A stretch of 64,000 nucleotides of DNA from contig CALVPY010000004.1 of NCBI GenBank assembly GCA_944354535.1, positions 18,825 to 82,824 on the forward strand. The letters are read 5' to 3'. The translations under genes and the position numbers were made by a program. Below the pieces are notes generated by a model that was not told where the DNA came from, ran no database searches, and saw nothing but the letters and a program-made list of their open reading frames with translations. Source of the DNA: an uncultured Clostridia bacterium (GTDB taxonomy: Bacteria > Bacillota > Clostridia > Christensenellales > Borkfalkiaceae). Of this stretch, positions 1-64,000 are shown in pieces; position 1 is the first letter of the stretch, and every line of letters starts with the position of its first letter.

Positions 1-1
1 G

Positions 2-316
2 GTGCGGGAGGCGTGCTATACCTTTATCAAATATGTCAGCGAGCATTCCTTCGACTGGGCGAAGGCGGGTCAGGTGCCTGCGCTCAAAGCCATCCATGAG
101 ACGGAGGAGTATCAGGCGCTCGAACCCATCGCGGCATTTACGCAGATGGCATATACCGCGACGCTGGGCGAGATCGACTATCAATATTGGTATGAAGGCT
201 ACAACAACATGGGCGTCGCCGTCTCCAATGCCATTTCGGGCGTCTACTCGCCGAAGGAAGCGCTCGATACCGCCGTTGCCGACTTCAAGGCATGGGTCGA
301 AGACGAGGAGCTGTGA
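2..316 (+). CDS. sugar ABC transporter substrate-binding protein, C-terminal fragment
   Basis: This is the last ~104 residues of a protein whose start lies before the window. It directly precedes two CUT1-type permease genes, and its helical C-terminus, ending in an acidic tail (VEDEEL), is what one expects of a family 1 extracellular solute-binding lipoprotein. The protein would capture an oligosaccharide outside the cell and deliver it to the permeases at 322-2113. The assignment rests on gene order and general composition, because the lipobox and most of the fold are outside the window. The TGA stop is 5 bases before the next start, so the genes are co-transcribed. Confidence 0.7.
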   Translation: MREACYTFIKYVSEHSFDWAKAGQVPALKAIHETEEYQALEPIAAFTQMAYTATLGEIDYQYWYEGYNNMGVAVSNAISGVYSPKEALDTAVADFKAWVEDEEL

Positions 317-321
317 GGGAC

Positions 322-1239
322 ATGATGAAAGAGCCTGGCAAAACCGCTTCTATCCATCGCTTCTCTGCCCGGGCTGTGATCCCATACCTGTTTGTTGCGC
401 CGTTCATGCTCATGTTCCTCGTGTTCGGGCTGGTCCCCTTGGTCATGAGCGTCGTGATCAGCTTTACGAAGTGGGATTATGCTTCCCCGATGGAATGGTA
501 CGGGCTGGGCAACTATAAACTGATCTTCGGGCTGATCGGCTCGGGGAAAGTCGCGTCGGATTTTTGGAACGGCGTCCTGCATACGCTGTTGTTCGTCGCC
601 GTGGAAACGCCCCTGCTCATCGTGATCCCCATGATCGTGGCGCTTCTGATCTCGAAGTGCAAAGCGGTCAGAAAACTTTCGATGGGGTTTTTCTATTTCC
701 CGTCCATCCTTTCCATCACGACGGTGTGTATCCTGTGGAATTTCCTGCTGGATACCAACGCGGGCGTCATCAACCATTATCTGGGCATAGAGATCCCGTG
801 GATCACGCAGATGCCGTATGCCTGGATCTCCATCTTCGTGCTTTCGGCATGGTGGGGGATCGGCGGCAACATGATCCTCTACATCGCGGGGATCGCCAAC
901 GTCCCGCCGGAGATCCTGGAAGCTGCCGAGCTGGACGGAGCGGGCGCCTTCCGCAAATTTTTCTCGGTCACCCTCCCCTGTATGCGCCGGACGCTGTTCT
1001 ATACGCTCATCATGACGACGATCGGCAGCTTCAATATGCTCGGTCAGGCGCAGGTGCTGACGGCGGGCGGCCCCAATTTCGGCACGACGACCGCCATGAT
1101 GGTGATCTACAACACTGCATTCGGCGGCACGAACAATTTCGGGCGAGCCTGTGCGATGGCGATCGTGTTCGGGGTGCTGATGTCGCTCTTTACCGTGCTG
1201 TCCTTCAAATTGCAGGTTTCCGACGAGGAGGAAATGTGA
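322..1239 (+). CDS. CUT1 sugar ABC transporter permease (MalF/LacF-like)
   Basis: A 305-residue inner-membrane permease with about six hydrophobic segments. The first begins near residue 18 (VIPYLFVAPFMLMFLVFG). The cytoplasmic EAA loop that docks the ATPase is visible (EAAELDGAGAFRKFFSVTLP). I chose ATG 322 because GAGGAG lies 11 bases upstream; a further in-frame upstream start would run into the preceding gene. The partner permease begins two bases after the stop. The substrate is probably an oligosaccharide from the hydrolases downstream. No ATPase gene occurs in the cluster, so a shared MsmX-type ATPase is presumed. Confidence 0.9.
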   Translation: MMKEPGKTASIHRFSARAVIPYLFVAPFMLMFLVFGLVPLVMSVVISFTKWDYASPMEWYGLGNYKLIFGLIGSGKVASDFWNGVLHTLLFVAVETPLLIVIPMIVALLISKCKAVRKLSMGFFYFPSILSITTVCILWNFLLDTNAGVINHYLGIEIPWITQMPYAWISIFVLSAWWGIGGNMILYIAGIANVPPEILEAAELDGAGAFRKFFSVTLPCMRRTLFYTLIMTTIGSFNMLGQAQVLTAGGPNFGTTTAMMVIYNTAFGGTNNFGRACAMAIVFGVLMSLFTVLSFKLQVSDEEEM

Positions 1240-1240
1240 T

Positions 1241-2113
1241 ATGGGCGCGGCAGAACGGCTTCGGCACTACTTCAAAAATCATAGCAAAAAGCAGATCCTT
1301 TCCGGCGTGCTCCTGTATGCGGCATTGATCGTATGCGCGCTCGTTGTGCTCGTCCCTTCGCTGTGGGCGGTCGCGACTTCCTTCAAGTTCGAGACGGACG
1401 TTTTGGACGCAAACGTCACGCTGTTTCCGCGCCGCGTCACGCTCGAGAACTATGCGCACATCCTGAACAACAGGAACGTTCCCATCCTGCTTTGGTTCTG
1501 GAACAGTTTCAAGATCGCCGTGACGCACGTCGTGCTGTATCTTCTGATCTCTTCGCTGGCGGCGTTTGCCTTTTCCAGGCTGCGCTTCCGCGGGAGAGAA
1601 GTGCTTTTCTGGATCTGTATGTCTTCGATGATGATCCCGGGCGTCATCAATCTCATCCCGAATTATATCATCATCGATTCGCTCGGCCTGGTCGACAATA
1701 TGTTTTCCATGGTCCTGCCCGGTCTCGGCGGCGTTTTCGGCGTCTTCATGCTCCGCCAATTCATGCGCGGGGTGCCGATGGCGTACGATGAGGCGGCAAA
1801 GATCGACGGCGCGAGCGAGTTCCGAATCTATTTCAATGTCGTACTTCCGCTCTGCGTGCCGGTCCTGGTCACCCTTGCGATCTTTTCCTTCCAGGGGTGC
1901 TGGAACGACTATGTATGGCCGCTGATCGTCACCAATTCGGCGGAAACGCGTACCCTGACGGCGGGGCTTGCCACGTTTTCGGGCAGTTATTCGCACCAGT
2001 ACGGCAAGCAGATGGCAGGAGCCGTGCTCTCGGCGCTGCCCATCTTGCTGATCTTTCTTCTCGGACAAAAATATTTTATCAAAGGTATTTCGATCGGCGG
2101 GATCAAAGGGTAA
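1241..2113 (+). CDS. CUT1 sugar ABC transporter permease (MalG-like)
   Basis: A 290-residue inner-membrane permease and second half of the heterodimeric channel. It shows the MalG layout: a transmembrane helix near residues 25-50, several later hydrophobic segments, and the EAA motif (DEAAKIDGASEFRIYFNVVL) around residues 185-205. A GAGGAGG ribosome binding site sits just before ATG 1241, inside the end of the previous gene. The C-terminus ends in the typical FIKGISIGGIKG. It forms a transport unit with the preceding permease and binding protein, importing glycans for the cytoplasmic GH2 that follows 3 bases later. Confidence 0.9.
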   Translation: MGAAERLRHYFKNHSKKQILSGVLLYAALIVCALVVLVPSLWAVATSFKFETDVLDANVTLFPRRVTLENYAHILNNRNVPILLWFWNSFKIAVTHVVLYLLISSLAAFAFSRLRFRGREVLFWICMSSMMIPGVINLIPNYIIIDSLGLVDNMFSMVLPGLGGVFGVFMLRQFMRGVPMAYDEAAKIDGASEFRIYFNVVLPLCVPVLVTLAIFSFQGCWNDYVWPLIVTNSAETRTLTAGLATFSGSYSHQYGKQMAGAVLSALPILLIFLLGQKYFIKGISIGGIKG

Positions 2114-2116
2114 ACA

Positions 2117-3805
2117 ATGCAAAAAGATCATTTCGGCGGATATTATCCGAATCCGCAATTTGTCAGAAAAGAGTATCGGTCGCTGTGCGGCGAATGGAAA
2201 TTTGCCTTTGCCGACGACGGGGAGGTCCCCGAATTTTCGCGCACGATCGTTGTGCCGTACAGCTATGAATGCGCGGCGAGCGGCATCGGGGACGAGAGCG
2301 TCCATCGGTGCGTGTGGTATGAGCGTTCATTTGATGTCCGTCCGCACGGCGGAGCGGTGCTCCTGCATTTCGAAGCGGTAGATCATCGGGCAGACGTCTT
2401 TATCAACGGGAAAGCCGCGGGAAGCCACTGCGGCGGGTTTACCGCGTTTTGCCTGGACATCACGGAGTTTGTGCAGACAGGGGAAAACGTGCTTACCGTG
2501 CGCGTCTTCGACAGCCTCGACAAGTCGCAGCTCCGGGGAAAACAGCGGGCGAAGGAAGAAAGCTATGACTGCTGGTATGTGCAGACGACGGGGATCTGGA
2601 AGCCCGTGTGGCTGGAGTATGCGGGAGACGTCTATCTGACTTCTTTCCGCGTACAGCCGTCGCTCGGCGGCGAAGTGTCCTTATCCCTTCGGCTGAGCGA
2701 GCCGGAGGCCGTCCGTTACTTCGTGTACGACGGCGATACCGAGGTCGCGGCGGGCGAAGTTCCCCGCGGGGGGCGGGAGGCGGAGACGTCCTTTTGTATC
2801 CCCTCTCCCAAGTTATGGAGCAATGCGTCTCCTCATCTCTACCGCATGAAGCTGGTCGTCTGCGGAGAGGCGAAGGATGAAGTTTTTACCTATTTCGGGA
2901 TACGGGAGATCTCCGTGCGGGAGGACGGCGTCTATATCAACGGCAGGCGCGAATTTATGCAGATGGTCCTCGATCAGGGGTATTGGAAGGACAGCGGCCT
3001 GACGCCTCCCGATGCGGCGGCCCTGGAAAAGGATGTCGCTCTCATCCGCGAAATGGGGTTCAACGGCGTGCGCAAGCATCAGAAGATAGAGAGCCATATC
3101 TTTTACTATCTCTGCGATCGATACGGGCTGTATGTCTGGGCGGAGATCCCGAGCCCTTATCAGTTCGACGAGCATATGCGCACGGAGTTCGCCCGCGATA
3201 CGGCGGATATCCTGACGCAGCTTGTCAATCATCCATGCATTGTGTGCTGGCTGCTGTTCAACGAGACCTGGGGCGTCTACGGGATCAAGGACGACAGGGA
3301 ACAGCAGGCGTTCGTGGAAAAGATGGCGCGCTTCGTGAAAGAGTCGGACAGCCGTCCCGTCATCACCAACGACGGCTGGAGCCATCTGAACAGCGATATC
3401 CTTTCGCTGCACGAGTATGAGCAGAATGCGCAGTCCTTTGCCGACGAGTACAGGGAGAGGTCGTATGTCGTGACGCGGAAGAAGATCAACCGCAATCATT
3501 ACGGCTATGCCTTTGCAGACGGCTATGCCTATGCGGGACAGCCGATCATGATCTCCGAATACGGCGGGATCTCCATTGCGGGCAGCGGCGGATGGGGATA
3601 CAGCGAAGCGGAAAGCGCGCAGAAGCTCGAGGAACGGCTGCGCGGGCTCGTGCAGTCGGTGGAAAACATCCCGTATATCTCGGGATGCTGCTATACGCAG
3701 CTGACGGACGTTCAGCAAGAAGTCAACGGCCTGCTCACGACCGACCGCGAACCCAAACTGCCGATCGAGACGATGCGCCGCATCTTTGCGGTCGGCAAGC
3801 AGTAA
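2117..3805 (+). CDS. GH2 beta-galactosidase-like glycoside hydrolase, cytoplasmic
   Basis: A 562-residue family 2 glycoside hydrolase without a signal peptide. The order is an N-terminal sugar-binding jelly roll (residues ~10-165), an immunoglobulin-like domain (~170-265) and a TIM barrel (~275-560). The catalytic acid/base motif is FNETWG and the nucleophile motif is ISEYGG. It is shorter than LacZ and belongs with beta-galactosidase/beta-glucuronidase-type enzymes. It starts 3 bases after the permease, so it probably cleaves the imported oligosaccharide. A paralogue with the same architecture lies at 30069-31811. Exact specificity cannot be read from the sequence. Confidence 0.88.
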   Translation: MQKDHFGGYYPNPQFVRKEYRSLCGEWKFAFADDGEVPEFSRTIVVPYSYECAASGIGDESVHRCVWYERSFDVRPHGGAVLLHFEAVDHRADVFINGKAAGSHCGGFTAFCLDITEFVQTGENVLTVRVFDSLDKSQLRGKQRAKEESYDCWYVQTTGIWKPVWLEYAGDVYLTSFRVQPSLGGEVSLSLRLSEPEAVRYFVYDGDTEVAAGEVPRGGREAETSFCIPSPKLWSNASPHLYRMKLVVCGEAKDEVFTYFGIREISVREDGVYINGRREFMQMVLDQGYWKDSGLTPPDAAALEKDVALIREMGFNGVRKHQKIESHIFYYLCDRYGLYVWAEIPSPYQFDEHMRTEFARDTADILTQLVNHPCIVCWLLFNETWGVYGIKDDREQQAFVEKMARFVKESDSRPVITNDGWSHLNSDILSLHEYEQNAQSFADEYRERSYVVTRKKINRNHYGYAFADGYAYAGQPIMISEYGGISIAGSGGWGYSEAESAQKLEERLRGLVQSVENIPYISGCCYTQLTDVQQEVNGLLTTDREPKLPIETMRRIFAVGKQ

Positions 3806-3820
3806 CGGAGAGGTGGAAAG

Positions 3821-5767
3821 ATGAGAAATAAGCTCGGCGGATATACTTTGACGGCTCTTCTTTTCGCGCTGTGTGCGATGCTCTCGGGCTGCGCGGGAAC
3901 GGGGTCGGGAACGGAGCCTTACGACCGTTCTCTGACGGTGAATATCGCCGCGGACGGGGAGCGCAAGGAGGTCAGTCCGCTCGTGTACGGGCAGTTCATC
4001 GAGCACATCGAAACGTGCATATACGACGGCATCTGGTCGGAGAAGATCCTCGACAGAAAGTTTTACTATGAAGTCGGGGACAGCGGGCTGTCTCCCTGGA
4101 CGGCGGCGGGCAACGTGGCGAGCGATGAGGCTTATACCTATTCGGGCGGCCATTCCGTCGTGATCTCGGCGGGCGGCTCCATCACGCAGAAGGACATATC
4201 GCTCGAAGAAAAGGGCTATACGGGGTACTTTTACTGTGCGACGGACGAGGGATGCACGGTCAGGATCACGCTCATGAGCGGCAGTTCGGTCTCTTCGGCC
4301 GATGTCACCGTTCCCGCCAACGGAGGGACCTTTCAAAGGGCGGAATATGAGCTTGAAAGCGCGAATAAGACCATCTCTTCGGGCGAATATACGCTCGAGG
4401 TCACGCAAGGGGAGGGCCGTTTCGACAGCCTCTCTCTGATGCCGGAAGACAACTACATGGGGATGCGTCTCGATACGCTAAAAAAGTTAAAGGAGCTGAA
4501 CAGCCCCATCTACCGCTGGCCGGGCGGGAATTTCGTTTCGGGATATGATTGGCAGGACGGCGTCGGCGACCGCGATCGGCGCCCGAGCCGCCGCAATCTC
4601 AATTATATGGGGCTCGAGAGCGATTTTGCCGATGAGGATGCGATGATCGCTTCCGACATCGTCAAACTTCGGCAGCTCGGCTTTTACGGGGGCATCGAGC
4701 CCAATGACTTCGGGCTGCACGAATTCATGGCGATGTGCGAGTATCTGGGCGCGGAAGCCTTGATGGTCGTCAACGCGGGGTTGGGTACGGCGGAAGGAGC
4801 CGCCGCGCTGGTCGAATACTGCAACGGCGCTGCGGATACGAAGTACGGCGCCGAACGCGCGGCGAACGGGCGGGCGGAACCGTATTCCATCCGCTATTGG
4901 AGCGTCGGGAACGAGATGCAGGGCGATTGGCAGCTCGGACATATCCTGCTGGGCGAATATACGCAGCGGCACGATCTGTTCGCTGCGGCGATGAAGGAGA
5001 AGGATGCCGGTATCCGTATTATTGCCTGCGGCGACAACGCGAGCGTGTGGTCGGACGGGATGTTCGCTTCCTGCGGAGACAGCATGGACTTCATCGATGA
5101 GCATATGTACGCCGTGCAGGATAATACCGATGTTTTCTCCCACCTGAACAATATGCGCTCCAACCTCGAATACCGCATCGGAAATCACCGCAAATTGCAG
5201 CAGAAATATCCGCAGTACGCCGATGTGCGCATTGCGTTCAACGAATATGCCTATGAAAACGTGACTAATCCCTCCCGTCTGAAGGACGGCATGGGCATCG
5301 GCGTGTTTTTGAACACCGTGCTCGACAATGCGGATGTGTTCGAGATGTGCTGTTATTCCTCCACCGTGAACGCCACGCAGGGCTGCATCACGACGGAGGC
5401 GGACGGCGCGGTCATGCAGGGGGCGGGATATGTGCTCTCTTTATACCGCAGATGGATGCAGCCTTACAATGTGACTTCTGCCGTCCGTTATGCGGCGGAT
5501 ATTCAGCTGGATGTCTCGGCGACCGTGTCCGAAGACGGAAAGACCGTCTCCGTTGCCGTCGTCAATCCGAGCGAGTACGCCGTCCTTCTGGACTGTGCGC
5601 TGTTTGAAAATGCTTCCAAGATCGAGCGCCATACGCTGACGGGAGATTATTACGACTCCTACAATACGACTTCGCGGGAGGAGATGTATCTCGAGGATGC
5701 AGACGGGCTGAACAATGCCGTTGCGCCCGCGATGAGCGTGAGCGTGTTTGTCGTGGAGAGGGGGTGA
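3821..5767 (+). CDS. GH51 alpha-L-arabinofuranosidase-like lipoprotein (copy 1)
   Basis: A 648-residue secreted lipoprotein: the signal peptide ends in a lipobox (MLSGC, Cys near residue 26). A CBM-like insert follows, then a GH51 barrel. Diagnostic strings are YGQFIEHIETCIYDGIW, YRWPGGNFVSGYDW and VGNEMQGDW. The presumed acid/base is Glu365 in GNE and the nucleophile is near Glu475 in FNEYA. It would release arabinofuranose from arabinan, arabinoxylan or arabinogalactan outside the cell. The start follows GGAGAGG. It is followed, with a 2-base gap, by a diverged second copy of the same enzyme. Confidence 0.9.
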   Translation: MRNKLGGYTLTALLFALCAMLSGCAGTGSGTEPYDRSLTVNIAADGERKEVSPLVYGQFIEHIETCIYDGIWSEKILDRKFYYEVGDSGLSPWTAAGNVASDEAYTYSGGHSVVISAGGSITQKDISLEEKGYTGYFYCATDEGCTVRITLMSGSSVSSADVTVPANGGTFQRAEYELESANKTISSGEYTLEVTQGEGRFDSLSLMPEDNYMGMRLDTLKKLKELNSPIYRWPGGNFVSGYDWQDGVGDRDRRPSRRNLNYMGLESDFADEDAMIASDIVKLRQLGFYGGIEPNDFGLHEFMAMCEYLGAEALMVVNAGLGTAEGAAALVEYCNGAADTKYGAERAANGRAEPYSIRYWSVGNEMQGDWQLGHILLGEYTQRHDLFAAAMKEKDAGIRIIACGDNASVWSDGMFASCGDSMDFIDEHMYAVQDNTDVFSHLNNMRSNLEYRIGNHRKLQQKYPQYADVRIAFNEYAYENVTNPSRLKDGMGIGVFLNTVLDNADVFEMCCYSSTVNATQGCITTEADGAVMQGAGYVLSLYRRWMQPYNVTSAVRYAADIQLDVSATVSEDGKTVSVAVVNPSEYAVLLDCALFENASKIERHTLTGDYYDSYNTTSREEMYLEDADGLNNAVAPAMSVSVFVVERG

Positions 5768-5769
5768 GC

Positions 5770-7680
5770 ATGAGGGGAAAGATGCGTGCGGCGCTCTTCG
5801 CCGCGGCTGCCGTTCCGTTCTGCTTCGCGGGCTGTGCGGAGCAGCTCCCGCCTCCCGTTCGGGAACCCGAATACGATCTCGAGTACACCGTCAGTCTGCC
5901 CGATCTGACGCCCGGCTTCGAGGTCTCTCCGCTCATTTACGGCGAGTTTCTGGAACATATCCCGGGCTGTATCTACGGTACCATCTGGGCGGAGCTCCTG
6001 GAGGACAGGAAATTCTACTATGCGCCCGGAGAAGAGGGACTGTCGCCCTGGACGGTCTTCGGGAAGGTCGCAGCGGCAGAGGGCGGATGTTCCGGGAGCG
6101 ATCTTGCGGCAAGCCTCAGCGACGGCGCAGGCATTTCCCAGCAGGTCACGCTGCGGGAGGGGCGCCTGAACGGCTCGTTCTATGCGGGCGGCGAAGGGAC
6201 TCTGACCGTGAAGATCGCCGATCGGGAGCAGACGTTCCCTTTGGAAGGGCCGTTCAGTAAATATACTTTCTCTGCGGAGATCGCCGAAGGCGGAGAGCAT
6301 ACGGTCTCCTTCACGCATACGGGAGGAGGGATGCTGCTCGACAGCGTTTCGCTGATGCCGTCGGACAATTTCTGCGGGATGCGGCGCGATACGCTGGATG
6401 CGATGAAAGCGCTCGGCGGGACGATCTACCGCTGGCCGGGCGGGAATTTCGTTTCGGGATACTGCTGGAAGGACGGCATCGGCGATCGCGATCTGCGTCC
6501 CAGCCGCCGCAACGAGGCATGGTTCGCCGACAGCGGCGATCTTGAAGAAGATCGGCGGCGGATGGCGGAAGCATATTCGTTCTACGATCTCATCGAACCC
6601 AACGATATGGGAACGGATGAGTTTTTGGCGATGTGCGGGTATATCGGCGCAGAGCCGTATATGGCCGTCAATACGGGCAGCGGCTCCGTTGAGGATGCGG
6701 CGGATCTCGTCGAATACTGCAACGGGGATGCGGAGAGCGAGTACGGTTCTCTGCGCGCCGAAAACGGGCATGCTCTCCCGTATTCCATCCGCTATTGGTG
6801 CGTCGGGAATGAGATGCAGGGCGATTGGCAGATCGGCCATGTGCAGATCGGCGAATATGTGCTGCGCCACAACGCCTTTGCGGAGGCGATGAAGGCGGTC
6901 GACGATGATATCTTTCTCACGGGCTGCGGCGACAACGCGAGCTTATGGTCGGACGGGATGCTGGCTTCCTGTGCGGAACATCTTGATCTCATCGGCGAAC
7001 ATCTGTATGCGGTCAACGATCCTGAAAAGTCCAATTCGTCGCACATGGTCTCGATCACGGGAAATTTCGACCTGAGACTGAAAAATCACCGCAAGCTATT
7101 GGAAAAATATCCCGAGGCGTCCCATGTCAGGATCGCGTTTGACGAATATGCCTTTGGATGGAGCGCACAGGCGACCATGCGGGATGCGCTCGGGATCGCC
7201 GCGGCATTGAATCTGTTCATCGAAAACGCGGATATCGTCGCCATGGCAAATTACTCGGATGCGGTGTTTTCCGCATCGAGGGAGGATGCGCCCGCCGCGC
7301 TCTATGCGGATGAAGGCGGCTGCTCCTTTTCACCCGTGGGGCTCGTTTTGCAGTCCTATGCGCAGTATATGCAAAAGTACGCGCTCACGGCGTTCATCCG
7401 TCAGACCGACCGGGATACCGCGCTCGACTATCAGGCGACGATCTCCGAGGACGGGAAGACGGTCTCGCTTGCGATCGTCAACCCTTCCGAACGGACCATC
7501 GCCGTCAGGATGCAGGATGAACGCAATACGATCGAAACGTCGGTGAGCATCGCGGGCGATGCCGAAGAGGCGATCGGGGATATCGGGGCGGATGCCGCCG
7601 GATGCACGGTGGAAAACGCGCCCGATACGGCGCTGATCCGGCCGCAGAGCGTTCATATCCTGGTCATCCGCATCGGGTGA
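5770..7680 (+). CDS. GH51 alpha-L-arabinofuranosidase-like lipoprotein (copy 2)
   Basis: A 636-residue paralogue of the preceding gene, with a lipobox signal peptide (FCFAGC) and the same GH51 landmarks: YGEFLEHIPGCIYGTIW, YRWPGGNFVSGYCW, VGNEMQGDW and FDEYAFGW. Both presumed catalytic glutamates are kept, so both copies may be active. I chose ATG 5770; a GTG at 5764 overlaps the previous stop. The pair most likely arose by tandem duplication and then diverged, perhaps towards different linkages (alpha-1,2/1,3 versus 1,5). The MORN gene follows after 143 bases containing a hairpin. Confidence 0.88.
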   Translation: MRGKMRAALFAAAAVPFCFAGCAEQLPPPVREPEYDLEYTVSLPDLTPGFEVSPLIYGEFLEHIPGCIYGTIWAELLEDRKFYYAPGEEGLSPWTVFGKVAAAEGGCSGSDLAASLSDGAGISQQVTLREGRLNGSFYAGGEGTLTVKIADREQTFPLEGPFSKYTFSAEIAEGGEHTVSFTHTGGGMLLDSVSLMPSDNFCGMRRDTLDAMKALGGTIYRWPGGNFVSGYCWKDGIGDRDLRPSRRNEAWFADSGDLEEDRRRMAEAYSFYDLIEPNDMGTDEFLAMCGYIGAEPYMAVNTGSGSVEDAADLVEYCNGDAESEYGSLRAENGHALPYSIRYWCVGNEMQGDWQIGHVQIGEYVLRHNAFAEAMKAVDDDIFLTGCGDNASLWSDGMLASCAEHLDLIGEHLYAVNDPEKSNSSHMVSITGNFDLRLKNHRKLLEKYPEASHVRIAFDEYAFGWSAQATMRDALGIAAALNLFIENADIVAMANYSDAVFSASREDAPAALYADEGGCSFSPVGLVLQSYAQYMQKYALTAFIRQTDRDTALDYQATISEDGKTVSLAIVNPSERTIAVRMQDERNTIETSVSIAGDAEEAIGDIGADAAGCTVENAPDTALIRPQSVHILVIRIG

Positions 7681-7761
7681 CGGGCGGCTTGAAAGTCTCG
7701 GCAGCGATGCGGGCGGGCTTACGGCGCTTCGCCGACCGTGCGGCGTAACTTACGGAACTTG

Positions 7762-7789
7762 GAAAGCGCAGTTCATGTGCCGCGCTTTC
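7762..7789 (+). other. intercistronic hairpin, 8-bp stem
   Basis: GAAAGCGC (7762-7769) pairs with GCGCTTTC (7782-7789) around a 12-base loop, in the 143-base gap before the first MORN gene. No U-tract follows, so it is not an intrinsic terminator. It may set mRNA stability or processing. I see no clear promoter in this gap. Confidence 0.5.
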
Positions 7790-7823
7790 TCGGTCAAATA
7801 CATCATATCAGGAGGAAAATCTG

Positions 7824-8582
7824 ATGAAGGCAAAGTTTTTGTATCTTCCCGCCCTGCTCACGGCGGGGCTGGCGGCCTGCGTTTTCCTCGTCGGGTGCGA
7901 CGAGGGGAACAAAGAGCCGGAAGTTCAGGAGCCTGAGGACCCCGTTGTCGAAACGGTGACGGACAAGGTCTATGACGGCTGGGGGACGTTTACGGGAACG
8001 GTCACGGACGGCGTTCCCACCGAAGGAACGGTCGTTGCGGAAGCATTTACCTATTCGGGGACCTTTGAGGACGGCTACAAGATCACGGGAACGGGCTCCA
8101 TGACGCATTCCGACGGCACCGTCACGGAAGGAAGCTATGTCAACGGACAGCTCGACGGTTACGGCAAAGTGGAATATGCCAACGGCTGCCTCGGCATCGG
8201 CGAGTTCAAAGCGGGGCAGATCGACGGCAAGGCGTTCTTTGTCTGGCCGCAGGGCGAGGGCGCTTACGATTGGTACTACGGAGACTGGGTCGGACAAAAG
8301 CGCATCGGACAGGGCTTCTATCAGTTCAACAACGGCTGCTACTATCACGGCGAATTCGCCGAAGATTGGATCAACGGAGAAGGCACCTTCCACTGGACGG
8401 GCGGCAATTATTGGACGGGCACTTTCGTGGGCGGAAGCCCCAAGACGGGCTCTTACGGCTTAGGGCAGATGGACGGCGTTCAGGGCTATATCGCGATCGG
8501 CGAAGACGGCGCCTGGAGTTGGTATAACGGCACGCTGGAGGACGGTACGGAAGTCGTCGACGGGCAGGTCGTGAGTGAGTGA
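7824..8582 (+). CDS. MORN-repeat lipoprotein (copy 1)
   Basis: A 252-residue exported lipoprotein: the signal peptide ends in a lipobox (FLVGC), followed by an acidic linker. MORN-like repeats, with the pattern Y-x-G-x-[FWY]-x-x-G-x-x-x-G-x-G, run from about residue 50 to the end (for example YSGTFEDGYKITGTGSM and YHGEFAEDWINGEGTFHW). MORN repeats form an elongated beta-hairpin solenoid and usually mediate binding. Here the protein sits among arabinan and fructan hydrolases, so a glycan- or wall-binding scaffold role is possible but unproven. AGGAGG precedes ATG 7824. A longer paralogue follows directly. Confidence 0.85.
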   Translation: MKAKFLYLPALLTAGLAACVFLVGCDEGNKEPEVQEPEDPVVETVTDKVYDGWGTFTGTVTDGVPTEGTVVAEAFTYSGTFEDGYKITGTGSMTHSDGTVTEGSYVNGQLDGYGKVEYANGCLGIGEFKAGQIDGKAFFVWPQGEGAYDWYYGDWVGQKRIGQGFYQFNNGCYYHGEFAEDWINGEGTFHWTGGNYWTGTFVGGSPKTGSYGLGQMDGVQGYIAIGEDGAWSWYNGTLEDGTEVVDGQVVSE

Positions 8583-8602
8583 AACGACAAGGAGTGAAAC
8601 GT

Positions 8603-9550
8603 ATGAAATTGCTGAAAAAAAGTATTGCGGCGGTCGCACTCTGTGCGCTGATGGCGTTCGCTTTTGCGGGCTGCTCGGAAAAGGGCGGAGATCAGACGAT
8701 CACGCTGGAGGACGGCAGCACCTATGTCGGGGAAGTCGCGGACGGCGTTCCCAACGGGGAAGGCACGCTCACCGATCTCATGGGCAGCACCTGGACGGGT
8801 ACCTTCGTAGACGGGAAGCTCAACGGCTACGGCACCTATCTCGGCTACGATCTCGTCGAATACGAGGGGTTCTTCAAGGACGGGGTATTTGAAGGCTACG
8901 GGCATTGGATCGGCTCCAACGGCGACGAATACAACGGGATGTTCCAAAACGGCAAGCAGAACGGCGTGGGCCGCATGGATTACACTACCGAATGTGACTA
9001 TGAAGGCGGCTGGGTAGACGGATTGATGGAAGGGTACGGCTGGATGACCTGGCCGGTCGGCGACGCATACTTCGGCGAATGGAAGGCGGGCAACCCGAAC
9101 GGGTTCGGACTCAAGCTCTTTTACGATGCCGCCCTCGGCACGATGGAGATGCGCAACTATCAGACGTACAACAAGTATGTCGGCGGCATGAAGGACGGCC
9201 TTCCCGACGGCAGGGGGATCATGCACTTTGCAGGCCCCGGCGATCTTTACATCGGGAATTGGACGAGCGGCGCCCGCAACGACGAAAACGGCATCAACTA
9301 CTTCGGCGAAAACCAGGAGTGGGTGAAGTTCGTCGGTACGTTCGATAAGGATTACAGCGGCGGCTGGATCAACGGCGAAGGCACCATGTGGTACAGCGAC
9401 GGCCGCGTCGTGACGGGCATCTGGGAAGGCACTACGCTCATCGAAGAATTCTCTTCCGAGCAGACCGATCCCGCCCTGATCCGAGCCGAAGCGGAAGCCG
9501 CAAGGGCAGATTTCTTTGCCGATCCCATCTTCGGGGAGGCAGGGCTTTAA
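8603..9550 (+). CDS. MORN-repeat lipoprotein (copy 2)
   Basis: A 315-residue paralogue of the preceding lipoprotein, with a lipobox (FAFAGC) and about nine MORN-like repeats between residues ~35 and 285 (for example YEGFFKDGVFEGYGHWIG and YEGGWVDGLMEGYGWM). A non-repetitive acidic and alanine-rich C-terminus follows (SSEQTDPALIRAEAEAARAD). ATG 8603 is preceded by AAGGAG at 8589-8594; an in-frame GTG-type start further upstream overlaps the previous stop. The biochemical function is unknown. The position inside a sugar-uptake operon suggests a surface role in capturing or organising glycan or hydrolases. Confidence 0.85.
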   Translation: MKLLKKSIAAVALCALMAFAFAGCSEKGGDQTITLEDGSTYVGEVADGVPNGEGTLTDLMGSTWTGTFVDGKLNGYGTYLGYDLVEYEGFFKDGVFEGYGHWIGSNGDEYNGMFQNGKQNGVGRMDYTTECDYEGGWVDGLMEGYGWMTWPVGDAYFGEWKAGNPNGFGLKLFYDAALGTMEMRNYQTYNKYVGGMKDGLPDGRGIMHFAGPGDLYIGNWTSGARNDENGINYFGENQEWVKFVGTFDKDYSGGWINGEGTMWYSDGRVVTGIWEGTTLIEEFSSEQTDPALIRAEAEAARADFFADPIFGEAGL

Positions 9551-9565
9551 GCGATGCTGCGGGAA

Positions 9566-9590
9566 GGGGCGGCAGATCGGCTGCCGCCCC
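9566..9590 (+). other. intercistronic GC-rich hairpin, 10-bp stem
   Basis: GGGGCGGCAG (9566-9575) pairs perfectly with CTGCCGCCCC (9581-9590) around ATCGG. No U-tract follows, so it is probably an mRNA-stabilising or processing element between the MORN and SGNH genes. Confidence 0.6.
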
Positions 9591-9618
9591 GGGCCGTATG
9601 CAATAGGCGGAGGATCAT

Positions 9619-10311
9619 ATGAAAAAAGCAGTGCGGATATTTTGTGCGGTTTGGGCGCTCGTCCTTGCCTTCGGCGCGGCGGCGTGTTCCGAGGGGAGCA
9701 GCAGCACGCAGGAACAGCCCGAGCCCGAGAAGAAGGAATATATGCTCATGATGGGCGATTCTCTCTTCGATTTCTGGAAAAACACCTGCAAGGAAGATCT
9801 GGGTACGGAGGATCTTCTCAATGTCGCCATCGGCGGCACGACGAGTGAATTCTGGATGCAGAACAGTTCGATCGCCGATCGGGCGATCGAACGATTGAAC
9901 AGGCTGAATATCGATGTCGATCGGATCGCCATTTCGCTCGGCACCAATGATGTTTATTTCCAAAAGGACGGAAAGAGCGTTGCGGAAGGGGAGAACGGCT
10001 TACAGGATCTTCTCGAATTTCTGCACGGCAGTTATCCCGATGCGCATATCTATCTTCTCACGATCAACATCTGCGGGGAGACTACGCGCTGGGATCTCAG
10101 GGAAGAGGTGCGCGAGTGCAACAACATCATGCGCGAATACTGCGCGCAGCTCGACTGGGCGGAAATGGTGGAGACGGAGACGGCGTTCTATAACGACACA
10201 AATTATGAAGAAAAACCTGCCGCCGAATATTTCACTTCAGACTATCTGCACTTCTCGGAGCAGGGTTATGAGCTGCTCGCGGAGATCATGTGCGAAGCGA
10301 TAGGACTGTAA
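9619..10311 (+). CDS. SGNH/GDSL hydrolase lipoprotein (copy 1)
   Basis: A 230-residue exported hydrolase with a lipobox (FGAAAC, Cys near residue 23) and an acidic linker. The SGNH blocks are present: the nucleophile Ser in GDSLFDFW, a glycine block (AIGGTTSEFW), Asn in SLGTND, and the C-terminal Asp/His pair in SDYLHF. This family includes lipases and carbohydrate esterases that remove acetyl or other acyl groups. Given the arabinofuranosidase and fructanase neighbours, de-esterification of plant polysaccharide outside the cell is a reasonable inference. A close paralogue follows after 40 bases. Confidence 0.88.
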   Translation: MKKAVRIFCAVWALVLAFGAAACSEGSSSTQEQPEPEKKEYMLMMGDSLFDFWKNTCKEDLGTEDLLNVAIGGTTSEFWMQNSSIADRAIERLNRLNIDVDRIAISLGTNDVYFQKDGKSVAEGENGLQDLLEFLHGSYPDAHIYLLTINICGETTRWDLREEVRECNNIMREYCAQLDWAEMVETETAFYNDTNYEEKPAAEYFTSDYLHFSEQGYELLAEIMCEAIGL

Positions 10312-10351
10312 ACCGCAAACGGTGCGCCCCGTGCGGTCAAAGGAGAAAAAT

Positions 10352-11023
10352 ATGAGTACATTTGTCAAAACGATCTGCTGTATGCTGGCGCTTGCGGCGG
10401 GGGCGGTCGGATCTTCCGCCTGCGCCGAGGCACAAAACGGCCCCGAGGAGCAGCCCGCGCAGGAAAAAGTGCTGATGATCGGCGATTCGCTGTTCGATCT
10501 GTGGAAGCCGACCTGCAATGCCGATCTGGAGGGCGCAGAAAATCTGACCAACATCGCCGTCGGCGGCACGACGAGCAATTATTGGGTGAACAGCATCAAA
10601 CTTGTGACCGTTCAGGAGCCGAGCGACATCGTCATCTCCATCGGCACGAACAACATCGCCGACCTGCATCAGACGGGGCGGGAGGCCGCGGAAGGGGAAA
10701 AGGGCATACAGGAGCTTTTGGAAGTCCTCCACGAAAATTGCCCCGACGCACACATCTATCTGCTTACCGTCAACATCTGCGGGGAGACCATCCGTTGGAA
10801 TAACCGCGAAGAGATCCGCACCTGCAACCGCCTCATGCGCGAATACTGCGCTCAGCTCGACTGGGCGGAAATTGTGGAAACGGAAACGGCGTTCTATAAC
10901 GACACAAATTATGAAGAAAAACCCGCTGCCGAATATTTCGTTGCCGATCATCTGCATTTTAGTGCAAAGGGGTATCAGGTCCTCACGGGGATCGTTCGCG
11001 CGGCGCTGGGATTGGATGCCTGA
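10352..11023 (+). CDS. SGNH/GDSL hydrolase lipoprotein (copy 2)
   Basis: A 223-residue paralogue of the preceding esterase, with long identical stretches around TETAFYNDTNYEEKPAAEYF. A signal peptide with a lipobox-like Cys (GSSAC) is present. The SGNH blocks are intact: GDSLFDLW, AVGGTTSNYW and ADHLHF. The third block reads GTNN instead of GTND, but the oxyanion-hole Asn itself is kept. ATG 10352 is preceded by AAAGGAG. It is probably an extracellular carbohydrate esterase; substrate unknown. This is the third tandem paralogous pair in this operon. Confidence 0.87.
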   Translation: MSTFVKTICCMLALAAGAVGSSACAEAQNGPEEQPAQEKVLMIGDSLFDLWKPTCNADLEGAENLTNIAVGGTTSNYWVNSIKLVTVQEPSDIVISIGTNNIADLHQTGREAAEGEKGIQELLEVLHENCPDAHIYLLTVNICGETIRWNNREEIRTCNRLMREYCAQLDWAEIVETETAFYNDTNYEEKPAAEYFVADHLHFSAKGYQVLTGIVRAALGLDA

Positions 11024-11033
11024 ATAAAGAACG

Positions 11034-12617
11034 ATGAGAAAACACTTGAAAAAAATCGGAGCTTATGGTTTAATATTGGTATCTTTTTGTTTCGGGATGT
11101 TCCCCATGGCGGGGTGCGCGCCCGGAAGAGAGGATACTGCGGGAGGAGATGCCATGTTAGAGGAAGCAGATCGCTATATTGCGGAGAACGCCTCAAAAAC
11201 CGACCCGATGTACCGCGGCGAATATCATTTTACGCCGCCCATCGGCTGGATCAACGACCCGAACGGGTTTACCTATTTCCGGGGGGAATACCATATCTTC
11301 TATCAGTTTAACCCCTACGGGAGCACCAATGCCGCGCCCATGTTTTGGGGGCACGCGAAGAGCAAAGACCTCATCCGCTGGACGCATCTGCCCGTCGCGC
11401 TGGCGCCCGATCGGAGTTATGATGCGGACGGCTGCTGGTCGGGTTCGGCGATCGTCGTCGGCGAAAGGCTGTATCTGTTCTACACGGGGCATTACGATCG
11501 GGACGGCGTGCGCGTACAGACGCAGAACATGGCGTATTCCGACGACGGCATCCACTTCACAAAATACGAAAATAACCCCGTCATAGGGCCCGAACAGCTT
11601 CCGGAAGGGACGAGCGCAGCCGACTTCCGCGACCCGTATGTTTGGGAACAGGACGGGAAATATTATATGCTGATCGGGACGATGGAGACGGGCGCTGCCA
11701 AAGTGCAGCTGTACGAATCGGACGATCTGTTCGGCTGGCGCTACAAGAGCGATTTCCTGCGCAGCGAGGAGGCGGGCTATTGTTGGGAATGCCCGAATTA
11801 TGTCGATTTCGAAGAGGCGGAACTGTTCGCCTTTTCTGCGGTAGTTTTTCCTGCGGGAGACTATGCCTTCCACAATTACAATTCTTCCGTTTATGCGCTG
11901 GGGGAATTCGATCGGGAGAGCGGCACCATGCAGGCGGGCCCGTTCCTTGAAATGGATGCGGGATTGGATTTTTATGCAGAGCAGATCCTTGACCGCGGAG
12001 AGCAGAAGATCATGACCGCCTGGATGAATATGTGGGGGAGGAGCTATGTGACCTCGCAGCTCGGGCACGGCTGGTCGGGTTCGCTTGTTTTGCCGCGCCT
12101 CCTCTCCGTGAAGGACGGAACATTGCTTCAAAAGCCCGTTCCTACGATCGCGGAATACTATAAAAACGAAGTGCGCATCGAGGACAGGCTGTCCGGCACG
12201 AAGGAGTATGAAGGGGTGAGCGGCTCCGTCGTGCATCTGAAAGTGACTGCCGATGTGTCCGCTTCCGACGTGTTTACCGTCTCCGTGTTTTGCGCGGACG
12301 GCGTCCATACCGATATCACATATGACAAAACAAAGGGTACGATCTCATTCGACCGTTCAAAAAGCGGCATCGCCGTGTCGTACGAACCGAGGGAAAGATC
12401 GAAGGCCCGGGTGCGCACTATGCCGTATGCGCCGGAAAACGATACGCTTGTTCTGGAGATCTTTTTGGATCGGAGCAGCGCGGAAGTGTTTTTAGGAGAG
12501 GGCGAACTGACGATGACGTCCCTTTCCTACAATCCCGTAGGGGCGGACGGCATTCACTTTTCGAGCGTGGGCGAGACCGCACTCGTCATCGAAAAGCAGG
12601 ATATTATCGTCGGGTGA
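11034..12617 (+). CDS. GH32 fructan hydrolase lipoprotein (levanase/inulinase/invertase type)
   Basis: A 527-residue surface lipoprotein (lipobox MAGC). It has a five-bladed propeller followed by the family's C-terminal beta-sandwich. The three GH32 acid motifs are visible: the nucleophile Asp in GWINDPNGF, RDP in DFRDPYVW, and the acid/base Glu in CWECPNY. It would hydrolyse fructans or sucrose outside the cell. The membrane anchor argues for a polymeric or large substrate rather than sucrose-6-phosphate. A PfkB kinase of the fructokinase type ends the same operon, which fits fructose as a product. Confidence 0.92.
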   Translation: MRKHLKKIGAYGLILVSFCFGMFPMAGCAPGREDTAGGDAMLEEADRYIAENASKTDPMYRGEYHFTPPIGWINDPNGFTYFRGEYHIFYQFNPYGSTNAAPMFWGHAKSKDLIRWTHLPVALAPDRSYDADGCWSGSAIVVGERLYLFYTGHYDRDGVRVQTQNMAYSDDGIHFTKYENNPVIGPEQLPEGTSAADFRDPYVWEQDGKYYMLIGTMETGAAKVQLYESDDLFGWRYKSDFLRSEEAGYCWECPNYVDFEEAELFAFSAVVFPAGDYAFHNYNSSVYALGEFDRESGTMQAGPFLEMDAGLDFYAEQILDRGEQKIMTAWMNMWGRSYVTSQLGHGWSGSLVLPRLLSVKDGTLLQKPVPTIAEYYKNEVRIEDRLSGTKEYEGVSGSVVHLKVTADVSASDVFTVSVFCADGVHTDITYDKTKGTISFDRSKSGIAVSYEPRERSKARVRTMPYAPENDTLVLEIFLDRSSAEVFLGEGELTMTSLSYNPVGADGIHFSSVGETALVIEKQDIIVG

Positions 12618-12623
12618 CAGGCT

Positions 12624-13562
12624 TTGGAAAAGAATTGTACCATCGCATACGGCGAAGACGAAGCGCTGCTCCGCTTTGCTTCGGCGCTCGCTTCTCCCCT
12701 CCGCATCGCCATCCTGCGCGAGCTGTCGGCCAATTCGATGAGCGTGAAGGAGCTGGCGTTCAAACTCAATATCCCGCTCTCGACGGCTTCCGCAAACATC
12801 AAAGTGCTGGAGGAGAGCGGGCTGCTGAGGACAAATTTTCAGGCGGGGAAGCACGGTTCGATGAAGCTTTGCTCGCTCTGTTATGAAAAATATTTCGTCG
12901 AATTTGCAAAGGCGGTCGAGGATGATCGGCTGAACCACTATGTCGTGGATATGCCCATCGGCAGCTATTTCGATCTGGATATCGTGCCGACGTGCGGCAT
13001 GGCGGATGAATTCAGCTATATCGGGAAGGACGATGATGTCCGCACCTTTTACAGCGCGAAGCGGTTCCAGGCGCAGCTGATCTGGCTTCGCGCGGGATTT
13101 TTAGAATACCGCTTCCCCCTTGAGATCGATCGGGATGCCATCCGTGCCATCCACTTTTCGCTGGAATGCTGTTCGGAAGCGCCCGGGTACCGCAACGAAT
13201 TTCCTTCCGACATCACGTTCTGGATCAACGGGTTCGAGGTCTGCGAATGGACGAGCCCGGGCGATTTCGGGGGCGTACGCGGAAAATACTCCCCCGAATG
13301 GTGGCCCATCAACTCGACGCAGTTCGGCATCATGAAAAAGCTGTCCGTTACCGAACGCGGCTGCTTTCTCGACGATGCGTTCGTCAGTCAGGCGGGGCTG
13401 GAACAATTGAAGATCGGAAGGGCGGGCTTCGTCTCCTTTCAGATCGGGGTAAAGCCCACGGCGAAAAATGTCGGCGGGATCAATATCTTCGGCAGAAAGT
13501 TCGGCAATTACGCGCAGAACATCATGATGACCGTCGATTACGACGGGCTCAAAAAAGGATAG
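12624..13562 (+). CDS. ArsR-like winged-helix regulator with a C-terminal beta-rich domain
   Basis: A 312-residue protein. Residues ~10-90 form an ArsR-type winged helix (ASPLRIAILRELSANSMSVK, then STASANIKVLEESGLL). The rest is a beta-rich domain with an aromatic stretch (ITFWINGFEVCEWTSPGDFG) that could be a jelly-roll ligand sensor. The start is TTG 12624 with a weak ribosome binding site. No later ATG leaves the helix-turn-helix intact. It lies 6 bases after the GH32 gene, so it is probably the operon's local regulator, responding to a sugar. The ligand is unknown, and no metal-binding cysteine pair typical of metal sensors is seen. Confidence 0.75.
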   Translation: MEKNCTIAYGEDEALLRFASALASPLRIAILRELSANSMSVKELAFKLNIPLSTASANIKVLEESGLLRTNFQAGKHGSMKLCSLCYEKYFVEFAKAVEDDRLNHYVVDMPIGSYFDLDIVPTCGMADEFSYIGKDDDVRTFYSAKRFQAQLIWLRAGFLEYRFPLEIDRDAIRAIHFSLECCSEAPGYRNEFPSDITFWINGFEVCEWTSPGDFGGVRGKYSPEWWPINSTQFGIMKKLSVTERGCFLDDAFVSQAGLEQLKIGRAGFVSFQIGVKPTAKNVGGINIFGRKFGNYAQNIMMTVDYDGLKKG

Positions 13563-13587
13563 GCATACATCGGGAGGAAACGCGAAA

Positions 13588-14547
13588 ATGAAGCAGCTGA
13601 TCGCGATCGGCGAAGCGCTGATCGACTTTACGGCATTGGAAAGAGGAGATCTTTCTTCGGTGAGCCGTTTTGAAAGGAATGCGGGCGGGGCGCCTGCCAA
13701 TGTGGCTGCCTGCGTCGCCCGTCTGGGCGGACGCGCCGCGCTGCTGTCTAAATTGGGGCGGGATGCGTTCGGAGATCATCTCATTGCCGTCCTGTCCGGA
13801 AACGGGGTGGACGTCACCCACGTCCTCCGCACCGATCGTGCAAATACCGCGCTTGCCTTTGTCGCGCTGGACGAAAAGGGCGAGCGGAGTTTTTCCTTCT
13901 ACCGCAATCCTTCCGCCGATATGCTGCTTTCAGAAGAGGAGATCCCGAAGCAGCTGTTCCAAAGCGGAGATATCCTGCACTTTTGCAGCGTCGATCTCGT
14001 CGACGCTCCCGTCCGCGGCGCGCACAGAAGGGCGATCGAGTATGCTGCCGAGGCGGGCGCGACGATCTCGTTCGATCCGAACCTCAGGCCGAATTTGTGG
14101 GAAAACGAGGGGAAGATGCTCGCCGCCGTGAGGGAGTTCCTGCCGAACTGTCATCTCTTGAAGGTGAGCGAGGAAGAACTGCTGTCGATCGCGGGCGAGC
14201 GGACGGAGCAGGCGGCGCTCGGGGCGGTGTTCTGCGGGAATGTCGCGGCAGTCCTTATTTCGCGCGGAAGCAGGGGCGCGAGCATCGCCTTGCGGGACGG
14301 GACGCTGTTGTCCGCACCGGGAGAACGGGCCGAGCAAGTGGATTCGACGGGCGCGGGCGACGTGTTTATCGGTACATTTTTATTTCAGCTGCTGGCGGAC
14401 GCGGTCACGGCGGAGTCGCTGTGCGATTCTCCCGAAACGCTGCTGCGGTATCTGCGGTACGCCAACCGCGCCGCCGCCATTTCGGTCACGCGGAGGGGAG
14501 CCATCCCTTCCATGCCGGTCTATGAAGAGGTCTTCGGGGCGCCCTGA
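13588..14547 (+). CDS. PfkB-family sugar kinase (fructokinase-like)
   Basis: A 319-residue cytoplasmic ribokinase/PfkB kinase. The N-terminal signature is present (GGAPANVAACVARLG), and the C-terminal DSTGAGDVFIGTFL carries the anion hole and catalytic Asp. Bacterial fructokinases of this family phosphorylate fructose at C6, and the GH32 fructanase two genes upstream makes fructose the best guess; other ketoses remain possible. A good ribosome binding site (GGGAGG) precedes ATG 13588. This is the last gene of the operon and is followed by a strong terminator. Confidence 0.85.
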   Translation: MKQLIAIGEALIDFTALERGDLSSVSRFERNAGGAPANVAACVARLGGRAALLSKLGRDAFGDHLIAVLSGNGVDVTHVLRTDRANTALAFVALDEKGERSFSFYRNPSADMLLSEEEIPKQLFQSGDILHFCSVDLVDAPVRGAHRRAIEYAAEAGATISFDPNLRPNLWENEGKMLAAVREFLPNCHLLKVSEEELLSIAGERTEQAALGAVFCGNVAAVLISRGSRGASIALRDGTLLSAPGERAEQVDSTGAGDVFIGTFLFQLLADAVTAESLCDSPETLLRYLRYANRAAAISVTRRGAIPSMPVYEEVFGAP

Positions 14548-14637
14548 GCGCTTGGGAAGCGCACTTTGACCTAACATATAACAATGTCCTCCAATCGTTC
14601 GCCAAAGATGAAGTGATTTATCCGCGGCGTCTACCCG

Positions 14638-14667
14638 GATCCCGATCTTTGATCGGGATCTTTTTTT
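14638..14667 (+). terminator. intrinsic terminator of the first glycan operon
   Basis: GATCCCGATC (14638-14647) and GATCGGGATC (14651-14660) form a perfect 10-bp stem with a TTT loop, followed by seven T residues. A weaker hairpin without a T-run (14548-14562, GCGCTT/AAGCGC) lies right after the kinase stop codon. The rest of 14548-14703 shows no gene. Confidence 0.9.
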
Positions 14668-14703
14668 GAAGTCTGAAAGGGGCGGCTTGGGGATCGCCGA
14701 GGC

Positions 14704-15465
14704 TCAGTCGGACGGCAGGCAATGAAATTGCTCGCGGTAGTTTCTCAAAAAGGTCGAATAGTTGCTGTAACCGAGCGTCCTGGCCGCCGCTGTCGCCGGC
14801 ATACCGTCTTTCAGCAGGCTGTGCGCGGCGTACATCTTTTTCATGCGGACATATTCCATGATGCCGATGTGCATGGTCTCGGAAAAGAGATGGCTCAGGT
14901 ACGACCGCGAGACGAACAGCTCCTCCGCGAGCGAGCGGATGCAGATCGGCTCATGAAGTCGGGCGGCGATCGCTTCGAGCGCCTGTTCTACGAGAGGGGG
15001 GATCTTCCCCGCGGCGATCTGGTCGGCGGGCGAGCAGGTCAGAAGTACCATCACTTCGGTCAGGAAAGAGAGGAAGAGCTGTCTGAGCGCCTCCCCCCGA
15101 AACATATCGATATACTCGTCAAACTTGATAAAGAGGGAGTAAATGTCGTCGCCGAGGCGGATCTGACGGCTTTCCGCGGTACGGAGCGCGGGCGGAAGGA
15201 GGTCTTTCGAAAATTGGATGAGAAAGCGCTCGTAGTTTTCTGCCGGGGGAGAGATGACGTGATAGACCCCGGGCGGGACCAAAAAGAGCGTGCGGTCGCT
15301 GTACTCGTAAGTGGCGTTCCCGCTGAGAAAGGTGCCCTGCCCTCTGACGACGAGGAGGATCTCGTAAAACGTGTGCTGATGATCGAAAAAATCTGCGGGA
15401 TCCGTCCGCCTGGTGATCACATGATGAAAATAGGTATCTTCGTCGAGCCGATACAGATTGAACAT
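14704..15465 (-). CDS. AraC-family transcriptional regulator
   Basis: A 253-residue regulator with an N-terminal cupin sensor (residues ~10-110, including HTFYEILLVVRGQGTFL and LVPPGVYHVI) and a C-terminal pair of helix-turn-helices (ICIRSLAEELFVSRSYLSHL and ATAAARTLGYSNYSTFLRNY). It reads divergently from the isomerase/oxidoreductase pair at 15577 and very likely controls it in response to a sugar or polyol. I chose ATG 15465. The predicted promoter places the transcription start almost at this ATG, so the mRNA may be leaderless. Upstream codons in this frame belong to non-coding DNA. Confidence 0.85.
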   Translation of the reverse strand: MFNLYRLDEDTYFHHVITRRTDPADFFDHQHTFYEILLVVRGQGTFLSGNATYEYSDRTLFLVPPGVYHVISPPAENYERFLIQFSKDLLPPALRTAESRQIRLGDDIYSLFIKFDEYIDMFRGEALRQLFLSFLTEVMVLLTCSPADQIAAGKIPPLVEQALEAIAARLHEPICIRSLAEELFVSRSYLSHLFSETMHIGIMEYVRMKKMYAAHSLLKDGMPATAAARTLGYSNYSTFLRNYREQFHCLPSD

Positions 15466-15471
15466 ATTCTC

Positions 15472-15500
15472 ATGATAGCATATCTGAGCACAAAATGCAA
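15472..15500 (-). promoter_or_regulatory. candidate promoter of the AraC gene
   Basis: On the minus strand, TTGCAT (15500-15495) and TATCAT (15477-15472) are separated by 17 bases. Transcription would start near 15465, at the regulator's own ATG. Confidence 0.5.
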
Positions 15501-15521
15501 TATGGTAAGCGTAAATTGCGC

Positions 15522-15549
15522 TTGAATGTATGATTTTATGTGCTATAAT
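15522..15549 (+). promoter_or_regulatory. candidate promoter of the isomerase/dehydrogenase pair
   Basis: TTGAAT (15522-15527), a 16-base spacer and TATAAT (15544-15549) with an extended -10 TGC. Transcription would begin near 15556. That leaves the first GGAGG (15551-15555) outside the message and favours the second one (15567-15571), hence ATG 15577. Confidence 0.65.
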
Positions 15550-15576
15550 AGGAGGAAAAAACAAATGGAGGCAACG

Positions 15577-16437
15577 ATGATAAAGGTACGGATCTGTGCA
15601 TTTGCCGATGAAGCGTCGCCCGATCTTATGGGACAGATCGCGGCGCTGAAGGAAGAGGGGATCTCGCTGATCGAGCTGCGCGGCGTCAATGGGCGCGGCG
15701 TCGCCGAGCTGACGGAAGAGGAGGCGCGTGCGGTGCGGAGGCGGCTGGACGAAAACGCGGTCTCGGTATGGGCGCTCGGGTCTCCGATCGGGAAGATCGC
15801 GGTCGGGGATGACTTTCAGTCGCATCTCGCGCAGGCGGAACACCTGTTCCGCCTCGCCGCGATCCTGGGAACGGAGCGGGTGCGCATCTTTTCGTTCTAT
15901 ACGTCCGCTCCCGAGCGGGACGAGGAGACGGTCTTTGCGCGGCTTGACCGCCTTGCAGAGCTGGCTGCGCCCTATCGGGTCAAACTGTATCACGAGAATG
16001 AAAAGGCCATCTACGGCGATACGGCGGAGCGGTGTGTCCGCTTGCTGAATGCCGTTCCCCGGCTTGGCTGCGTGTACGACCCCGCGAACTTCGTACAGAG
16101 CGGGGAGGATATCGACAAGGCGCACCGCCTGCTCTTTGATAGGGCAGATTACTTCCATATCAAGGACGCCCGCTGTCGGGATGGCGCCGTGCTTCCCGCA
16201 GGGGAGGGGGATGGCGGCCTTCGTCGGCTCATCGGGTCTTTGGCGCGCGATACCGTACTCACGCTGGAGCCCCATCTCGCCGTATTTGCGGGCTATGAGA
16301 GGCTCGACCGCACGGAACTGCGCGGTTCGTTTGTCTATCCCTCTCAGCGCGCCGCCTTTGCGGCGGCTGCGGAGGCGCTGCGCGTTCTTTTGCGCGAAAA
16401 TGCATTCAGGGAGGTCAACGGAACATGGATAAAGTAA
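15577..16437 (+). CDS. sugar phosphate isomerase/epimerase-type TIM-barrel protein
   Basis: A 286-residue AP-endonuclease-2-like (xylose-isomerase-like) TIM barrel, the fold of IolE/IolI and related sugar epimerases. Visible pieces are ICAFADEASPDLMGQI at the start and metal-ligand candidates in LYHENEKAIYGD, VYDPANFVQSG, DYFHIKDAR and TLEPHL. It probably isomerises or dehydrates a sugar or inositol derivative made by the overlapping dehydrogenase gene. ATG 15577 follows GGAGG at 5 bases; ATG 15565, with its own GGAGG, would add four residues. The reaction cannot be named from sequence alone. Confidence 0.8.
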   Translation: MIKVRICAFADEASPDLMGQIAALKEEGISLIELRGVNGRGVAELTEEEARAVRRRLDENAVSVWALGSPIGKIAVGDDFQSHLAQAEHLFRLAAILGTERVRIFSFYTSAPERDEETVFARLDRLAELAAPYRVKLYHENEKAIYGDTAERCVRLLNAVPRLGCVYDPANFVQSGEDIDKAHRLLFDRADYFHIKDARCRDGAVLPAGEGDGGLRRLIGSLARDTVLTLEPHLAVFAGYERLDRTELRGSFVYPSQRAAFAAAAEALRVLLRENAFREVNGTWIK

Positions 16438-17594
16438 AATTCGGCTTGATCGGCGTCGGCAACATGGGAACCAATCATCTCGGCTTCTTCTGCGGCGGGA
16501 AGATAAAGAACGCTGTCTGCACGGCGATCGCAGACTTGAACGAGAGCAAACTTCGGGCCGCCCGGGCGGCGCACCCCGGGGATTATGCCGTGTATCGCTC
16601 CGGGGAGGAACTCATCGATCGGGCGGAGGTAGACGCCGTTCTCATTGCGGTGCCGCACTATGCGCATCCGCCCCTTGCCGTGCGTGCGCTCCGAAAGGGG
16701 CTCCATGTGGTCCTTGAAAAGCCGGCGGGCGTCTATACCAAGCAGGTGAAGGAGCTCAACGCCGTCGCGGAACAGAGCGGGAGGCTGTTTACCCTGATGT
16801 ACAATCAGCGCACCGATCCGCTTTACAGGGAGATGCACCGCCTGGTCGCGGCAGGGGAGATCGGCGAAGTCCGCCGCGTCAACTGGATCATCACCAACTG
16901 GTTCCGCACGCAGTTTTATTACGATTCGGGCGCCTGGCGCGCGACCTGGAAGGGGGAGGGCGGCGGCGTGCTCATGAACCAATGCCCGCATCAGCTCGAC
17001 CTTATGCAGTGGATCGTCGGCATGATGCCGCATCGCGTGCGCGCGTTCTGCCATTTCGGAAAGTGGCACGCGATCGAGACGGAGGACGACGTCACCGCCT
17101 ATCTCGAATTCCCCAACGGCGCAACGGGAGTGTTCGTGACGAGCACGGGCGATTCCCGCGGTACCAACCGTTTCGAGATCCTCGGTTCGCGGGGCAAGCT
17201 CGTCTGCGAGAAGGATACCCTGACGGTATATCGCCTTTCTTCCGACCTGCAGCAGTTTTTGAAGGAGGCGCGGGAAGGATTTGCCGAGCCCGCCTGCTCG
17301 GTCGAAGTCATCCCCCAGAAAGGGGAGAATCCGCAGCACGTCGGCATCCTTAATAATTTCACCAATGCGGTGCTCGGGCTCGAGCCGCTGTATGTAGACG
17401 GCCGCGAGGGGATCCGATGCGTGGAGCTCATCAACGCCATGCTGCTCTCGTCGTGGCAGGACACGGCGGTAACGCTTCCCATCGACGACGATGCGTATCT
17501 TGCAGAGCTTGAAAAGCACATCCGCTCTTCCAAAGAAAAGCGCGGGGAAGATCTGCTCATCGACAATACCATGTCCTTCGGCGGGACAAAATAA
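16425..17594 (+). CDS. Gfo/Idh/MocA-family NAD(P)-dependent oxidoreductase
   Basis: A 389-residue two-domain dehydrogenase. The N-terminal Rossmann fold begins at once (FGLIGVGNMGTNHLGFF), and EKPAGVYTKQ carries the family's conserved Lys. A C-terminal alpha/beta domain follows, with catalytic-type residues near NQCPHQLDLMQW. It overlaps the preceding gene by 13 bases, so the two are translationally coupled. With the TIM-barrel isomerase it probably oxidises and rearranges a sugar or cyclitol. The substrate is unknown. It is followed by 129 bases holding the promoter and operator of the next locus. Confidence 0.88.
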   Translation: MDKVKFGLIGVGNMGTNHLGFFCGGKIKNAVCTAIADLNESKLRAARAAHPGDYAVYRSGEELIDRAEVDAVLIAVPHYAHPPLAVRALRKGLHVVLEKPAGVYTKQVKELNAVAEQSGRLFTLMYNQRTDPLYREMHRLVAAGEIGEVRRVNWIITNWFRTQFYYDSGAWRATWKGEGGGVLMNQCPHQLDLMQWIVGMMPHRVRAFCHFGKWHAIETEDDVTAYLEFPNGATGVFVTSTGDSRGTNRFEILGSRGKLVCEKDTLTVYRLSSDLQQFLKEAREGFAEPACSVEVIPQKGENPQHVGILNNFTNAVLGLEPLYVDGREGIRCVELINAMLLSSWQDTAVTLPIDDDAYLAELEKHIRSSKEKRGEDLLIDNTMSFGGTK

Positions 17595-17640
17595 ACGTCC
17601 AAAAAAAGTACAAATTCTGAAATTTTCTTTCTAAAAACTG

Positions 17641-17669
17641 TTGACAAGGCAACAATTGTGTGTTATACT
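17641..17669 (+). promoter_or_regulatory. strong promoter of the GH43/LacI locus
   Basis: TTGACA (17641-17646), 17 bases, TATACT (17664-17669). Transcription is expected near 17676, just before the palindromic operator. Confidence 0.85.
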
Positions 17670-17682
17670 ATGCACAGTTAAT

Positions 17683-17696
17683 CGTTATCGATAACG
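17683..17696 (+). promoter_or_regulatory. LacI-type operator 1
   Basis: A perfect 14-bp palindrome, CGTTATCGATAACG, at about +8 to +21 of the promoter. It recurs with two extra bases at 19652-19667. A LacI-family gene lies between the two copies, so this is its probable site for repression. Confidence 0.85.
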
Positions 17697-17723
17697 GAAT
17701 TTTATTTATAGGATATTGAAATC

Positions 17724-18605
17724 ATGCTCATCCGCACCAAGATCACGAATATCGGCGATCCGTTCATCCTTCGCCGGGGCAGCCGCTATTATATGTACGC
17801 GACGTCCGCGCCGGACGGGTTCCTCTGTTTCTCCTCCGACGACCTTCTTGATTGGAAAGAGATCGGCTATTGCTATCGGGGGAGCGCCTGGGGCGAGAAC
17901 TGTTTCTGGGCGCCCGAGGTCTACGAATACCGCGGCAGTTACTATCTCCTCTATACGGCGCGGCGCAGGGCGGATCACAGCCTGCGCATCGGCCTTGCCG
18001 TCGCTCAGTCGCCCGAAGGGCCCTTCCGCGATCTCAAAGAAGGCCCGCTGTTCGATCCCGGCTATGCCTGCATCGATGCGACGCTGCTCTTCGACGAAGG
18101 GGCGGTCTACCTCTATTATGTGCGCGATTGCAGCGAAAATATCGTGAACGGCGTGCATATCAGCGAGATCTACGGGGTGGAACTGACCGACGATCTGCTG
18201 CACTTCAAGGGGACTCCCGTTCGCCTGGCTGCGCCCGAACTCCCGTGGGAAACGTCTCTCGATCCCCATTGGCAGTGGAACGAGGGCCCTGCGGTGCTGA
18301 AGATCGGCGCGGTGTATTATCTCAATTACTCCGTCAATTGTTTTTCTTCTCCCGACTACTCGGTAGGATGTGCCACTGCCCTTCATCCGCTCGGACCGTT
18401 CGTCAAATACGATGAGCCCGTCTTAAGGAGGGCGGAGGGCGATTTCTCCGGCCCGGGCCACAACAGCTTCTTTACCGATCGCAAGGGGGAACTCTATACC
18501 GCCTTCCACATCCACACCGATCCCGCTCATCCGAGCGGAGACAGAAGGGCGTGTATCGCCCCGGCGGGAGTGGACGGGACGGGTAAATTTACGATCAGAC
18601 TGTAA
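17724..18605 (+). CDS. GH43-family glycoside hydrolase, cytoplasmic
   Basis: A 293-residue five-bladed beta-propeller enzyme without a signal peptide. The three GH43 acids are visible: Asp in NIGDPFIL, Asp in CIDATLLF and Glu in WNEGPAVL. Family members are beta-xylosidases, alpha-L-arabinofuranosidases and arabinanases. The intracellular location suggests it trims imported oligosaccharides. It follows a strong promoter with a LacI-type operator and precedes the LacI gene by 38 bases. The ribosome binding site is weak (AGGA ~10 bases upstream of ATG 17724). Confidence 0.88.
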   Translation: MLIRTKITNIGDPFILRRGSRYYMYATSAPDGFLCFSSDDLLDWKEIGYCYRGSAWGENCFWAPEVYEYRGSYYLLYTARRRADHSLRIGLAVAQSPEGPFRDLKEGPLFDPGYACIDATLLFDEGAVYLYYVRDCSENIVNGVHISEIYGVELTDDLLHFKGTPVRLAAPELPWETSLDPHWQWNEGPAVLKIGAVYYLNYSVNCFSSPDYSVGCATALHPLGPFVKYDEPVLRRAEGDFSGPGHNSFFTDRKGELYTAFHIHTDPAHPSGDRRACIAPAGVDGTGKFTIRL

Positions 18606-18643
18606 AATATCCGCATTTTCGGCGGAAACAGGGAGGGAAACGC

Positions 18644-19624
18644 ATGGAAAAGAAAAAACGGGTCACGATGTACGATGTGGCGCGTGCCGCAAACGTGACG
18701 CCGCAGACGGTCTCCCGTGCCTTCCGCAATACGGACGATATTTCAGAAGAGACGCGCAAAAAGATCTTAAAGATCGCAGAGGAGCTCCACTATGTCGTAA
18801 ATACCACGGCGAGCTCGCTGCGCGCGGGCAACAGCCGTCTCATCGTCGTGGTCTACGACAATCTCAAGAACGTTTACTATTCGATCATGATCGATCATTT
18901 GCAGACGCATCTGCGCAGGCTCGGATATTCTATCCTGATGCTCTCCGTGCCGGACGCCTACTTCGGCAGCATGATCTACAAATTTGCCGTATCTCACAAT
19001 GCCGCGGGGGTCGTCAGCTTTCTGGAGCCCAAAGCGGAGATCGAAGAGATGGTGAACGACTTCAAGATCCCCATCCTGCTTGTCGGCAGGCGCACTCTCC
19101 TTCCCAACGTCGATTACATCCGCACGGATGATGAAGAGGGCGGCCGCCTTGCCGCGGCGTGGCTTGCCGAGCGCGGCGTCAGGCGCTTTGCTTATCTTTC
19201 GATCGAGGACGACATCTCGTGCGCGCAGGACCGCTTTTCCGGCTTTTCGCAGGAGATCGCGCGGCGCGGGCTGGAGCCGCCCGTTGCGGTCGGCGTCAAG
19301 GATGACTCCCGACGGGACAGCATCGTAAAGATCTTTTCCGATCCCGAGACCGCACCCGACGGGATCTTCTGTTTCAGCGATATGATCGCGTTCGAACTGC
19401 TCTATTACACCGAGGCGCTGGGGCTTCCCCCCGTGCAGATCGTCGGGTTCGACTGCGTGCAGCGGGAGATCCGCATCCCGGGGCGGTTCATGTCGCTCGG
19501 GTGCGATAAAAACGTGTTCGCACAGCACGCTGCGGAGATGATCGTCTCGGCGATCGAGTCCAAACGCATGGGCGGCAGGGGCGAAACGATACGCGTCAGC
19601 CTCATGGAGGGCTTCAAAGGATAA
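18644..19624 (+). CDS. LacI-family transcriptional regulator
   Basis: A 326-residue repressor. Residues ~5-52 hold the LacI helix-turn-helix and hinge (VTMYDVARAANVTPQTVSRA), followed by a periplasmic-binding-protein-like sensor domain. GGGAGG precedes ATG 18644. Two near-identical palindromes flank its transcription unit (17683-17696 and 19652-19667), so it very likely represses both the GH43-LacI unit and the downstream surface-protein/transporter unit until a glycan-derived ligand appears. The ligand is unknown. Confidence 0.9.
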   Translation: MEKKKRVTMYDVARAANVTPQTVSRAFRNTDDISEETRKKILKIAEELHYVVNTTASSLRAGNSRLIVVVYDNLKNVYYSIMIDHLQTHLRRLGYSILMLSVPDAYFGSMIYKFAVSHNAAGVVSFLEPKAEIEEMVNDFKIPILLVGRRTLLPNVDYIRTDDEEGGRLAAAWLAERGVRRFAYLSIEDDISCAQDRFSGFSQEIARRGLEPPVAVGVKDDSRRDSIVKIFSDPETAPDGIFCFSDMIAFELLYYTEALGLPPVQIVGFDCVQREIRIPGRFMSLGCDKNVFAQHAAEMIVSAIESKRMGGRGETIRVSLMEGFKG

Positions 19625-19632
19625 GCCCGCTC

Positions 19633-19661
19633 TTGTGAAATTAACATTTTGCCGTTATCGA
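19633..19661 (+). promoter_or_regulatory. candidate promoter overlapping LacI operator 2
   Basis: TTGTGA (19633-19638) and TATCGA (19656-19661) are 17 bases apart. The poor -10 lies inside the palindrome at 19652-19667, so repressor binding would exclude RNA polymerase. Confidence 0.45.
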
Positions 19662-19667
19662 TAACGG
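19652..19667 (+). promoter_or_regulatory. LacI-type operator 2
   Basis: A perfect 16-bp palindrome, CCGTTATCGATAACGG, whose core is identical to operator 1 at 17683-17696. It lies 28 bases after the LacI stop codon and upstream of the large lipoprotein and ABC genes. Confidence 0.85.
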
Positions 19668-19672
19668 TTTTC

Positions 19673-19717
19673 GGAAGGGGCGCCCCTTCCGTGTTACTCC
19701 TTCTTGAAAGGAGTAAC
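19673..19717 (+). other. two hairpins in the leader of the large lipoprotein gene
   Basis: The first is GGAAGGGGCGCCCCTTCC (19673-19690), a perfect 18-bp palindrome. The second is GTTACTCCTT (19693-19702) pairing with AAGGAGTAAC (19708-19717) around CTTGA. Neither is followed by a T-run. The second hides an AAGGAG sequence but is about 75 bases from the start codon. Both probably protect or structure the 5' end of the message. Confidence 0.6.
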
Positions 19718-19792
19718 AACAAATATTTATTTGCTTTGGTTTTTGCGCCGTAAGGCGGAAAAATAGAAAAAAGATAAGATGGAGGAAATTTT

Positions 19793-22700
19793 ATGGCAAC
19801 GAGAAGAAAGACGCTCGTCACGGTACTCATGGCGATCGCCTGTGCCTTGTCGCTGATCGCGGCGGTCGCCTGTGTCGAAGGCGAACAGCACGATCCGCAG
19901 CCGCACACCGTCACATATGCTCCGGGCGCTGACGATGCGGAAGGCAGCGTCCCCGCCGAGACCTATGTGGAAGGAACGCCTTTTGTGCTGCGCGACATCG
20001 ATACGTTCACGCGGCCCGGCTATACCTTTACGCAATGGAGCGACGGAACGGCGCTCTATGATGCGGGCGAAATGTACACCATGCCGGCGCACGACGTTAC
20101 ATTTACGGCGCAGTGGGAGCCTGCAGCCGCGCAGCCCGTACCGGAAGGCGCGGAAAAGATAGATTCGGTTCCTGCGGGCGCGCTTGTGACGAAGAACGGC
20201 TCGGCTGCCGCCAATTGGTTCGCTTCCTATGCCGACGAAGGCATCTGCGTCACCGCATATGTGGCAGATACCGCAGTCTATGCGGAGGACAGCGTGTATG
20301 CGAGCGACGGCGTCGAAGTGATCTTCGCAAAGGCGGTCAATAAGAACGGTTACAGCGATCAGACGATCTCCGTCAGTGTGACGGCGGGCGGCGTACAGCT
20401 CGTCCGCAATATGGCGGAAGGCAAGGAAGCCGTCATCGGCGGGCTCTCGGCGGAAGCCTCTTACCTCACGATCGACGGCGAGACGGTCGCGGGCTACCGC
20501 GTGACCGTTACCATGCCCTATGAAGCGGTGGGGGTCGACCGCGAGGAAAAGGATGCCGTGCTTGCGCTCGGTCTTACCAACGCCTCCAATGCGGGCGATG
20601 CGGTCGTCGTGTATGAGGAGAGCCTCGGCACCGATCATACGCGCGTCAACACCTATATCTCCCTCACCGACGACGATACGTTTGAGGCGAACGTGCTCGA
20701 AGATGCTGCCGTCTGGGGCAGCGCGGGTGCGGCGCAGGCGGCCGACAGCTGGGATCTCATCGATGACAACGGCACGGAAAACGCCGCCATTGAAATGACG
20801 AGCACTTCGGGCGATAACTTTATTTATATGCGCCCGACGGGAGAGCTTACGACTTATTATGCCGAAGTCAAACTGACCGTGCTCTCCGTGGAGAAGAAGC
20901 CGGACGGCAATTACGACGGTTATCCCAAATTCGGCATGACGCTGTTCTCTGCCGATACGACGCGCGGGCTGTTCTACTATGTCGATGCCATCGACGGCGA
21001 TAACGCCGACGGCGTGATCAACGAAGATTCCATCAACATCGGTTACAATATCCGTTCGAACAGCGCGTGGGGCGGCGCATGGACGACTGCGGGCAATCTC
21101 GGCAGCGGCGCGACGTCCGCCGATTATCAGCAGGGCAATTACATCACGCTCGGGATCTACCGCCAGGGCGGCGCGGTGCGTCTCGTCCTTGACGGCGAAT
21201 CGGTCGCCGTGCTCACCAATACCGGCATCAGCGATACCGAGACGGCGTATATCGGGCTCGCTTCCTTCAATCTTCGCCTGCGCGCGACGGGCTATTCTGT
21301 TACGACCGATCCCGAAACGCTTGCGAAATACGCCATCGCGATCGAGGAGGAACGCCCTCCGCTCAAGACGATGGACGGTTCGATGGAGGATTGGACGGCA
21401 GAAGAGAAGGCAAATCCCTTCATCATCCCTTCTTCGGACGGCAGCAGCGTCACCGTGTATGCGTCTAAGGATGCAAACGGCGTCAACATTTTCTACGACG
21501 TCTATCATAAGGATCACAAGACGACGGAGAACGAGTGGTGGATGAACACCAACGTGGAATTCCGCCTTGCGGGCGATGCGGAGAAGCAGTATGCCGTTGC
21601 CGCAAACGGATTTACCAACAACATCGAGTATTCTTACATGAATACGACGCAGGAAGAGAACGGGCTCTATCACACCGTTGCGGAGATGTTCGTGCCCTAT
21701 TCCGAACTCGGGACTTATAACGCATCGAGCGCATCCGTGCCTGCCAACTTCTATTTCAAGGTGGGCGGGATGTACGGCAATCCCTGGTACACGGGCGACT
21801 GGTGGAGAGCAGAGGACGGCAACGAAAAGCAGGGCATCCTCATCACCAATGCAGGCATCAAGGGCGGTACCGCCAAGGCCATCGACGGCAGCGCCGACGA
21901 TTGGGGAACGGGTACCGCATGGCATAAGACCAACCGTTCGGAATGGGCGGCATCCCTCGAAGAGGACGGGCTCTATGTCATCGTCAGGCTCGAGCAGGCG
22001 AGCATCTCCCCCGACCGCGTGTTCGTTGCGGGCGCAGACGGATCGGGCGATATGTGGTGGCTCAATCAGAACGTGGAAGTACAGGGAACTGCCAACGTAC
22101 GCCCCGGGAAGATCATCTTCATGAACGGCGCGGCGTATCATACGGGCTACATCAACGATGCGGCGGCCGTCTACACCGACGGGGCGGAGACCGATACGCT
22201 CGTCTTTGAGTTCTTCATCGCAAGAGAGAATCTGATGGGCGTCAATGAGGATGCGGGTTCGCTCACTCTCACCTTCGGCGGTCAGCTCTTTGCCGATGCG
22301 ACGTCGACGCAGAACGTTTGGGAACAGTATGCGCAGGGCGAAGTCCTCGTCTGGGGATCTGCCTACATCCTCACGTTCGTGGACGGCGATCAAAGCGTAG
22401 AGGTTGCCGTACGCGAGGGCGAAGCCATCGGCGCGGCGCTTCCTCAGCCGGCGGGGATGGCGGGATGCACCTTTGACGGCTGGTTTATCGGCGATGTCAG
22501 GGTGGATGAGAGCTATGTCCCCACCGAAGACGTGACGATCGTCGCAAAGTACACTCCCAATGAATCCAAGCCTGAAAAGGTGATGGACGGTTCGATGGAG
22601 GACTGGACGGCGGAAGAGAAGGCAAATCCCTTCATCATCCCTTCCTCGGACGGCAGCAGCGTCACCGTGTATGCGTCTAAGGACGAGAACGGCGTCAACA

Positions 22701-23578
22701 TCTTCTACGACGTCTATCATAAGGATCATAAGACGACGGAGAACGATTGGTGGATGAACACCAACGTGGAATTCCGCCTTGCGGGCGATGCGGACAAACA
22801 GTACGCGCTCGCTGCAAACGGCTTCAAGACGAACAACATTCAGGGCTCCTATATGAATACGACGCAGGAGGAGAACGGGCTCTATCACACCGTCGCGGAG
22901 ATGTTCGTGCCCTATTCCGAACTCGGGACTTACAACGCATCGAGCGCATCCGTGCCTGCCAACTTCTATTTCAAGGTAGGCGGGATGTACGGCAATCCCT
23001 GGTACACGGGCGATTGGTGGAGAGCGGAGGACGGCAACGGAAATCAGGGTATCCTTATCACCGATGCGGGCATCAAGGGCGGCACCGCCAAGACCATCGA
23101 CGGCAGCGCCGATGACTGGGATGCCGATACCGAGTGGCATAAGACCAACCGTTCGGAGTGGGCGGCATCCCTTGAAGAGGACGGGCTCTATGTCATCATC
23201 AAGCTCGAGCAGGCGAGCATTTCTCCCGACCGCGTGTTCGTTTCGGGCGCAGACGGGGAAGGCGTCCAGCCCGGGTGGTGGCTCAATCAGAACGTGGAAG
23301 TACAGGGAACTGCCAACGTGCGCCCCGGGAAGATCATCTTCATGAACGGCGCGGCGTATCACACGGGCTACATCAACGATGCGGCGGCCGTCTACACCGA
23401 CGGGGCGGAGACCGATACGCTCGTCTTTGAATTCTTCATCGCAAACGAGAATCTGATGGGCGTCGATGAAAATACAAATTCGCTCATCCTTCGGTTGGGC
23501 GGTCAGCTCTATGCGGATGCCGCGACGACCGATCAGTCGTGGGAAGTGTATGCCGACGACGTGACGATCTTGCGCTGA
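19793..23578 (+). CDS. large surface lipoprotein with InlB-type and duplicated CBM9/DOMON-like domains
   Basis: A 1261-residue exported protein. The N-terminal signal peptide has a lipobox-like Cys (IAAVAC). Order: an InlB/Listeria-Bacteroides repeat (~residues 38-110), a CBM9/DOMON-like domain (~120-300), a concanavalin-like beta-sandwich (~335-515), a ~325-residue block A (527-855), a second InlB-like repeat (~860-925), and block B (931-1261), nearly identical to block A. The motif [MI]DGS-x-[ED]DW opens four subdomains at residues 527, 697, 931 and 1102. No catalytic motif is seen. It probably holds polysaccharide at the surface for the neighbouring transporter and GH43. The start follows a GGAGG. 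Confidence 0.82.
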   Translation: MATRRKTLVTVLMAIACALSLIAAVACVEGEQHDPQPHTVTYAPGADDAEGSVPAETYVEGTPFVLRDIDTFTRPGYTFTQWSDGTALYDAGEMYTMPAHDVTFTAQWEPAAAQPVPEGAEKIDSVPAGALVTKNGSAAANWFASYADEGICVTAYVADTAVYAEDSVYASDGVEVIFAKAVNKNGYSDQTISVSVTAGGVQLVRNMAEGKEAVIGGLSAEASYLTIDGETVAGYRVTVTMPYEAVGVDREEKDAVLALGLTNASNAGDAVVVYEESLGTDHTRVNTYISLTDDDTFEANVLEDAAVWGSAGAAQAADSWDLIDDNGTENAAIEMTSTSGDNFIYMRPTGELTTYYAEVKLTVLSVEKKPDGNYDGYPKFGMTLFSADTTRGLFYYVDAIDGDNADGVINEDSINIGYNIRSNSAWGGAWTTAGNLGSGATSADYQQGNYITLGIYRQGGAVRLVLDGESVAVLTNTGISDTETAYIGLASFNLRLRATGYSVTTDPETLAKYAIAIEEERPPLKTMDGSMEDWTAEEKANPFIIPSSDGSSVTVYASKDANGVNIFYDVYHKDHKTTENEWWMNTNVEFRLAGDAEKQYAVAANGFTNNIEYSYMNTTQEENGLYHTVAEMFVPYSELGTYNASSASVPANFYFKVGGMYGNPWYTGDWWRAEDGNEKQGILITNAGIKGGTAKAIDGSADDWGTGTAWHKTNRSEWAASLEEDGLYVIVRLEQASISPDRVFVAGADGSGDMWWLNQNVEVQGTANVRPGKIIFMNGAAYHTGYINDAAAVYTDGAETDTLVFEFFIARENLMGVNEDAGSLTLTFGGQLFADATSTQNVWEQYAQGEVLVWGSAYILTFVDGDQSVEVAVREGEAIGAALPQPAGMAGCTFDGWFIGDVRVDESYVPTEDVTIVAKYTPNESKPEKVMDGSMEDWTAEEKANPFIIPSSDGSSVTVYASKDENGVNIFYDVYHKDHKTTENDWWMNTNVEFRLAGDADKQYALAANGFKTNNIQGSYMNTTQEENGLYHTVAEMFVPYSELGTYNASSASVPANFYFKVGGMYGNPWYTGDWWRAEDGNGNQGILITDAGIKGGTAKTIDGSADDWDADTEWHKTNRSEWAASLEEDGLYVIIKLEQASISPDRVFVSGADGEGVQPGWWLNQNVEVQGTANVRPGKIIFMNGAAYHTGYINDAAAVYTDGAETDTLVFEFFIANENLMGVDENTNSLILRLGGQLYADAATTDQSWEVYADDVTILR
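21371..22350 (+). repeat. long direct repeat, unit A
   Basis: A ~980-base stretch inside the large lipoprotein gene, repeated at 22583-23576 with a period of 1212 bases (404 codons). The first ~240 bases of each unit differ at only a few percent of positions by eye. This points to recent duplication or gene conversion. Confidence 0.85.
22583..23576 (+). repeat. long direct repeat, unit B
   Basis: Second copy of the block at 21371-22350. It differs mainly by synonymous changes and by one short indel near 22825 (an added Lys and altered residues after NGF). The repeats could recombine and delete one block. Confidence 0.85.
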
Positions 23579-23580
23579 GC

Positions 23581-23649
23581 CGATCGGAACAGACAGATCC
23601 GATCGCGGAAATCTTGGAACAAAGGGCCCCCGCCCGCGATCGGGCGGGG
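23581..23649 (+). other. two intercistronic hairpins before the binding-protein gene
   Basis: CGATCGGA (23581-23588) pairs with TCCGATCG (23598-23605). CCCCGCCCG (23628-23636) pairs with CGGGCGGGG (23641-23649) around CGAT. Neither has a U-tract, so they more likely stabilise or separate message segments than end transcription. Confidence 0.6.
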
Positions 23650-23686
23650 AGACCCGCAGTAAATAACAGAATTCAGGAGGGAAAAA

Positions 23687-25540
23687 ATGATGAAGCAAAA
23701 GACCATTAAGATCGCTTCGCTCGTACTTTCGTCTGCGCTGATGCTTTCGGCAGCGGCAGGTCTTGCGGGCTGCAAGACGGGCGGTTCGAAAGCAAAGGTC
23801 GAGATCGTGTTCTGGGGCAACGGCGATGACAATGAACATGGCGTGTTCCAGGAGCTCGTACAGCAGTTCAATGAGATGTATGAAGGGGAGATCTTTGTCA
23901 ATTACGAACTCCAGCCGAGCGACAACTACGTCGACCGCGTCAATGCGGCACTCGGCAGAACGCGCGCGACCGTCGACGTCCTCTACATCCCCGACGAATT
24001 GATCAAGAGCTATGCGACGGAAGGATTTCTCGCTCCGCTTGACGAGTATATCGAGAGCAGTACCGAGATCCGCCTCGAAGATATGTGGGAAAGCGCCGTC
24101 GAACGCTATCGTTACGATGTGGATACGACGACAACGGACGGCCCCAATGCCCACTATTACGGGCTTCCCAAAGACATCGGCCCTACGGTCATCTTCTACA
24201 ATGAGGATCATTTCACGGCGGCGGGGATCAAGGTCATCTCCGTGGCGGAAAGCGATCTTGAGGCATTCAATGCGGGTACGCTGAAGGACGACCGCGGCCG
24301 CAGCAAGACGGAGGCAGGGCTTCCCGCAGACTTCGACGTCAAGCCCATGGGCTACTTCGAGGACAGCGCCGGGCAGAAGTGGTTCAATAATCAGATCCCC
24401 ATGAGCTGGGATGAGTGCCGCGAACTTGCCACTCTCGTGCAGAACAAGCAGCGCGAGCTGCACGGCGGGAGCACGCAGTACTACGGCTACTTCACCGAGT
24501 GGTGGTTCAACTATGGCTGGACGGTCGGCGGCGACTGCATCGAATATGTCCCGACCGACGATGCCGAATACAACGGCGGCTATTGGGAATTCACCATCAT
24601 GGAGGATACGCCCAACTATATCGTTGCCGACGAGGCGCAGCCCTTCACGATCAACGGCAATACCTATCAGCCCGGGGAGATCCTCTCCTGGAACGACAAG
24701 CTTGCCGATGTGGCGGCCGAGAACAAGACGATCGCCGACGAAGTGACGGCTGCCGCCGCTGCGGGACAGCTCAACGAACTTCCCTCTCAGCGCGATGCGT
24801 TCGTCGAATTCGTGCGCGTCGGTCAGAACGCCAACACCGTCGTCGACAGACAGGACGGCGAGGAGCTGAAGGGATACGGCATCTGCCCCGCACCTTCCAC
24901 CATCCAGGGCGACGCCGGAAAGTCGACCTACTTCAAGAACGGGTACCTTTCTATGCTCGTGGACGGCAGATGGAACGTCGTCGATTTCCGCAAAGACCTC
25001 TGCGAAGTCCCCGGCGAGCCCAAGGAGGGCGGCTTCGAGTGGGATGTCGCGCCGCTCCCGATCTATAAGGAATATTACGAAGAGGGCGACAGCATCCCTT
25101 CCGGCAAGGAAGTCGGGGATGTCAAGGTACACGGCGTCGAAGCGGGTCACTCCGGTTCCGTTGCGCTCTCCATCAACAACCGCTCCAAGAAGAAGGAAGC
25201 TTCCTGGAAGTTCATCGAATTTATCGCAGGGGCAACGGGGCAGACAGCGCAGGCACAGTCCGGCTTTGCCATTCCTTCGCAGAAGTCGCTCGCCGCTGAG
25301 GACGACATCTTCATCCAGCCCGGCAAATGCCCTCAGAATTCCGAGGTCTTCCTGCGCGCCGCAGAGGTAGAAACGCCCGGCGACTGGTGGTATCTTAAGG
25401 ACAAGCTTTGGATCAACCCTTGGGCAGGCGTGCTCAACTCCGATGTCCGCAACGGCAGAAAAACGCTCACGGACTTTGAAAATTCCAACGAATTCAAGAG
25501 TACGAACGCAACGCTCCGCGGATACACGAAGGCCACCTGA
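23687..25540 (+). CDS. extracellular sugar-binding lipoprotein of an ABC transporter
   Basis: A 617-residue lipoprotein with a lipobox (LAGC, Cys near residue 28). The mature part begins VEIVFWGNGDDNEHGVFQEL, the usual first strand of family 1 extracellular solute-binding proteins. The length is well above the usual 400-450, with an insert rich in Asp and Tyr, which is seen in binders of large oligosaccharides. AGGAGG precedes ATG 23687. It is followed by two CUT1 permeases, so the three form one importer whose ATPase is encoded elsewhere. The ligand is inferred to be a product of the GH43, GH2 and GH51 enzymes. Confidence 0.9.
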   Translation: MMKQKTIKIASLVLSSALMLSAAAGLAGCKTGGSKAKVEIVFWGNGDDNEHGVFQELVQQFNEMYEGEIFVNYELQPSDNYVDRVNAALGRTRATVDVLYIPDELIKSYATEGFLAPLDEYIESSTEIRLEDMWESAVERYRYDVDTTTTDGPNAHYYGLPKDIGPTVIFYNEDHFTAAGIKVISVAESDLEAFNAGTLKDDRGRSKTEAGLPADFDVKPMGYFEDSAGQKWFNNQIPMSWDECRELATLVQNKQRELHGGSTQYYGYFTEWWFNYGWTVGGDCIEYVPTDDAEYNGGYWEFTIMEDTPNYIVADEAQPFTINGNTYQPGEILSWNDKLADVAAENKTIADEVTAAAAAGQLNELPSQRDAFVEFVRVGQNANTVVDRQDGEELKGYGICPAPSTIQGDAGKSTYFKNGYLSMLVDGRWNVVDFRKDLCEVPGEPKEGGFEWDVAPLPIYKEYYEEGDSIPSGKEVGDVKVHGVEAGHSGSVALSINNRSKKKEASWKFIEFIAGATGQTAQAQSGFAIPSQKSLAAEDDIFIQPGKCPQNSEVFLRAAEVETPGDWWYLKDKLWINPWAGVLNSDVRNGRKTLTDFENSNEFKSTNATLRGYTKAT

Positions 25541-25555
25541 TAAGGAGGGAAGACC

Positions 25556-26563
25556 ATGGATCAAGAAAACAGGGTCTTCGGGAACGAGGAAGCGCTGCCC
25601 GCAGAAGGGGCAGCCCTCCCGTTCGGGGAAACGGCAGGGAGCCTGACGGCTGCGGCTCCCGTCCGTCCTCACAGAAAACGCAGGGTCGACCAGGAAGAGA
25701 TCTGGGGAACAGCGTTGGCGGCCATCCCGCTCATCGGGTTCTTCCTCTTCGGCTTCATTCCGCTCATGATGGCGTTCGTCATGGGATTTATGGACTTCTC
25801 GGAAGCTTATGGCTGGTCGTTCGACGGAGCGGTGCTGTGCGGATTTGATAATTTCATCTTTGTCCTCACCGATCCCCAATTCTGGCAGGCAGTGCTGAAT
25901 ACGCTCATTTTCGGCATCTCTACCCTGATCAGTCTCGTTCTGGCGCTCATCATCGCCTATCTTTTGACCCGCGATGTCAAAGGGCTTGCCGTATGGCGGA
26001 TCATCTTCTTCGTACCTTACGTCTGTTCGACGATCGCCCTCACGCTGATGTGGAAGGAGATGTTCAACCCCGCCTGGGGCATCATCAACCAGATCCTCGG
26101 CAATACCGATCTCGCCAACGGGGCGATCAACTGGACGGGGGAACCCACGGCATTCTACTGCATGGTCATCATCATGTCGGTCTGGTCGGGCATGGGGTAC
26201 GGCATCCTGCTGTACTCTGCGGCGCTCACCAACGTCGACCAATCTACGGTGGAGGCGGCGACCATCGACGGCGCGGGACCCTTCCGCATCTTCTTCTGCG
26301 TCGTCCTGCCCACCATCTCGCCCACGACGTTCTATCTTCTCATCACGGGCATCATCGGTCTGCTGCAGTCGTTCGCCACGACGTTCACGCTCGGCAGCTC
26401 ACTGACCACGCAGAGCCTCACCATCGTCTATTATATGTATAACTACATGATGGCGTATGATCTCGGCGTTGCAGGCGCTGCGGCGTGGGTGCTGGCCATC
26501 TTTATCCTGATCGTCACATTGATCCAGTTCATCGGATCGAAAAGGTGGGTGAAATATGACTGA
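25556..26563 (+). CDS. CUT1 sugar ABC transporter permease (MalF-like)
   Basis: A 335-residue permease. A ~55-residue hydrophilic N-terminus precedes the first membrane helix (LAAIPLIGFFLFGFIPLMMA). Five more hydrophobic segments follow, with the EAA loop (VEAATIDGAGPFRIFFCVVL). AAGGAGG sits 7 bases before ATG 25556. It overlaps the next permease gene by 8 bases, so the two are made together and form the membrane channel for the binding protein upstream. Confidence 0.9.
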   Translation: MDQENRVFGNEEALPAEGAALPFGETAGSLTAAAPVRPHRKRRVDQEEIWGTALAAIPLIGFFLFGFIPLMMAFVMGFMDFSEAYGWSFDGAVLCGFDNFIFVLTDPQFWQAVLNTLIFGISTLISLVLALIIAYLLTRDVKGLAVWRIIFFVPYVCSTIALTLMWKEMFNPAWGIINQILGNTDLANGAINWTGEPTAFYCMVIIMSVWSGMGYGILLYSAALTNVDQSTVEAATIDGAGPFRIFFCVVLPTISPTTFYLLITGIIGLLQSFATTFTLGSSLTTQSLTIVYYMYNYMMAYDLGVAGAAAWVLAIFILIVTLIQFIGSKRWVKYD

Positions 26564-27527
26564 GATATGCAATGTTGTATCGGAACAGCCCGTATCCTCG
26601 CTCTCGCAGGAGCATATGGAGCGTGAGCGCCGTGCCTACGAGGAGCGCAGGAAGGGAAAGATGCGCAACCGCAAGGTGCGCGCGGCCGCAGCCAAGACGA
26701 TCATCTATGCCATCCTCGCGCTGTATGCCGCAGTCATCATTTTCCCCTTCCTCGTCGTCATCACGACGTCGCTCAAGACCTATCAGGACGCGACGCACAT
26801 TCCCTTCCAATGGATCCCCGAAATGGGTTTCACGGGCGTGAATTATAAGACAGTATTCGACTATAACCCGCAGATGAATGCGGAGATGTCTTCCATCATT
26901 CAGGGCTTTGTGAATACGCTTCTGTACATCATCCCGCCCACGGTGATCGGCCTCTTCACTTCGTCCATCTCGGCATATGCGTTCAGCAAGCTGCGTTTCC
27001 GCGCCAAGAACGTGATGTATGCGATCCTGCTCGGCACGATGATGATCCCGGGCATGATCATGATGGCGCCGCAGCTCTCTATCTACGATATGATCGGTTG
27101 GATCGATACGCCGCTTCCCCTCATGATCCCCGGTATGTTCGGCGCGGCTGCCTGCGTGTTCTTCATGCGGCAGTACTACGTCGGCATTCCCGATTCCATT
27201 ATCGAAGCGGCCAAGATCGACGGGCTCGGCTTCCTCGGCATCTTCTTCCGGATCATGGTGCCGCTCTCCGTACCCGCTCTGCTCGCGCAGGGGCTCCTGG
27301 GCTTCATCGGCGGTTACAACGACTTCATGGGCCCGCTGCTTTACCTCGGCCCTGCCGAGTTGCAGACCCTGCAGCTTGCCCTGCGCACGCTTTCGTCCAC
27401 CTTCGGCAAGGAACCGAACGTCGTCATGGCGGCCTGTATCGTGGCGCTCGTACCCATGCTGATCGTGTACTTCGTCTGTCAGAAATTCTTCATCAACGGC
27501 ATCATTGCCGGCGGACTCAAAGATTGA
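26556..27527 (+). CDS. CUT1 sugar ABC transporter permease (MalG-like)
   Basis: A 323-residue permease with a charged ~45-residue N-terminus (ERERRAYEERRKGKMRNRK) before the first membrane helix. The EAA motif reads IEAAKIDGLGFLGIFFRIMV, and the C-terminus ends in FFINGIIAGGLKD, typical of MalG homologues. The start overlaps the preceding gene by 8 bases. It pairs with that permease in the importer. As in the first locus, no ATP-binding subunit is encoded nearby. Confidence 0.9.
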   Translation: MTEICNVVSEQPVSSLSQEHMERERRAYEERRKGKMRNRKVRAAAAKTIIYAILALYAAVIIFPFLVVITTSLKTYQDATHIPFQWIPEMGFTGVNYKTVFDYNPQMNAEMSSIIQGFVNTLLYIIPPTVIGLFTSSISAYAFSKLRFRAKNVMYAILLGTMMIPGMIMMAPQLSIYDMIGWIDTPLPLMIPGMFGAAACVFFMRQYYVGIPDSIIEAAKIDGLGFLGIFFRIMVPLSVPALLAQGLLGFIGGYNDFMGPLLYLGPAELQTLQLALRTLSSTFGKEPNVVMAACIVALVPMLIVYFVCQKFFINGIIAGGLKD

Positions 27528-27543
27528 TCAAGGAGACTTTTTC

Positions 27544-29961
27544 ATGAAAAAACTCACCAAAATTGCGACGGTCGCACTTGCCGCGTGCCTGAGCGTCTCT
27601 GCTGCGGGCGTCCTCAGCAGCTGCGGAGGGGGAGATTCTTCCTTCTGGACGGCGGAAAAGCTCAGCACGATGGAGGACACCGCGCGCGATTACAATTCCA
27701 ACCTCTTCTACGTGAACTCTCTCGAGTTCGAGGTCGCCGACCCCTCCGTGATCTATGTCAGCGAGGGAAAGGGGCAGGGCTGGTTCTATGCCTACGGTAC
27801 GAGCGATGAGATCGGCGGACACGGCATCCAGACGTGGCGCAGCAAGGATCTTTCGCATTGGGAGGCAAGGGGCATTGCGCTCTATCCCGACTATTCGATC
27901 ACCTGGGCAACGGACAACTATTGGGCGCCCGAAGTCATCTACGACAGCGAGACCAAGCTCTATTATATGTTCTACAATGCCTACAATCAGTACGATCTGC
28001 ACAACGGCGCGCAGAGGCTGTGCCTCTCCGTTGCGCAGTCGGAGAGCCCCGAGGGTCCCTTCGTCACGCCCGAGCGCTATAACCTCGACGGCGACTGGAT
28101 CTCTCCCGAAGAGCCCGTCATCGATCTTTCGCCCTCCAACTCGGCGATCGATCCCGCCATCCTCATGCATCACGCACTCGATGCCAGCCCCTTCGTCGAC
28201 CCCGAGACGGGCACGAAGTACCTCTACTTCGGCTGGTATAAGGACGGCGGCGACGGCACCTGGCTGTACGGCATGGAGATGAAGGACTGGTTCACGCCCG
28301 TCTACTCGACGCTCACGCCCCTCACGCGGCCGCGTTACAGCACGCTCGACCGTGCGGAGCAGGGCCTTCCCCCCGACCGAGACAGCGAATCGCACATCAA
28401 CGAGGCGCCGCACATGATGTATCATGACGGCAAGTATTACCTCACCTTCAGCGTCAACGACTACAAGCAGGCTTCCTACCGCGTCATCCAGGCGATCGCC
28501 GATGAGCCTCTCGGAACGTACACCAAGGTCTCGGAGGAGGACGGCGGTAAGGTCGTTTCTACCGATTTCGACTGGACGCACATGGTCAGCGCGGGGCACC
28601 ATGCTTTCATTCAGGTGGGGGATGAAACGTTCATCGCTTACCACACCTTCCTTGACAGGCTCACCATTGCCAACGGCCGTGCTCTCGCCGTCGATAAGAT
28701 CGTCTGGACGGAAAATTCCGAAGGGACGCCCGTCATGCACACCAACGGGCCGAGCTGGTCGCTGCAGCCCCTGCCCGAGGCGATCTCCGGGTACAAGAAC
28801 ATCGCCCCCTCCGCAGCCGTGACTTCTTCGGACGAGGCCGGCGACACGAGCCTTCTCAACGACGGCCTCATCAAGTATCAGTTCGGCGATCTTGTGGAGG
28901 AGTATGAGGCGGATGCGGGCGAATACACCTTCACGCTCACCTGGGATGAGCTCAAGACGGCGCGCGCGATCATGGTCTACAATTCGATCGATTACTTCTA
29001 TGCGTTCGACAGCGTCAAGTCGATCAAGATCGAATATGCGCGTTCCAACGGCAAGCTCACCACGGCGACGATCAAAGATGTCGATTTCGATCGGGAGTGG
29101 TTTGTCGACGAGGAGTGGGAGTACATGACGCCGGGCGGTTCCGCGATCGTGGAATTCGGCGAATTGCCCGTCAGATCGATCGAGATCACGCTCTCCTCCA
29201 AGGAGGACGCCGAGGCGTTTGCCCTCAACGAGATCGTGGTGCTCGGCAAGGACGAGGCCTGTGCAGGGGTCGATGAACTGAAAGAGTATTCCTACGCGAA
29301 TGCCTCCTACGGTTCTTCGCACATCGTCACGGAGAGCGATACGTTCGGCACGGTCGTGGTGGACGGGGAAGAGTCCTCGCTTTCCACGATGTACGGGTAT
29401 GACCTTTCGCACGACGACGGAACGGAGGACGCCTACATCGAACAGACGGGCGCGCGCGATCAGTATGCTTACTTCAAGGATGTCTACTCCACCTCCTTCT
29501 ATGTGGAGGCAGAGTTCTCCGTGACGGTGGATACCGCATTTGCGCTCGACGACTTCCCCAAGTTCGGCATTGCCATCAGCTGTGACGATTCCGTCACGAG
29601 TACGCTGTTCTATTACGTCGATGCGCAGAACGGCTACACGATGGGCAGAGTCGGCTGTGCGCCCCGTGCGCTCGGCAGCGATGAATGGGATTGGTCGAAC
29701 GAAAATCTCGCCGATGTTCCCGGGATCTCCTACAAGAACGGCAATACCGTCAAACTTGCGATCATCCGTCAGGGCGCGGACTTCTACTTCCTGTGCGATG
29801 ACGAGGTCGTCCTGAAATCGAGCGACTTCGCGATCTTCAACGATCAGCAGCGTGCGGGGGTGGGCTTCCTCTCCTTCAATACGCCTATGATCATCAGCAA
29901 CTACTATGCGACGGCCGACAGCGCCGTGGTCGCCGAGAAGCTCGCTCAGTACGCGGGCTGA
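27544..29961 (+). CDS. GH43-family lipoprotein with C-terminal beta-sandwich modules
   Basis: An 805-residue surface enzyme with a lipobox (LSSC). The GH43 propeller spans ~residues 50-410, with Asp near residue 66 (EVADPSVIY), Asp in SAIDPAILM and Glu in HINEAPHMM. A beta-rich linker domain follows (~420-580), then a concanavalin-like sandwich (~585-800) that resembles residues ~335-515 of the 1261-residue lipoprotein (shared FPKFG/YPKFG, LFYYVDA and RQG strings). It probably cuts arabinan or xylan side chains at the surface. AAGGAG precedes ATG 27544; codons before it overlap the permease. Confidence 0.88.
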   Translation: MKKLTKIATVALAACLSVSAAGVLSSCGGGDSSFWTAEKLSTMEDTARDYNSNLFYVNSLEFEVADPSVIYVSEGKGQGWFYAYGTSDEIGGHGIQTWRSKDLSHWEARGIALYPDYSITWATDNYWAPEVIYDSETKLYYMFYNAYNQYDLHNGAQRLCLSVAQSESPEGPFVTPERYNLDGDWISPEEPVIDLSPSNSAIDPAILMHHALDASPFVDPETGTKYLYFGWYKDGGDGTWLYGMEMKDWFTPVYSTLTPLTRPRYSTLDRAEQGLPPDRDSESHINEAPHMMYHDGKYYLTFSVNDYKQASYRVIQAIADEPLGTYTKVSEEDGGKVVSTDFDWTHMVSAGHHAFIQVGDETFIAYHTFLDRLTIANGRALAVDKIVWTENSEGTPVMHTNGPSWSLQPLPEAISGYKNIAPSAAVTSSDEAGDTSLLNDGLIKYQFGDLVEEYEADAGEYTFTLTWDELKTARAIMVYNSIDYFYAFDSVKSIKIEYARSNGKLTTATIKDVDFDREWFVDEEWEYMTPGGSAIVEFGELPVRSIEITLSSKEDAEAFALNEIVVLGKDEACAGVDELKEYSYANASYGSSHIVTESDTFGTVVVDGEESSLSTMYGYDLSHDDGTEDAYIEQTGARDQYAYFKDVYSTSFYVEAEFSVTVDTAFALDDFPKFGIAISCDDSVTSTLFYYVDAQNGYTMGRVGCAPRALGSDEWDWSNENLADVPGISYKNGNTVKLAIIRQGADFYFLCDDEVVLKSSDFAIFNDQQRAGVGFLSFNTPMIISNYYATADSAVVAEKLAQYAG

Positions 29962-29978
29962 TCAAAGAGAACGCAATG

Positions 29979-30003
29979 TGCGCGGCGGCAATGCCGCCGC
30001 GCA
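29979..30003 (+). other. intercistronic GC-rich hairpin, 11-bp stem
   Basis: TGCGCGGCGGC (29979-29989) and GCCGCCGCGCA (29993-30003) pair perfectly around AAT, between the GH43 and GH2 genes. No U-tract follows. It is similar in kind to the hairpins at 9566, 19673 and 23628. Confidence 0.65.
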
Positions 30004-30068
30004 TCATTCTGAAAAGATCGTCTCTTTCGGGCAGCATTTGCCCGTGACATAAGGAGGAATTATAGGTT

Positions 30069-31811
30069 ATGATCCAACGGACAGAATATCCTCGTCCGCA
30101 ATTTCAGAGAAAAGAATGGCTCCCCTTAAACGGCGAGTGGGAATTCGCCTTCGACGATGCCGGGGAGGGGACCGCAAAGGGATACGATACGGGCAGGGTT
30201 TCCCTGCCGTTGAAGATCAACGTCCCGTTCAGTTATCAGGACGAGGCGAGCGGCATCGGCGATCCTTCCGTCCATGATACGGTATGGTACCGCAGGACGT
30301 TCTCCGCTCAGGCGGGGAAGCGTGCGCTCCTGTGCTTCAACGGGAGCGATCACACGACGGATGTGTGGATCAACGGAAAGCACGCGCTTTCGCATACGGG
30401 CGGCTACGCACCCTTCTCGGCGGAGATCACGCAGTATCTTGCCGAGGGAGAGGAAAACACTATCGTCGTGCGCTGCGTCGACCCGACCGATCCTACCATC
30501 CCCCGCGGCAAGCAGAGCTGGACGGGGGAACGGTTCGGCTGCTGGTATGTCGCCAATACGGGCATCTGGCAGAGCGTCTGGATCGATTATTTCGGCGACG
30601 ACTGCATCAAAGAGCATTCGCTTGTGCCCGATTACGACACGTTCAGCATCTCAGGTGAGATCGTGACGCTGCGCGGTACGGCAGAGGAAGCCGAGATCGC
30701 CGTCTTCTATCGGGGAGCGCCCGTCAAATGCGTGCGCTTCGCGCTGGACGGAAGAAGAACGCGTTATGCGATCAAGCTCATGGAGCTTGATTTTGTCGAT
30801 CCCGTCTATGCATGGACGCCCGAACAGCCCAATCTCTTCGACACGGTGTTCCGTCTCTATCGGAACGGGGCGTGCGTCGATGAGGCAAGGACGCGCTTCG
30901 GACTGCGTAAAGTCTCTATGGACGGAAACAGCGTGCATCTCAACAATGCGCCGCTCTATCAGAGGCTCATCCTCGATCAGGGCTATTGGCCGGAGAGCGG
31001 GATCACGCCGCCGAGTGCGGAGGCGCTCAGAAAGGATATCGAGCTCGCAAAGGCGATGGGCTTTAACGGCGCCCGCAAACATCAGAAGTTCGAAGATCCC
31101 TATTTTTACTACTACGCAGAGGAGCTCGGCTTTCTTACCTGGTGCGAAATGCCGTCGGCGTACAACTTCTGCGCGGAGGAGATGGACGCTCTTTCGCGGG
31201 AATGGTATGAGATCGTCTCCGCGGCACGCAATTTCACGAGCAACATCTGCTATGTTCCCCTCAACGAGAGCTGGGGCGTACGCAATATCGTCGCACGGGA
31301 CGATCAGAAAGACTTCGCCCGTTCGCTCTATTTCGGCACCAAAGCGCGTGACGGGAGCCGCCTTGTGAGCACAAACGACGGGTGGGAATATCCCGAGGCG
31401 ACCGACATCATCGGGATCCACGACTATGCCTATGACAGCTCGGAATTTGCCGGGAAGTTCCGCCCCGAGCGCTACGATACCCTCTTCCCTGCGCGCAGAA
31501 GGCTGATGGCGTTCGGCTGCCGTTACGGCGGGCAGCCTGTGCTCCTGACCGAGTTCGGCGGCATCGCTATGCAGAGCGAGTGCGGAGAGGACGGCGCCTG
31601 GGGGTACAACAGCGGCGCCAAGGACGAAGCGGAGTTTTTGACGCGCTATGAAGATCTGATGCGCGGCATCCATGCACACGCGGAGCTGAAGGGCTTCTGT
31701 TATACCCAGCTCACCGATGTGCAGCAGGAGGTCAACGGCCTGCTCACGCCGGATCATCGTCCCAAGTTCGATTTGGAACGCATTCGTGCCGCGACGGTCG
31801 GGAATAAGTAA
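30069..31811 (+). CDS. GH2 beta-galactosidase-like glycoside hydrolase, cytoplasmic (paralogue)
   Basis: A 580-residue family 2 enzyme without a signal peptide, with the same domain order as the one at 2117-3805. The sugar-binding jelly roll, immunoglobulin-like domain and TIM barrel carry the acid/base motif LNESWG and nucleophile motif LTEFGG. Shared strings such as SYQDEASGIGD/SYECAASGIGD and YTQLTDVQQEVNGLLT show close paralogy. AAGGAGG precedes ATG 30069. It is the last gene of the LacI-controlled locus and probably hydrolyses the imported oligosaccharide. Confidence 0.9.
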   Translation: MIQRTEYPRPQFQRKEWLPLNGEWEFAFDDAGEGTAKGYDTGRVSLPLKINVPFSYQDEASGIGDPSVHDTVWYRRTFSAQAGKRALLCFNGSDHTTDVWINGKHALSHTGGYAPFSAEITQYLAEGEENTIVVRCVDPTDPTIPRGKQSWTGERFGCWYVANTGIWQSVWIDYFGDDCIKEHSLVPDYDTFSISGEIVTLRGTAEEAEIAVFYRGAPVKCVRFALDGRRTRYAIKLMELDFVDPVYAWTPEQPNLFDTVFRLYRNGACVDEARTRFGLRKVSMDGNSVHLNNAPLYQRLILDQGYWPESGITPPSAEALRKDIELAKAMGFNGARKHQKFEDPYFYYYAEELGFLTWCEMPSAYNFCAEEMDALSREWYEIVSAARNFTSNICYVPLNESWGVRNIVARDDQKDFARSLYFGTKARDGSRLVSTNDGWEYPEATDIIGIHDYAYDSSEFAGKFRPERYDTLFPARRRLMAFGCRYGGQPVLLTEFGGIAMQSECGEDGAWGYNSGAKDEAEFLTRYEDLMRGIHAHAELKGFCYTQLTDVQQEVNGLLTPDHRPKFDLERIRAATVGNK

Positions 31812-31850
31812 AAGAACGCTGCCCTCCGTCGGGGCGAATATGGCACAGAA

Positions 31851-31890
31851 AAAGCGGGCACCGCAGGGTTTGCGGTGCCCGCAGGCTTTT
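31851..31890 (+). terminator. intrinsic terminator between convergent genes
   Basis: GCGGGCACCGCA (31854-31865) and TGCGGTGCCCGC (31871-31882) form a perfect 12-bp stem with a GGGTT loop. TTTT follows at 31887-31890, and an A-run precedes the stem. It can therefore stop transcription from both sides. Confidence 0.85.
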
Positions 31891-31938
31891 GTCGGGGAGA
31901 TGATGCGCTTAAACGGGCGGCATCTCCTTTTTTGAGGG

Positions 31939-32958
31939 CTATCTGTCCTCGCGGAAGTAGGAAAGTCCCAAACTTGCGGGGGGCTGCGTTTCGCGGCGGC
32001 CGACGATGCTCGTTGCGATGAGAACGAGGATGGTCACGGCATAGGGGATGATGTCGAACAGGGGGATCGTCATTGTAGGGAGGTTGAAATCCGGGTCGAT
32101 TATCATGAGGATGGAATTAAGATAAGGATAGAGGATGTACAGCGCGCCAAAGACGATGGAGCCGAGGATAGCGAACGCGGGTTTCCACATCGCAAAGATG
32201 ACGAGCGCGATGCACAGCCAGCCGATGCCCTGGATGGTCTGATCGACGGTCGAGCCGACGATGCCGCCCATGTAGTCCATGACATAGCACAGCCCGCCGA
32301 GACCCGCGATGGCGGCGCCGATAAGGATGGCGATGTACTTATAGCCCGTCACGTTGATGCCGACGGCATCTGCCGTTGCAGGGCTTTCGCCGACCGCGCG
32401 CAGGCTGAGGCCTGCCTTCGTATAGCGCAGAACGACGGCCGCGATCACGGCGATGACGATGGCAAGATACACGAGGATGCCGTGGTCGAGAAAGAGCGAG
32501 CCGAACCAGCCCAGACTGTCCGCGCCCGGCAGGGGGGCGTCAAAGAAGTTATTTCCCGCCTGTGAAAGCTGCGCAACGACGCCCTCCGTGAGGACGGCGT
32601 TGTTGAGGAAGAAGGAGGTAAATCCCACGCCGAAGATGGTGCAGGCAAGACCTGACACATTCTGATTGGAGCGGAGAGACACCGTCAGAAAGCCGTAGAT
32701 AGCGCCGAGGGCAGCCGCAAACAGCATCGCGAACAGGATGCCCATGAGTACGACGAGGAAGGCGTTCGGGGCAGGGGAGGCGAGATAGCACAGCTTGACG
32801 CCGAGGCAGCCTCCCGCCGCGCCCATGCACATGATGCCGGGGATGCCGAGGTTGAGGTGGCCCGACTTTTCCGTCAAGATCTCACCTGCGCAGCCGAAGA
32901 GAAAGATAACGCCGAAGTCGATGGCGCTTGTTAGAAACTTGATGAGCGTTGTGAACAT
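31939..32958 (-). CDS. nucleoside ABC transporter permease (NupQ/BmpC-like)
   Basis: A 339-residue polytopic membrane protein of the branched-chain-amino-acid/BMP permease family. The N-terminal half carries the typical ILTEKSGHLNLGIPGIMCMG, followed by about nine hydrophobic segments. It pairs with the permease at 32959-34143, whose stop codon is directly followed by this ATG. With the ATPase and binding lipoprotein upstream it forms a nucleoside importer of the BmpA-NupOPQ type. The xpt gene at the head of the cluster supports a purine-related substrate. Confidence 0.88.
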   Translation of the reverse strand: MFTTLIKFLTSAIDFGVIFLFGCAGEILTEKSGHLNLGIPGIMCMGAAGGCLGVKLCYLASPAPNAFLVVLMGILFAMLFAAALGAIYGFLTVSLRSNQNVSGLACTIFGVGFTSFFLNNAVLTEGVVAQLSQAGNNFFDAPLPGADSLGWFGSLFLDHGILVYLAIVIAVIAAVVLRYTKAGLSLRAVGESPATADAVGINVTGYKYIAILIGAAIAGLGGLCYVMDYMGGIVGSTVDQTIQGIGWLCIALVIFAMWKPAFAILGSIVFGALYILYPYLNSILMIIDPDFNLPTMTIPLFDIIPYAVTILVLIATSIVGRRETQPPASLGLSYFREDR

Positions 32959-34143
32959 TCAGTTTGCCTCCTTTTCGCCCGCGTCTTTGGAAAGGGGCGC
33001 CCGTTTGCGTTCGCCGTCCTCGGGGGGAGTTGGCGTTTCTTCGCCCCGCTGCTTGTTCTGCCTGCCTGCGAAGTGGACGCGGTAGCGGATGAAGAACTCA
33101 CAGCCGATGAAGAAGAAGTACACGAGGCCGACGACGGTATCGGAGAGCGCTTCGCTCGTGAAACCGAACTTGGTGCAAACCTGCGCCATGCCGCGCGTAA
33201 GGAAGTTGATGAAGAAGGAGACGCCCGCCATGATGAGGGGATCGAGGTTGCCCATCCAGGCGACCATGATGCCCGTAAAGCCCATGTTGTTGTCCATCGT
33301 GTCGTGGATCATGCGATTGACGGAACCCGTCAGGACGAACCCGACGAGCCCGCACAGCGCGCCCGAGAGGATGAGCGTGCGGATGATGACTTTTTTGACG
33401 TTGATGCCCGCATAGCGCGCCGTGTTCTTGCTGTCGCCGATGAGCGCCACTTCATATCCGTGCTTGGAGAAGCGCAGATAGAGGTAGATCGCGGCGGTGA
33501 CGACGGCGAAGAGGAGGATGGGGAGAAGGCTCTTGCCCATCTGCCCTTCTCCGAGGGGAGGCAGCACGCCCTCCGTCAAAGGCGGCATCGTGGCCGTGCC
33601 ATTCGGGTACCAGTAAGAGATGAAGAATGCCACGAGGTTCATCGCAATATAGTTCATCATCAGGGTAAAGAGCGATTCGTTGGTGTTGAAGAACGCCTTG
33701 AAGATCGCGGGGATGACCGCCCAAAGCGCGCCTGCCGCCAGGCTCGCCACAAGCATGATGAGCCAGACGAGGGGATCGGGCAGCTTTCCGCCGAGGTATT
33801 TTAAGCAGATGGCGCAGGCAAGGCAGCCCATGAGGATCTGTCCGTTGCCGCCGAGGTTCCAGAATTTCATCTTGAAGGCGACGACGAGCGCGACCGCGAC
33901 GCCGAGCAGCAGGAAGGTATCCTGGAATAAGAGCCAGATGCGGCGCTCGGTGCCGAAGGCGCCCGAAAAGAGAGCGCCAAAGAAGCCGAAGAAGCCCTGC
34001 GATCGGGGCGCCGCTGCCGAGATGACGATATCGCTTAAAATGAGGGCGATGAGGACGGCTGCCGCGCGGATGAGAAGCCCTTTCCAGAGGGGCATCCCTT
34101 CGCGGCGCGTGATGTGGATGAACGGTTCTTTGGTGTTTTTCAT
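32959..34143 (-). CDS. nucleoside ABC transporter permease (NupP/BmpB-like)
   Basis: A 394-residue membrane protein with a first helix at ~residues 20-45 and a conserved region FWNLGGNGQILMGCLACAIC, as in the YufP/NupP family. A hydrophilic, charged C-terminal tail of ~35 residues (RGEETPTPPEDGERKRAPLS) is longer than usual. The start overlaps the ATPase stop by 4 bases (ATGA), and the stop abuts the next permease start. It is the second half of the nucleoside channel. Confidence 0.88.
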   Translation of the reverse strand: MKNTKEPFIHITRREGMPLWKGLLIRAAAVLIALILSDIVISAAAPRSQGFFGFFGALFSGAFGTERRIWLLFQDTFLLLGVAVALVVAFKMKFWNLGGNGQILMGCLACAICLKYLGGKLPDPLVWLIMLVASLAAGALWAVIPAIFKAFFNTNESLFTLMMNYIAMNLVAFFISYWYPNGTATMPPLTEGVLPPLGEGQMGKSLLPILLFAVVTAAIYLYLRFSKHGYEVALIGDSKNTARYAGINVKKVIIRTLILSGALCGLVGFVLTGSVNRMIHDTMDNNMGFTGIMVAWMGNLDPLIMAGVSFFINFLTRGMAQVCTKFGFTSEALSDTVVGLVYFFFIGCEFFIRYRVHFAGRQNKQRGEETPTPPEDGERKRAPLSKDAGEKEAN

Positions 34144-35798
34144 GCCTGATCCTCCCCGATCCGCGTATCTTTCGCAACGCCCATCGGCTTGCCCTTCTCT
34201 TCTTCGAGGTCAAGTGCGCCCGCCATCATGAGGCCGAGCTGTTCTTTGGTCGTCTTTTCGGCGTGTACGACGCCCATCATCTTGCCGTGGCAGAGCACCA
34301 TGATCTTGTCGCACAGGGCGAGCATGACATCGAGGTCTTCGCCGATGAAGAGGATGCCCGTCCCCGCCTCCTTCTGACGGTTGAGGATGTCGTAGATGAG
34401 ATAGGAAGAGTTGATGTCCAGCCCGCGCACGGGGTACGCCGTGATGAGCACGTTGGGCTCGATGAGGATCTCGCGGCCCAGGAGCACCTTCTGCACGTTG
34501 CCGCCCGAAAGCCGCCTTACGGGTGTCTCCGTCGACGGTGTGACGATGTCGAGCTCTTTGATGATGCGTTCCGCCTCCGCGCGCGCCTTCTTGCGGTCGA
34601 CGAAGGGGCAGTGCCTGTTCAAAAACTCCGTAAAGCGGTTGCGCGCGTTCTTTTTCTTGGCTTCCTCGGGCGTGTCCTCGTCCGAAAGGGGAAGGGGCTT
34701 GATGCCGTAGCCGTGGTCCTGATAGTTTTTGAGCATCATGTTGTCCGTGACGGACATGGAGGGCGCAAGGCCCATGCCGAGGCGGTCTTCGGGGATGAAG
34801 CTCATCGCAACGCCGCGCGCGCTGATGGCGCGGGGGCTGAGCCCCACGATGCTCTCGCCCTCGTGGTAGATGCCGCCCGATTCGATCTTCCTCAGCCCCG
34901 CGATCGCCTCGCACAGCTCCCGCTGCCCGCAGCCCGCGATGCCCGCGACGCCCAAAATTTCGCCGCCGCGGATGAAGAAGTTCAGTTTTTCAATGGCATG
35001 GCTCCCTTCGTCGCTGTTGACGGTGAGATCCCTGATCTCAAGCAGGGGCCTTTCGGCATGCGCTTCGGGGCGGGAGATGTTGAGTGTGATCTTCTCGCCC
35101 ACCATCATCTCGGTGAGGGAGGCGGGGTCGGTGTCCGCCGTGTCGACGCAGCCGATGTATTCGCCCTTCCTGAGCACGGCGACGCGGTCGGAGATCGCCA
35201 TCACCTCGTTGAGCTTGTGCGTGATGATGATGATGGACTTGCCGTCCTCCTTCATGGCGCGCATGACTAAGAACAGCTTTTCCGTCTCCTGCGGGGTGAG
35301 CACCGCCGTGGGCTCGTCGAGGATGAGGATGTCCGCGCCGCGGTAGAGCACTTTGACGATCTCCACCGTCTGCTTTTCCGAAACGGACATATCGTAGATC
35401 TTCTTTTTGGGGTCGATCTCGAAGCCGTACTTTTCGGCGATCGCCTTGACTTCCTCGTTGATGCGGGCAAGGCCGCTTCCCTTGGTGCCGAGCACGATGT
35501 TCTGGGCGGCGGAAAAGATGTCGATGAGCTTAAAGTGCTGGTGCACCATGCCGATCTTATAGCGGAAGGCGTCCTGCGGGGAGGAGATGTGCGCCTCTTC
35601 CCCGTTCACGAAGATGCGCCCGTTGTCGGGGTAGTAGATGCCCGAGATCATGTTCATGAGCGTCGTCTTGCCGCTGCCGTTCTCGCCGAGGAGCGACAAA
35701 ATTTCGCCCTTTCTGAGGGTGAGGTCGATGTTCCTGTTCGCCGCGACCGAGCCGAAGTACTTGCTGATATTTTGTAGTTGCAGGGCGTATTCGTCCAC
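34140..35798 (-). CDS. nucleoside ABC transporter ATPase, two nucleotide-binding domains (NupO-like)
   Basis: A 552-residue duplicated ATP-binding subunit. The first domain has Walker A GENGSGKTT, a signature MSVSEKQTVEI and Walker B ILILDEPTA. The second has a degenerate Walker A (GIAGCGQRE) and LSGGNVQKVLLGRE, as is usual for this family. I prefer GTG 35798, preceded by GAGGT at 6 bases; a TTG at 35813 adds five residues and lacks a ribosome binding site. It powers the two permeases downstream. Confidence 0.9.
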   Translation of the reverse strand: MDEYALQLQNISKYFGSVAANRNIDLTLRKGEILSLLGENGSGKTTLMNMISGIYYPDNGRIFVNGEEAHISSPQDAFRYKIGMVHQHFKLIDIFSAAQNIVLGTKGSGLARINEEVKAIAEKYGFEIDPKKKIYDMSVSEKQTVEIVKVLYRGADILILDEPTAVLTPQETEKLFLVMRAMKEDGKSIIIITHKLNEVMAISDRVAVLRKGEYIGCVDTADTDPASLTEMMVGEKITLNISRPEAHAERPLLEIRDLTVNSDEGSHAIEKLNFFIRGGEILGVAGIAGCGQRELCEAIAGLRKIESGGIYHEGESIVGLSPRAISARGVAMSFIPEDRLGMGLAPSMSVTDNMMLKNYQDHGYGIKPLPLSDEDTPEEAKKKNARNRFTEFLNRHCPFVDRKKARAEAERIIKELDIVTPSTETPVRRLSGGNVQKVLLGREILIEPNVLITAYPVRGLDINSSYLIYDILNRQKEAGTGILFIGEDLDVMLALCDKIMVLCHGKMMGVVHAEKTTKEQLGLMMAGALDLEEEKGKPMGVAKDTRIGEDQA

Positions 35799-35824
35799 GT
35801 TGGTACCTCGCAAAAAATGTTCCG

Positions 35825-35866
35825 AAAAAGGACAAGCGGCGGAGAGGATATCTTCGCCGTCTTGCC
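35825..35866 (-). terminator. imperfect terminator/attenuator between the binding protein and ATPase genes
   Basis: On the minus strand, 35866-35855 pairs imperfectly with 35841-35830 (CGGCG/CGCCG core plus AAG/CTT), followed by TTTTT (35829-35825). A leaky stop here would let the binding protein be made in excess over the membrane parts. Confidence 0.55.
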
Positions 35867-35897
35867 ATAATGGTTGCTGCTCTAAAGAGCGTTGATG

Positions 35898-37127
35898 TTA
35901 AGATTCCGAAAGCTCCGTGATGCCGTCGATGCGCACGTCAAAGTAGGGTGCGGAGCGATGCTTGGATTCGTAGAAGATACCGTTTTCGATCGCCTCGTGG
36001 TCGGGAGTGAAGTTGTCGTCGGTGTCGACGTCCGCCATGTAGGAGGTGAGGTGCTCGCCGTTCACGGTGAACTTGGAGCAGTCGAAGACGTGAAGCTCGC
36101 CCGATTCGAGCTGAGCCCTGACCTCTGCGACTTTCTCTGCGGTGCCTTCTGCTGCCGCTGCGCCGAACTCGGTGAGGGCAACGGATTCCGTTGCAAGCGT
36201 ACCCGTCCAGTCGGCAGCGATCTCTTCGCCGTTCATAACGCAGTCGATCATGTACTCAAAGTAGGGCTCCCAGTTGACATAGGAGGAAACGATGAAGGTG
36301 TTGGGGCAGGAAGCTGCCGTGCTGCCGTTGTAGGAGACGTTGGGAACGCCTGCTTTTTCGCAGGCAGAGGGAGCGCCCATGGAGTCTGCGTGCTGCGAGA
36401 TGAGGGCAGCGCCGCGGCTGATGAGGGTATTTGCACCTTCGCGTTCGGCTCTTTCATTGAACCAGCTGCTCGTATAGGTGACTTCCATCGAAACGCTGAT
36501 GTCCGTCTCTTCTTCGACGACGGACTGCGCGCCGAGGAAGAAGGAGGTGTAGCCCGAAACGACTTCCGCATAAGGATATGCGCCGACGTAACCGATCTTG
36601 ATGTTGCCGTCTGCATCGAAGTTATTGGCTTCGAGCTCGTTCGCTTCATACATTTCAACGAGCTTCATGCCGGCAGCGACGCCTGCAAGGTATCTGCCCT
36701 GATAGATGTGAGCGAATGCATTGTGATGGTTGGCAACGCCCGCGGTGTGGGCAAGCGTACCGGTCGCATGGCAGAACTGCACATCGGGGAAGTCTTTTGC
36801 GGCCTGTAAAATGAACTCCTCGTGGCCGAAGGAATCGGCGAAGATGACGTCGCAGCCCTGGTCCACAAGGTCGGCGGCTTTATCGTAGCAGGTGTTGTCC
36901 TCGGGAGTGTTCGTCTTGATGATGAGGTGGTCTTCATCGATGCCCTTGGCGGCGCAGGCTGCCTTGATGGCGTCGAGGAAGTTCTTGTCGTACGTCGAGT
37001 TGTCGTCGTGGAGGGCAATGAAGCCGACCGTGATGCTGTCGTCGCTGCCCTCATTGCAGGAAGCGAGCAGGCATGCGCCCGTGACCGTCATGGCCGCGGC
37101 AAGACCCAAAGCCAAAAGTTTCTTCAT
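35898..37127 (-). CDS. BMP-family nucleoside-binding lipoprotein
   Basis: A 409-residue lipoprotein with a signal peptide MKKLLALGLAAAMTVTGA and lipobox (LLASC). The mature part starts ITVGFIALHDDNSTYDKNF, typical of BmpA/PnrA/Med purine-nucleoside receptors. Conserved FADSFGHEEF and RYLAGVAAGMKL strings follow. I chose ATG 37127, because AAAGGAG lies 6 bases upstream; the frame extends six codons further without support. It delivers nucleosides to the permeases encoded downstream. Confidence 0.9.
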   Translation of the reverse strand: MKKLLALGLAAAMTVTGACLLASCNEGSDDSITVGFIALHDDNSTYDKNFLDAIKAACAAKGIDEDHLIIKTNTPEDNTCYDKAADLVDQGCDVIFADSFGHEEFILQAAKDFPDVQFCHATGTLAHTAGVANHHNAFAHIYQGRYLAGVAAGMKLVEMYEANELEANNFDADGNIKIGYVGAYPYAEVVSGYTSFFLGAQSVVEEETDISVSMEVTYTSSWFNERAEREGANTLISRGAALISQHADSMGAPSACEKAGVPNVSYNGSTAASCPNTFIVSSYVNWEPYFEYMIDCVMNGEEIAADWTGTLATESVALTEFGAAAAEGTAEKVAEVRAQLESGELHVFDCSKFTVNGEHLTSYMADVDTDDNFTPDHEAIENGIFYESKHRSAPYFDVRIDGITELSES

Positions 37128-37177
37128 ACTATTCTCCTTTTGCATAATAATGCATTAAAAATTGGTACCGAGGGAAG

Positions 37178-37206
37178 AAAAAACCGCGCTGTTTTACTGC
37201 GCGCGG
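37178..37206 (-). terminator. intrinsic terminator overlapping the xpt stop codon
   Basis: On the minus strand, CCGCGC (37206-37201) pairs with GCGCGG (37189-37184), followed by TTTTTT (37183-37178). The stem includes the last codons of xpt. Expression of the transporter genes therefore depends on read-through or on a promoter I cannot identify in the 50 bases left. Confidence 0.7.
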
Positions 37207-37769
37207 AAGGTGACGCTCTCGTCGGTCATGGCGTCGATGATGGCAAGGGAATCGATGCGGACGCCCTCTTTTCTCAGCTGGTCGCCTGCTTCCTGGAATC
37301 CTTTTTCGATGGCGATGGCGCAGCCGACGAGCTCCGCCCCCGCCTCCTTGATGATGTGCATGAGCCCGCGCACGGCGTTGCCGTTGGCGAGGAAATCGTC
37401 GACGATGAGCACCTTTTCGCCCGCAGGAAGGTATTCCCTTGCGACGGCGATCTCATACGTTTCGTGATGCGTGAAGGAATAGACGGGCGCCGTATATACC
37501 GATTTGGGCATATTGGCGCTTCTATGCTTCTTGGCAAACACGGTGGGAACGTGCATGGCGATGCCCGCCGCGACGGCGAGCGCGATGCCCGAAGATTCGA
37601 TGGTGAGGATGCGGGTGACGCCCGTGCCTTCGTAGAGGCGGGCGATCTCCTTCCCGATCTCCATGATGAAGTCGGAATCCATCTGCTGGTTCAAAAAGCT
37701 CCCGACCTTGAGGACGTTCCCGGGGAGGACGGTACCTTCTTTGACGATCTTTTCTTCGAGTGCCTTCAT
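37194..37769 (-). CDS. xpt: xanthine phosphoribosyltransferase
   Basis: A 191-residue type I phosphoribosyltransferase that converts xanthine and PRPP to XMP in purine salvage. The family's N-terminal LEEKIVKEGTVLPGNVLKVG is present. The PRPP-binding loop reads VLIVDDFLANGNAVRGL, and HRSANMPKSVYTAPVYSFT is the base-recognition region. The length matches Bacillus Xpt (194). It has a clear promoter 29 bases upstream. A nucleoside importer follows in the same direction, so salvage and uptake are linked. Confidence 0.95.
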   Translation of the reverse strand: MKALEEKIVKEGTVLPGNVLKVGSFLNQQMDSDFIMEIGKEIARLYEGTGVTRILTIESSGIALAVAAGIAMHVPTVFAKKHRSANMPKSVYTAPVYSFTHHETYEIAVAREYLPAGEKVLIVDDFLANGNAVRGLMHIIKEAGAELVGCAIAIEKGFQEAGDQLRKEGVRIDSLAIIDAMTDESVTFRAQ

Positions 37770-37797
37770 TGCGTTTCCCTATTGTAAAGATAGTTTC

Positions 37798-37826
37798 ACT
37801 ATATCACATTGCCGCGAGAAAGTCAA
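37798..37826 (-). promoter_or_regulatory. promoter of xpt
   Basis: On the minus strand, TTGACT (37826-37821) and TATAGT (37803-37798) are 17 bases apart. Transcription would start near 37791, giving a leader of about 20 bases with no room for a purine riboswitch. Confidence 0.8.
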
Positions 37827-37973
37827 ATCATTCGCCATATTTCGTCATTTTTCTTGCCTGCACGTTTTTTTCTTGCCGCGATGTTCGTTTATTACATTTT
37901 TATTACAAAAGCGGGGGAGGATTTATAAAACTTTTTGCTATGCTGGATCCATCAAATCATAGGAGAATACAAT

Positions 37974-40463
37974 ATGAAAAAGGTAAAACGGATCGCCGCC
38001 GCGGCGATGGGCGCCGCGCTCTGCTTCTCGGTATGCGGCACGGCATTCCCCGTGATCGCCGGGGCGGAGACGCTTACGGGTACGCCCTATGCCGAGGACG
38101 GCAGCTACGATGTCTCCGTTCCCCACGTCGTCGTGGGTCAGGTGTTCGGCGCTTCGGACGACGCGGAGGTCGTCAGCCACAGCTTCATCGAACTTTATAA
38201 CCCCGCAAAAGAGGCAGTCTCTCTCGCGGGCTGGCAGCTTTCCTACCGCTCGAGCGCGGACGGCAAGCACAATGAAGAATGGCTGTCCCTTATGCTTGAA
38301 GGCAGCATTGCCGCCAAGGGGCACTATCTCGTGCGCTGCGGGCAGACGGACCAAGTTTCCGCGGGTGCTCTCCTCGTCCCCGAAGGGGATATGGAGTGGG
38401 ACGTGCAGCTGCACAACAAGGGCGTCGCGGTGGCGCTTTTCGACCGCGCCGTCACGCTGACCGACTCTTTTGCGGGCGCCGTTACCGACGAAAACAGGCC
38501 CGAGGGCTATGTGGACGTGCTCGCCGTGCAGGGGAACGATGCCGAGGATGCACAGATCCCGCCCGTCTATGAGGGCGCTTACGAGGACATACAGTCCAAG
38601 AAAAAGGCGGTGCGCCGCGTAAACTTCGCGGATACCGACGACAACGCCGCCGATGCGGACGAGCTTGATTATTCGGAAGTGATGCCCGAAGATAAGCCTG
38701 TCCTCAACAGCAAGGGCGAAAGCGTCACCCGTCAGACGGCATATGAAGTGAAGGAAGACAGCTTCGAAAAGGACGCCGCGCTCACCCTGAAGAAGGCAGG
38801 CGGCATCAAGCTGGGCGAGGTGAATGCGGACGGCGGCGTCGCCGAGATCGTCTCCTACAACGCCGACAACGGCAAGGCGTACGTCGTCAACGGGCAGGAG
38901 TCCATCCTCAACGTCTTCTCCGTCAACGCAGACGGCAGCTTCGGCACGGCGGAAAAACTCGATGTCAAGGCACTCATGCAGGAAGAGGACGCTTCCTTTA
39001 CCTACGGCGATATGACGAGCGTTGCCGTCGATCCCGTTCACGACCGCATCGCCGTGGCTCTGCAGGATGCCGATTACACCAAAAGCGGCCGTATCGCCGT
39101 GCTCAACTACGACAACGAGATCGTCGCTGTCTATAAAACGGGCGTGCAGCCCGATATGATCGTCTTTGCCGCCGACGGAAGATACATCCTTACGGCGGAT
39201 GAGGGCGAGCCGCGCGAGGGGTACGGCGAAAGCGCCGTCGATCCTGCGGGCAGCGTCACCGTCGTCGACACCGAGACGGATGCCGTCAAAGTGGCAGACT
39301 TTGCGGGCTTCGACGCCGCAGAGCTTGCAAAAGAGGGCGTCGTATTCAATAAGATGGACGGTGAGATCGTCTCCGCCGCGCTCGATCTGGAGCCCGAGTA
39401 CATCGCGGCCTCCGGTACGACCGCTTACGTTGCACTGCAGGAGGCCAACGCCGTTGCCGTGCTCGACATTGCATCGGGCGAGTTCACCGATATTTTCCCG
39501 CTCGGCTTTAAGGACTACGGCAAGGAAGAGAACGCCGTCGATCTCGACGATTCGGACGGCAAATATCTCCCCAAGACTTATGAAAACACTTACGGCGTCT
39601 ACATGCCCGACGGCATTTCCCTCTACGAGGCGGACGGCAGGACGTACCTTCTCACCGCCAACGAGGGCGACGCCCGCGAGTGGGGGGAATTCTGCGACGA
39701 GATCAAGCGCGATCTCACCTCCGCGGACGGCAGCGTGACCGCCGAAAAAGTGCGCGTGCTCGACAACTCGGTCAAGGCGGGCATCGGCGAGGGCAATTAT
39801 CTCTACGGCGCGCGTTCATTCAGCCTCTTCGAGGTGACGGAGGCGGGCCTCAACCTCATCTTCGACAGTGCCAACGACTTTGAGAGCAAAACGTACGAGT
39901 ATCTTCCCGAGTATTATAACGTCTCCAACGACGATATCGAACTCGAGAGCCGTTCTGCCAAGAAGGGCATCGAGCCCGAAGCGGTCACGGTGGCGGCGGT
40001 CGCAGGCAGATCATATGCCTTCATCGCCCTCGAGCGCATCGGCGGCATCATGGTCTACGATATCACCGATCCTTCCGCCGTCTCATACGTCAACTATATC
40101 AACACGCGCGATTTCAACGGCGCCACCGAGGGCGACGTCGCTCCCGAAGGGCTTGCGGTCGTTGAGAACGGGGAGGGGGTATATCTTCTTGCCGCCTTCG
40201 AAGTATCGGGTACCGTCGCTTCCTTTGAATTGACGGCAGCCGAGGAACCCACGCCCGAGCCCGAACCTGAACCCGAGCCGGAGCCCGAACCGGAGCCCGA
40301 ACCTGAACCCGAGCCGGAGCCCGAACCGGAGCCCGAACCCGAGCCCGAGCCCGAGCCCGAACCCGATACCGAGACGCCCGTCGTCTGGATCGTCGTCGGC
40401 TGTGTGGCTGCCCTCATCGTTGTCGGCGTGCTCATATGGGTGCTTGCCCGCCGCAAAAAGTAA
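37974..40463 (+). CDS. membrane-anchored choice-of-anchor I (propeller) protein with lamin-tail-like domain
   Basis: An 829-residue exported protein. A signal peptide ends near residue 28 (FPVIAGA). A lamin-tail-like beta domain (~residues 40-190, [20 protein letters not shown]) follows. A choice-of-anchor I beta-propeller spans ~265-755 ([54 protein letters not shown]). Then comes a Glu-Pro repeat spacer of about 40 residues, one membrane helix and an RRKK tail. There is no LPXTG, so it is held by the helix. Function is unknown; homologues are sometimes linked to phosphatase-like proteins. AGGAG precedes ATG 37974. Confidence 0.85.
40257..40368 (+). repeat. hexanucleotide Glu-Pro coding repeat with a 36-bp tandem unit
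   Basis: About 18 GA(G/A)CC(C/G/T)-type hexamers encode Glu-Pro. Within them a 36-base unit is perfectly repeated at 40257-40292 and 40293-40328. It forms the wall-spanning spacer of the preceding protein. Its length could vary by slippage in steps of 6 or 36 bases without breaking the frame. Confidence 0.85.
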
Positions 40464-40500
40464 TATAACTTAACTTCTTCATACTTCTCCCTATCATTGG

Positions 40501-40531
40501 CGGGCGCCGTGAGGTGCCCGTCTCTTTTATT
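40501..40531 (+). terminator. intrinsic terminator
   Basis: CGGGCGCC (40501-40508) pairs with GGTGCCCG (40513-40520), one G-U pair, loop GTGA, followed by TCTCTTTTATT. It ends the surface-protein gene. Confidence 0.8.
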
Positions 40532-40558
40532 GCCTTTTGCAGGAGGATGTGCTACAAT
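40530..40558 (+). promoter_or_regulatory. promoter of the Nudix gene
   Basis: TTGCCT (40530-40535), 17 bases, TACAAT (40553-40558). Transcription would start near 40565, 30 bases before the start codon. Confidence 0.65.
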
Positions 40559-40594
40559 ATAGGAAAAAGCGGACGGCGGCCTGCGGGAGGGGAT

Positions 40595-40990
40595 ATGACG
40601 GAAGTTGTGGCGGCGCTTTTATGGCGCGGGGAAAGGTTTTTCATCTGCCAACGGCCCGAGGGCAAGGCGCGGGCGCATTTGTGGGAGTTCGTCGGCGGCA
40701 AAGTGGAAGCGGGGGAAACGCGTGAGGAAGCTCTCGTGCGGGAGTGCCGCGAAGAACTCGGTATAGAGGTGCGCGTCGGGGAGAAATTCATGGAAGTGAC
40801 GCACGCCTATCCCGATCTTATTGTGCATCTGACGGTGTATCACGCCGAGATCGTTTGGGGCGAGCCGCAGCTTTTCGAGCACGAAGATGCGCGCTGGATC
40901 GCGCCTTCCGAGATCGGGGAATACGCATTCTGCCCTGCCGATGAGGACATCCTGCGCGAGATCGAACGGGTTTTCGGCAAAATCTCCTGA
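40595..40990 (+). CDS. Nudix hydrolase (MutT/NTP pyrophosphohydrolase type)
   Basis: A 131-residue hydrolase with the Nudix box beginning GGKVEAGETREEALVRECRE and ending EELGIEV, which matches the 23-residue G-x5-E-x7-R-E-x2-E-E-x-G signature. Short size and the start EVVAALLWRGERFFICQRP match MutT-like enzymes that clean oxidised dGTP or other nucleotides. ATG 40595 follows GGGAGGGG; in-frame upstream codons run through the promoter. It is a single-gene unit between two secreted-protein genes. Confidence 0.9.
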   Translation: MTEVVAALLWRGERFFICQRPEGKARAHLWEFVGGKVEAGETREEALVRECREELGIEVRVGEKFMEVTHAYPDLIVHLTVYHAEIVWGEPQLFEHEDARWIAPSEIGEYAFCPADEDILREIERVFGKIS

Positions 40991-41010
40991 GATCCGACAT
41001 TTTTCGCCCC

Positions 41011-41038
41011 TTGACGAACCGAAGAAGCGTGATATGCT
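41011..41038 (+). promoter_or_regulatory. promoter of the small secreted protein gene
   Basis: TTGACG (41011-41016), 16 bases, TATGCT (41033-41038). Confidence 0.6.
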
Positions 41039-41084
41039 TGTGACAGGATAGATCGGGTATTGCCCGCAAAACAAGGAGGCTTAT

Positions 41085-41579
41085 ATGAAGGGAAAGACAA
41101 AATGTTTTGCCGTGTGTGCGCTTGCGTGCGCACTGACGGCGGCGGCAGGCACGGCGATGCTCCCCGCGGATGCGCATCGGGTGAGCGCGGCGCAAACGGA
41201 AGCGGTGGAAGCGCAGGCCGATCCCCGTGCGCTGTTTGCTTTCGTCTCTCTGCGGATGGAGGGCTCGGATGGCGAGGTGCGCGCCATCGCGAAAAATCAA
41301 TTTACCTTCCTGCCGGGTATCGTCGAAGTGCAGATCGAACTGTATTCTTCCGCCGAGTATCGGGAGAGCTATGAGGGGATGACGCTGGAGCGCCGCATTT
41401 ACATCAGCGACCTCAACCAGGGGCAAGAGCTGGTCGCAAGGGCATCCACGAACGGCGAAGAGCGCTATTGGATCGCACGCATGACGAGCGAGGTCGACGG
41501 TTCGGGCAAAGAGGAGAAGGTGATGGGTCCCAAACTCTTCAGCGGGAACGGCGATCTCATTGCTTCCTGGGGCGACTGA
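41085..41579 (+). CDS. small secreted protein of unknown function
   Basis: A 164-residue protein with a clear signal peptide (MKGKTKCFAVCALACALTAA, cleavage probably after the DAHRVSAAQ region). The mature ~125 residues look like one beta-rich domain (FTFLPGIVEVQIELYSSAEY and LERRIYISDLNQGQELVARA). There is no lipobox, membrane anchor or repeat. I do not recognise the family. AAGGAGG precedes ATG 41085. It has its own promoter and its own terminator, so it is an independent unit. Confidence 0.75.
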   Translation: MKGKTKCFAVCALACALTAAAGTAMLPADAHRVSAAQTEAVEAQADPRALFAFVSLRMEGSDGEVRAIAKNQFTFLPGIVEVQIELYSSAEYRESYEGMTLERRIYISDLNQGQELVARASTNGEERYWIARMTSEVDGSGKEEKVMGPKLFSGNGDLIASWGD

Positions 41580-41628
41580 CCGCGCAAAACATTTTTCGCG
41601 CTATTTATATTAAGGAAAAAAGCTTTCG

Positions 41629-41664
41629 GAAAGGCCGCCTTCGGGCGGCCTTTCTGTGCCTCTT
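41629..41664 (+). terminator. intrinsic terminator with UUCG tetraloop
   Basis: GAAAGGCCGCC (41629-41639) pairs with GGCGGCCTTTC (41644-41654) around TTCG, followed by a T-rich stretch to about 41664. Confidence 0.8.
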
Positions 41665-41774
41665 TGGGCTGCCGTTTAGCCGATGAATTATTGTATATTG
41701 AATAACATCAAGGGAAGTTATCGAAAATATCATAAAAAACGATAGCACGCGGAGCGTTTCCTTTCACAATGTGT

Positions 41775-41803
41775 TTGACAGAGTACCCCCTCCGCGCTAT
41801 AAT
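41775..41803 (+). promoter_or_regulatory. consensus promoter of the ATP synthase operon
   Basis: TTGACA (41775-41780), 17 bases, TATAAT (41798-41803): a perfect sigma-A promoter. The leader is about 50 bases. An A+T-rich stretch (41690-41760) upstream could act as an UP element. No gene is seen between 41655 and 41858. Confidence 0.9.
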
Positions 41804-41858
41804 AGAGGGCGATTTTCGGGGACTGCGCCCTTTGGCGCTTTCCGCGGAAGGAGGAACT

Positions 41859-42713
41859 ATGAGCAAAAAAAAGACAGCGGTCTTTCTGATCGTCGCTGCC
41901 GCCGTCATCGCGGCGCTCGTTGTGGGCATCGTCCTTACGGACGGGCTCTACGAAAAGGCGGGCTCCGTCAACGAGACGATGCAGGACGCCGTGCTGCACG
42001 AGGGCGATAAAATAAGCTTTTTCGGGCTTGCCGTCAATCCCGCCGTCCTCTCGGCATTCGTCGTCACGGGCATCCTGCTTATTTTTGCGGCTATCGTGCG
42101 CATCTTTGTCATTCCCAAGTTTTCCTATATCCCAAGTAAGTTCCAGCTGCTTCTGGAGCAGGCGGTGGGGATGTTCGAAAACCTTGCAAAGACCAACAGC
42201 CCGCACCGCAACAACTTTTTGGGGGCATACCTCTTTGCGGCGGGGGCGTACATCAGCATCGGCACCCTGTTTGAGCTCGTCGGCATCCCGTGGATGACGG
42301 CGGCGGGGGCTTCCGTTTCGCTGCCCGCGCCCCTTTCCGACATCAACGGCGCGATCATGATGGGGTGTCTTTCCTATCTCGTCATCCTCTCGGGCGGCAT
42401 CCTTTCCAACGGATTCCGCGGCGTGGGGCGGACGCTGAAAGAGTTTTCCCTGCCTATCTCCATGAGTTTCCGTCTCTTCGGCGCGCTTTTGTCGGGGCTG
42501 CTCGTCACCGAGCTCGTCTATTCCTATCTCGCGCTCTCCTTCGTGCTGCCCGTCGTCGTGGGCGTGCTCTTCACCATTCTGCACGCCCTCATCCAGACGT
42601 ATGTGCTCACCATGCTCACGGCGCTCTTCTACGGCGAAGTGAGCGAGCCGCCCGTCCTCAAACCCAAGACCAAAAAACAAAAGAAAGTTCCTTCGGAGGT
42701 CACATCCAAATGA
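41859..42713 (+). CDS. atpB: F-type ATP synthase subunit a
   Basis: A 284-residue polytopic membrane subunit that forms the ion half-channels next to the c-ring. The C-terminal half has the family's helices. The essential Arg lies in LKEFSLPISMSFRLFGALLS, and ILHALIQTYVLTMLTALFYG is the last helix. ATG 41859 follows AAGGAGG at 6 bases. Its stop overlaps the atpE start (ATGA). There is no atpI gene in front. The C-terminus has a basic tail (KPKTKKQKK). Confidence 0.93.
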   Translation: MSKKKTAVFLIVAAAVIAALVVGIVLTDGLYEKAGSVNETMQDAVLHEGDKISFFGLAVNPAVLSAFVVTGILLIFAAIVRIFVIPKFSYIPSKFQLLLEQAVGMFENLAKTNSPHRNNFLGAYLFAAGAYISIGTLFELVGIPWMTAAGASVSLPAPLSDINGAIMMGCLSYLVILSGGILSNGFRGVGRTLKEFSLPISMSFRLFGALLSGLLVTELVYSYLALSFVLPVVVGVLFTILHALIQTYVLTMLTALFYGEVSEPPVLKPKTKKQKKVPSEVTSK

Positions 42714-43150
42714 AACAGCTCACTTCTATGAAAAAGATCGTCTTTGCAGTCTGCATCGTCTTTGCGCTCCTTTCCGCGGCGCTCCTCATCACGGGCTTTG
42801 CGATGAACGCGAACGAGCCCGCCTTTACGGATCCCGTTCTCGTCGTATTCGCCGAAGAAGCGGCGGGGGAGACGGCTGATGAAACGCAGCCCGCCGAAGA
42901 GACGGCGGAAGAGGCGGAGGATAGCTCCATCGGCGCCAAGGCGATCGGCGCGGGCATCGCGGTCGGGCTTGCGGCTGCTGCGGGCGCCGTCGGCATGGGC
43001 ATCGCGGTCGCCAAGACGAGCGAAGCAACGGCGCGCCAGCCCGAAGCGGAGGGCAAGATCCGTTCTTCTTTGATGCTCGGCCTCGTCTTCATCGAGACGG
43101 CGATCATCTACGCCCTCATCGTCGCCATCCTCATCATCTTCGTCCTGTAA
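42710..43150 (+). CDS. atpE: F-type ATP synthase subunit c with an unusual N-terminal extension
   Basis: A 146-residue protein; usual c subunits have 70-90. Residues ~8-30 are a signal-like hydrophobic helix (MKKIVFAVCIVFALLSAALL). A ~45-residue segment rich in Glu, Asp and Ala follows (EEAAGETADETQPAEETAEE). Residues ~73-146 form the c hairpin with the polar loop ARQPEAEGK and the ion-binding carboxylate in FIETAIIYAL. Aligned with the Na+ c subunit of Ilyobacter, the Gln ligand of helix 1 is Met here, which favours protons. GGAGGT precedes ATG 42710. Confidence 0.9.
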   Translation: MKQLTSMKKIVFAVCIVFALLSAALLITGFAMNANEPAFTDPVLVVFAEEAAGETADETQPAEETAEEAEDSSIGAKAIGAGIAVGLAAAAGAVGMGIAVAKTSEATARQPEAEGKIRSSLMLGLVFIETAIIYALIVAILIIFVL

Positions 43151-43162
43151 CGGAGGGCAGCC

Positions 43163-43678
43163 ATGCTGTACAATATCGCGGCAGTGCCGCTCAACATCGA
43201 TTGGCAGCAAATTTTGCTGCACCTTCTCAATTTCGTCATCCTCTTTGCGGGGCTGTATCTCCTTTTGTATAAGCCCGTCAAGGCGTTCATGCAAAAGCGC
43301 AGGGAACACTACGAGAAGATGGACAAAGACGCTGAGGAACAGTCCAAAAAGGCGGACGCGGCGCGCGCGGAGTACGAAGAAAAGCTCTCTTCGTGCGACC
43401 GCGAGATCGAAGAAAAGCGCGCGGCGGCAAAGAAGGAGCTCGACCATTACGAACAGATGAGAAAGAGCGCCGCCGAAGAGGAGGCGGACGCCATCCTTGC
43501 GGAAGCGCGCAAGAAGGCAGCCGAAGAAAAGCGGCACGCCCTGCGCGCGGCACGGCGGGAAATTTCCGCGCTCGTTTCGGATGCGACGGAAAAACTCGTC
43601 TTGAAAGAGACGGCGCAGGAAGCATACGATCAGTTCCTCGACGCCGCCGACGATAAGCATGAGGAGCCCCGCGCATGA
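43163..43678 (+). CDS. atpF: F-type ATP synthase subunit b
   Basis: A 171-residue peripheral-stalk subunit. A single N-terminal membrane helix (HLLNFVILFAGLYLLLYKPV, ~residues 20-40) is followed by a long charged coiled coil (residues ~45-150). Length and layout are normal for a free b subunit, so no delta domain is fused to its C-terminus. The stop overlaps the atpA start by 4 bases (ATGA). It anchors the stator to F1, here presumably through the delta-like domain at the front of alpha. Confidence 0.92.
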   Translation: MLYNIAAVPLNIDWQQILLHLLNFVILFAGLYLLLYKPVKAFMQKRREHYEKMDKDAEEQSKKADAARAEYEEKLSSCDREIEEKRAAAKKELDHYEQMRKSAAEEEADAILAEARKKAAEEKRHALRAARREISALVSDATEKLVLKETAQEAYDQFLDAADDKHEEPRA

Positions 43679-45414
43679 GCCGCACCGCCTATCTCTACGC
43701 CGCCCTCCCGCCCACAAAGGAGCAGGAGGAGCGCTTTTTGGCCTTTCTGAAGGAGCGCTATCACGAAGAGTTCACGCTCGAATACCGCGAGAGCAAGGCG
43801 TATCCGGGCGGCTTCCGCCTCGAAGTGGGGGCGGAGGTCTTCGATTGGAGTCTGAGCGGCAGGTTCCGCCAGCTCAAGGACGCCCTCATGCAGGCGATCA
43901 GCGAGAGCGGGGACATCATCCCCCTTCTTCGCACCCGCCTCGACGAGTGGACGCCCAAAGCGATCGCCGAAGAGATCGGCACCGTGATCTCGGTGGGCGA
44001 CGGCATCGCCGAAGTGAGCGGGCTCGAACACGCCGAATACGGCGAAATTTTGCTCTTTTCCGCGGGCATCCGCGGCATGGTGCTCAATCTGAAGCGTGAG
44101 AGCGTGGGCTGCATCCTCTTCGGCGACGAGAGCGCCGTTTCGGAGGGGAGCGCCGTCCGCCGTACCAAGCGCCGCGCGGGCATGCCCGTCGGCGAGCGCT
44201 TTTTAGGGCGCGTCGTGGGGGCGCTCGGCGACCCCGTCGACGGTTTGGGCGAGATCATGGCGGAAGGCTACCGCCCCGTTGAAGCGCCCGCGCCCGGCAT
44301 CATCGATCGTCAGCCCGTCAATAAGCCTTTGGAAACGGGCATCCTTGCCATCGACAGTATGTTCCCCATCGGCAGGGGGCAGCGCGAACTCATCATCGGC
44401 GACAGGGGCACGGGCAAGACCGCCATCGCCCTCGATGCCATTTTGAACCAAAAAGATAAGAACGTCGTCTGTATCTATGTCGCGATCGGGCAGAAGGCGA
44501 GCTCGGTCGCCCGTCTCGTGGAAACGCTCCGCTCGCACGGCGCGCTCGATCATACCGTCGTCGTCAACGCTTCGGCGGGGGAGTCGGCGTCGCTGCAATA
44601 CATCGCCCCGTACGCGGGCTGCGCGCTCGGCGAGTACTTCATGGAGCGCGGAAGGGACGTGCTCATCGTCTATGACGACCTTTCCAAGCACGCCGTCGCA
44701 TACCGCGCTTTGAGCCTGCTTTTGGGGCGTTCCCCGGGCAGAGAGGCGTACCCCGGCGACGTCTTTTACCTGCATTCCCGCCTTTTGGAGCGGGCGGCGC
44801 ACCTTTCCGAGGCGCGCGGCGGCGGGTCCATGACGGCGCTTCCCATCGTGGAGACGCAGGGCGGCGACGTCTCGGCGTATATCCCCACCAACATCATCTC
44901 CATCACGGACGGGCAGATCTTCCTCGAAAGTTCGCTCTTCTTCGCAGGGCAGCGGCCCGCCGTCAACGTGGGACTTTCCGTCTCGCGCGTAGGCGGCGAC
45001 GCGCAGACCGGGGCGATGAAGCGCGCTTCGGGTACGCTGCGCCTCGATCTTGCCCAATACCGCGAGATCGAAGTGTTCACGCAGTTTTCGAGCGACCTCG
45101 ACGAAGCCACCCGTCTGCAGCTTCGGTACGGCCACGGGCTCATGCTGCTCCTTCGGCAGAAGCAGGGCTGCCCCATCCCCCGTCACAGGCAGGTGTTCAC
45201 GCTCATCGCGGCGCTCCGCCGTGTGATGCAGGACGTCGAGCCCGATGAGATCCCCGCCTTCACCGAAGAACTTCTCACATATCTCGAACACGCCGCGCCC
45301 GAGATCGCAGAGCATATCCGCCAGGAAGGGAAACTCTCCCCCGAAGACAAGGCGCGCATCGAAGCGCTCTCCGATCAGTTCCTTGCCGACAGGAAGGCGC
45401 GCAGGGAGGCGTAA
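43675..45414 (+). CDS. atpA: F-type ATP synthase subunit alpha with fused delta (OSCP) C-terminal domain
   Basis: A 579-residue protein; typical alpha has ~500-510. Residues ~85-579 are a normal alpha chain with IGTVISVGDGIAEVSGL, Walker A GDRGTGKT (usually GDRQTGKT) and PAVNVGLSVSRVGGDAQ. Residues 1-~75 are extra and match the C-terminal domain of subunit delta: TKEQEERFLAFLKERY, then GGFRLEVGAEVFDWSLSGRF, like E. coli GVIIRAGDMVIDGSVRGRL. The six-helix N-terminal delta domain is missing, and no atpH exists in the operon. ATG 43675 overlaps the atpF stop; no start near residue 80 has a ribosome binding site. Confidence 0.93.
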   Translation: MSRTAYLYAALPPTKEQEERFLAFLKERYHEEFTLEYRESKAYPGGFRLEVGAEVFDWSLSGRFRQLKDALMQAISESGDIIPLLRTRLDEWTPKAIAEEIGTVISVGDGIAEVSGLEHAEYGEILLFSAGIRGMVLNLKRESVGCILFGDESAVSEGSAVRRTKRRAGMPVGERFLGRVVGALGDPVDGLGEIMAEGYRPVEAPAPGIIDRQPVNKPLETGILAIDSMFPIGRGQRELIIGDRGTGKTAIALDAILNQKDKNVVCIYVAIGQKASSVARLVETLRSHGALDHTVVVNASAGESASLQYIAPYAGCALGEYFMERGRDVLIVYDDLSKHAVAYRALSLLLGRSPGREAYPGDVFYLHSRLLERAAHLSEARGGGSMTALPIVETQGGDVSAYIPTNIISITDGQIFLESSLFFAGQRPAVNVGLSVSRVGGDAQTGAMKRASGTLRLDLAQYREIEVFTQFSSDLDEATRLQLRYGHGLMLLLRQKQGCPIPRHRQVFTLIAALRRVMQDVEPDEIPAFTEELLTYLEHAAPEIAEHIRQEGKLSPEDKARIEALSDQFLADRKARREA

Positions 45415-47695
<2,281 letters not shown>

Positions 47696-47696
<1 letters not shown>

Positions 47697-48103
47697 TGTT
47701 CCCGCTCCATGTGCTCACGGCGACCTCTCCCTTCTACGAGGGGATGTGCGAATCGCTCATCATCCCCACGGTGGACGGGCGGTACGGCGTCTTGTCCGGA
47801 CACAGCGATACCATCTGCGCCGTCGTCCCGGGGGAGCTGTATATCCGCCTTCCGAGCGGGGAGATGCGCGTTGCCGCCTGCGCCGCGGGCATCATGAAGG
47901 TGGAAAAGGGGGATGTCCTCGTCCTCGTCGACTCCGCCATCCGCCCCGAAGATATCGATATCGACCGCGCCCGCCGTATGGCGGACGACGCAAGGGAACA
48001 GCTTTTGCAGAAGCAGAGCATCGAAGAATACCACGCCGCGCAGGCGCGCCTTGCCCGCGCGCTCGCCCGCCTTTCGGTGCGCGAAAAGTATATCGGAGAA
48101 TGA
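47696..48103 (+). CDS. atpC: F-type ATP synthase subunit epsilon
   Basis: A 135-residue subunit: an N-terminal beta-sandwich (PLHVLTATSPFYEGMCESLI, YGVLSGHSDTICAVVPGEL) followed by the C-terminal two-helix domain (~residues 88-132, ending RALARLSVREKYIGE). The helices can inhibit ATP hydrolysis. I chose ATG 47696, overlapping the atpD stop; a GTG one codon earlier is possible. It is the last gene of the operon and is followed by a terminator. Confidence 0.93.
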
Positions 48104-48109
48104 ATAAGA

Positions 48110-48137
48110 GCCCCGACAGCCGTCGGGGCGCCCTTTT
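48110..48137 (+). terminator. intrinsic terminator of the ATP synthase operon
   Basis: GCCCCGAC (48110-48117) and GTCGGGGC (48122-48129) pair perfectly around AGCC, followed by GCCCTTTT. Confidence 0.85.
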
Positions 48138-48162
48138 CCTGCTGAAATTCAATAAGTTGTAA

Positions 48163-48191
48163 TTGACAAGAGCGGGGAAAAGGTGTATAAT
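48163..48191 (+). promoter_or_regulatory. promoter of the pfkA-ppx-ppk operon
   Basis: TTGACA (48163-48168), 17 bases, TATAAT (48186-48191). The leader is ~170 bases (48198-48369). It holds a 26-codon frame at 48213-48293 with no good ribosome binding site, and GC-rich foldings such as CGGCGC/GCGCCC just before the pfkA ribosome binding site. Confidence 0.85.
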
Positions 48192-48369
48192 CTCTTTAAC
48201 GATTTTTCAGGCATGAAGCGGAAGGAAATCATATATTTTTACCACGATTTTGCAGCTTTGTGCAGAGTTTGTTACAAAAATGCCGTAAAATAAGAGAGAC
48301 GGACGCCGCGCGCCCGCGTCTTTTGGCGGCAAAAACGTGCGGCGCTTTTGCGCCCGAGGAGGAGACAGT

Positions 48370-49440
48370 ATGAAGATCGGTATGCTGACAAGCGGCGGGG
48401 ACTGCCCGGGGCTCAACGCCGTCATGCGCGCCTTCACGAGGTACGCTTTTTCCAATCTGCCCCGCCCCGAAATTCTGGGGTTCAAGGATGGCTACACGGG
48501 GCTCATCGAAAATAACTTTATTCCCGTAGGCGAGCATTTCTTCGACGACCTTCTCTATGCGGGCGGCACTATCTTAGGCAGCATCCGCCAGCCCTTCAAG
48601 AACATGGCGGATCCTGCGGAAGACGGCGTCTCCAAGCTCGATAAAATGGTGGAAAACTACCGCCGTTTAGGGCTCGATTGCCTCGTAACATTGGGCGGCG
48701 CGGGCACGCACAAGACGGCGGCCATGCTCTCTGCCGAGGGCTGCAACGTCATCGGGCTTCCCAAGACCATCGACAACGATATCTGGGGCACGGAATTTAC
48801 CTTCGGCTTCGACACGGCGGCGGAAGTCGCCGCAAAGTGCGTGCGCGATATGCACGCCACGGCATACAGCCACGGCAGGACCATCCTCGTCGAGGTCATG
48901 GGCAACAAGACGGGCTGGCTCTCTTTGTACGCCGCCGTTGCGGGCGGGGCGCACGCCTGCATCCTGCCCGAATTTCCTTACGATGAAACGGCGCTTGCCG
49001 AATACATCGCCCGCCGCCGCGAAAACGGGGCGCGCTACGACGTCATCGTCGTCGCGGAGGGCGCCATGACCAAAGAGGAGAGCGCTTGGAAGCGCAAGGA
49101 GATGCTCCTGCGCCGCAAGGAGCTCGGCTATACGACGGCGGCTTCCCGCATCGCCCGCACCGTCGAGAACCGCACGGGTGCGGAGGCGCGCGTGCAGGTC
49201 ATCGGGTATCTGCAGCGCGGGGCGGAGCCCAACGCGCACGACAGGGCACTCTGTACCATGATGGGCGCTTACGCGGGCGAGCTCGCAAAACAGGGGAGAT
49301 TCGGCGTCACCGTGGCGGTCGAGGGCGGCAGGGTCACCTACAATTCCCTTGCCGACATCGCCGGCCGCACCAAGTTCATCACGCCCGAAAATCCTATGTA
49401 TTTGGCGGCGAAGTCGACAGGGATTTATTTTGGAGATTGA
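48370..49440 (+). CDS. pfkA: 6-phosphofructokinase (group III-like)
   Basis: A 356-residue glycolytic kinase. Motifs: MLTSGGDCPGLNAVMRA (nucleotide loop), PKTIDNDIWGTEFTFGFDTA (catalytic Asp) and IGYLQRGAEPNAHDRAL (sugar-phosphate site). The usual GGDGS or GGEGT nucleotide motif reads GGAGTHKTA, with Ala where an acidic residue normally sits. Gly follows at the position that is Asp in PPi-dependent enzymes, while Lys before TIDND is the PPi/group III form. Donor use (ATP or PPi) is therefore uncertain. GAGGAGGAG precedes ATG 48370. It is co-transcribed with polyphosphate genes. Confidence 0.88.
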   Translation: MKIGMLTSGGDCPGLNAVMRAFTRYAFSNLPRPEILGFKDGYTGLIENNFIPVGEHFFDDLLYAGGTILGSIRQPFKNMADPAEDGVSKLDKMVENYRRLGLDCLVTLGGAGTHKTAAMLSAEGCNVIGLPKTIDNDIWGTEFTFGFDTAAEVAAKCVRDMHATAYSHGRTILVEVMGNKTGWLSLYAAVAGGAHACILPEFPYDETALAEYIARRRENGARYDVIVVAEGAMTKEESAWKRKEMLLRRKELGYTTAASRIARTVENRTGAEARVQVIGYLQRGAEPNAHDRALCTMMGAYAGELAKQGRFGVTVAVEGGRVTYNSLADIAGRTKFITPENPMYLAAKSTGIYFGD

Positions 49441-49454
49441 AAAGGACGGTCCTT

Positions 49455-50396
49455 ATGAGATATGCAGTCATCGACATCAGCGCGAGCAGCCTTTCTCTGC
49501 TCGTTGCCGACATCAACGGGGAACTTTCTGTGCAGTTCACCGACCGCGAGACGCTCTCCGTTCTCCACTATGCGGAGGGGAGAAAGCTTTCGGAGCGCGG
49601 CATCCGCAAGATCGCGGAGGGGTTGAAGCGCCTCAAGGGCGTCGCCGCAAAGTATGGCGCCGAAAAGTGCTACGTCATTTCGACGGCGTCCGTGCGCAAC
49701 TTTGAAAATTACGAGGAAGTGGAGCGCGAGCTCAAAGAATATGCGGGTGTCGAACTCAACCTCTTAAGCGGCGAAGAGGAGGCGTTCTGCGACCTTACTG
49801 CCAACAGCGGCGCGCCCGAGAAGAGCCTGCTCGTCGATATCGGCGGCGGTTCCGTCGAATTGTGCGACCCCGCAGGCACGGGCTCTTCTTCCTTTCTCGA
49901 TTTCGGCACCGTTGCCCTGAAGCGCAAGTTCGTGCGGCATACGCACCCGAGCGAAGGGGAGGCCCGCCGCATCAAAAAATACGTCAAAAAGTCGCTCGAA
50001 AAGCTCGCATTCGGCGCGCCCGGGGAGTACGAGTCGGCGCTCCTTTTGGGGCCCGCCGAACGCGCCGTCGCCGAAATGTATGCCGACCGCTACGGGATCA
50101 AGGGGGAAGCCGAGCTGGAATACAAAAAATTGAAGGAGCTGCGCAATTTTCTGCTCGCTTCTTCGAGGCGCAGTCTGCTCATCGTCAGGATCGCGCCCGA
50201 GCGCATGGATACCTTCGTCACTTCGGTGGTCGCGCTCTGCGCCGTACTCAAATATTACGGCATCGAACGCGCCGTATGTTCGCCGTACGGCGTCAAGGAA
50301 GGGTATCTCCTGCTCGTCGCCAAGGGCGGCAGGGAGGATAAGGAGACGCCGCTTTTGTTGGCTTCGGCAAAGCCCGAAGAAGGGGAAAATTCCTGA
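49455..50396 (+). CDS. ppx: Ppx/GppA-family exopolyphosphatase
   Basis: A 313-residue phosphatase of the actin-like ATPase fold. The N-terminal phosphate loop reads MRYAVIDISASSLSLLVADI, followed by ISTASVRNF, the catalytic region LLSGEEEAFCDL and the second loop LLVDIGGGSVEL. It matches the short two-domain form. It would remove terminal phosphate from polyphosphate or convert pppGpp to ppGpp. The next gene is polyphosphate kinase, so the first role is more likely. AAAGGA precedes ATG 49455, 14 bases after pfkA; the frame stays open upstream inside pfkA without a start signal. Confidence 0.88.
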   Translation: MRYAVIDISASSLSLLVADINGELSVQFTDRETLSVLHYAEGRKLSERGIRKIAEGLKRLKGVAAKYGAEKCYVISTASVRNFENYEEVERELKEYAGVELNLLSGEEEAFCDLTANSGAPEKSLLVDIGGGSVELCDPAGTGSSSFLDFGTVALKRKFVRHTHPSEGEARRIKKYVKKSLEKLAFGAPGEYESALLLGPAERAVAEMYADRYGIKGEAELEYKKLKELRNFLLASSRRSLLIVRIAPERMDTFVTSVVALCAVLKYYGIERAVCSPYGVKEGYLLLVAKGGREDKETPLLLASAKPEEGENS

Positions 50397-50407
50397 AAGG
50401 GGGAAGT

Positions 50408-52471
50408 ATGGCAAAGTCATCCGAATTGCCCATCAAGGGCATCTACTGCAACCGCGAGTACAGCTGGCTGCTTTTTGACCGCCGCGTGCTCGACCAGGCG
50501 TCCGATCTCACCAATCCGCTCCTCGAACGCTGTAAGTTCCTTGCGATCTTTCAGAGCAATCTCGACGAATTCTTTATGGTGCGCGTGGGGAGCCTGCTCA
50601 ACGAGAAGCGGCTCGCCCCCGATGCGCGCGAAAACAAGACGCAGCTCACGGCGGAAGAGCAGCTCGACATCATCCTTGCCGAGGTCAAAAAGCTGTATAA
50701 AGAGAGCGCTTCCGTCTATCAGACCATCGCAAAGGAGCTGAATGCGCGCGGGGTGCGCCTCATGCGCCCGCACGAACTCTCGCCGCGCAAGCGCACGCTC
50801 TGCCTCAACTACTTCCTCTCGGCGGTGCTGCCCCTGCTTTCGCCCATGGTGCTCGATGCGAAGCACCCGCTCATCCGTTTCGAAAACCAGCACATCTATC
50901 TCGTCTACGAACTGCTCCGCGACGGCAGGCCGATGATCGGCGTCATGGCGGTGCCGTCCTCTGCCGAGCGGCTCTTCCGCATCCCGGGCGGCAGGAAGGT
51001 CAACCTCATCACGCTCGAAGATCTCGTCTCCGAGTTCGGCACGCTCGCTTTCCCGGGCTATACCGTCGTTTCCAAGACGCTCGTGCGCGTCACCCGCAAC
51101 GCCGATTTCGACACCCGTGTGGACGATACCGACCTCGAGTATGACTTCGACTTTTCTTCCTACATGAAGCACAAGGTGGAGAATCGTTCCCGTCAGGACG
51201 CCGTGCGCGTGGAGATCGATAAAAACGGCGGGGCGGTCAAATCCTTCCTGCTCGAAAATCTCGACCTCAAAAAGCAGTACTGCTTCAAGCTCGAAGGGTA
51301 TATGGACTATAAGTTCCTCTTCTCTCTGGAACGCTATTTTGAGGAAAAGGAGCTCTCTTCGCTGCGCTATGCTCCCTTCAAGGGGCGCGTCGCGGAAGAC
51401 CTTCTGGCCCCGCAGAGCCTCATTGCCCGCGTCAAGGAAAGGGACGTGTTCCTCTCCTACCCTTACGACAGCATGGAGCCGCTCATCCGCCTTCTCAACG
51501 AGTGCGCGGAGGACGAGCGCGTCGTCTCGATCAAGATCACCATCTACCGCCTCGACCGCCATTCCCGCATCGTGGAGGCGCTGAAGCGCGCCAGCGAGAA
51601 CGGCAAGGAAGTCACCGTCGTCATCGAGCTGTGTGCCCGTTTCGACGAGGAGAACAATATGTACTTCGCCTCCGTCCTGAAAGAGGCGGGCTGCACCATC
51701 ATCTACGGGATGCAGAACTTCAAAGTGCATTCCAAGATCATCTCCGTTCTCTTGTCCGAACAGGGGAAGATCGGCTACATCACCCACCTCGGCACGGGCA
51801 ACTACAACGAAAAGACGAGCAAGCAGTACACCGACCTCAACATCATCACGGCGGACGAGGAGATCGGCGAGGACGGCGCGGCGTTCTTCCGCAACGTCGC
51901 CATCTGCAACACGGAATACGACTATAAGCGCCTTCTCATCGCGCCCGAAGGACTCAAGAAGGGGCTCATCGAGCGCATCGACGGGCAGATCGCCCTCGCG
52001 CGGGAGGGGAAACCTGCCTTCATCACCGCCAAGATGAATTCGCTCACCGATAAGGAGCTCATCGTCAAACTCGTCGAAGCGGGCAAGGCGGGCGTCAAAG
52101 TGCGGCTCATCGTGCGCGGCATCTGCTGCCTCGTCGCGGGTATCGAGGGAGAGACGGACAACATCTCCGTCATCTCCATCGTGGGAAGATTTTTAGAGCA
52201 TTCCCGCGTCTACTGCTTCGGCGAAGGGGAGGAGATGGAGATGTATATCTCGAGCGCCGACCTCATGACGCGCAACACCAACAAGCGTGTGGAGATCGCA
52301 ACGCCCGTCCTCGACAAGGCGATAAGACGGCGCATCTATAATATCTTAGAGACGATGTTTTCGGACAATGTCAAGGCAAGGAGGCTCCTGCCCGACGGCA
52401 GCTATGCGCCCGCCGAACGCGAAGGGGACCCCCTCGACGCACAGGATTATTTCCTTCATCATGTGATGTAA
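50408..52471 (+). CDS. ppk1: polyphosphate kinase 1
   Basis: A 687-residue enzyme that polymerises the gamma phosphate of ATP into polyphosphate at the membrane. Its four regions are visible. The N-terminal helical domain has YCNREYSWLLFDRRVLDQA and LDEFFMVRVGS. The phospholipase-D-like domains carry the autophosphorylated His in FKVHSKIISVLL, THLGTGNYNEKTSKQYTDL, and the second motif ISSADLMTRNTNKRVEI. The length is normal. It starts 11 bases after ppx behind GGGGGAAG and closes the operon before tandem terminators. Confidence 0.95.
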   Translation: MAKSSELPIKGIYCNREYSWLLFDRRVLDQASDLTNPLLERCKFLAIFQSNLDEFFMVRVGSLLNEKRLAPDARENKTQLTAEEQLDIILAEVKKLYKESASVYQTIAKELNARGVRLMRPHELSPRKRTLCLNYFLSAVLPLLSPMVLDAKHPLIRFENQHIYLVYELLRDGRPMIGVMAVPSSAERLFRIPGGRKVNLITLEDLVSEFGTLAFPGYTVVSKTLVRVTRNADFDTRVDDTDLEYDFDFSSYMKHKVENRSRQDAVRVEIDKNGGAVKSFLLENLDLKKQYCFKLEGYMDYKFLFSLERYFEEKELSSLRYAPFKGRVAEDLLAPQSLIARVKERDVFLSYPYDSMEPLIRLLNECAEDERVVSIKITIYRLDRHSRIVEALKRASENGKEVTVVIELCARFDEENNMYFASVLKEAGCTIIYGMQNFKVHSKIISVLLSEQGKIGYITHLGTGNYNEKTSKQYTDLNIITADEEIGEDGAAFFRNVAICNTEYDYKRLLIAPEGLKKGLIERIDGQIALAREGKPAFITAKMNSLTDKELIVKLVEAGKAGVKVRLIVRGICCLVAGIEGETDNISVISIVGRFLEHSRVYCFGEGEEMEMYISSADLMTRNTNKRVEIATPVLDKAIRRRIYNILETMFSDNVKARRLLPDGSYAPAEREGDPLDAQDYFLHHVM

Positions 52472-52479
52472 CATACAAA

Positions 52480-52516
52480 AAACAGAGGAAGCGCACGGCT
52501 TCCTCTGTTTATTTGT
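52480..52516. terminator. bidirectional intrinsic terminator
   Basis: AAACAGAGGAAGC (52480-52492) and GCTTCCTCTGTTT (52498-52510) form a perfect 13-bp stem. TTTATTTG follows on the plus strand and TTTTTTGTAT on the minus strand. It can end both ppk and the convergent reductase gene. Confidence 0.9.
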
Positions 52517-52517
52517 T

Positions 52518-52560
52518 CGGGCGCGCCGCGAAATAAATCGCGGCGCGCCCGTGCTTTTTT
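52518..52560 (+). terminator. second tandem terminator after ppk
   Basis: CGGGCGCGCCGCG (52518-52530) and CGCGGCGCGCCCG (52539-52551) pair perfectly around AAATAAAT, followed by TGCTTTTTTT. Confidence 0.9.
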
Positions 52561-52577
52561 GTGCTTTGAAAGCGGGT

Positions 52578-54632
52578 TCAGATCTTCATTGCGACGTCCC
52601 ACGCGCGCCAGATGACGGTGCGCAGATTCCCCACTTCCTTGCAGTCGCCCACATACTTCGCGCCCTTGAGCTCGAGCGGGGCGGGCGTATAGCCGACGGA
52701 AGTCACCACGGTGTCTGCGGCGATCTTCACCTCGTTGCCGTTCTTTTCTTTGAGGATGACGTATCCGTCGCCCACTTCCGTCACCGTGCTTTCGAGGTGT
52801 ACTTCCACCTTGTGAAGGGCGAAGTATTCGCGGAGATAGGAGGAATTGGCAAGGCATACGCCTTTGACGGCGATGAGGTCGTCCTTCATCTCGACGATGA
52901 CGGGCGTCTTGCCTTTGAGGTGCGCATCCAGCGCGATCTCGCAGCCCGTGAGCCCGCCGCCGATGACGACGATCCTGTCCCCGACGGGTGCGCCGCTCAA
53001 ATAGTCGCACGCCTCGATGCACTTGTCGGCGCCCTTCACGGGGACGCGTTTGGCGGAGGCGCCCGTTGCGACGACCACTTCGTCAAAGCCGGTCAGAGCA
53101 TCGGAAGGCTTCACTTCGGTGTTGAGGCGGATGTCCACCTGCAAATCCTTCATCTGCTTTTCATACCATCTGAGAAGGGCTTTGTCGGCGCTCTTGAACT
53201 GCGGGGCGGCCGCCGCGACGAACACGCCGCCGAGTGCGCCCGATTTTTCGAAGATAGTGGGCTTATGCCCGCGCAGGGCGAGCACGCGCGCCGTCTCCAT
53301 GCCGCCGATCCCGCCGCCGACGATCGCCACCTTTTTCCGCTTTTTGGCGCGGACGATCTTGTATTTCTTTGACTGCATCGTCTCGGGGTTGAGGGCGCAG
53401 CGCGCCATGCCCGCGTTGTCGTGCAGGGTCTGATCGTTGGCGACGCCCTTGTAGTGCGCCATATTGAAGCAGCCGTTGTGGCAGTGGATGCAGGGGCGGA
53501 TATCGTCCTCGCGCCCTTTGAGCGTCTTGGTGATCCACTTCGGATCGGCGAGGAACTGCCGTGCGACGCCCATGGCGTCGATCTCACCCTTTTCGATTGC
53601 TTTTGCTGCCGTCAGCGTATCCATCTTGCCCGCGCAGACGACGGGGATATCGACAAATTTCTTGATGTGCTTGACCTCTTCGAGGTTGCAGTTATCGGGC
53701 ATATATGCCGGCGGGTGCGCCCAATACCAGGCGTCGTAGGTGCCGTTGTCGCAGTTGAGCATATCATAGCCCGCATCCTGCAGATATTTTGCGGCGCGCT
53801 CGCTCTCCTCCATATCGCGGCCCACTTCGGTATATTCCTCGCCGGGCAGCGCGCCTTGACAGAACCCCTTCGTCTTGGAGACGACGGAGTAGCGCAGCGA
53901 GACGGGGAAGTCGTCGCCGCAGGCATCCTTGATGGCGATGACGATCTCGGCGGGGAAGCGGTAGCGGTTTTCAAAGCTTCCGCCGTACTCGTCCGAGCGG
54001 AAGTTGGTGTATTTCATCGTGAACTGGTCTAAAAGATACCCTTCATGCACGGCATGGATCTCCACGCCGTCCACATCCGCATCTTTCAGAAGTTTTGCCG
54101 TCCTTGCAAAGGCGTCGATCATCTCTCCGATCTCCGCCGTCGTGAGCGGACGGGACATACACGATTCATCCCAGCGGTTGGGAGTGGCGCTCGCGCTCGC
54201 GGTGAGGTAGGAGACGTCCAAGACGGGCTTCAAGACGGCTGCCAACGCTCTATTGTGCAGGGCCTTCACCATGATGTCGTTGATGGCGAGCGATCTTCCG
54301 AAGCCCGCCGTCAGCTGGACGAAGAGCTTTGCGCCCGTCTTGTGGAATTCCTTCATGAATTCCTTGAGTTTTTCAAATTTCCCCGTCCCCTGATACAGCC
54401 ATTTGCCGAGCAGGATATCGCGGATGGGGGCGATGCCGGGCAGGATGAGGCCCACGTTCTCTTTGGCGCGGTCCAGGAGGAATTTTGCGGCCTCCTCGTC
54501 GAAGTGGTTGGGTTCCATCCATCCGAAGATGGAGGTGCCGCCCATCGAAGTCATGACGAAGCGGTTCTTGATCTCGCATTTGCCGATCTTCCAGCTCGTC
54601 AGAAGGGGTGCGTATTGTTCGTTCATGCTCAT
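52578..54632 (-). CDS. FMN/FAD flavoprotein reductase (old-yellow-enzyme plus pyridine nucleotide domain; FadH/BaiCD-like)
   Basis: A 684-residue reductase. The N-terminal TIM barrel of the old-yellow-enzyme type (~residues 1-370) carries VEIHAVHEGYLLDQFTMKYT and TNFRSDEYGGSFENRYRF. A Cys-rich segment (RPCIHCHNGCFNMAHY, then ARCALNP) is the likely 4Fe-4S site. A FAD/NAD domain follows (~430-684, VAIVGGGIGGMETARVLALR and IVVIGGGLTGCEIALD). Relatives reduce enoyl-CoA, enones or bile acid intermediates. It shares an operon with aconitase X, so its substrate may be an unsaturated product of that dehydratase. AAGGAG precedes ATG 54632. Confidence 0.88.
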   Translation of the reverse strand: MSMNEQYAPLLTSWKIGKCEIKNRFVMTSMGGTSIFGWMEPNHFDEEAAKFLLDRAKENVGLILPGIAPIRDILLGKWLYQGTGKFEKLKEFMKEFHKTGAKLFVQLTAGFGRSLAINDIMVKALHNRALAAVLKPVLDVSYLTASASATPNRWDESCMSRPLTTAEIGEMIDAFARTAKLLKDADVDGVEIHAVHEGYLLDQFTMKYTNFRSDEYGGSFENRYRFPAEIVIAIKDACGDDFPVSLRYSVVSKTKGFCQGALPGEEYTEVGRDMEESERAAKYLQDAGYDMLNCDNGTYDAWYWAHPPAYMPDNCNLEEVKHIKKFVDIPVVCAGKMDTLTAAKAIEKGEIDAMGVARQFLADPKWITKTLKGREDDIRPCIHCHNGCFNMAHYKGVANDQTLHDNAGMARCALNPETMQSKKYKIVRAKKRKKVAIVGGGIGGMETARVLALRGHKPTIFEKSGALGGVFVAAAAPQFKSADKALLRWYEKQMKDLQVDIRLNTEVKPSDALTGFDEVVVATGASAKRVPVKGADKCIEACDYLSGAPVGDRIVVIGGGLTGCEIALDAHLKGKTPVIVEMKDDLIAVKGVCLANSSYLREYFALHKVEVHLESTVTEVGDGYVILKEKNGNEVKIAADTVVTSVGYTPAPLELKGAKYVGDCKEVGNLRTVIWRAWDVAMKI

Positions 54633-54682
54633 AAGCTTCTCCTTGCGATTTTCGTAGCCTTAGTTGCGTTCGGGAATGCCGC

Positions 54683-55123
54683 TCAAAGGATATTGATGGT
54701 GCCGTCTTCGAGCACTTCCAGCGTATCCCCCGTTTTCACGGTATTCAAAAATTCTTCGCCAAGTTGATCGACGGCGATGACGTCGCTCCCTTCCCACACT
54801 CTTGCGAGCACGATGCCGCTCGCGGCGAGCGAGTCGACGTGCTCGGAAAAGAGGAAGCAGGCGGGGGCGATCTTCATCGAACACACCGTCTGGATAACGA
54901 GGCCGCCCGTCGTCGAGCCGATGGTCACGGGCAGGCACAGCGCCTTCCCCGTGAGGCATTTCCCGAACAGGTCTGCATTGTTCTGATCGGAGGCGATGAC
55001 CTCCTTCGCGTTCTTCAAGGCGCTCTTCTGGAAAGTCGCGAGCGTATTCACGCCCTGATGCGAGACGATCGCCTCGCCCTTCCACTTGCCGCCCGCGAGC
55101 ACTCTTCCTCGGAATATCTTCAT
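54683..55123 (-). CDS. aconitase X swivel-domain (small) subunit
   Basis: A 146-residue protein of the DUF126/AcnX small-subunit family. Landmarks are GGKWKGEAIVSHQGVNTLAT, the Ser loop TIGSTTGGLVIQTVCSMKIA and a C-terminal beta-barrel end TGDTLEVLEDGTINIL. It forms the swivel domain that closes over the active site of the large subunit encoded just upstream (1-base gap). AAGGAGG before ATG 55123 lies inside the end of that gene. Family members dehydrate cis-3-hydroxy-L-proline in bacteria or mevalonate 5-phosphate in archaea. Confidence 0.88.
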   Translation of the reverse strand: MKIFRGRVLAGGKWKGEAIVSHQGVNTLATFQKSALKNAKEVIASDQNNADLFGKCLTGKALCLPVTIGSTTGGLVIQTVCSMKIAPACFLFSEHVDSLAASGIVLARVWEGSDVIAVDQLGEEFLNTVKTGDTLEVLEDGTINIL

Positions 55124-55124
55124 C

Positions 55125-56234
55125 TCAGACGCCCTCCTTTCCCGAAAGGATATTTACGATCTTCTCGTCTTTACAGTAGCGCGCCACCGAATAGGTGCGC
55201 AGTTTATTCGAGTTGGTGAGGATGGCTTTCCCCTTGGTGACGGGGTTGTTGGTGTACATGAGCGGGCAGATGCTTGAAAGCTTCACGCCCATCGCGGTGA
55301 GCTGCCCGTATTCGGGCGCCGCGCGGAATTTTTCCGCAACTTCGGGGGCGGCGGTCATCACCCTGCGCACCTTCACCTTCTTTCTGCCCGCCTCCTTGAG
55401 GGCGGCGGAAAGGGTATGCGTCCAATCCATGAGCTGGTCGTAGGTAAGGTGCGGGCAGCCGATGAAGCAGAGCGCGGGCTTTGCGTCCTTGTTTTTCCAC
55501 ATCACGGGGTAGCTCTTGTAAACGCGTTCGAGCTCTTTGTCGTCGATGATATACTCCTTCGCGTCCTCCGTGATGAGGCGTTCGCCGAGTTCCTTTGCTT
55601 CGGGGGTGAGGCGGTCGATGTGATAGAGCCCGACCGCGCCGTTGGAGGCGGTCGCCGCGCCGAAGTCTTTGAGATAAGCGCACGTCTCTTCGTTGAGCTC
55701 TTCGCCTAAGAAACGGTCGAGGCCGAAGACGTAAGGCACGTCCTCCGTCACCTTCATGCCGATGGCGCTGCCCAAAATTTGCGCTTCGGGCTTCTTCGTG
55801 GTCTTAACATACACCTTCCACGTCGCCTTCCTTCCCTCGTCGGTGACGAGCCCGAAGTAGGGCACCCAGCCGACGATGCTGCCGAAGAGGTCGATCATGC
55901 CGCTGTTGCGGTTGCAGCGCGCGCCCAAAACGGAATTCGCATACACGACGGCGCTGCTCTCCGCCCATGAAAGGACGTCTCCCTTTTTTGGAACATTCCC
56001 GACTTCGGGCAGATACGCCGTGCAGGTGAACGCCTTCCTGTCGCGGAGGCCCACTTGCATGAGCTGCTGTTCGTACTCTTCCTGTTTTCCGTACATGACG
56101 GCGAACACGAGCTTTTCAATGGGGCTGCATTTGACATTTTTGTAGTCGAGCGGGCGGGGATCCACCGTGAATTTGCCGATCGTGTGTACGTTCGCGCGGA
56201 TGAGTTCTTCCATCGTCGCAAAGAGCGGCTTCAT
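55125..56234 (-). CDS. aconitase X catalytic (large) subunit, main open frame of a frameshifted gene
   Basis: A 369-residue DUF521/AcnX catalytic domain. It carries SSAVVYANSVLGARCNRNSG with the iron-sulfur or metal Cys, IGCPHLTYDQLMDW and MTAAPEVAEKF. It would dehydrate a hydroxy acid together with the swivel subunit. This frame lacks the first ~55 residues of the family. They are encoded in another frame at 56234-56401, separated by an apparent one-base loss near 56244-56249. The Met at 56234 lies in mid-domain and has no ribosome binding site. The gene may be inactive, or the sequence may contain an error. Confidence 0.85.
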   Translation of the reverse strand: MKPLFATMEELIRANVHTIGKFTVDPRPLDYKNVKCSPIEKLVFAVMYGKQEEYEQQLMQVGLRDRKAFTCTAYLPEVGNVPKKGDVLSWAESSAVVYANSVLGARCNRNSGMIDLFGSIVGWVPYFGLVTDEGRKATWKVYVKTTKKPEAQILGSAIGMKVTEDVPYVFGLDRFLGEELNEETCAYLKDFGAATASNGAVGLYHIDRLTPEAKELGERLITEDAKEYIIDDKELERVYKSYPVMWKNKDAKPALCFIGCPHLTYDQLMDWTHTLSAALKEAGRKKVKVRRVMTAAPEVAEKFRAAPEYGQLTAMGVKLSSICPLMYTNNPVTKGKAILTNSNKLRTYSVARYCKDEKIVNILSGKEGV

Positions 56235-56401
56235 CAGCGAGATGCGAAGCTCGTGACGAAGTGCCCTTCGGGGTGCGTCACGGGCACCAGCTTTTCCGCG
56301 CCGAAGATGTCGCCGTACATGACGATGGTCTTCATTACTTTGGCAAGCGTTTCGCCCTTCTGCCCGTCAAGCACGGCCTGCTGTTCGGGGGTCAGTTGCA
56401 T
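56234..56401 (-). pseudogene. aconitase X large subunit, N-terminal part in a shifted frame
   Basis: Fifty-five codons starting at ATG 56401, six bases after AAGGAGG, reading MQLTPEQQAVLDGQKGETLA, then VTHPEGHFVTSFASR and a TGA. The AcnX family reads TSFGISLMKPLF at this point. Here TTC-GCATCTCGCTGATGAAG has one G too few to keep that frame. Restoring one base joins this segment to the ORF ending at 55125 and gives a full-length ~425-residue protein. This is either a true frameshift or a sequencing error. Confidence 0.8.
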
Positions 56402-56444
56402 ATCCATCCTCCTTCAATTTACTTGCAAGAGCAGTTCAAAAAAG

Positions 56445-56476
56445 TGTGATTATATCACAAATCAAGTATAGCACAA
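56445..56476 (-). promoter_or_regulatory. promoter with overlapping inverted repeat upstream of the aconitase X operon
   Basis: On the minus strand, TTGTGC (56476-56471), 16 bases, TATAAT (56454-56449). A perfect inverted repeat, TGTGAT-TAT-ATCACA (56445-56459), covers the -10 and is a probable operator. Its arms are spaced 5, not 6, between TGTGA and TCACA, so it is not a standard CRP site. Confidence 0.65.
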
Positions 56477-56544
56477 TGTGAAGCTCTTTTCAAGGGGGAA
56501 ATCGAAAATAGTTGCGGAAGGGGCAAAAATTTCACGCAAAAGGC

Positions 56545-56582
56545 TTGACAGAACTGTTAAAGCTGTATATAATCAATATACA
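56545..56582 (+). promoter_or_regulatory. promoter and operator of the GntR-ABC operon
   Basis: TTGACA (56545-56550), 17 bases, TATAAT (56568-56573). The -10 lies inside the inverted repeat TGTATAT-AATCA-ATATACA (56564-56582), a likely autoregulatory site for the YtrA-type repressor that follows. Confidence 0.85.
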
Positions 56583-56598
56583 CAGTAAGGAGGCAGAC

Positions 56599-56976
56599 GT
56601 GTTTATCCGCATCGACAATCAGAGCAGCGACCCCATCTATTTTCAGATCGCGGAAGCCTTCAAGCGCGAGATCGCGCGCGGCGGGCTCCAAGCGGACGAG
56701 GCGCTGCCCTCCATCCGCAATCTTGCAAAAGATCTGCGCATCAGCGTCATCACGACCAAGCGCGCCTACGAGGAGCTCGAAAAGGAGGGCTACATCTACA
56801 CTTTGGCGGGCAAGGGGTGCTTTGTTTCGCCGCGCAACGAAGAGCTCGTGCGGGAGGAACGCTTGAAGGAGATGGAAAGCCATCTTGCGCGCGCCGCCGA
56901 TCTGGCGCAGCTGTGCGGGCTTTCCAAAGAGGAATGCAAAGAGGCTTTGGAACTGTTTTGGGAGGAAGAACAATGA
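56599..56976 (+). CDS. GntR-family (YtrA subfamily) repressor
   Basis: A 125-residue regulator with an N-terminal winged helix (SDPIYFQIAEAFKREIARGG, SIRNLAKDLRISVITTKRAY, ELEKEGYIYTLAGKGCFV) and a short ~45-residue helical tail. This is the layout of the YtrA subfamily, which controls adjacent ABC exporters. The start is GTG 56599, because AAGGAGG lies 5 bases before it; upstream codons cover the promoter. The stop overlaps the ATPase start by 4 bases. It probably represses its own operon until a membrane- or wall-stress signal appears. Confidence 0.9.
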   Translation: MFIRIDNQSSDPIYFQIAEAFKREIARGGLQADEALPSIRNLAKDLRISVITTKRAYEELEKEGYIYTLAGKGCFVSPRNEELVREERLKEMESHLARAADLAQLCGLSKEECKEALELFWEEEQ

Positions 56977-57812
56977 ACGCCATCGAACTTCGCGGCTTAG
57001 AAAAACATTATCGGGGGTTTACGTTCGGGCCCATTGACCTGACGCTCCCTTCGGGCTGCATCATGGGGCTCGTGGGGGTGAACGGCGCGGGCAAGACGAC
57101 GCTCTTCCGCCTGCTTTTCGGTATGGCGAAAAAGGAGGGCGGCACGGTGCGCCTTTTGGGGCAGGACGCGGAGGGGAACGCAAGCCTCAAAGAAGAGCTC
57201 GGCGTCGTGTTGGAGAGCGCGGGCTTCCCCGCCTGCCTCACCCCTGCCGAGATCGGGAGCTTTCTGAAGGGCTGCTATTCCCGCTGGGATGAGAAGAAGT
57301 ATGAGGAACTTCTTGCCCGCTTCCGGGTGGGGGAGGTGAAGTATTCGGCGCTTTCGCGCGGCATGAAGATGAAGCTCCTGCTCGCGGCGGCGCTCTCGCA
57401 CGAGCCCAAGCTTTTGCTTTTGGACGAGGCGACGAGCGGGCTCGACCCCGTAGCGCGGCAGGATATTCTGGATATGCTGATGGAATTTACGCGCGACGAG
57501 GCGCATTCCGTGCTCTTTTCTTCGCACATTGCAGACGATCTGGAGAAGGTGTGCGACTATGTCACCTTCTTGCACGGCGGCAAGGTGCTCTTGTCGGAAG
57601 AAAAGGACGCGCTCTTGGAACGCTACGGCGTTCTGAACTGTCCGGAGGAGGAGTTTTCGGCGATCCCGCGGGAGGGCGTCCTCTCCTTCCGCCGTTCGCC
57701 CTACGGCGTCACCGCCGTGGTGCGGCAGGAAGCGCTCCCCATAGGAGTGCAGGTGCAGCGCGTGGGGCTCGAAGAACTCTTCCGCGCGCTCGTTCAAGAG
57801 GAGGTCGTATGA
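56973..57812 (+). CDS. ABC transporter ATPase
   Basis: A 279-residue ATP-binding protein: Walker A GVNGAGKTTLFRLLFG, signature-like ALSRGMKMKLLLAAALSHEP, Walker B LLLLDEATSGLDP and H-loop SSHIADDL. The C-terminal ~70 residues are a small beta domain. The signature reads SRGMKMK rather than LSGGQ, which is common in YtrB/BcrA-like exporters. The start overlaps the GntR stop and the stop overlaps the permease start, so the three are translationally coupled. It probably exports or removes a peptide antibiotic or envelope-active compound. Confidence 0.9.
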   Translation: MNAIELRGLEKHYRGFTFGPIDLTLPSGCIMGLVGVNGAGKTTLFRLLFGMAKKEGGTVRLLGQDAEGNASLKEELGVVLESAGFPACLTPAEIGSFLKGCYSRWDEKKYEELLARFRVGEVKYSALSRGMKMKLLLAAALSHEPKLLLLDEATSGLDPVARQDILDMLMEFTRDEAHSVLFSSHIADDLEKVCDYVTFLHGGKVLLSEEKDALLERYGVLNCPEEEFSAIPREGVLSFRRSPYGVTAVVRQEALPIGVQVQRVGLEELFRALVQEEVV

Positions 57813-58429
57813 AAGGGCTGTTGAAAAAGGATATTCTGCTTGCCGTCAAGACGTATAAATTCATCCTCATCGTCTGTATCGTGCTGTTTGCGGTGCGCTT
57901 TTTTGCGGAGGAGGTGTCCGTCGCCGTGCTCCTTCCCGTGATGTTCGCGGGGATGCTGCCGACCTCCCTTCTCGCGGTGGACGAGCGCGACGGCTGGGAC
58001 CGCACGGCGGAGATGCTTCCCGTCACGCGGGCGCAGCGCGTGGGCGCCAAGTTTTTGCTCGGCTTTTTGTTCTGGGCGGGGATGGCGGCGCTCTCCCTCT
58101 TTGTAGAGGCGGGGGCTTCCCTCGTGCAGGGGAACTTCGACGGGACGTCGTTTCTGACGATGGCGGCGCTCTTTGCCGTCGCGGGGCTTGCCTGCCCTGC
58201 TATTACGCTCACGTTCGGCTTCCGTTTCGGCACCGAAAAGGCGCGCTATCTCTATTTCCTCCTGATGGCGGTGATCTTCGCGGCGGGCGCGGCGCTCTTC
58301 ATGTTTCCGGCCGAGGGCTTCTCCTTCCCATGGTGGGGGAGCGTGCTCACGCTTTTGGGCGCGTTTGCCGTTTACGGGCTCTTATATCTCCTTTCCGCGG
58401 CGCTCTACAAAAAGAGAGAGCTGACATAA
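57809..58429 (+). CDS. ABC-2-type membrane permease
   Basis: A 206-residue protein with about six hydrophobic segments (for example FILIVCIVLFAVRFFAEEVS, VAVLLPVMFAGMLPTSLLAV and LLGAFAVYGLLYLLSAALYK). It matches the short ABC-2 permeases that pair with YtrB-like ATPases; the segment DERDGWDRTAEMLPVTRAQR is the typical cytoplasmic loop. The start overlaps the ATPase stop by 4 bases. The transported compound is unknown. Confidence 0.85.
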   Translation: MKGLLKKDILLAVKTYKFILIVCIVLFAVRFFAEEVSVAVLLPVMFAGMLPTSLLAVDERDGWDRTAEMLPVTRAQRVGAKFLLGFLFWAGMAALSLFVEAGASLVQGNFDGTSFLTMAALFAVAGLACPAITLTFGFRFGTEKARYLYFLLMAVIFAAGAALFMFPAEGFSFPWWGSVLTLLGAFAVYGLLYLLSAALYKKRELT

Positions 58430-58450
58430 GCGGGCTTGGGGGGTGATGGG

Positions 58451-59044
58451 ATGGATCGGAATACGCCGACGCTCTTGACGGAGCGGCTTGTTTTGCGAAA
58501 ATTTACCGAAGGCGATCTCGGGGCGCTCTTTGCGCTTCTCCGGGATGAAGAAGTGAATACTTTTTTGCCGTGGTTTCCGGCCGAAACGATCGGGGACGCG
58601 CGTAGGTTTTATAAAGAGCGCATCGAGGCGGTCTATGAGAAAGAACAGGGCTGTTTTTATGCCGTCTGCCTGCGGGAGGACGATATCCCCGTCGGCTACA
58701 TCAACGTCGGGGCGGAGGAGAGCCGCGATCTGGGCTATGCGCTGCGCAAGGAGCTTTGGCATCGCGGGATCGTGAGCGAGGCGGGAAGAAAGATCTTGGA
58801 ACAGCTGCGCCAAGAGGGCGTTCCGTATGTGACGGCGACACACGACAGGAACAATCCGCGCAGCGGCGGCGTCATGCGCAGCCTCGGGATGAAGTACTGC
58901 TATTCCTATGAAGAACAATGGCAGCCGAAGGATATCCCCGTCGTGTTCCGGATGTATCAGCTCAACCTGGACGGCAAGGAGCGCGTCTTTCGCAGGTATT
59001 GGGATGCTTCCAAGGTGCATTTTATCGAAACGGGCTTGACGTGA
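58451..59044 (+). CDS. GNAT-family N-acetyltransferase
   Basis: A 197-residue acetyltransferase of the RimJ/RimL type. The N-terminus is TLLTERLVLRKFTEGDLGAL. The acetyl-CoA loop appears as GYALRKELWHRGIVSEAGRK, and ATHDRNNPRSGGVMRSLGMK is the motif B region. Targets may be a ribosomal protein N-terminus, an amino group of a small molecule or an antibiotic. ATG 58451 has a G-rich stretch upstream. It lies 21 bases after the permease and could belong to that operon, but it is not a usual member. Confidence 0.87.
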   Translation: MDRNTPTLLTERLVLRKFTEGDLGALFALLRDEEVNTFLPWFPAETIGDARRFYKERIEAVYEKEQGCFYAVCLREDDIPVGYINVGAEESRDLGYALRKELWHRGIVSEAGRKILEQLRQEGVPYVTATHDRNNPRSGGVMRSLGMKYCYSYEEQWQPKDIPVVFRMYQLNLDGKERVFRRYWDASKVHFIETGLT

Positions 59045-59045
59045 G

Positions 59046-59069
59046 CCGCGTTCTCTTCAAAGAGCGCGG
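59046..59069 (+). other. hairpin after the acetyltransferase gene
   Basis: CCGCG (59046-59050) pairs with CGCGG (59065-59069), and CTCTT with AAGAG inside, with two bulged T residues. No U-tract follows, so I do not call it a terminator. Confidence 0.4.
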
Positions 59070-59153
59070 GCATAAGCGCGATGTGCGGCGCATATCCTAT
59101 CTCGGCGGACGTTTGGGCGTTCCGCAGCGCGTTTTTGCGCAGAGGAGGGGGAT

Positions 59154-60578
59154 ATGCGCCTCAAATTTTGCAAAAAAGCATGGGTCTGTCTGCTGGCGGC
59201 GCCCTTTTTCGTCGTGTTTTTGGCAGGGCTTGCTTCCTGCAAGCGTGAAGAGGCGCGGCCCGCCTATCATATTTCCGCCGAGTACGTTCCCGCAGCGGGC
59301 ATTTTATACGGCGAGATGACCGTCGAAGTGCCCAACCTTTCCGAAGAGCCGAAGGAAGAAATCGGGTTCGCGCTCTATCCCAACGCCTTCCGCGAAGACG
59401 CGCCCTGCCCGCCTTTGCCCGAGGCGTACTTTTCCGCCGCTTACTATGAGGGCGAAAGCTTCGGCGGCATCGACGTGCGCGAACTCACGGGTGCGAAGGC
59501 GTGGGAAGTTTCGGAGGGCGGCGAGGCGCTCACCGTCACCCTCTCCGCGCCGCTTGCGTCGGGCGGGAAGGCGCAGCTTTCCATGAAGTTCGAGGTCATG
59601 CTGCCCAAGATGGATTTCCGCCTCGGCATCGGCGAACACACTGTCAATTTATCGCACTTTTTCCCCGTGCTCTCGGAAGAGCCGCCCGCCTTTTCCTCCG
59701 TCGGCGACCCCTTTCCCGCAGAGCGCGCCGATTACACGTTCTCGCTCACCGCGCCCGCCTCGTACGACATCATCTGCGGCTTTGAGGGCGAAACGACCGA
59801 AAATAACGGCAGAAAGACGCTCTCGGTGCAGGCGGAGAACGTGCGCGAGGTCGCATTCGTCCTCGCCGAGGGCATGACCTGCACGAAAGGGGAGGCGGAC
59901 GGCACGCCCGTCGAATATTGGCACTTCCGCAAAGACGCCTCCGCGGAGCTTTCTGCTGCCGCGGGCAGCCTTTCCTATTTTGGGGAGCAGTTCGGGGAAT
60001 ACGTCTATCCCAAATACGTCGTCGTGGAGACCGACCTTCCCTTCGGCGGCAGCGAACAGACGGCGCTCTCTTTCGTCTCGTCCTCTCTGCGCGGCGACGA
60101 CCTTATAGCCGCCGTCGTGCATGAAACGGCGCATCAGTGGTGGTATGCGATGGCGGGCAGCGACGAAGTCCGCTCTGCATGGCTGGACGAAGGCCTTGCA
60201 GAATATAGCACGGCGCTCTATTTCGGGGCAGCGGAAGGGCGCTATCGGGAACTTGTCTCGGCGGCGGAAGGCAGGTACCGCGCCTTCGTTTCCGTGCGCG
60301 AACAGCTTTCGGACGGCGTCGATACCTCGATGGATCGTCCGCTTTCCGCATTTTCGGGCGCCTACGAGTACCGCAGCATCGCCTACGATAAGAGCGTCAT
60401 CCTCTTCGACCGCCTCTGTGAAGTGCTGGGCGACAAGTTGATCTCAGGCCTTCGCCGCTGCTTTTCGGCGGCAAAGGGCAAAACGCTCACTCCCGAAACG
60501 CTCATATCCTCTCTTTCTTCGGGCATGGATGTTTCCGGTATTTTCACTTCTTTCCGCGAAGGGACGTGCATCATCTGA
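59154..60578 (+). CDS. M1-like (gluzincin) metallopeptidase lipoprotein
   Basis: A 474-residue lipoprotein (lipobox LASC, Cys near residue 25). The N-terminal beta-saddle domain (~residues 35-240) is followed by a catalytic domain with the zinc site HETAHQWW (His323, Glu324, His327). The third ligand is Glu346 in LDEGLAEY, exactly 18 residues after His327. This is the M1 aminopeptidase signature. The usual GAMEN motif is replaced by PFGGSEQTAL, and the helical C-terminal domain is short. It therefore belongs to the M1-like family with divergent substrate recognition. GGAGG precedes ATG 59154. Confidence 0.88.
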   Translation: MRLKFCKKAWVCLLAAPFFVVFLAGLASCKREEARPAYHISAEYVPAAGILYGEMTVEVPNLSEEPKEEIGFALYPNAFREDAPCPPLPEAYFSAAYYEGESFGGIDVRELTGAKAWEVSEGGEALTVTLSAPLASGGKAQLSMKFEVMLPKMDFRLGIGEHTVNLSHFFPVLSEEPPAFSSVGDPFPAERADYTFSLTAPASYDIICGFEGETTENNGRKTLSVQAENVREVAFVLAEGMTCTKGEADGTPVEYWHFRKDASAELSAAAGSLSYFGEQFGEYVYPKYVVVETDLPFGGSEQTALSFVSSSLRGDDLIAAVVHETAHQWWYAMAGSDEVRSAWLDEGLAEYSTALYFGAAEGRYRELVSAAEGRYRAFVSVREQLSDGVDTSMDRPLSAFSGAYEYRSIAYDKSVILFDRLCEVLGDKLISGLRRCFSAAKGKTLTPETLISSLSSGMDVSGIFTSFREGTCII

Positions 60579-60652
60579 GGGGGGAAATCGTCTGCCCCGA
60601 GGCCTCGCCGTCCTCTGCCGAAAATTGCGGGCAAAAATTTTTTGTAAAACGG

Positions 60653-60681
60653 TTGCCAAATCGCCGCCGATGGTCTATAAT
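60653..60681 (+). promoter_or_regulatory. promoter of the corA leader
   Basis: TTGCCA (60653-60658), 17 bases, TATAAT (60676-60681). Transcription would start near 60688, about 240 bases before corA. A hairpin GCATGGGG/CCCCGTGC (60692-60699, 60703-60710) lies at the 5' end of the leader. The preceding 60579-60652 shows no gene. Confidence 0.85.
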
Positions 60682-60734
60682 AAGGATGATGGCATGGGGA
60701 AGCCCCGTGCTGCAGTCTGAAAGGAGAGCAAAAA

Positions 60735-60815
60735 ATGGACGACCCAAATAACCGATGCGTTATGACAACAGGTCACACCTCTGTGCGTAAAGTCCGCAGG
60801 AAGCTTTCTATGTGA
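60735..60815 (+). CDS. 26-codon leader peptide upstream of corA
   Basis: A short ORF with a good ribosome binding site (AAAGGAGAG, ~9 bases before ATG 60735). The peptide is MDDPNNRCVMTTGHTSVRKV followed by six more residues (RRKLSM). It lies between the leader promoter and the terminator in front of corA. Codons 16-18 (TCT GTG CGT, 60780-60788) are an exact copy of the right arm of that terminator, so their occupancy by a ribosome should decide which hairpin forms. The Asp-Asp-Pro start resembles the acidic/proline starts that destabilise ribosomes at low Mg2+, as known for MgtL. Its role as a peptide is probably only regulatory. Confidence 0.65.
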   Translation: MDDPNNRCVMTTGHTSVRKVRRKLSM

Positions 60816-60859
60816 GCGTTTTTTCGCCCGCATCCATTTGCATTTCCAAGACGCACAGA
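60780..60859 (+). promoter_or_regulatory. candidate antiterminator pairing in the corA leader
   Basis: TCTGTGCGT (60780-60788) inside the leader ORF can pair over nine bases with ACGCACAGA (60851-60859), the left arm of the terminator. The two structures exclude each other. A small local hairpin (TGCG 60784-60787 with CGCA 60795-60798) may compete. Confidence 0.65.
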
Positions 60860-60880
60860 TGGTTTTTCTGTGCGTTTTTT
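60851..60880 (+). terminator. intrinsic terminator/attenuator before corA
   Basis: ACGCACAGA (60851-60859) pairs with TCTGTGCGT (60867-60875) around TGGTTTT, followed by a run of six T (60875-60880). No gene ends here except the leader ORF, so it is an attenuator. A GNRA-capped hairpin (TTCGGG-GAGA-CCCGAA, 60890-60905) follows before the corA start. Confidence 0.8.
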
Positions 60881-60929
60881 GCTGCCTTCTTCGGGGAGAC
60901 CCGAAATCTAACGCAAGGCGGAAATGCTT

Positions 60930-61916
60930 ATGATCAATTACTTCAAGACTGTTCAAGGCCGTATGGAGCGCCTCTCCGCGTACGAGAAGGCGTGCTGGAT
61001 CGACATGGTCAACCCTTCCGACGACGAGGTCGAAGACATCGCAGCCCTCACGGGCATCGACGAAACGCTCTTAAAGGCCGCCCTCGATGAAGAGGAGTCC
61101 GCCCGTCTCGAGCGCGACGATAACGTCATCATGTGCCTCATGGATACCCCCGTCATCACCGATACCGACGAGGGCGACATCTACGAGACCATCCCTCTTT
61201 CCGTGATCTCCAACAAGGAGTGCCTCGTCACGGTGTGCCTGCGCGGCAATCCCGTGCTCGGCGGGTTCGTTTCCAACCGCGTCAGCGCCGATACGACGAA
61301 GCCCACTTCCTTCCTCCTTTCCTTCATGATGGGGAACGCCAAAGTGTTCCTTTCCAACCTCAGGCAGATCGATAAAAAATCGCTGCGCGTTCAGGCGGAA
61401 CTGCACCGCTCCATGAAGAACAAGGAACTCATCCAGCTTCTGGCGCTCGAAAATTCCCTCGTCTATTTCTCGACGGCACTGAGCGCGACGTACAGTGTGT
61501 ACACCAAGGTGGGCAGGCTCCCTTCCATTGCCGAGAACGAGGAATATCAGGAACTGTTTGAAGATATCCTCATCGAGGCCAAGCAGGCTGCCGAAATGTG
61601 TAATATCTACCGCGACATTTTGTCGGGCACGATGGACGCCTACGCTTCCGTCATCTCCAACAACGTCAACAGCGTCATGAAGCTGCTCGCGGTCATCACC
61701 TTCGTCATCGCCGTGCCCACGCTCATCGCGAGCCTCTGGGGCATGAACGTCCCCGTTCCCTTCGAAGGGAATGTGTGGGGATTCTGGATCGTCATCGGCA
61801 TCGCCGTCGTCATCAGCATCGTCGCTGCCGTGTGGATCGTACACGCCACCAATTCCGTGCGCATCAAGACGCCGCGCCAGGTCAAACGCAAACGCCGCGG
61901 CGGAGGAGATCACTGA
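60930..61916 (+). CDS. corA: CorA-family Mg2+/divalent cation transporter
   Basis: A 328-residue channel subunit with a large cytoplasmic funnel domain (~residues 1-260) and two C-terminal membrane helices. The selectivity motif is GMN in SLWGMNVPVPF, followed by the second helix and a basic tail (VKRKRRGGG). It moves Mg2+ and perhaps Co2+ or Ni2+ into the cell. I chose ATG 60930 because AAGGCGG is 8 bases upstream; ATG 60924 is too close to it. The attenuator leader upstream suggests control by ribosome behaviour, possibly Mg2+ level. The stop overlaps the next start. Confidence 0.92.
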   Translation: MINYFKTVQGRMERLSAYEKACWIDMVNPSDDEVEDIAALTGIDETLLKAALDEEESARLERDDNVIMCLMDTPVITDTDEGDIYETIPLSVISNKECLVTVCLRGNPVLGGFVSNRVSADTTKPTSFLLSFMMGNAKVFLSNLRQIDKKSLRVQAELHRSMKNKELIQLLALENSLVYFSTALSATYSVYTKVGRLPSIAENEEYQELFEDILIEAKQAAEMCNIYRDILSGTMDAYASVISNNVNSVMKLLAVITFVIAVPTLIASLWGMNVPVPFEGNVWGFWIVIGIAVVISIVAAVWIVHATNSVRIKTPRQVKRKRRGGGDH

Positions 61917-62113
61917 TGCCTTTGCTTCAATATATCTGCCCGTCCTGCGGCAAGCAGTTCGACGAGCTCGTGAAAAAATTCGACGAAAAGGTCTTCTGCC
62001 CCGCCTGCGGAAAAGAGGCGCGCCGCTCGTATTCGGGGGAGATGTTCTCCGCAACGGGCAAACCCGTTAAGCATTGCAGCGGCAACTGCAAGACGTGCTC
62101 GGGTTGCCGCTGA
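61916..62113 (+). CDS. FmdB-like zinc-ribbon protein
   Basis: A 65-residue protein with an N-terminal zinc ribbon: CPSCGKQFDE and CPACGKEARRSY give two CxxC knuckles, as in the FmdB/putative regulatory family. The C-terminus carries three or four more cysteines (HCSGNCKTCSGC), so a second metal or Fe-S site is possible. Function in the family is unknown. ATG 61916 overlaps the corA TGA, so it is coupled to corA; GGAGGAG lies upstream. A metal-related role is plausible only by context. Confidence 0.8.
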   Translation: MPLLQYICPSCGKQFDELVKKFDEKVFCPACGKEARRSYSGEMFSATGKPVKHCSGNCKTCSGCR

Positions 62114-62185
62114 GGCGCACGTCCGCTCCCGTTCGGGGCGCTCGGGCGTATCTTTCAGCATCGCTATAATATATGGTATAGAGAG

Positions 62186-62208
62186 GGGAGGGGAAAACCT
62201 CCCTTTTT
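62186..62208 (+). terminator. intrinsic terminator of the corA operon
   Basis: GGGAGG (62186-62191) pairs with CCTCCC (62198-62203), loop GGAAAA, followed by TTTTT. Confidence 0.75.
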
Positions 62209-62272
62209 GCGTATCTTGTGCAAACAGCGGGGAAGATGCCCTCATCTTGTGGAGAGAAAGGGGGCAGAAAAA

Positions 62273-62318
62273 CTTTCCGAAAAAATTTCCGAAAAAAGTC
62301 AGATTTTTTCCGAAAAAC
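62273..62318 (+). repeat. three A-rich TTTCCGAAAAA repeats upstream of the rRNA promoter
   Basis: TTTCCGAAAAA occurs three times just before the rRNA promoter (about 62273-62318). The A-tracts could bend DNA or serve as an UP element for RNA polymerase. The stretch 62114-62601 holds no protein gene; it contains the corA terminator, these repeats, the promoter and the 23S leader. Confidence 0.55.
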
Positions 62319-62320
62319 GC

Positions 62321-62349
62321 TTGACGAATCATAAGAGACGTGCTAATAT
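62321..62349 (+). promoter_or_regulatory. promoter driving the 23S rRNA transcript
   Basis: TTGACG (62321-62326), 17 bases, TAATAT (62344-62349). The ~250-base leader (62356-62601) has hairpins GAGGG/CCCTC near 62367 and GTTCCGC/GCGGAAC (62394-62412). It also contains TTGACAACTGAAT at 62422, a sequence type common in Bacillota rRNA spacers. Confidence 0.75.
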
Positions 62350-62601
62350 ATGTAAGCTGTCTCGCGAGGGTATGCCCTCAAGGGAAATACAGCGTTCCGC
62401 CGCTTGCGGAACTTCCGAAGATTGACAACTGAATTGCAAGAAAGTAAAAACGAGTAAAGAAAAGTAAGGCAAAAGGAAATTCTTAAAGAATAAGAAGGTT
62501 AATACGATTTTGCGAAAAAAAGACGATTAAGTCGGACTTTTTTGTGAGAAAGGATTGACGAGTGAAGTGATAGAATTTTCGTTTTGAGAGACGAGTAGAA
62601 A

Positions 62602-64000
<1,399 letters not shown>

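Follow-up and report, generated by a model that had tools for sequence, protein, structure and literature searches.

A putative translation-dependent transcription attenuator upstream of corA in an uncultured Clostridia bacterium, with a leader peptide as probable sensor of low Mg2+

The DNA under study, hereafter called the window, is a stretch of 64,000 nucleotides from a fragmented assembly (53 contigs), and the nearest named relatives of its source include Candidatus Gallimonas gallistercoris (CorA 97 percent). The region of interest precedes corA. A first-pass annotation had listed here a promoter, a 26-codon ORF with its Shine-Dalgarno (SD) sequence, an intrinsic terminator and corA, and this order was confirmed from the sequence and the ORF table. 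The features are as follows (window positions).

60653..60681, + strand: sigma-70-type promoter, TTGCCA-17-TATAAT (11 of 12 consensus bases, 17-nt spacer)
60691..60711, + strand: stable hairpin where the transcript is predicted to begin
60722..60726, + strand: Shine-Dalgarno sequence AGGAG of the leader ORF
60735..60815, + strand: leader ORF, 26 codons, MDDPNNRCVMTTGHTSVRKVRRKLSM (from the ORF table and conservation in relatives)
60738..60758, + strand: putative sensor segment, conserved (codons 2-8, D D P N N R C; the rare codons CCA and CGA occur here)
60777..60788, + strand: predicted antiterminator arm ACCTCTGTGCGT within the leader ORF, codons 15-18 (from the repeat, pairing tests and folding)
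60848..60859, + strand: terminator left arm (core 60851-60859), common to the antiterminator
60867..60880, + strand: terminator right arm and T-run
60930..61916, + strand: corA, CorA-family Mg2+ transporter (PF01544, E 4.1e-53), with a longer alternative start at ATG 60924

By-eye alignment with relatives indicated that CorA probably starts at ATG 60930 rather than at 60924. Upstream of the leader, the GTTGCCAAA...TATAAT block is visible in the printed sequences of 16 relatives, and several relatives carry, at the place equivalent to the hairpin 60691..60711, a hairpin of other sequence (GACCGATATGGTC, by eye). The sequence TCTGTGCGT occurs twice within 60640-60930, at 60780-60788 (codons 16-18, in frame) and at 60867-60875 (terminator right arm), which is the exact in-frame repeat that the first-pass annotation had pointed out. 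The terminator left arm, ACGCACAGA, lies at 60851-60859, and the terminator stem extends to 60848-60859/60867-60878 with a predicted energy of -16.4 kcal/mol for the hairpin alone. The alternative pairing of the leader with this left arm had been proposed for codons 16-18; it is present and longer, as 60777-60788 can pair with 60851-60863 (a helix of 12 pairs interrupted by one bulge, -19.3 kcal/mol), with additional use of the terminator loop bases 60861-60863. A simple terminator scan of the window did not list the intrinsic terminator 60848-60880. Beside the terminator, GCATTTCC (60840-60847) is the exact complement of GGAAATGC (60920-60927, around the corA ribosome binding site), and this complementarity is kept in five near-identical sister loci.

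The conservation of the short ORF in relatives had been named beforehand as a check. A DNA search with the leader in 151 family genomes gave, beyond the window, only short matches, some upstream of relatives' corA and the rest chance-like; homologues were therefore found via CorA instead. CorA homologues were collected from 33 of the 151 sampled family genomes, together with 50 loci from named genomes. Upstream regions of at least 250 nt were examined for an SD-preceded ORF of 7-60 codons starting with M[DE]x0-3P. Among the 73 unique ones of corA, 59 carry this leader pattern; dinucleotide shuffles average 0.45 and never exceed 3, and the reverse strand has 0. In the family-like set (the window family with its close named relatives, n=55), 53 loci have a short SD-preceded ORF starting with M[D/E] when proline is not required, and 51 of these 53 have P at codon 3-6, so that the check was passed. 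The exceptions are two loci without P (L017 and L028) and two without an ORF by this rule (L027 and L031), of which L031 has MDDPRQNTTK but no recognised SD.

The peptide start Met-Asp-Asp-Pro, already read in the first-pass annotation, is found in the window and in the five nearest sister loci. Leaders of close relatives start with MDDPNNRC or MDAAPNNRC, and those of other family members with MDAVPDNRC, MDANPSF or MDSSPSF. Before corA of more distant Clostridia, the starts MEADPFSSN, MEGDPAGNGN, MDTDPLSSN and MDPDPYSRN were observed, and some leaders there begin with MDADP, MDCDP or MEGDP; the acidic-Pro start thus recurs there as M[DE]x[DE]P. A class-wide set of 115 corA upstream regions was also inspected, one of which was dropped as too short, while six had entered through the pattern itself. 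The leader pattern was found in 25 of the remaining 114 (one doubtful, with a 6-residue ORF), or in 19 of 108 without the six pattern-found loci. Several further upstream regions of this set show a variant start, e.g. MSADPYPN or MNPDPCGKR, and most of the 114 have no visible leader of this kind. Taken as a pattern in these sequences, the arrangement of promoter, ORF, putative arm and terminator is far beyond chance, as it recurs in relatives with species-specific sequence.

The second check named beforehand concerned the duplicated arm. A terminator-like hairpin, in some cases weak, lies downstream in 63 of 90 leader-bearing loci, which are not all independent. The pairing between leader and left arm was better than in shuffles of the same sequence (mononucleotide, 200 each) at p<=0.05 in 32 and at p<=0.01 in 19 of these 63 loci. 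In 46 family loci (three near-duplicates dropped), leaders paired with their own terminators at -15.7 kcal/mol and with terminators swapped between species at -12.1 kcal/mol, and none of 20,000 permutations was as good; a thinned set of 35 loci likewise gave 0/20,000. The signal peaks at leader nt 31-62, the segments 31-52 and 41-62 each giving 0/5000. A weak trend was seen for nt 1-22 (152/5000), nt 21-42 (159/5000) and the 40 nt upstream (368/5000), and none for nt 1-30, 11-32, 51-72 and 61-82 in the segment permutation test with the left arm. The duplication of the arm is consequently conserved in relatives.

The loop bases were considered separately. Six bases adjoining the scanned stem gave 0/5000 over all loci together, and 3 and 61 when the genus-like set and the remaining loci, respectively, were taken apart, but this result was dropped as independent support, since some of these bases pair in the longer terminator stem. 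For the strictly unpaired loop bases alone, the covariation was significant neither by energy (1085 and 3674/20,000) nor by longest run (5168 and 1778/20,000). When only the unpaired loop bases were swapped and the left arm was kept, the pairing weakened from -15.8 to -15.0 kcal/mol (2/20,000). Because of this weakening, the predicted antiterminator has some support that is independent of the terminator stem, most of the signal being located in the shared arm. Two features expected of a translation-dependent attenuator are found in these sequences: a short ORF with its SD, placed after the promoter and before the intrinsic terminator, and a mutually exclusive antiterminator which involves the ORF and is conserved by covariation. 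Two further pairings were considered and dropped, namely that of the leader ribosome binding site with the spacer before the terminator, which does not look conserved in sister sequences, and a local hairpin of codons 11-18 hiding the arm after ribosome release, which by eye is not kept in all sister species.

In the 36 loci with a pairing at p<=0.1, the distance from the ATG to the start of the arm has a median of 41.5 nt and an SD of 6.6, whereas the distances from arm to stop (SD 15.0) and from arm to left arm (SD 14.4) are more variable. This near-fixed distance suggests that the switch is measured from the leader start, in keeping with loss or holding of the ribosome within codons 2-9.

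The folding of the emerging transcript was then predicted with a ribosome at different positions. For a transcript ending at 60866, the antiterminator probability is 0.95 without ribosome and 0.83-0.98 with the P site at codon 1, 4, 5, 7 or 9; it falls to 0.000 with the ribosome at codons 12-22 and is 0.91 at codon 26, where the arm is left free. With the earlier proposal that a ribosome which covers codons 16-18 stops transcription, this prediction agrees in part: a ribosome at codons 12-22 is predicted to abolish the antiterminator, but one at the end of the leader would leave the arm free here. In several relatives, unlike in the window genome, the leader stop lies inside or before the arm. 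For an end at 60872, the antiterminator probability is 0.34 without ribosome, 0.97-0.98 with the ribosome at codons 1-5 and 0.01-0.08 at codons 7-9. Once the end reaches 60880, the terminator prevails throughout (0.995-0.997), its margin without ribosome being 4.6 kcal/mol. Since the full-length RNA favours the terminator by this amount, antitermination must be kinetic and would need kinetic trapping; equilibrium folding alone does not predict it.

The first-pass annotation had placed the sensor in the Met-Asp-Asp-Pro start, on the model that acidic residues with proline destabilise the translating ribosome at low Mg2+. An acidic residue and Pro within the first five codons, as in MgtL, are found in the window (MDDP) and in distant leaders (MDADP, MEGDP, MDCDP), and the recurrence of M[DE]x[DE]P in distant Clostridia agrees with this model. 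However, most close relatives keep D2 and P5 without a second acidic residue. Among 25 genus-like leaders whose fifth codon encodes P, the residue before it is Ala in 20, Gly in 2, Ser in 2 and Ile in 1, so that D2 is the sole acidic residue. Moreover, codons 5-9 form a second conserved segment, with near-invariant rare CCA and CGA codons, that lies outside the earlier model. Pro is encoded by CCA in all 25 of these genus-like leaders, whereas none of the 298 Pro codons counted in 30 corA genes from the same set is CCA; in the family leaders CGA accounts for 42 of 46 Arg codons near Pro and AGT for 27 of 36 Ser codons. The corresponding values for corA in the same sets are 0.9-2.9 percent for CGA, 0-0.4 percent for CCA and 4-5 percent for AGT; in 40 ORFs of the window, CCA reaches 10 percent and CGA 6 percent. 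The near-invariant rare codons and the missing second acidic residue are not explained by plain destabilisation. We read these codons as a slow-codon or arrest element, which would be added to the acidic motif or, in this family, partly replace it. The duller alternative is selection against RNA structure near the start, since the avoidance of structure can likewise favour AT-ending codons there.

An SD-preceded MxDP pattern was searched in 391 class genomes. It occurred at 63 places in 58 genomes, all of which were read, and 25 of them have an ORF of 5-60 codons. Eleven of these 25 short ORFs, several from sister species, precede a Mg2+ transporter gene (corA in nine cases, mgtE in two). Matches of this generic pattern to long proteins were set aside; ten of them are MEGDP-starting proteins of one kind, which we take to be NuoF-like. 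Before mgtE, which is unrelated to corA, some distant Clostridia carry leaders starting with MDSGPLP, MDPEPLS or MDSDPLP, and 18 of 30 mgtE loci have a leader by the rule given above, eight of them with MDSGPLP. At the same loci, a leader was present in 86 of 158 corA/mgtE ORFs and in 7 of 572 other ORFs, or, with the stricter M[DE]x[DE]P, in 28 of 158 and 3 of 572, it being understood that both sets include some loci brought in by the pattern itself. The transporters downstream are CorA (PF01544) and, in relatives, MgtE (PF01769/PF03448).

An M-box (Rfam), on the strand of the transporter and upstream of it, was detected in 11 of 50 corA loci (10 genomes) and in 12 of 30 mgtE loci scanned. 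In several loci the M-box shortly precedes the leader, and one corA locus (L206) has an M-box without a leader. The other corA loci concerned are L183, L115/L188 (one genome), L185, L189, L190, L199 and L131-L133, and the mgtE loci are L288, L297-L299, L302, L303, L305, L307, L309-L311 and L313. In many of these the M-box is followed by an MDxxP leader ORF, as seen by eye in L305 and L309; none was seen in L303 and L313. Such transcripts apparently bear two Mg2+ sensors in series. Because the leader type is attached to corA and mgtE and occurs beside M-box riboswitches, Mg2+ is likely the signal of the switch, on what is circumstantial evidence.

In the window's own family, mgtE mostly lacks the leader: of 29 loci, 28 of which belong to the family, one has it (start sites uncertain), and the idea that the leader is a general feature of Mg2+ genes in this family was rejected on this ground. 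The window genome carries corA but gave no match for mgtE. Of the sampled genomes of its genus, the 14 that lack a corA match each yielded one for mgtE; the mgtE of these 14 can be extended at the N-terminus by 104-120 open, in-frame codons and shows no such leader. In six mgtE loci (L284, L285, L298, L309, L310 and L311), the SD/ATG region of the leader looks complementary to the leader 3' end, and in some of them a CTCC...GGAGG hairpin may hide the mgtE SD (both by eye). In this arrangement, the same sensor might act on translation, as another kind of output.

Taken together, these comparisons make it quite probable that a translation-dependent transcription attenuator controls corA, with the leader peptide as sensor and low cytoplasmic Mg2+ as its likely signal. 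Translation-dependent attenuation as such is very likely and well supported by the sequence comparisons, and ribosome drop-off at Asp/Pro, by analogy with MgtL, is plausible. In the proposed mechanism, the first ribosome would be lost or held at about codons 2-9, i.e. at the acidic-Pro start and the following PNNRC with its rare codons, and leader nt 43-54 would stay free. The free arm would capture the terminator left arm as this leaves RNA polymerase, and corA would be transcribed. If the ribosome instead moves on, it would cover the leader arm, the intrinsic terminator would form and transcription would stop. Low cytoplasmic Mg2+, felt via the translating ribosome, would be the likely trigger. 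What the sequences show is the anatomy, the conserved peptide start, the species-specific co-variation of arm and terminator, the near-fixed distance from ATG to arm and the link with Mg2+ transporters; that the switch responds to Mg2+, that the ribosome drops off or pauses, and that the steps are suitably timed, we infer.

Several other explanations have to be weighed against this attenuator. That a constitutive upstream ORF and a terminator merely lower corA expression, the repeated arm having arisen by chance, can practically be discarded: a 9-nt repeat is indeed weak evidence in one genome, but the co-variation is species-specific (0/20,000 permutations) and the other leader segments give a weak signal at most, so that the permutation and segment tests already contradict this reading. 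A classical amino-acid attenuator that reads charged tRNA (e.g. Arg, Pro or Cys) would obey an identical ribosome-position logic, and conserved Pro and Arg codons are present; it is nevertheless very unlikely, as no codon is repeated in series in the leader, clades differ in the residues that follow Pro, and the downstream genes encode Mg2+ transporters rather than biosynthesis or amino-acid uptake. Slightly less probable still is a Mg2+ riboswitch or other RNA aptamer in the leader, with an incidental ORF. M-boxes are frequent at Mg2+ transporters of Clostridia and some relatives have one upstream of the leader, but in the Rfam scan of the window only 23S rRNA reached threshold, with nothing in the leader and no M-box (RF00380) at the gathering threshold. 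Besides, what is conserved is an ORF with an SD in front: its amino acids are retained, although in the wider set P, D, N and C are encoded by varying codons. The 23S rRNA gene (62602-64000) runs off the end of the window and is accompanied by no 16S rRNA gene at threshold in the window, so that the rRNA genes may be unlinked here.

A pause of the ribosome at codons 5-9 (P-x-x-R), in place of its drop-off, is quite possible, although we hold to it only tentatively. Slow CCA, CGA and AGT codons or a nascent-chain arrest would be responsible, and the signal would be either Mg2+ or general translation stress. The near-invariance of CGA and AGT in the family leaders and their rarity in corA of the same sets argue for such a pause, as does the position of the arm, which begins, at a near-fixed distance from the ATG, shortly past the leading edge that the size of the ribosome footprint gives for a ribosome at codon 8-9. 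On the other hand, M-D-x-D-P is retained in many distant leaders without CGA (MDADPGEK, MDCDPDSN), so the element held in common would seem to be the N-terminal motif. In addition, at end 60872 the predicted antiterminator is protected longer by a ribosome at codons 1-5 than by one at codons 7-9, and the AT-ending codons may simply reflect the avoidance of structure.

The attenuator proposed here may be compared with known leaders. MgtL, the mgtA leader, turns its gene on at low Mg2+ through EPDP-driven ribosome dissociation, full translation leaving it off (PMC11282234); in Salmonella it acts on Rho-dependent termination, and none is noted as detected for mgtA in E. coli (PMC11552253). The window leader resembles MgtL of Salmonella and E. 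coli as a short upstream ORF with an acidic-Pro start and a Mg2+ transporter downstream, but the output is Rho-dependent in Salmonella, and an intrinsic terminator with a putative leader-encoded antiterminator arm before corA in the window. No sequence homology is claimed beyond the start motif. Translation of the CorL uORF lowers corA expression, with Mg2+ acting through the leader; CorL of E. coli has a UUG start, fewer Pro/acidic residues, Rho-dependent termination and a different RNA structure (PMC11552253). CorL (Salmonella, E. coli), like the window ORF, precedes corA; a gammaproteobacterial corA motif is also described (PMC6429828). In Salmonella MgtQ, the ribosome is destabilised by the codons for Asp2 and Glu5, which increases mgtB expression, and a single Pro stands at codon 4 (PMC8092293). 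MgtQ is an ORF of the translation-aborting type and, like the window ORF, lies before a Mg2+ transporter gene; according to the same source, it differs by acting on mgtB translation and not on a terminator, and its Pro4 codon works by base pairing. The M-box (ykoK) also controls Mg2+ transporters and, in M. tuberculosis, a uORF (PMC12810186), whereas in the window the leader itself would carry the switch. We rate the window leader as a variant of the MgtL/CorL kind rather than a member by homology, with an intrinsic terminator as output.

In a broader perspective, we lean towards a widespread Clostridia class of ribosome-sensed Mg2+ leader peptides (core M-D-x-[D/x]-P), attached to the unrelated importers CorA and MgtE. 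Its outputs would be several, an intrinsic terminator in the window's family and other platforms elsewhere, in places behind an M-box in series, and the class would be analogous to, and possibly independent of, enterobacterial MgtL. No corA or mgtE leader peptide in Clostridia was among the matches listed in the literature search, a weak indication as subscription papers are thinly covered. In the literature found, Mg2+ sensing by an acidic-Pro nascent chain is an enterobacterial story. A conserved Clostridia counterpart on CorA and MgtE, beside the M-box, would, if true, suggest that the ribosome itself is a recurrent bacterial gauge of Mg2+. It would also offer a compact, intrinsic-terminator version of this sensing with a natural series of arm variants for testing, and would allow one to ask why two Mg2+ sensors would be used on one transcript.
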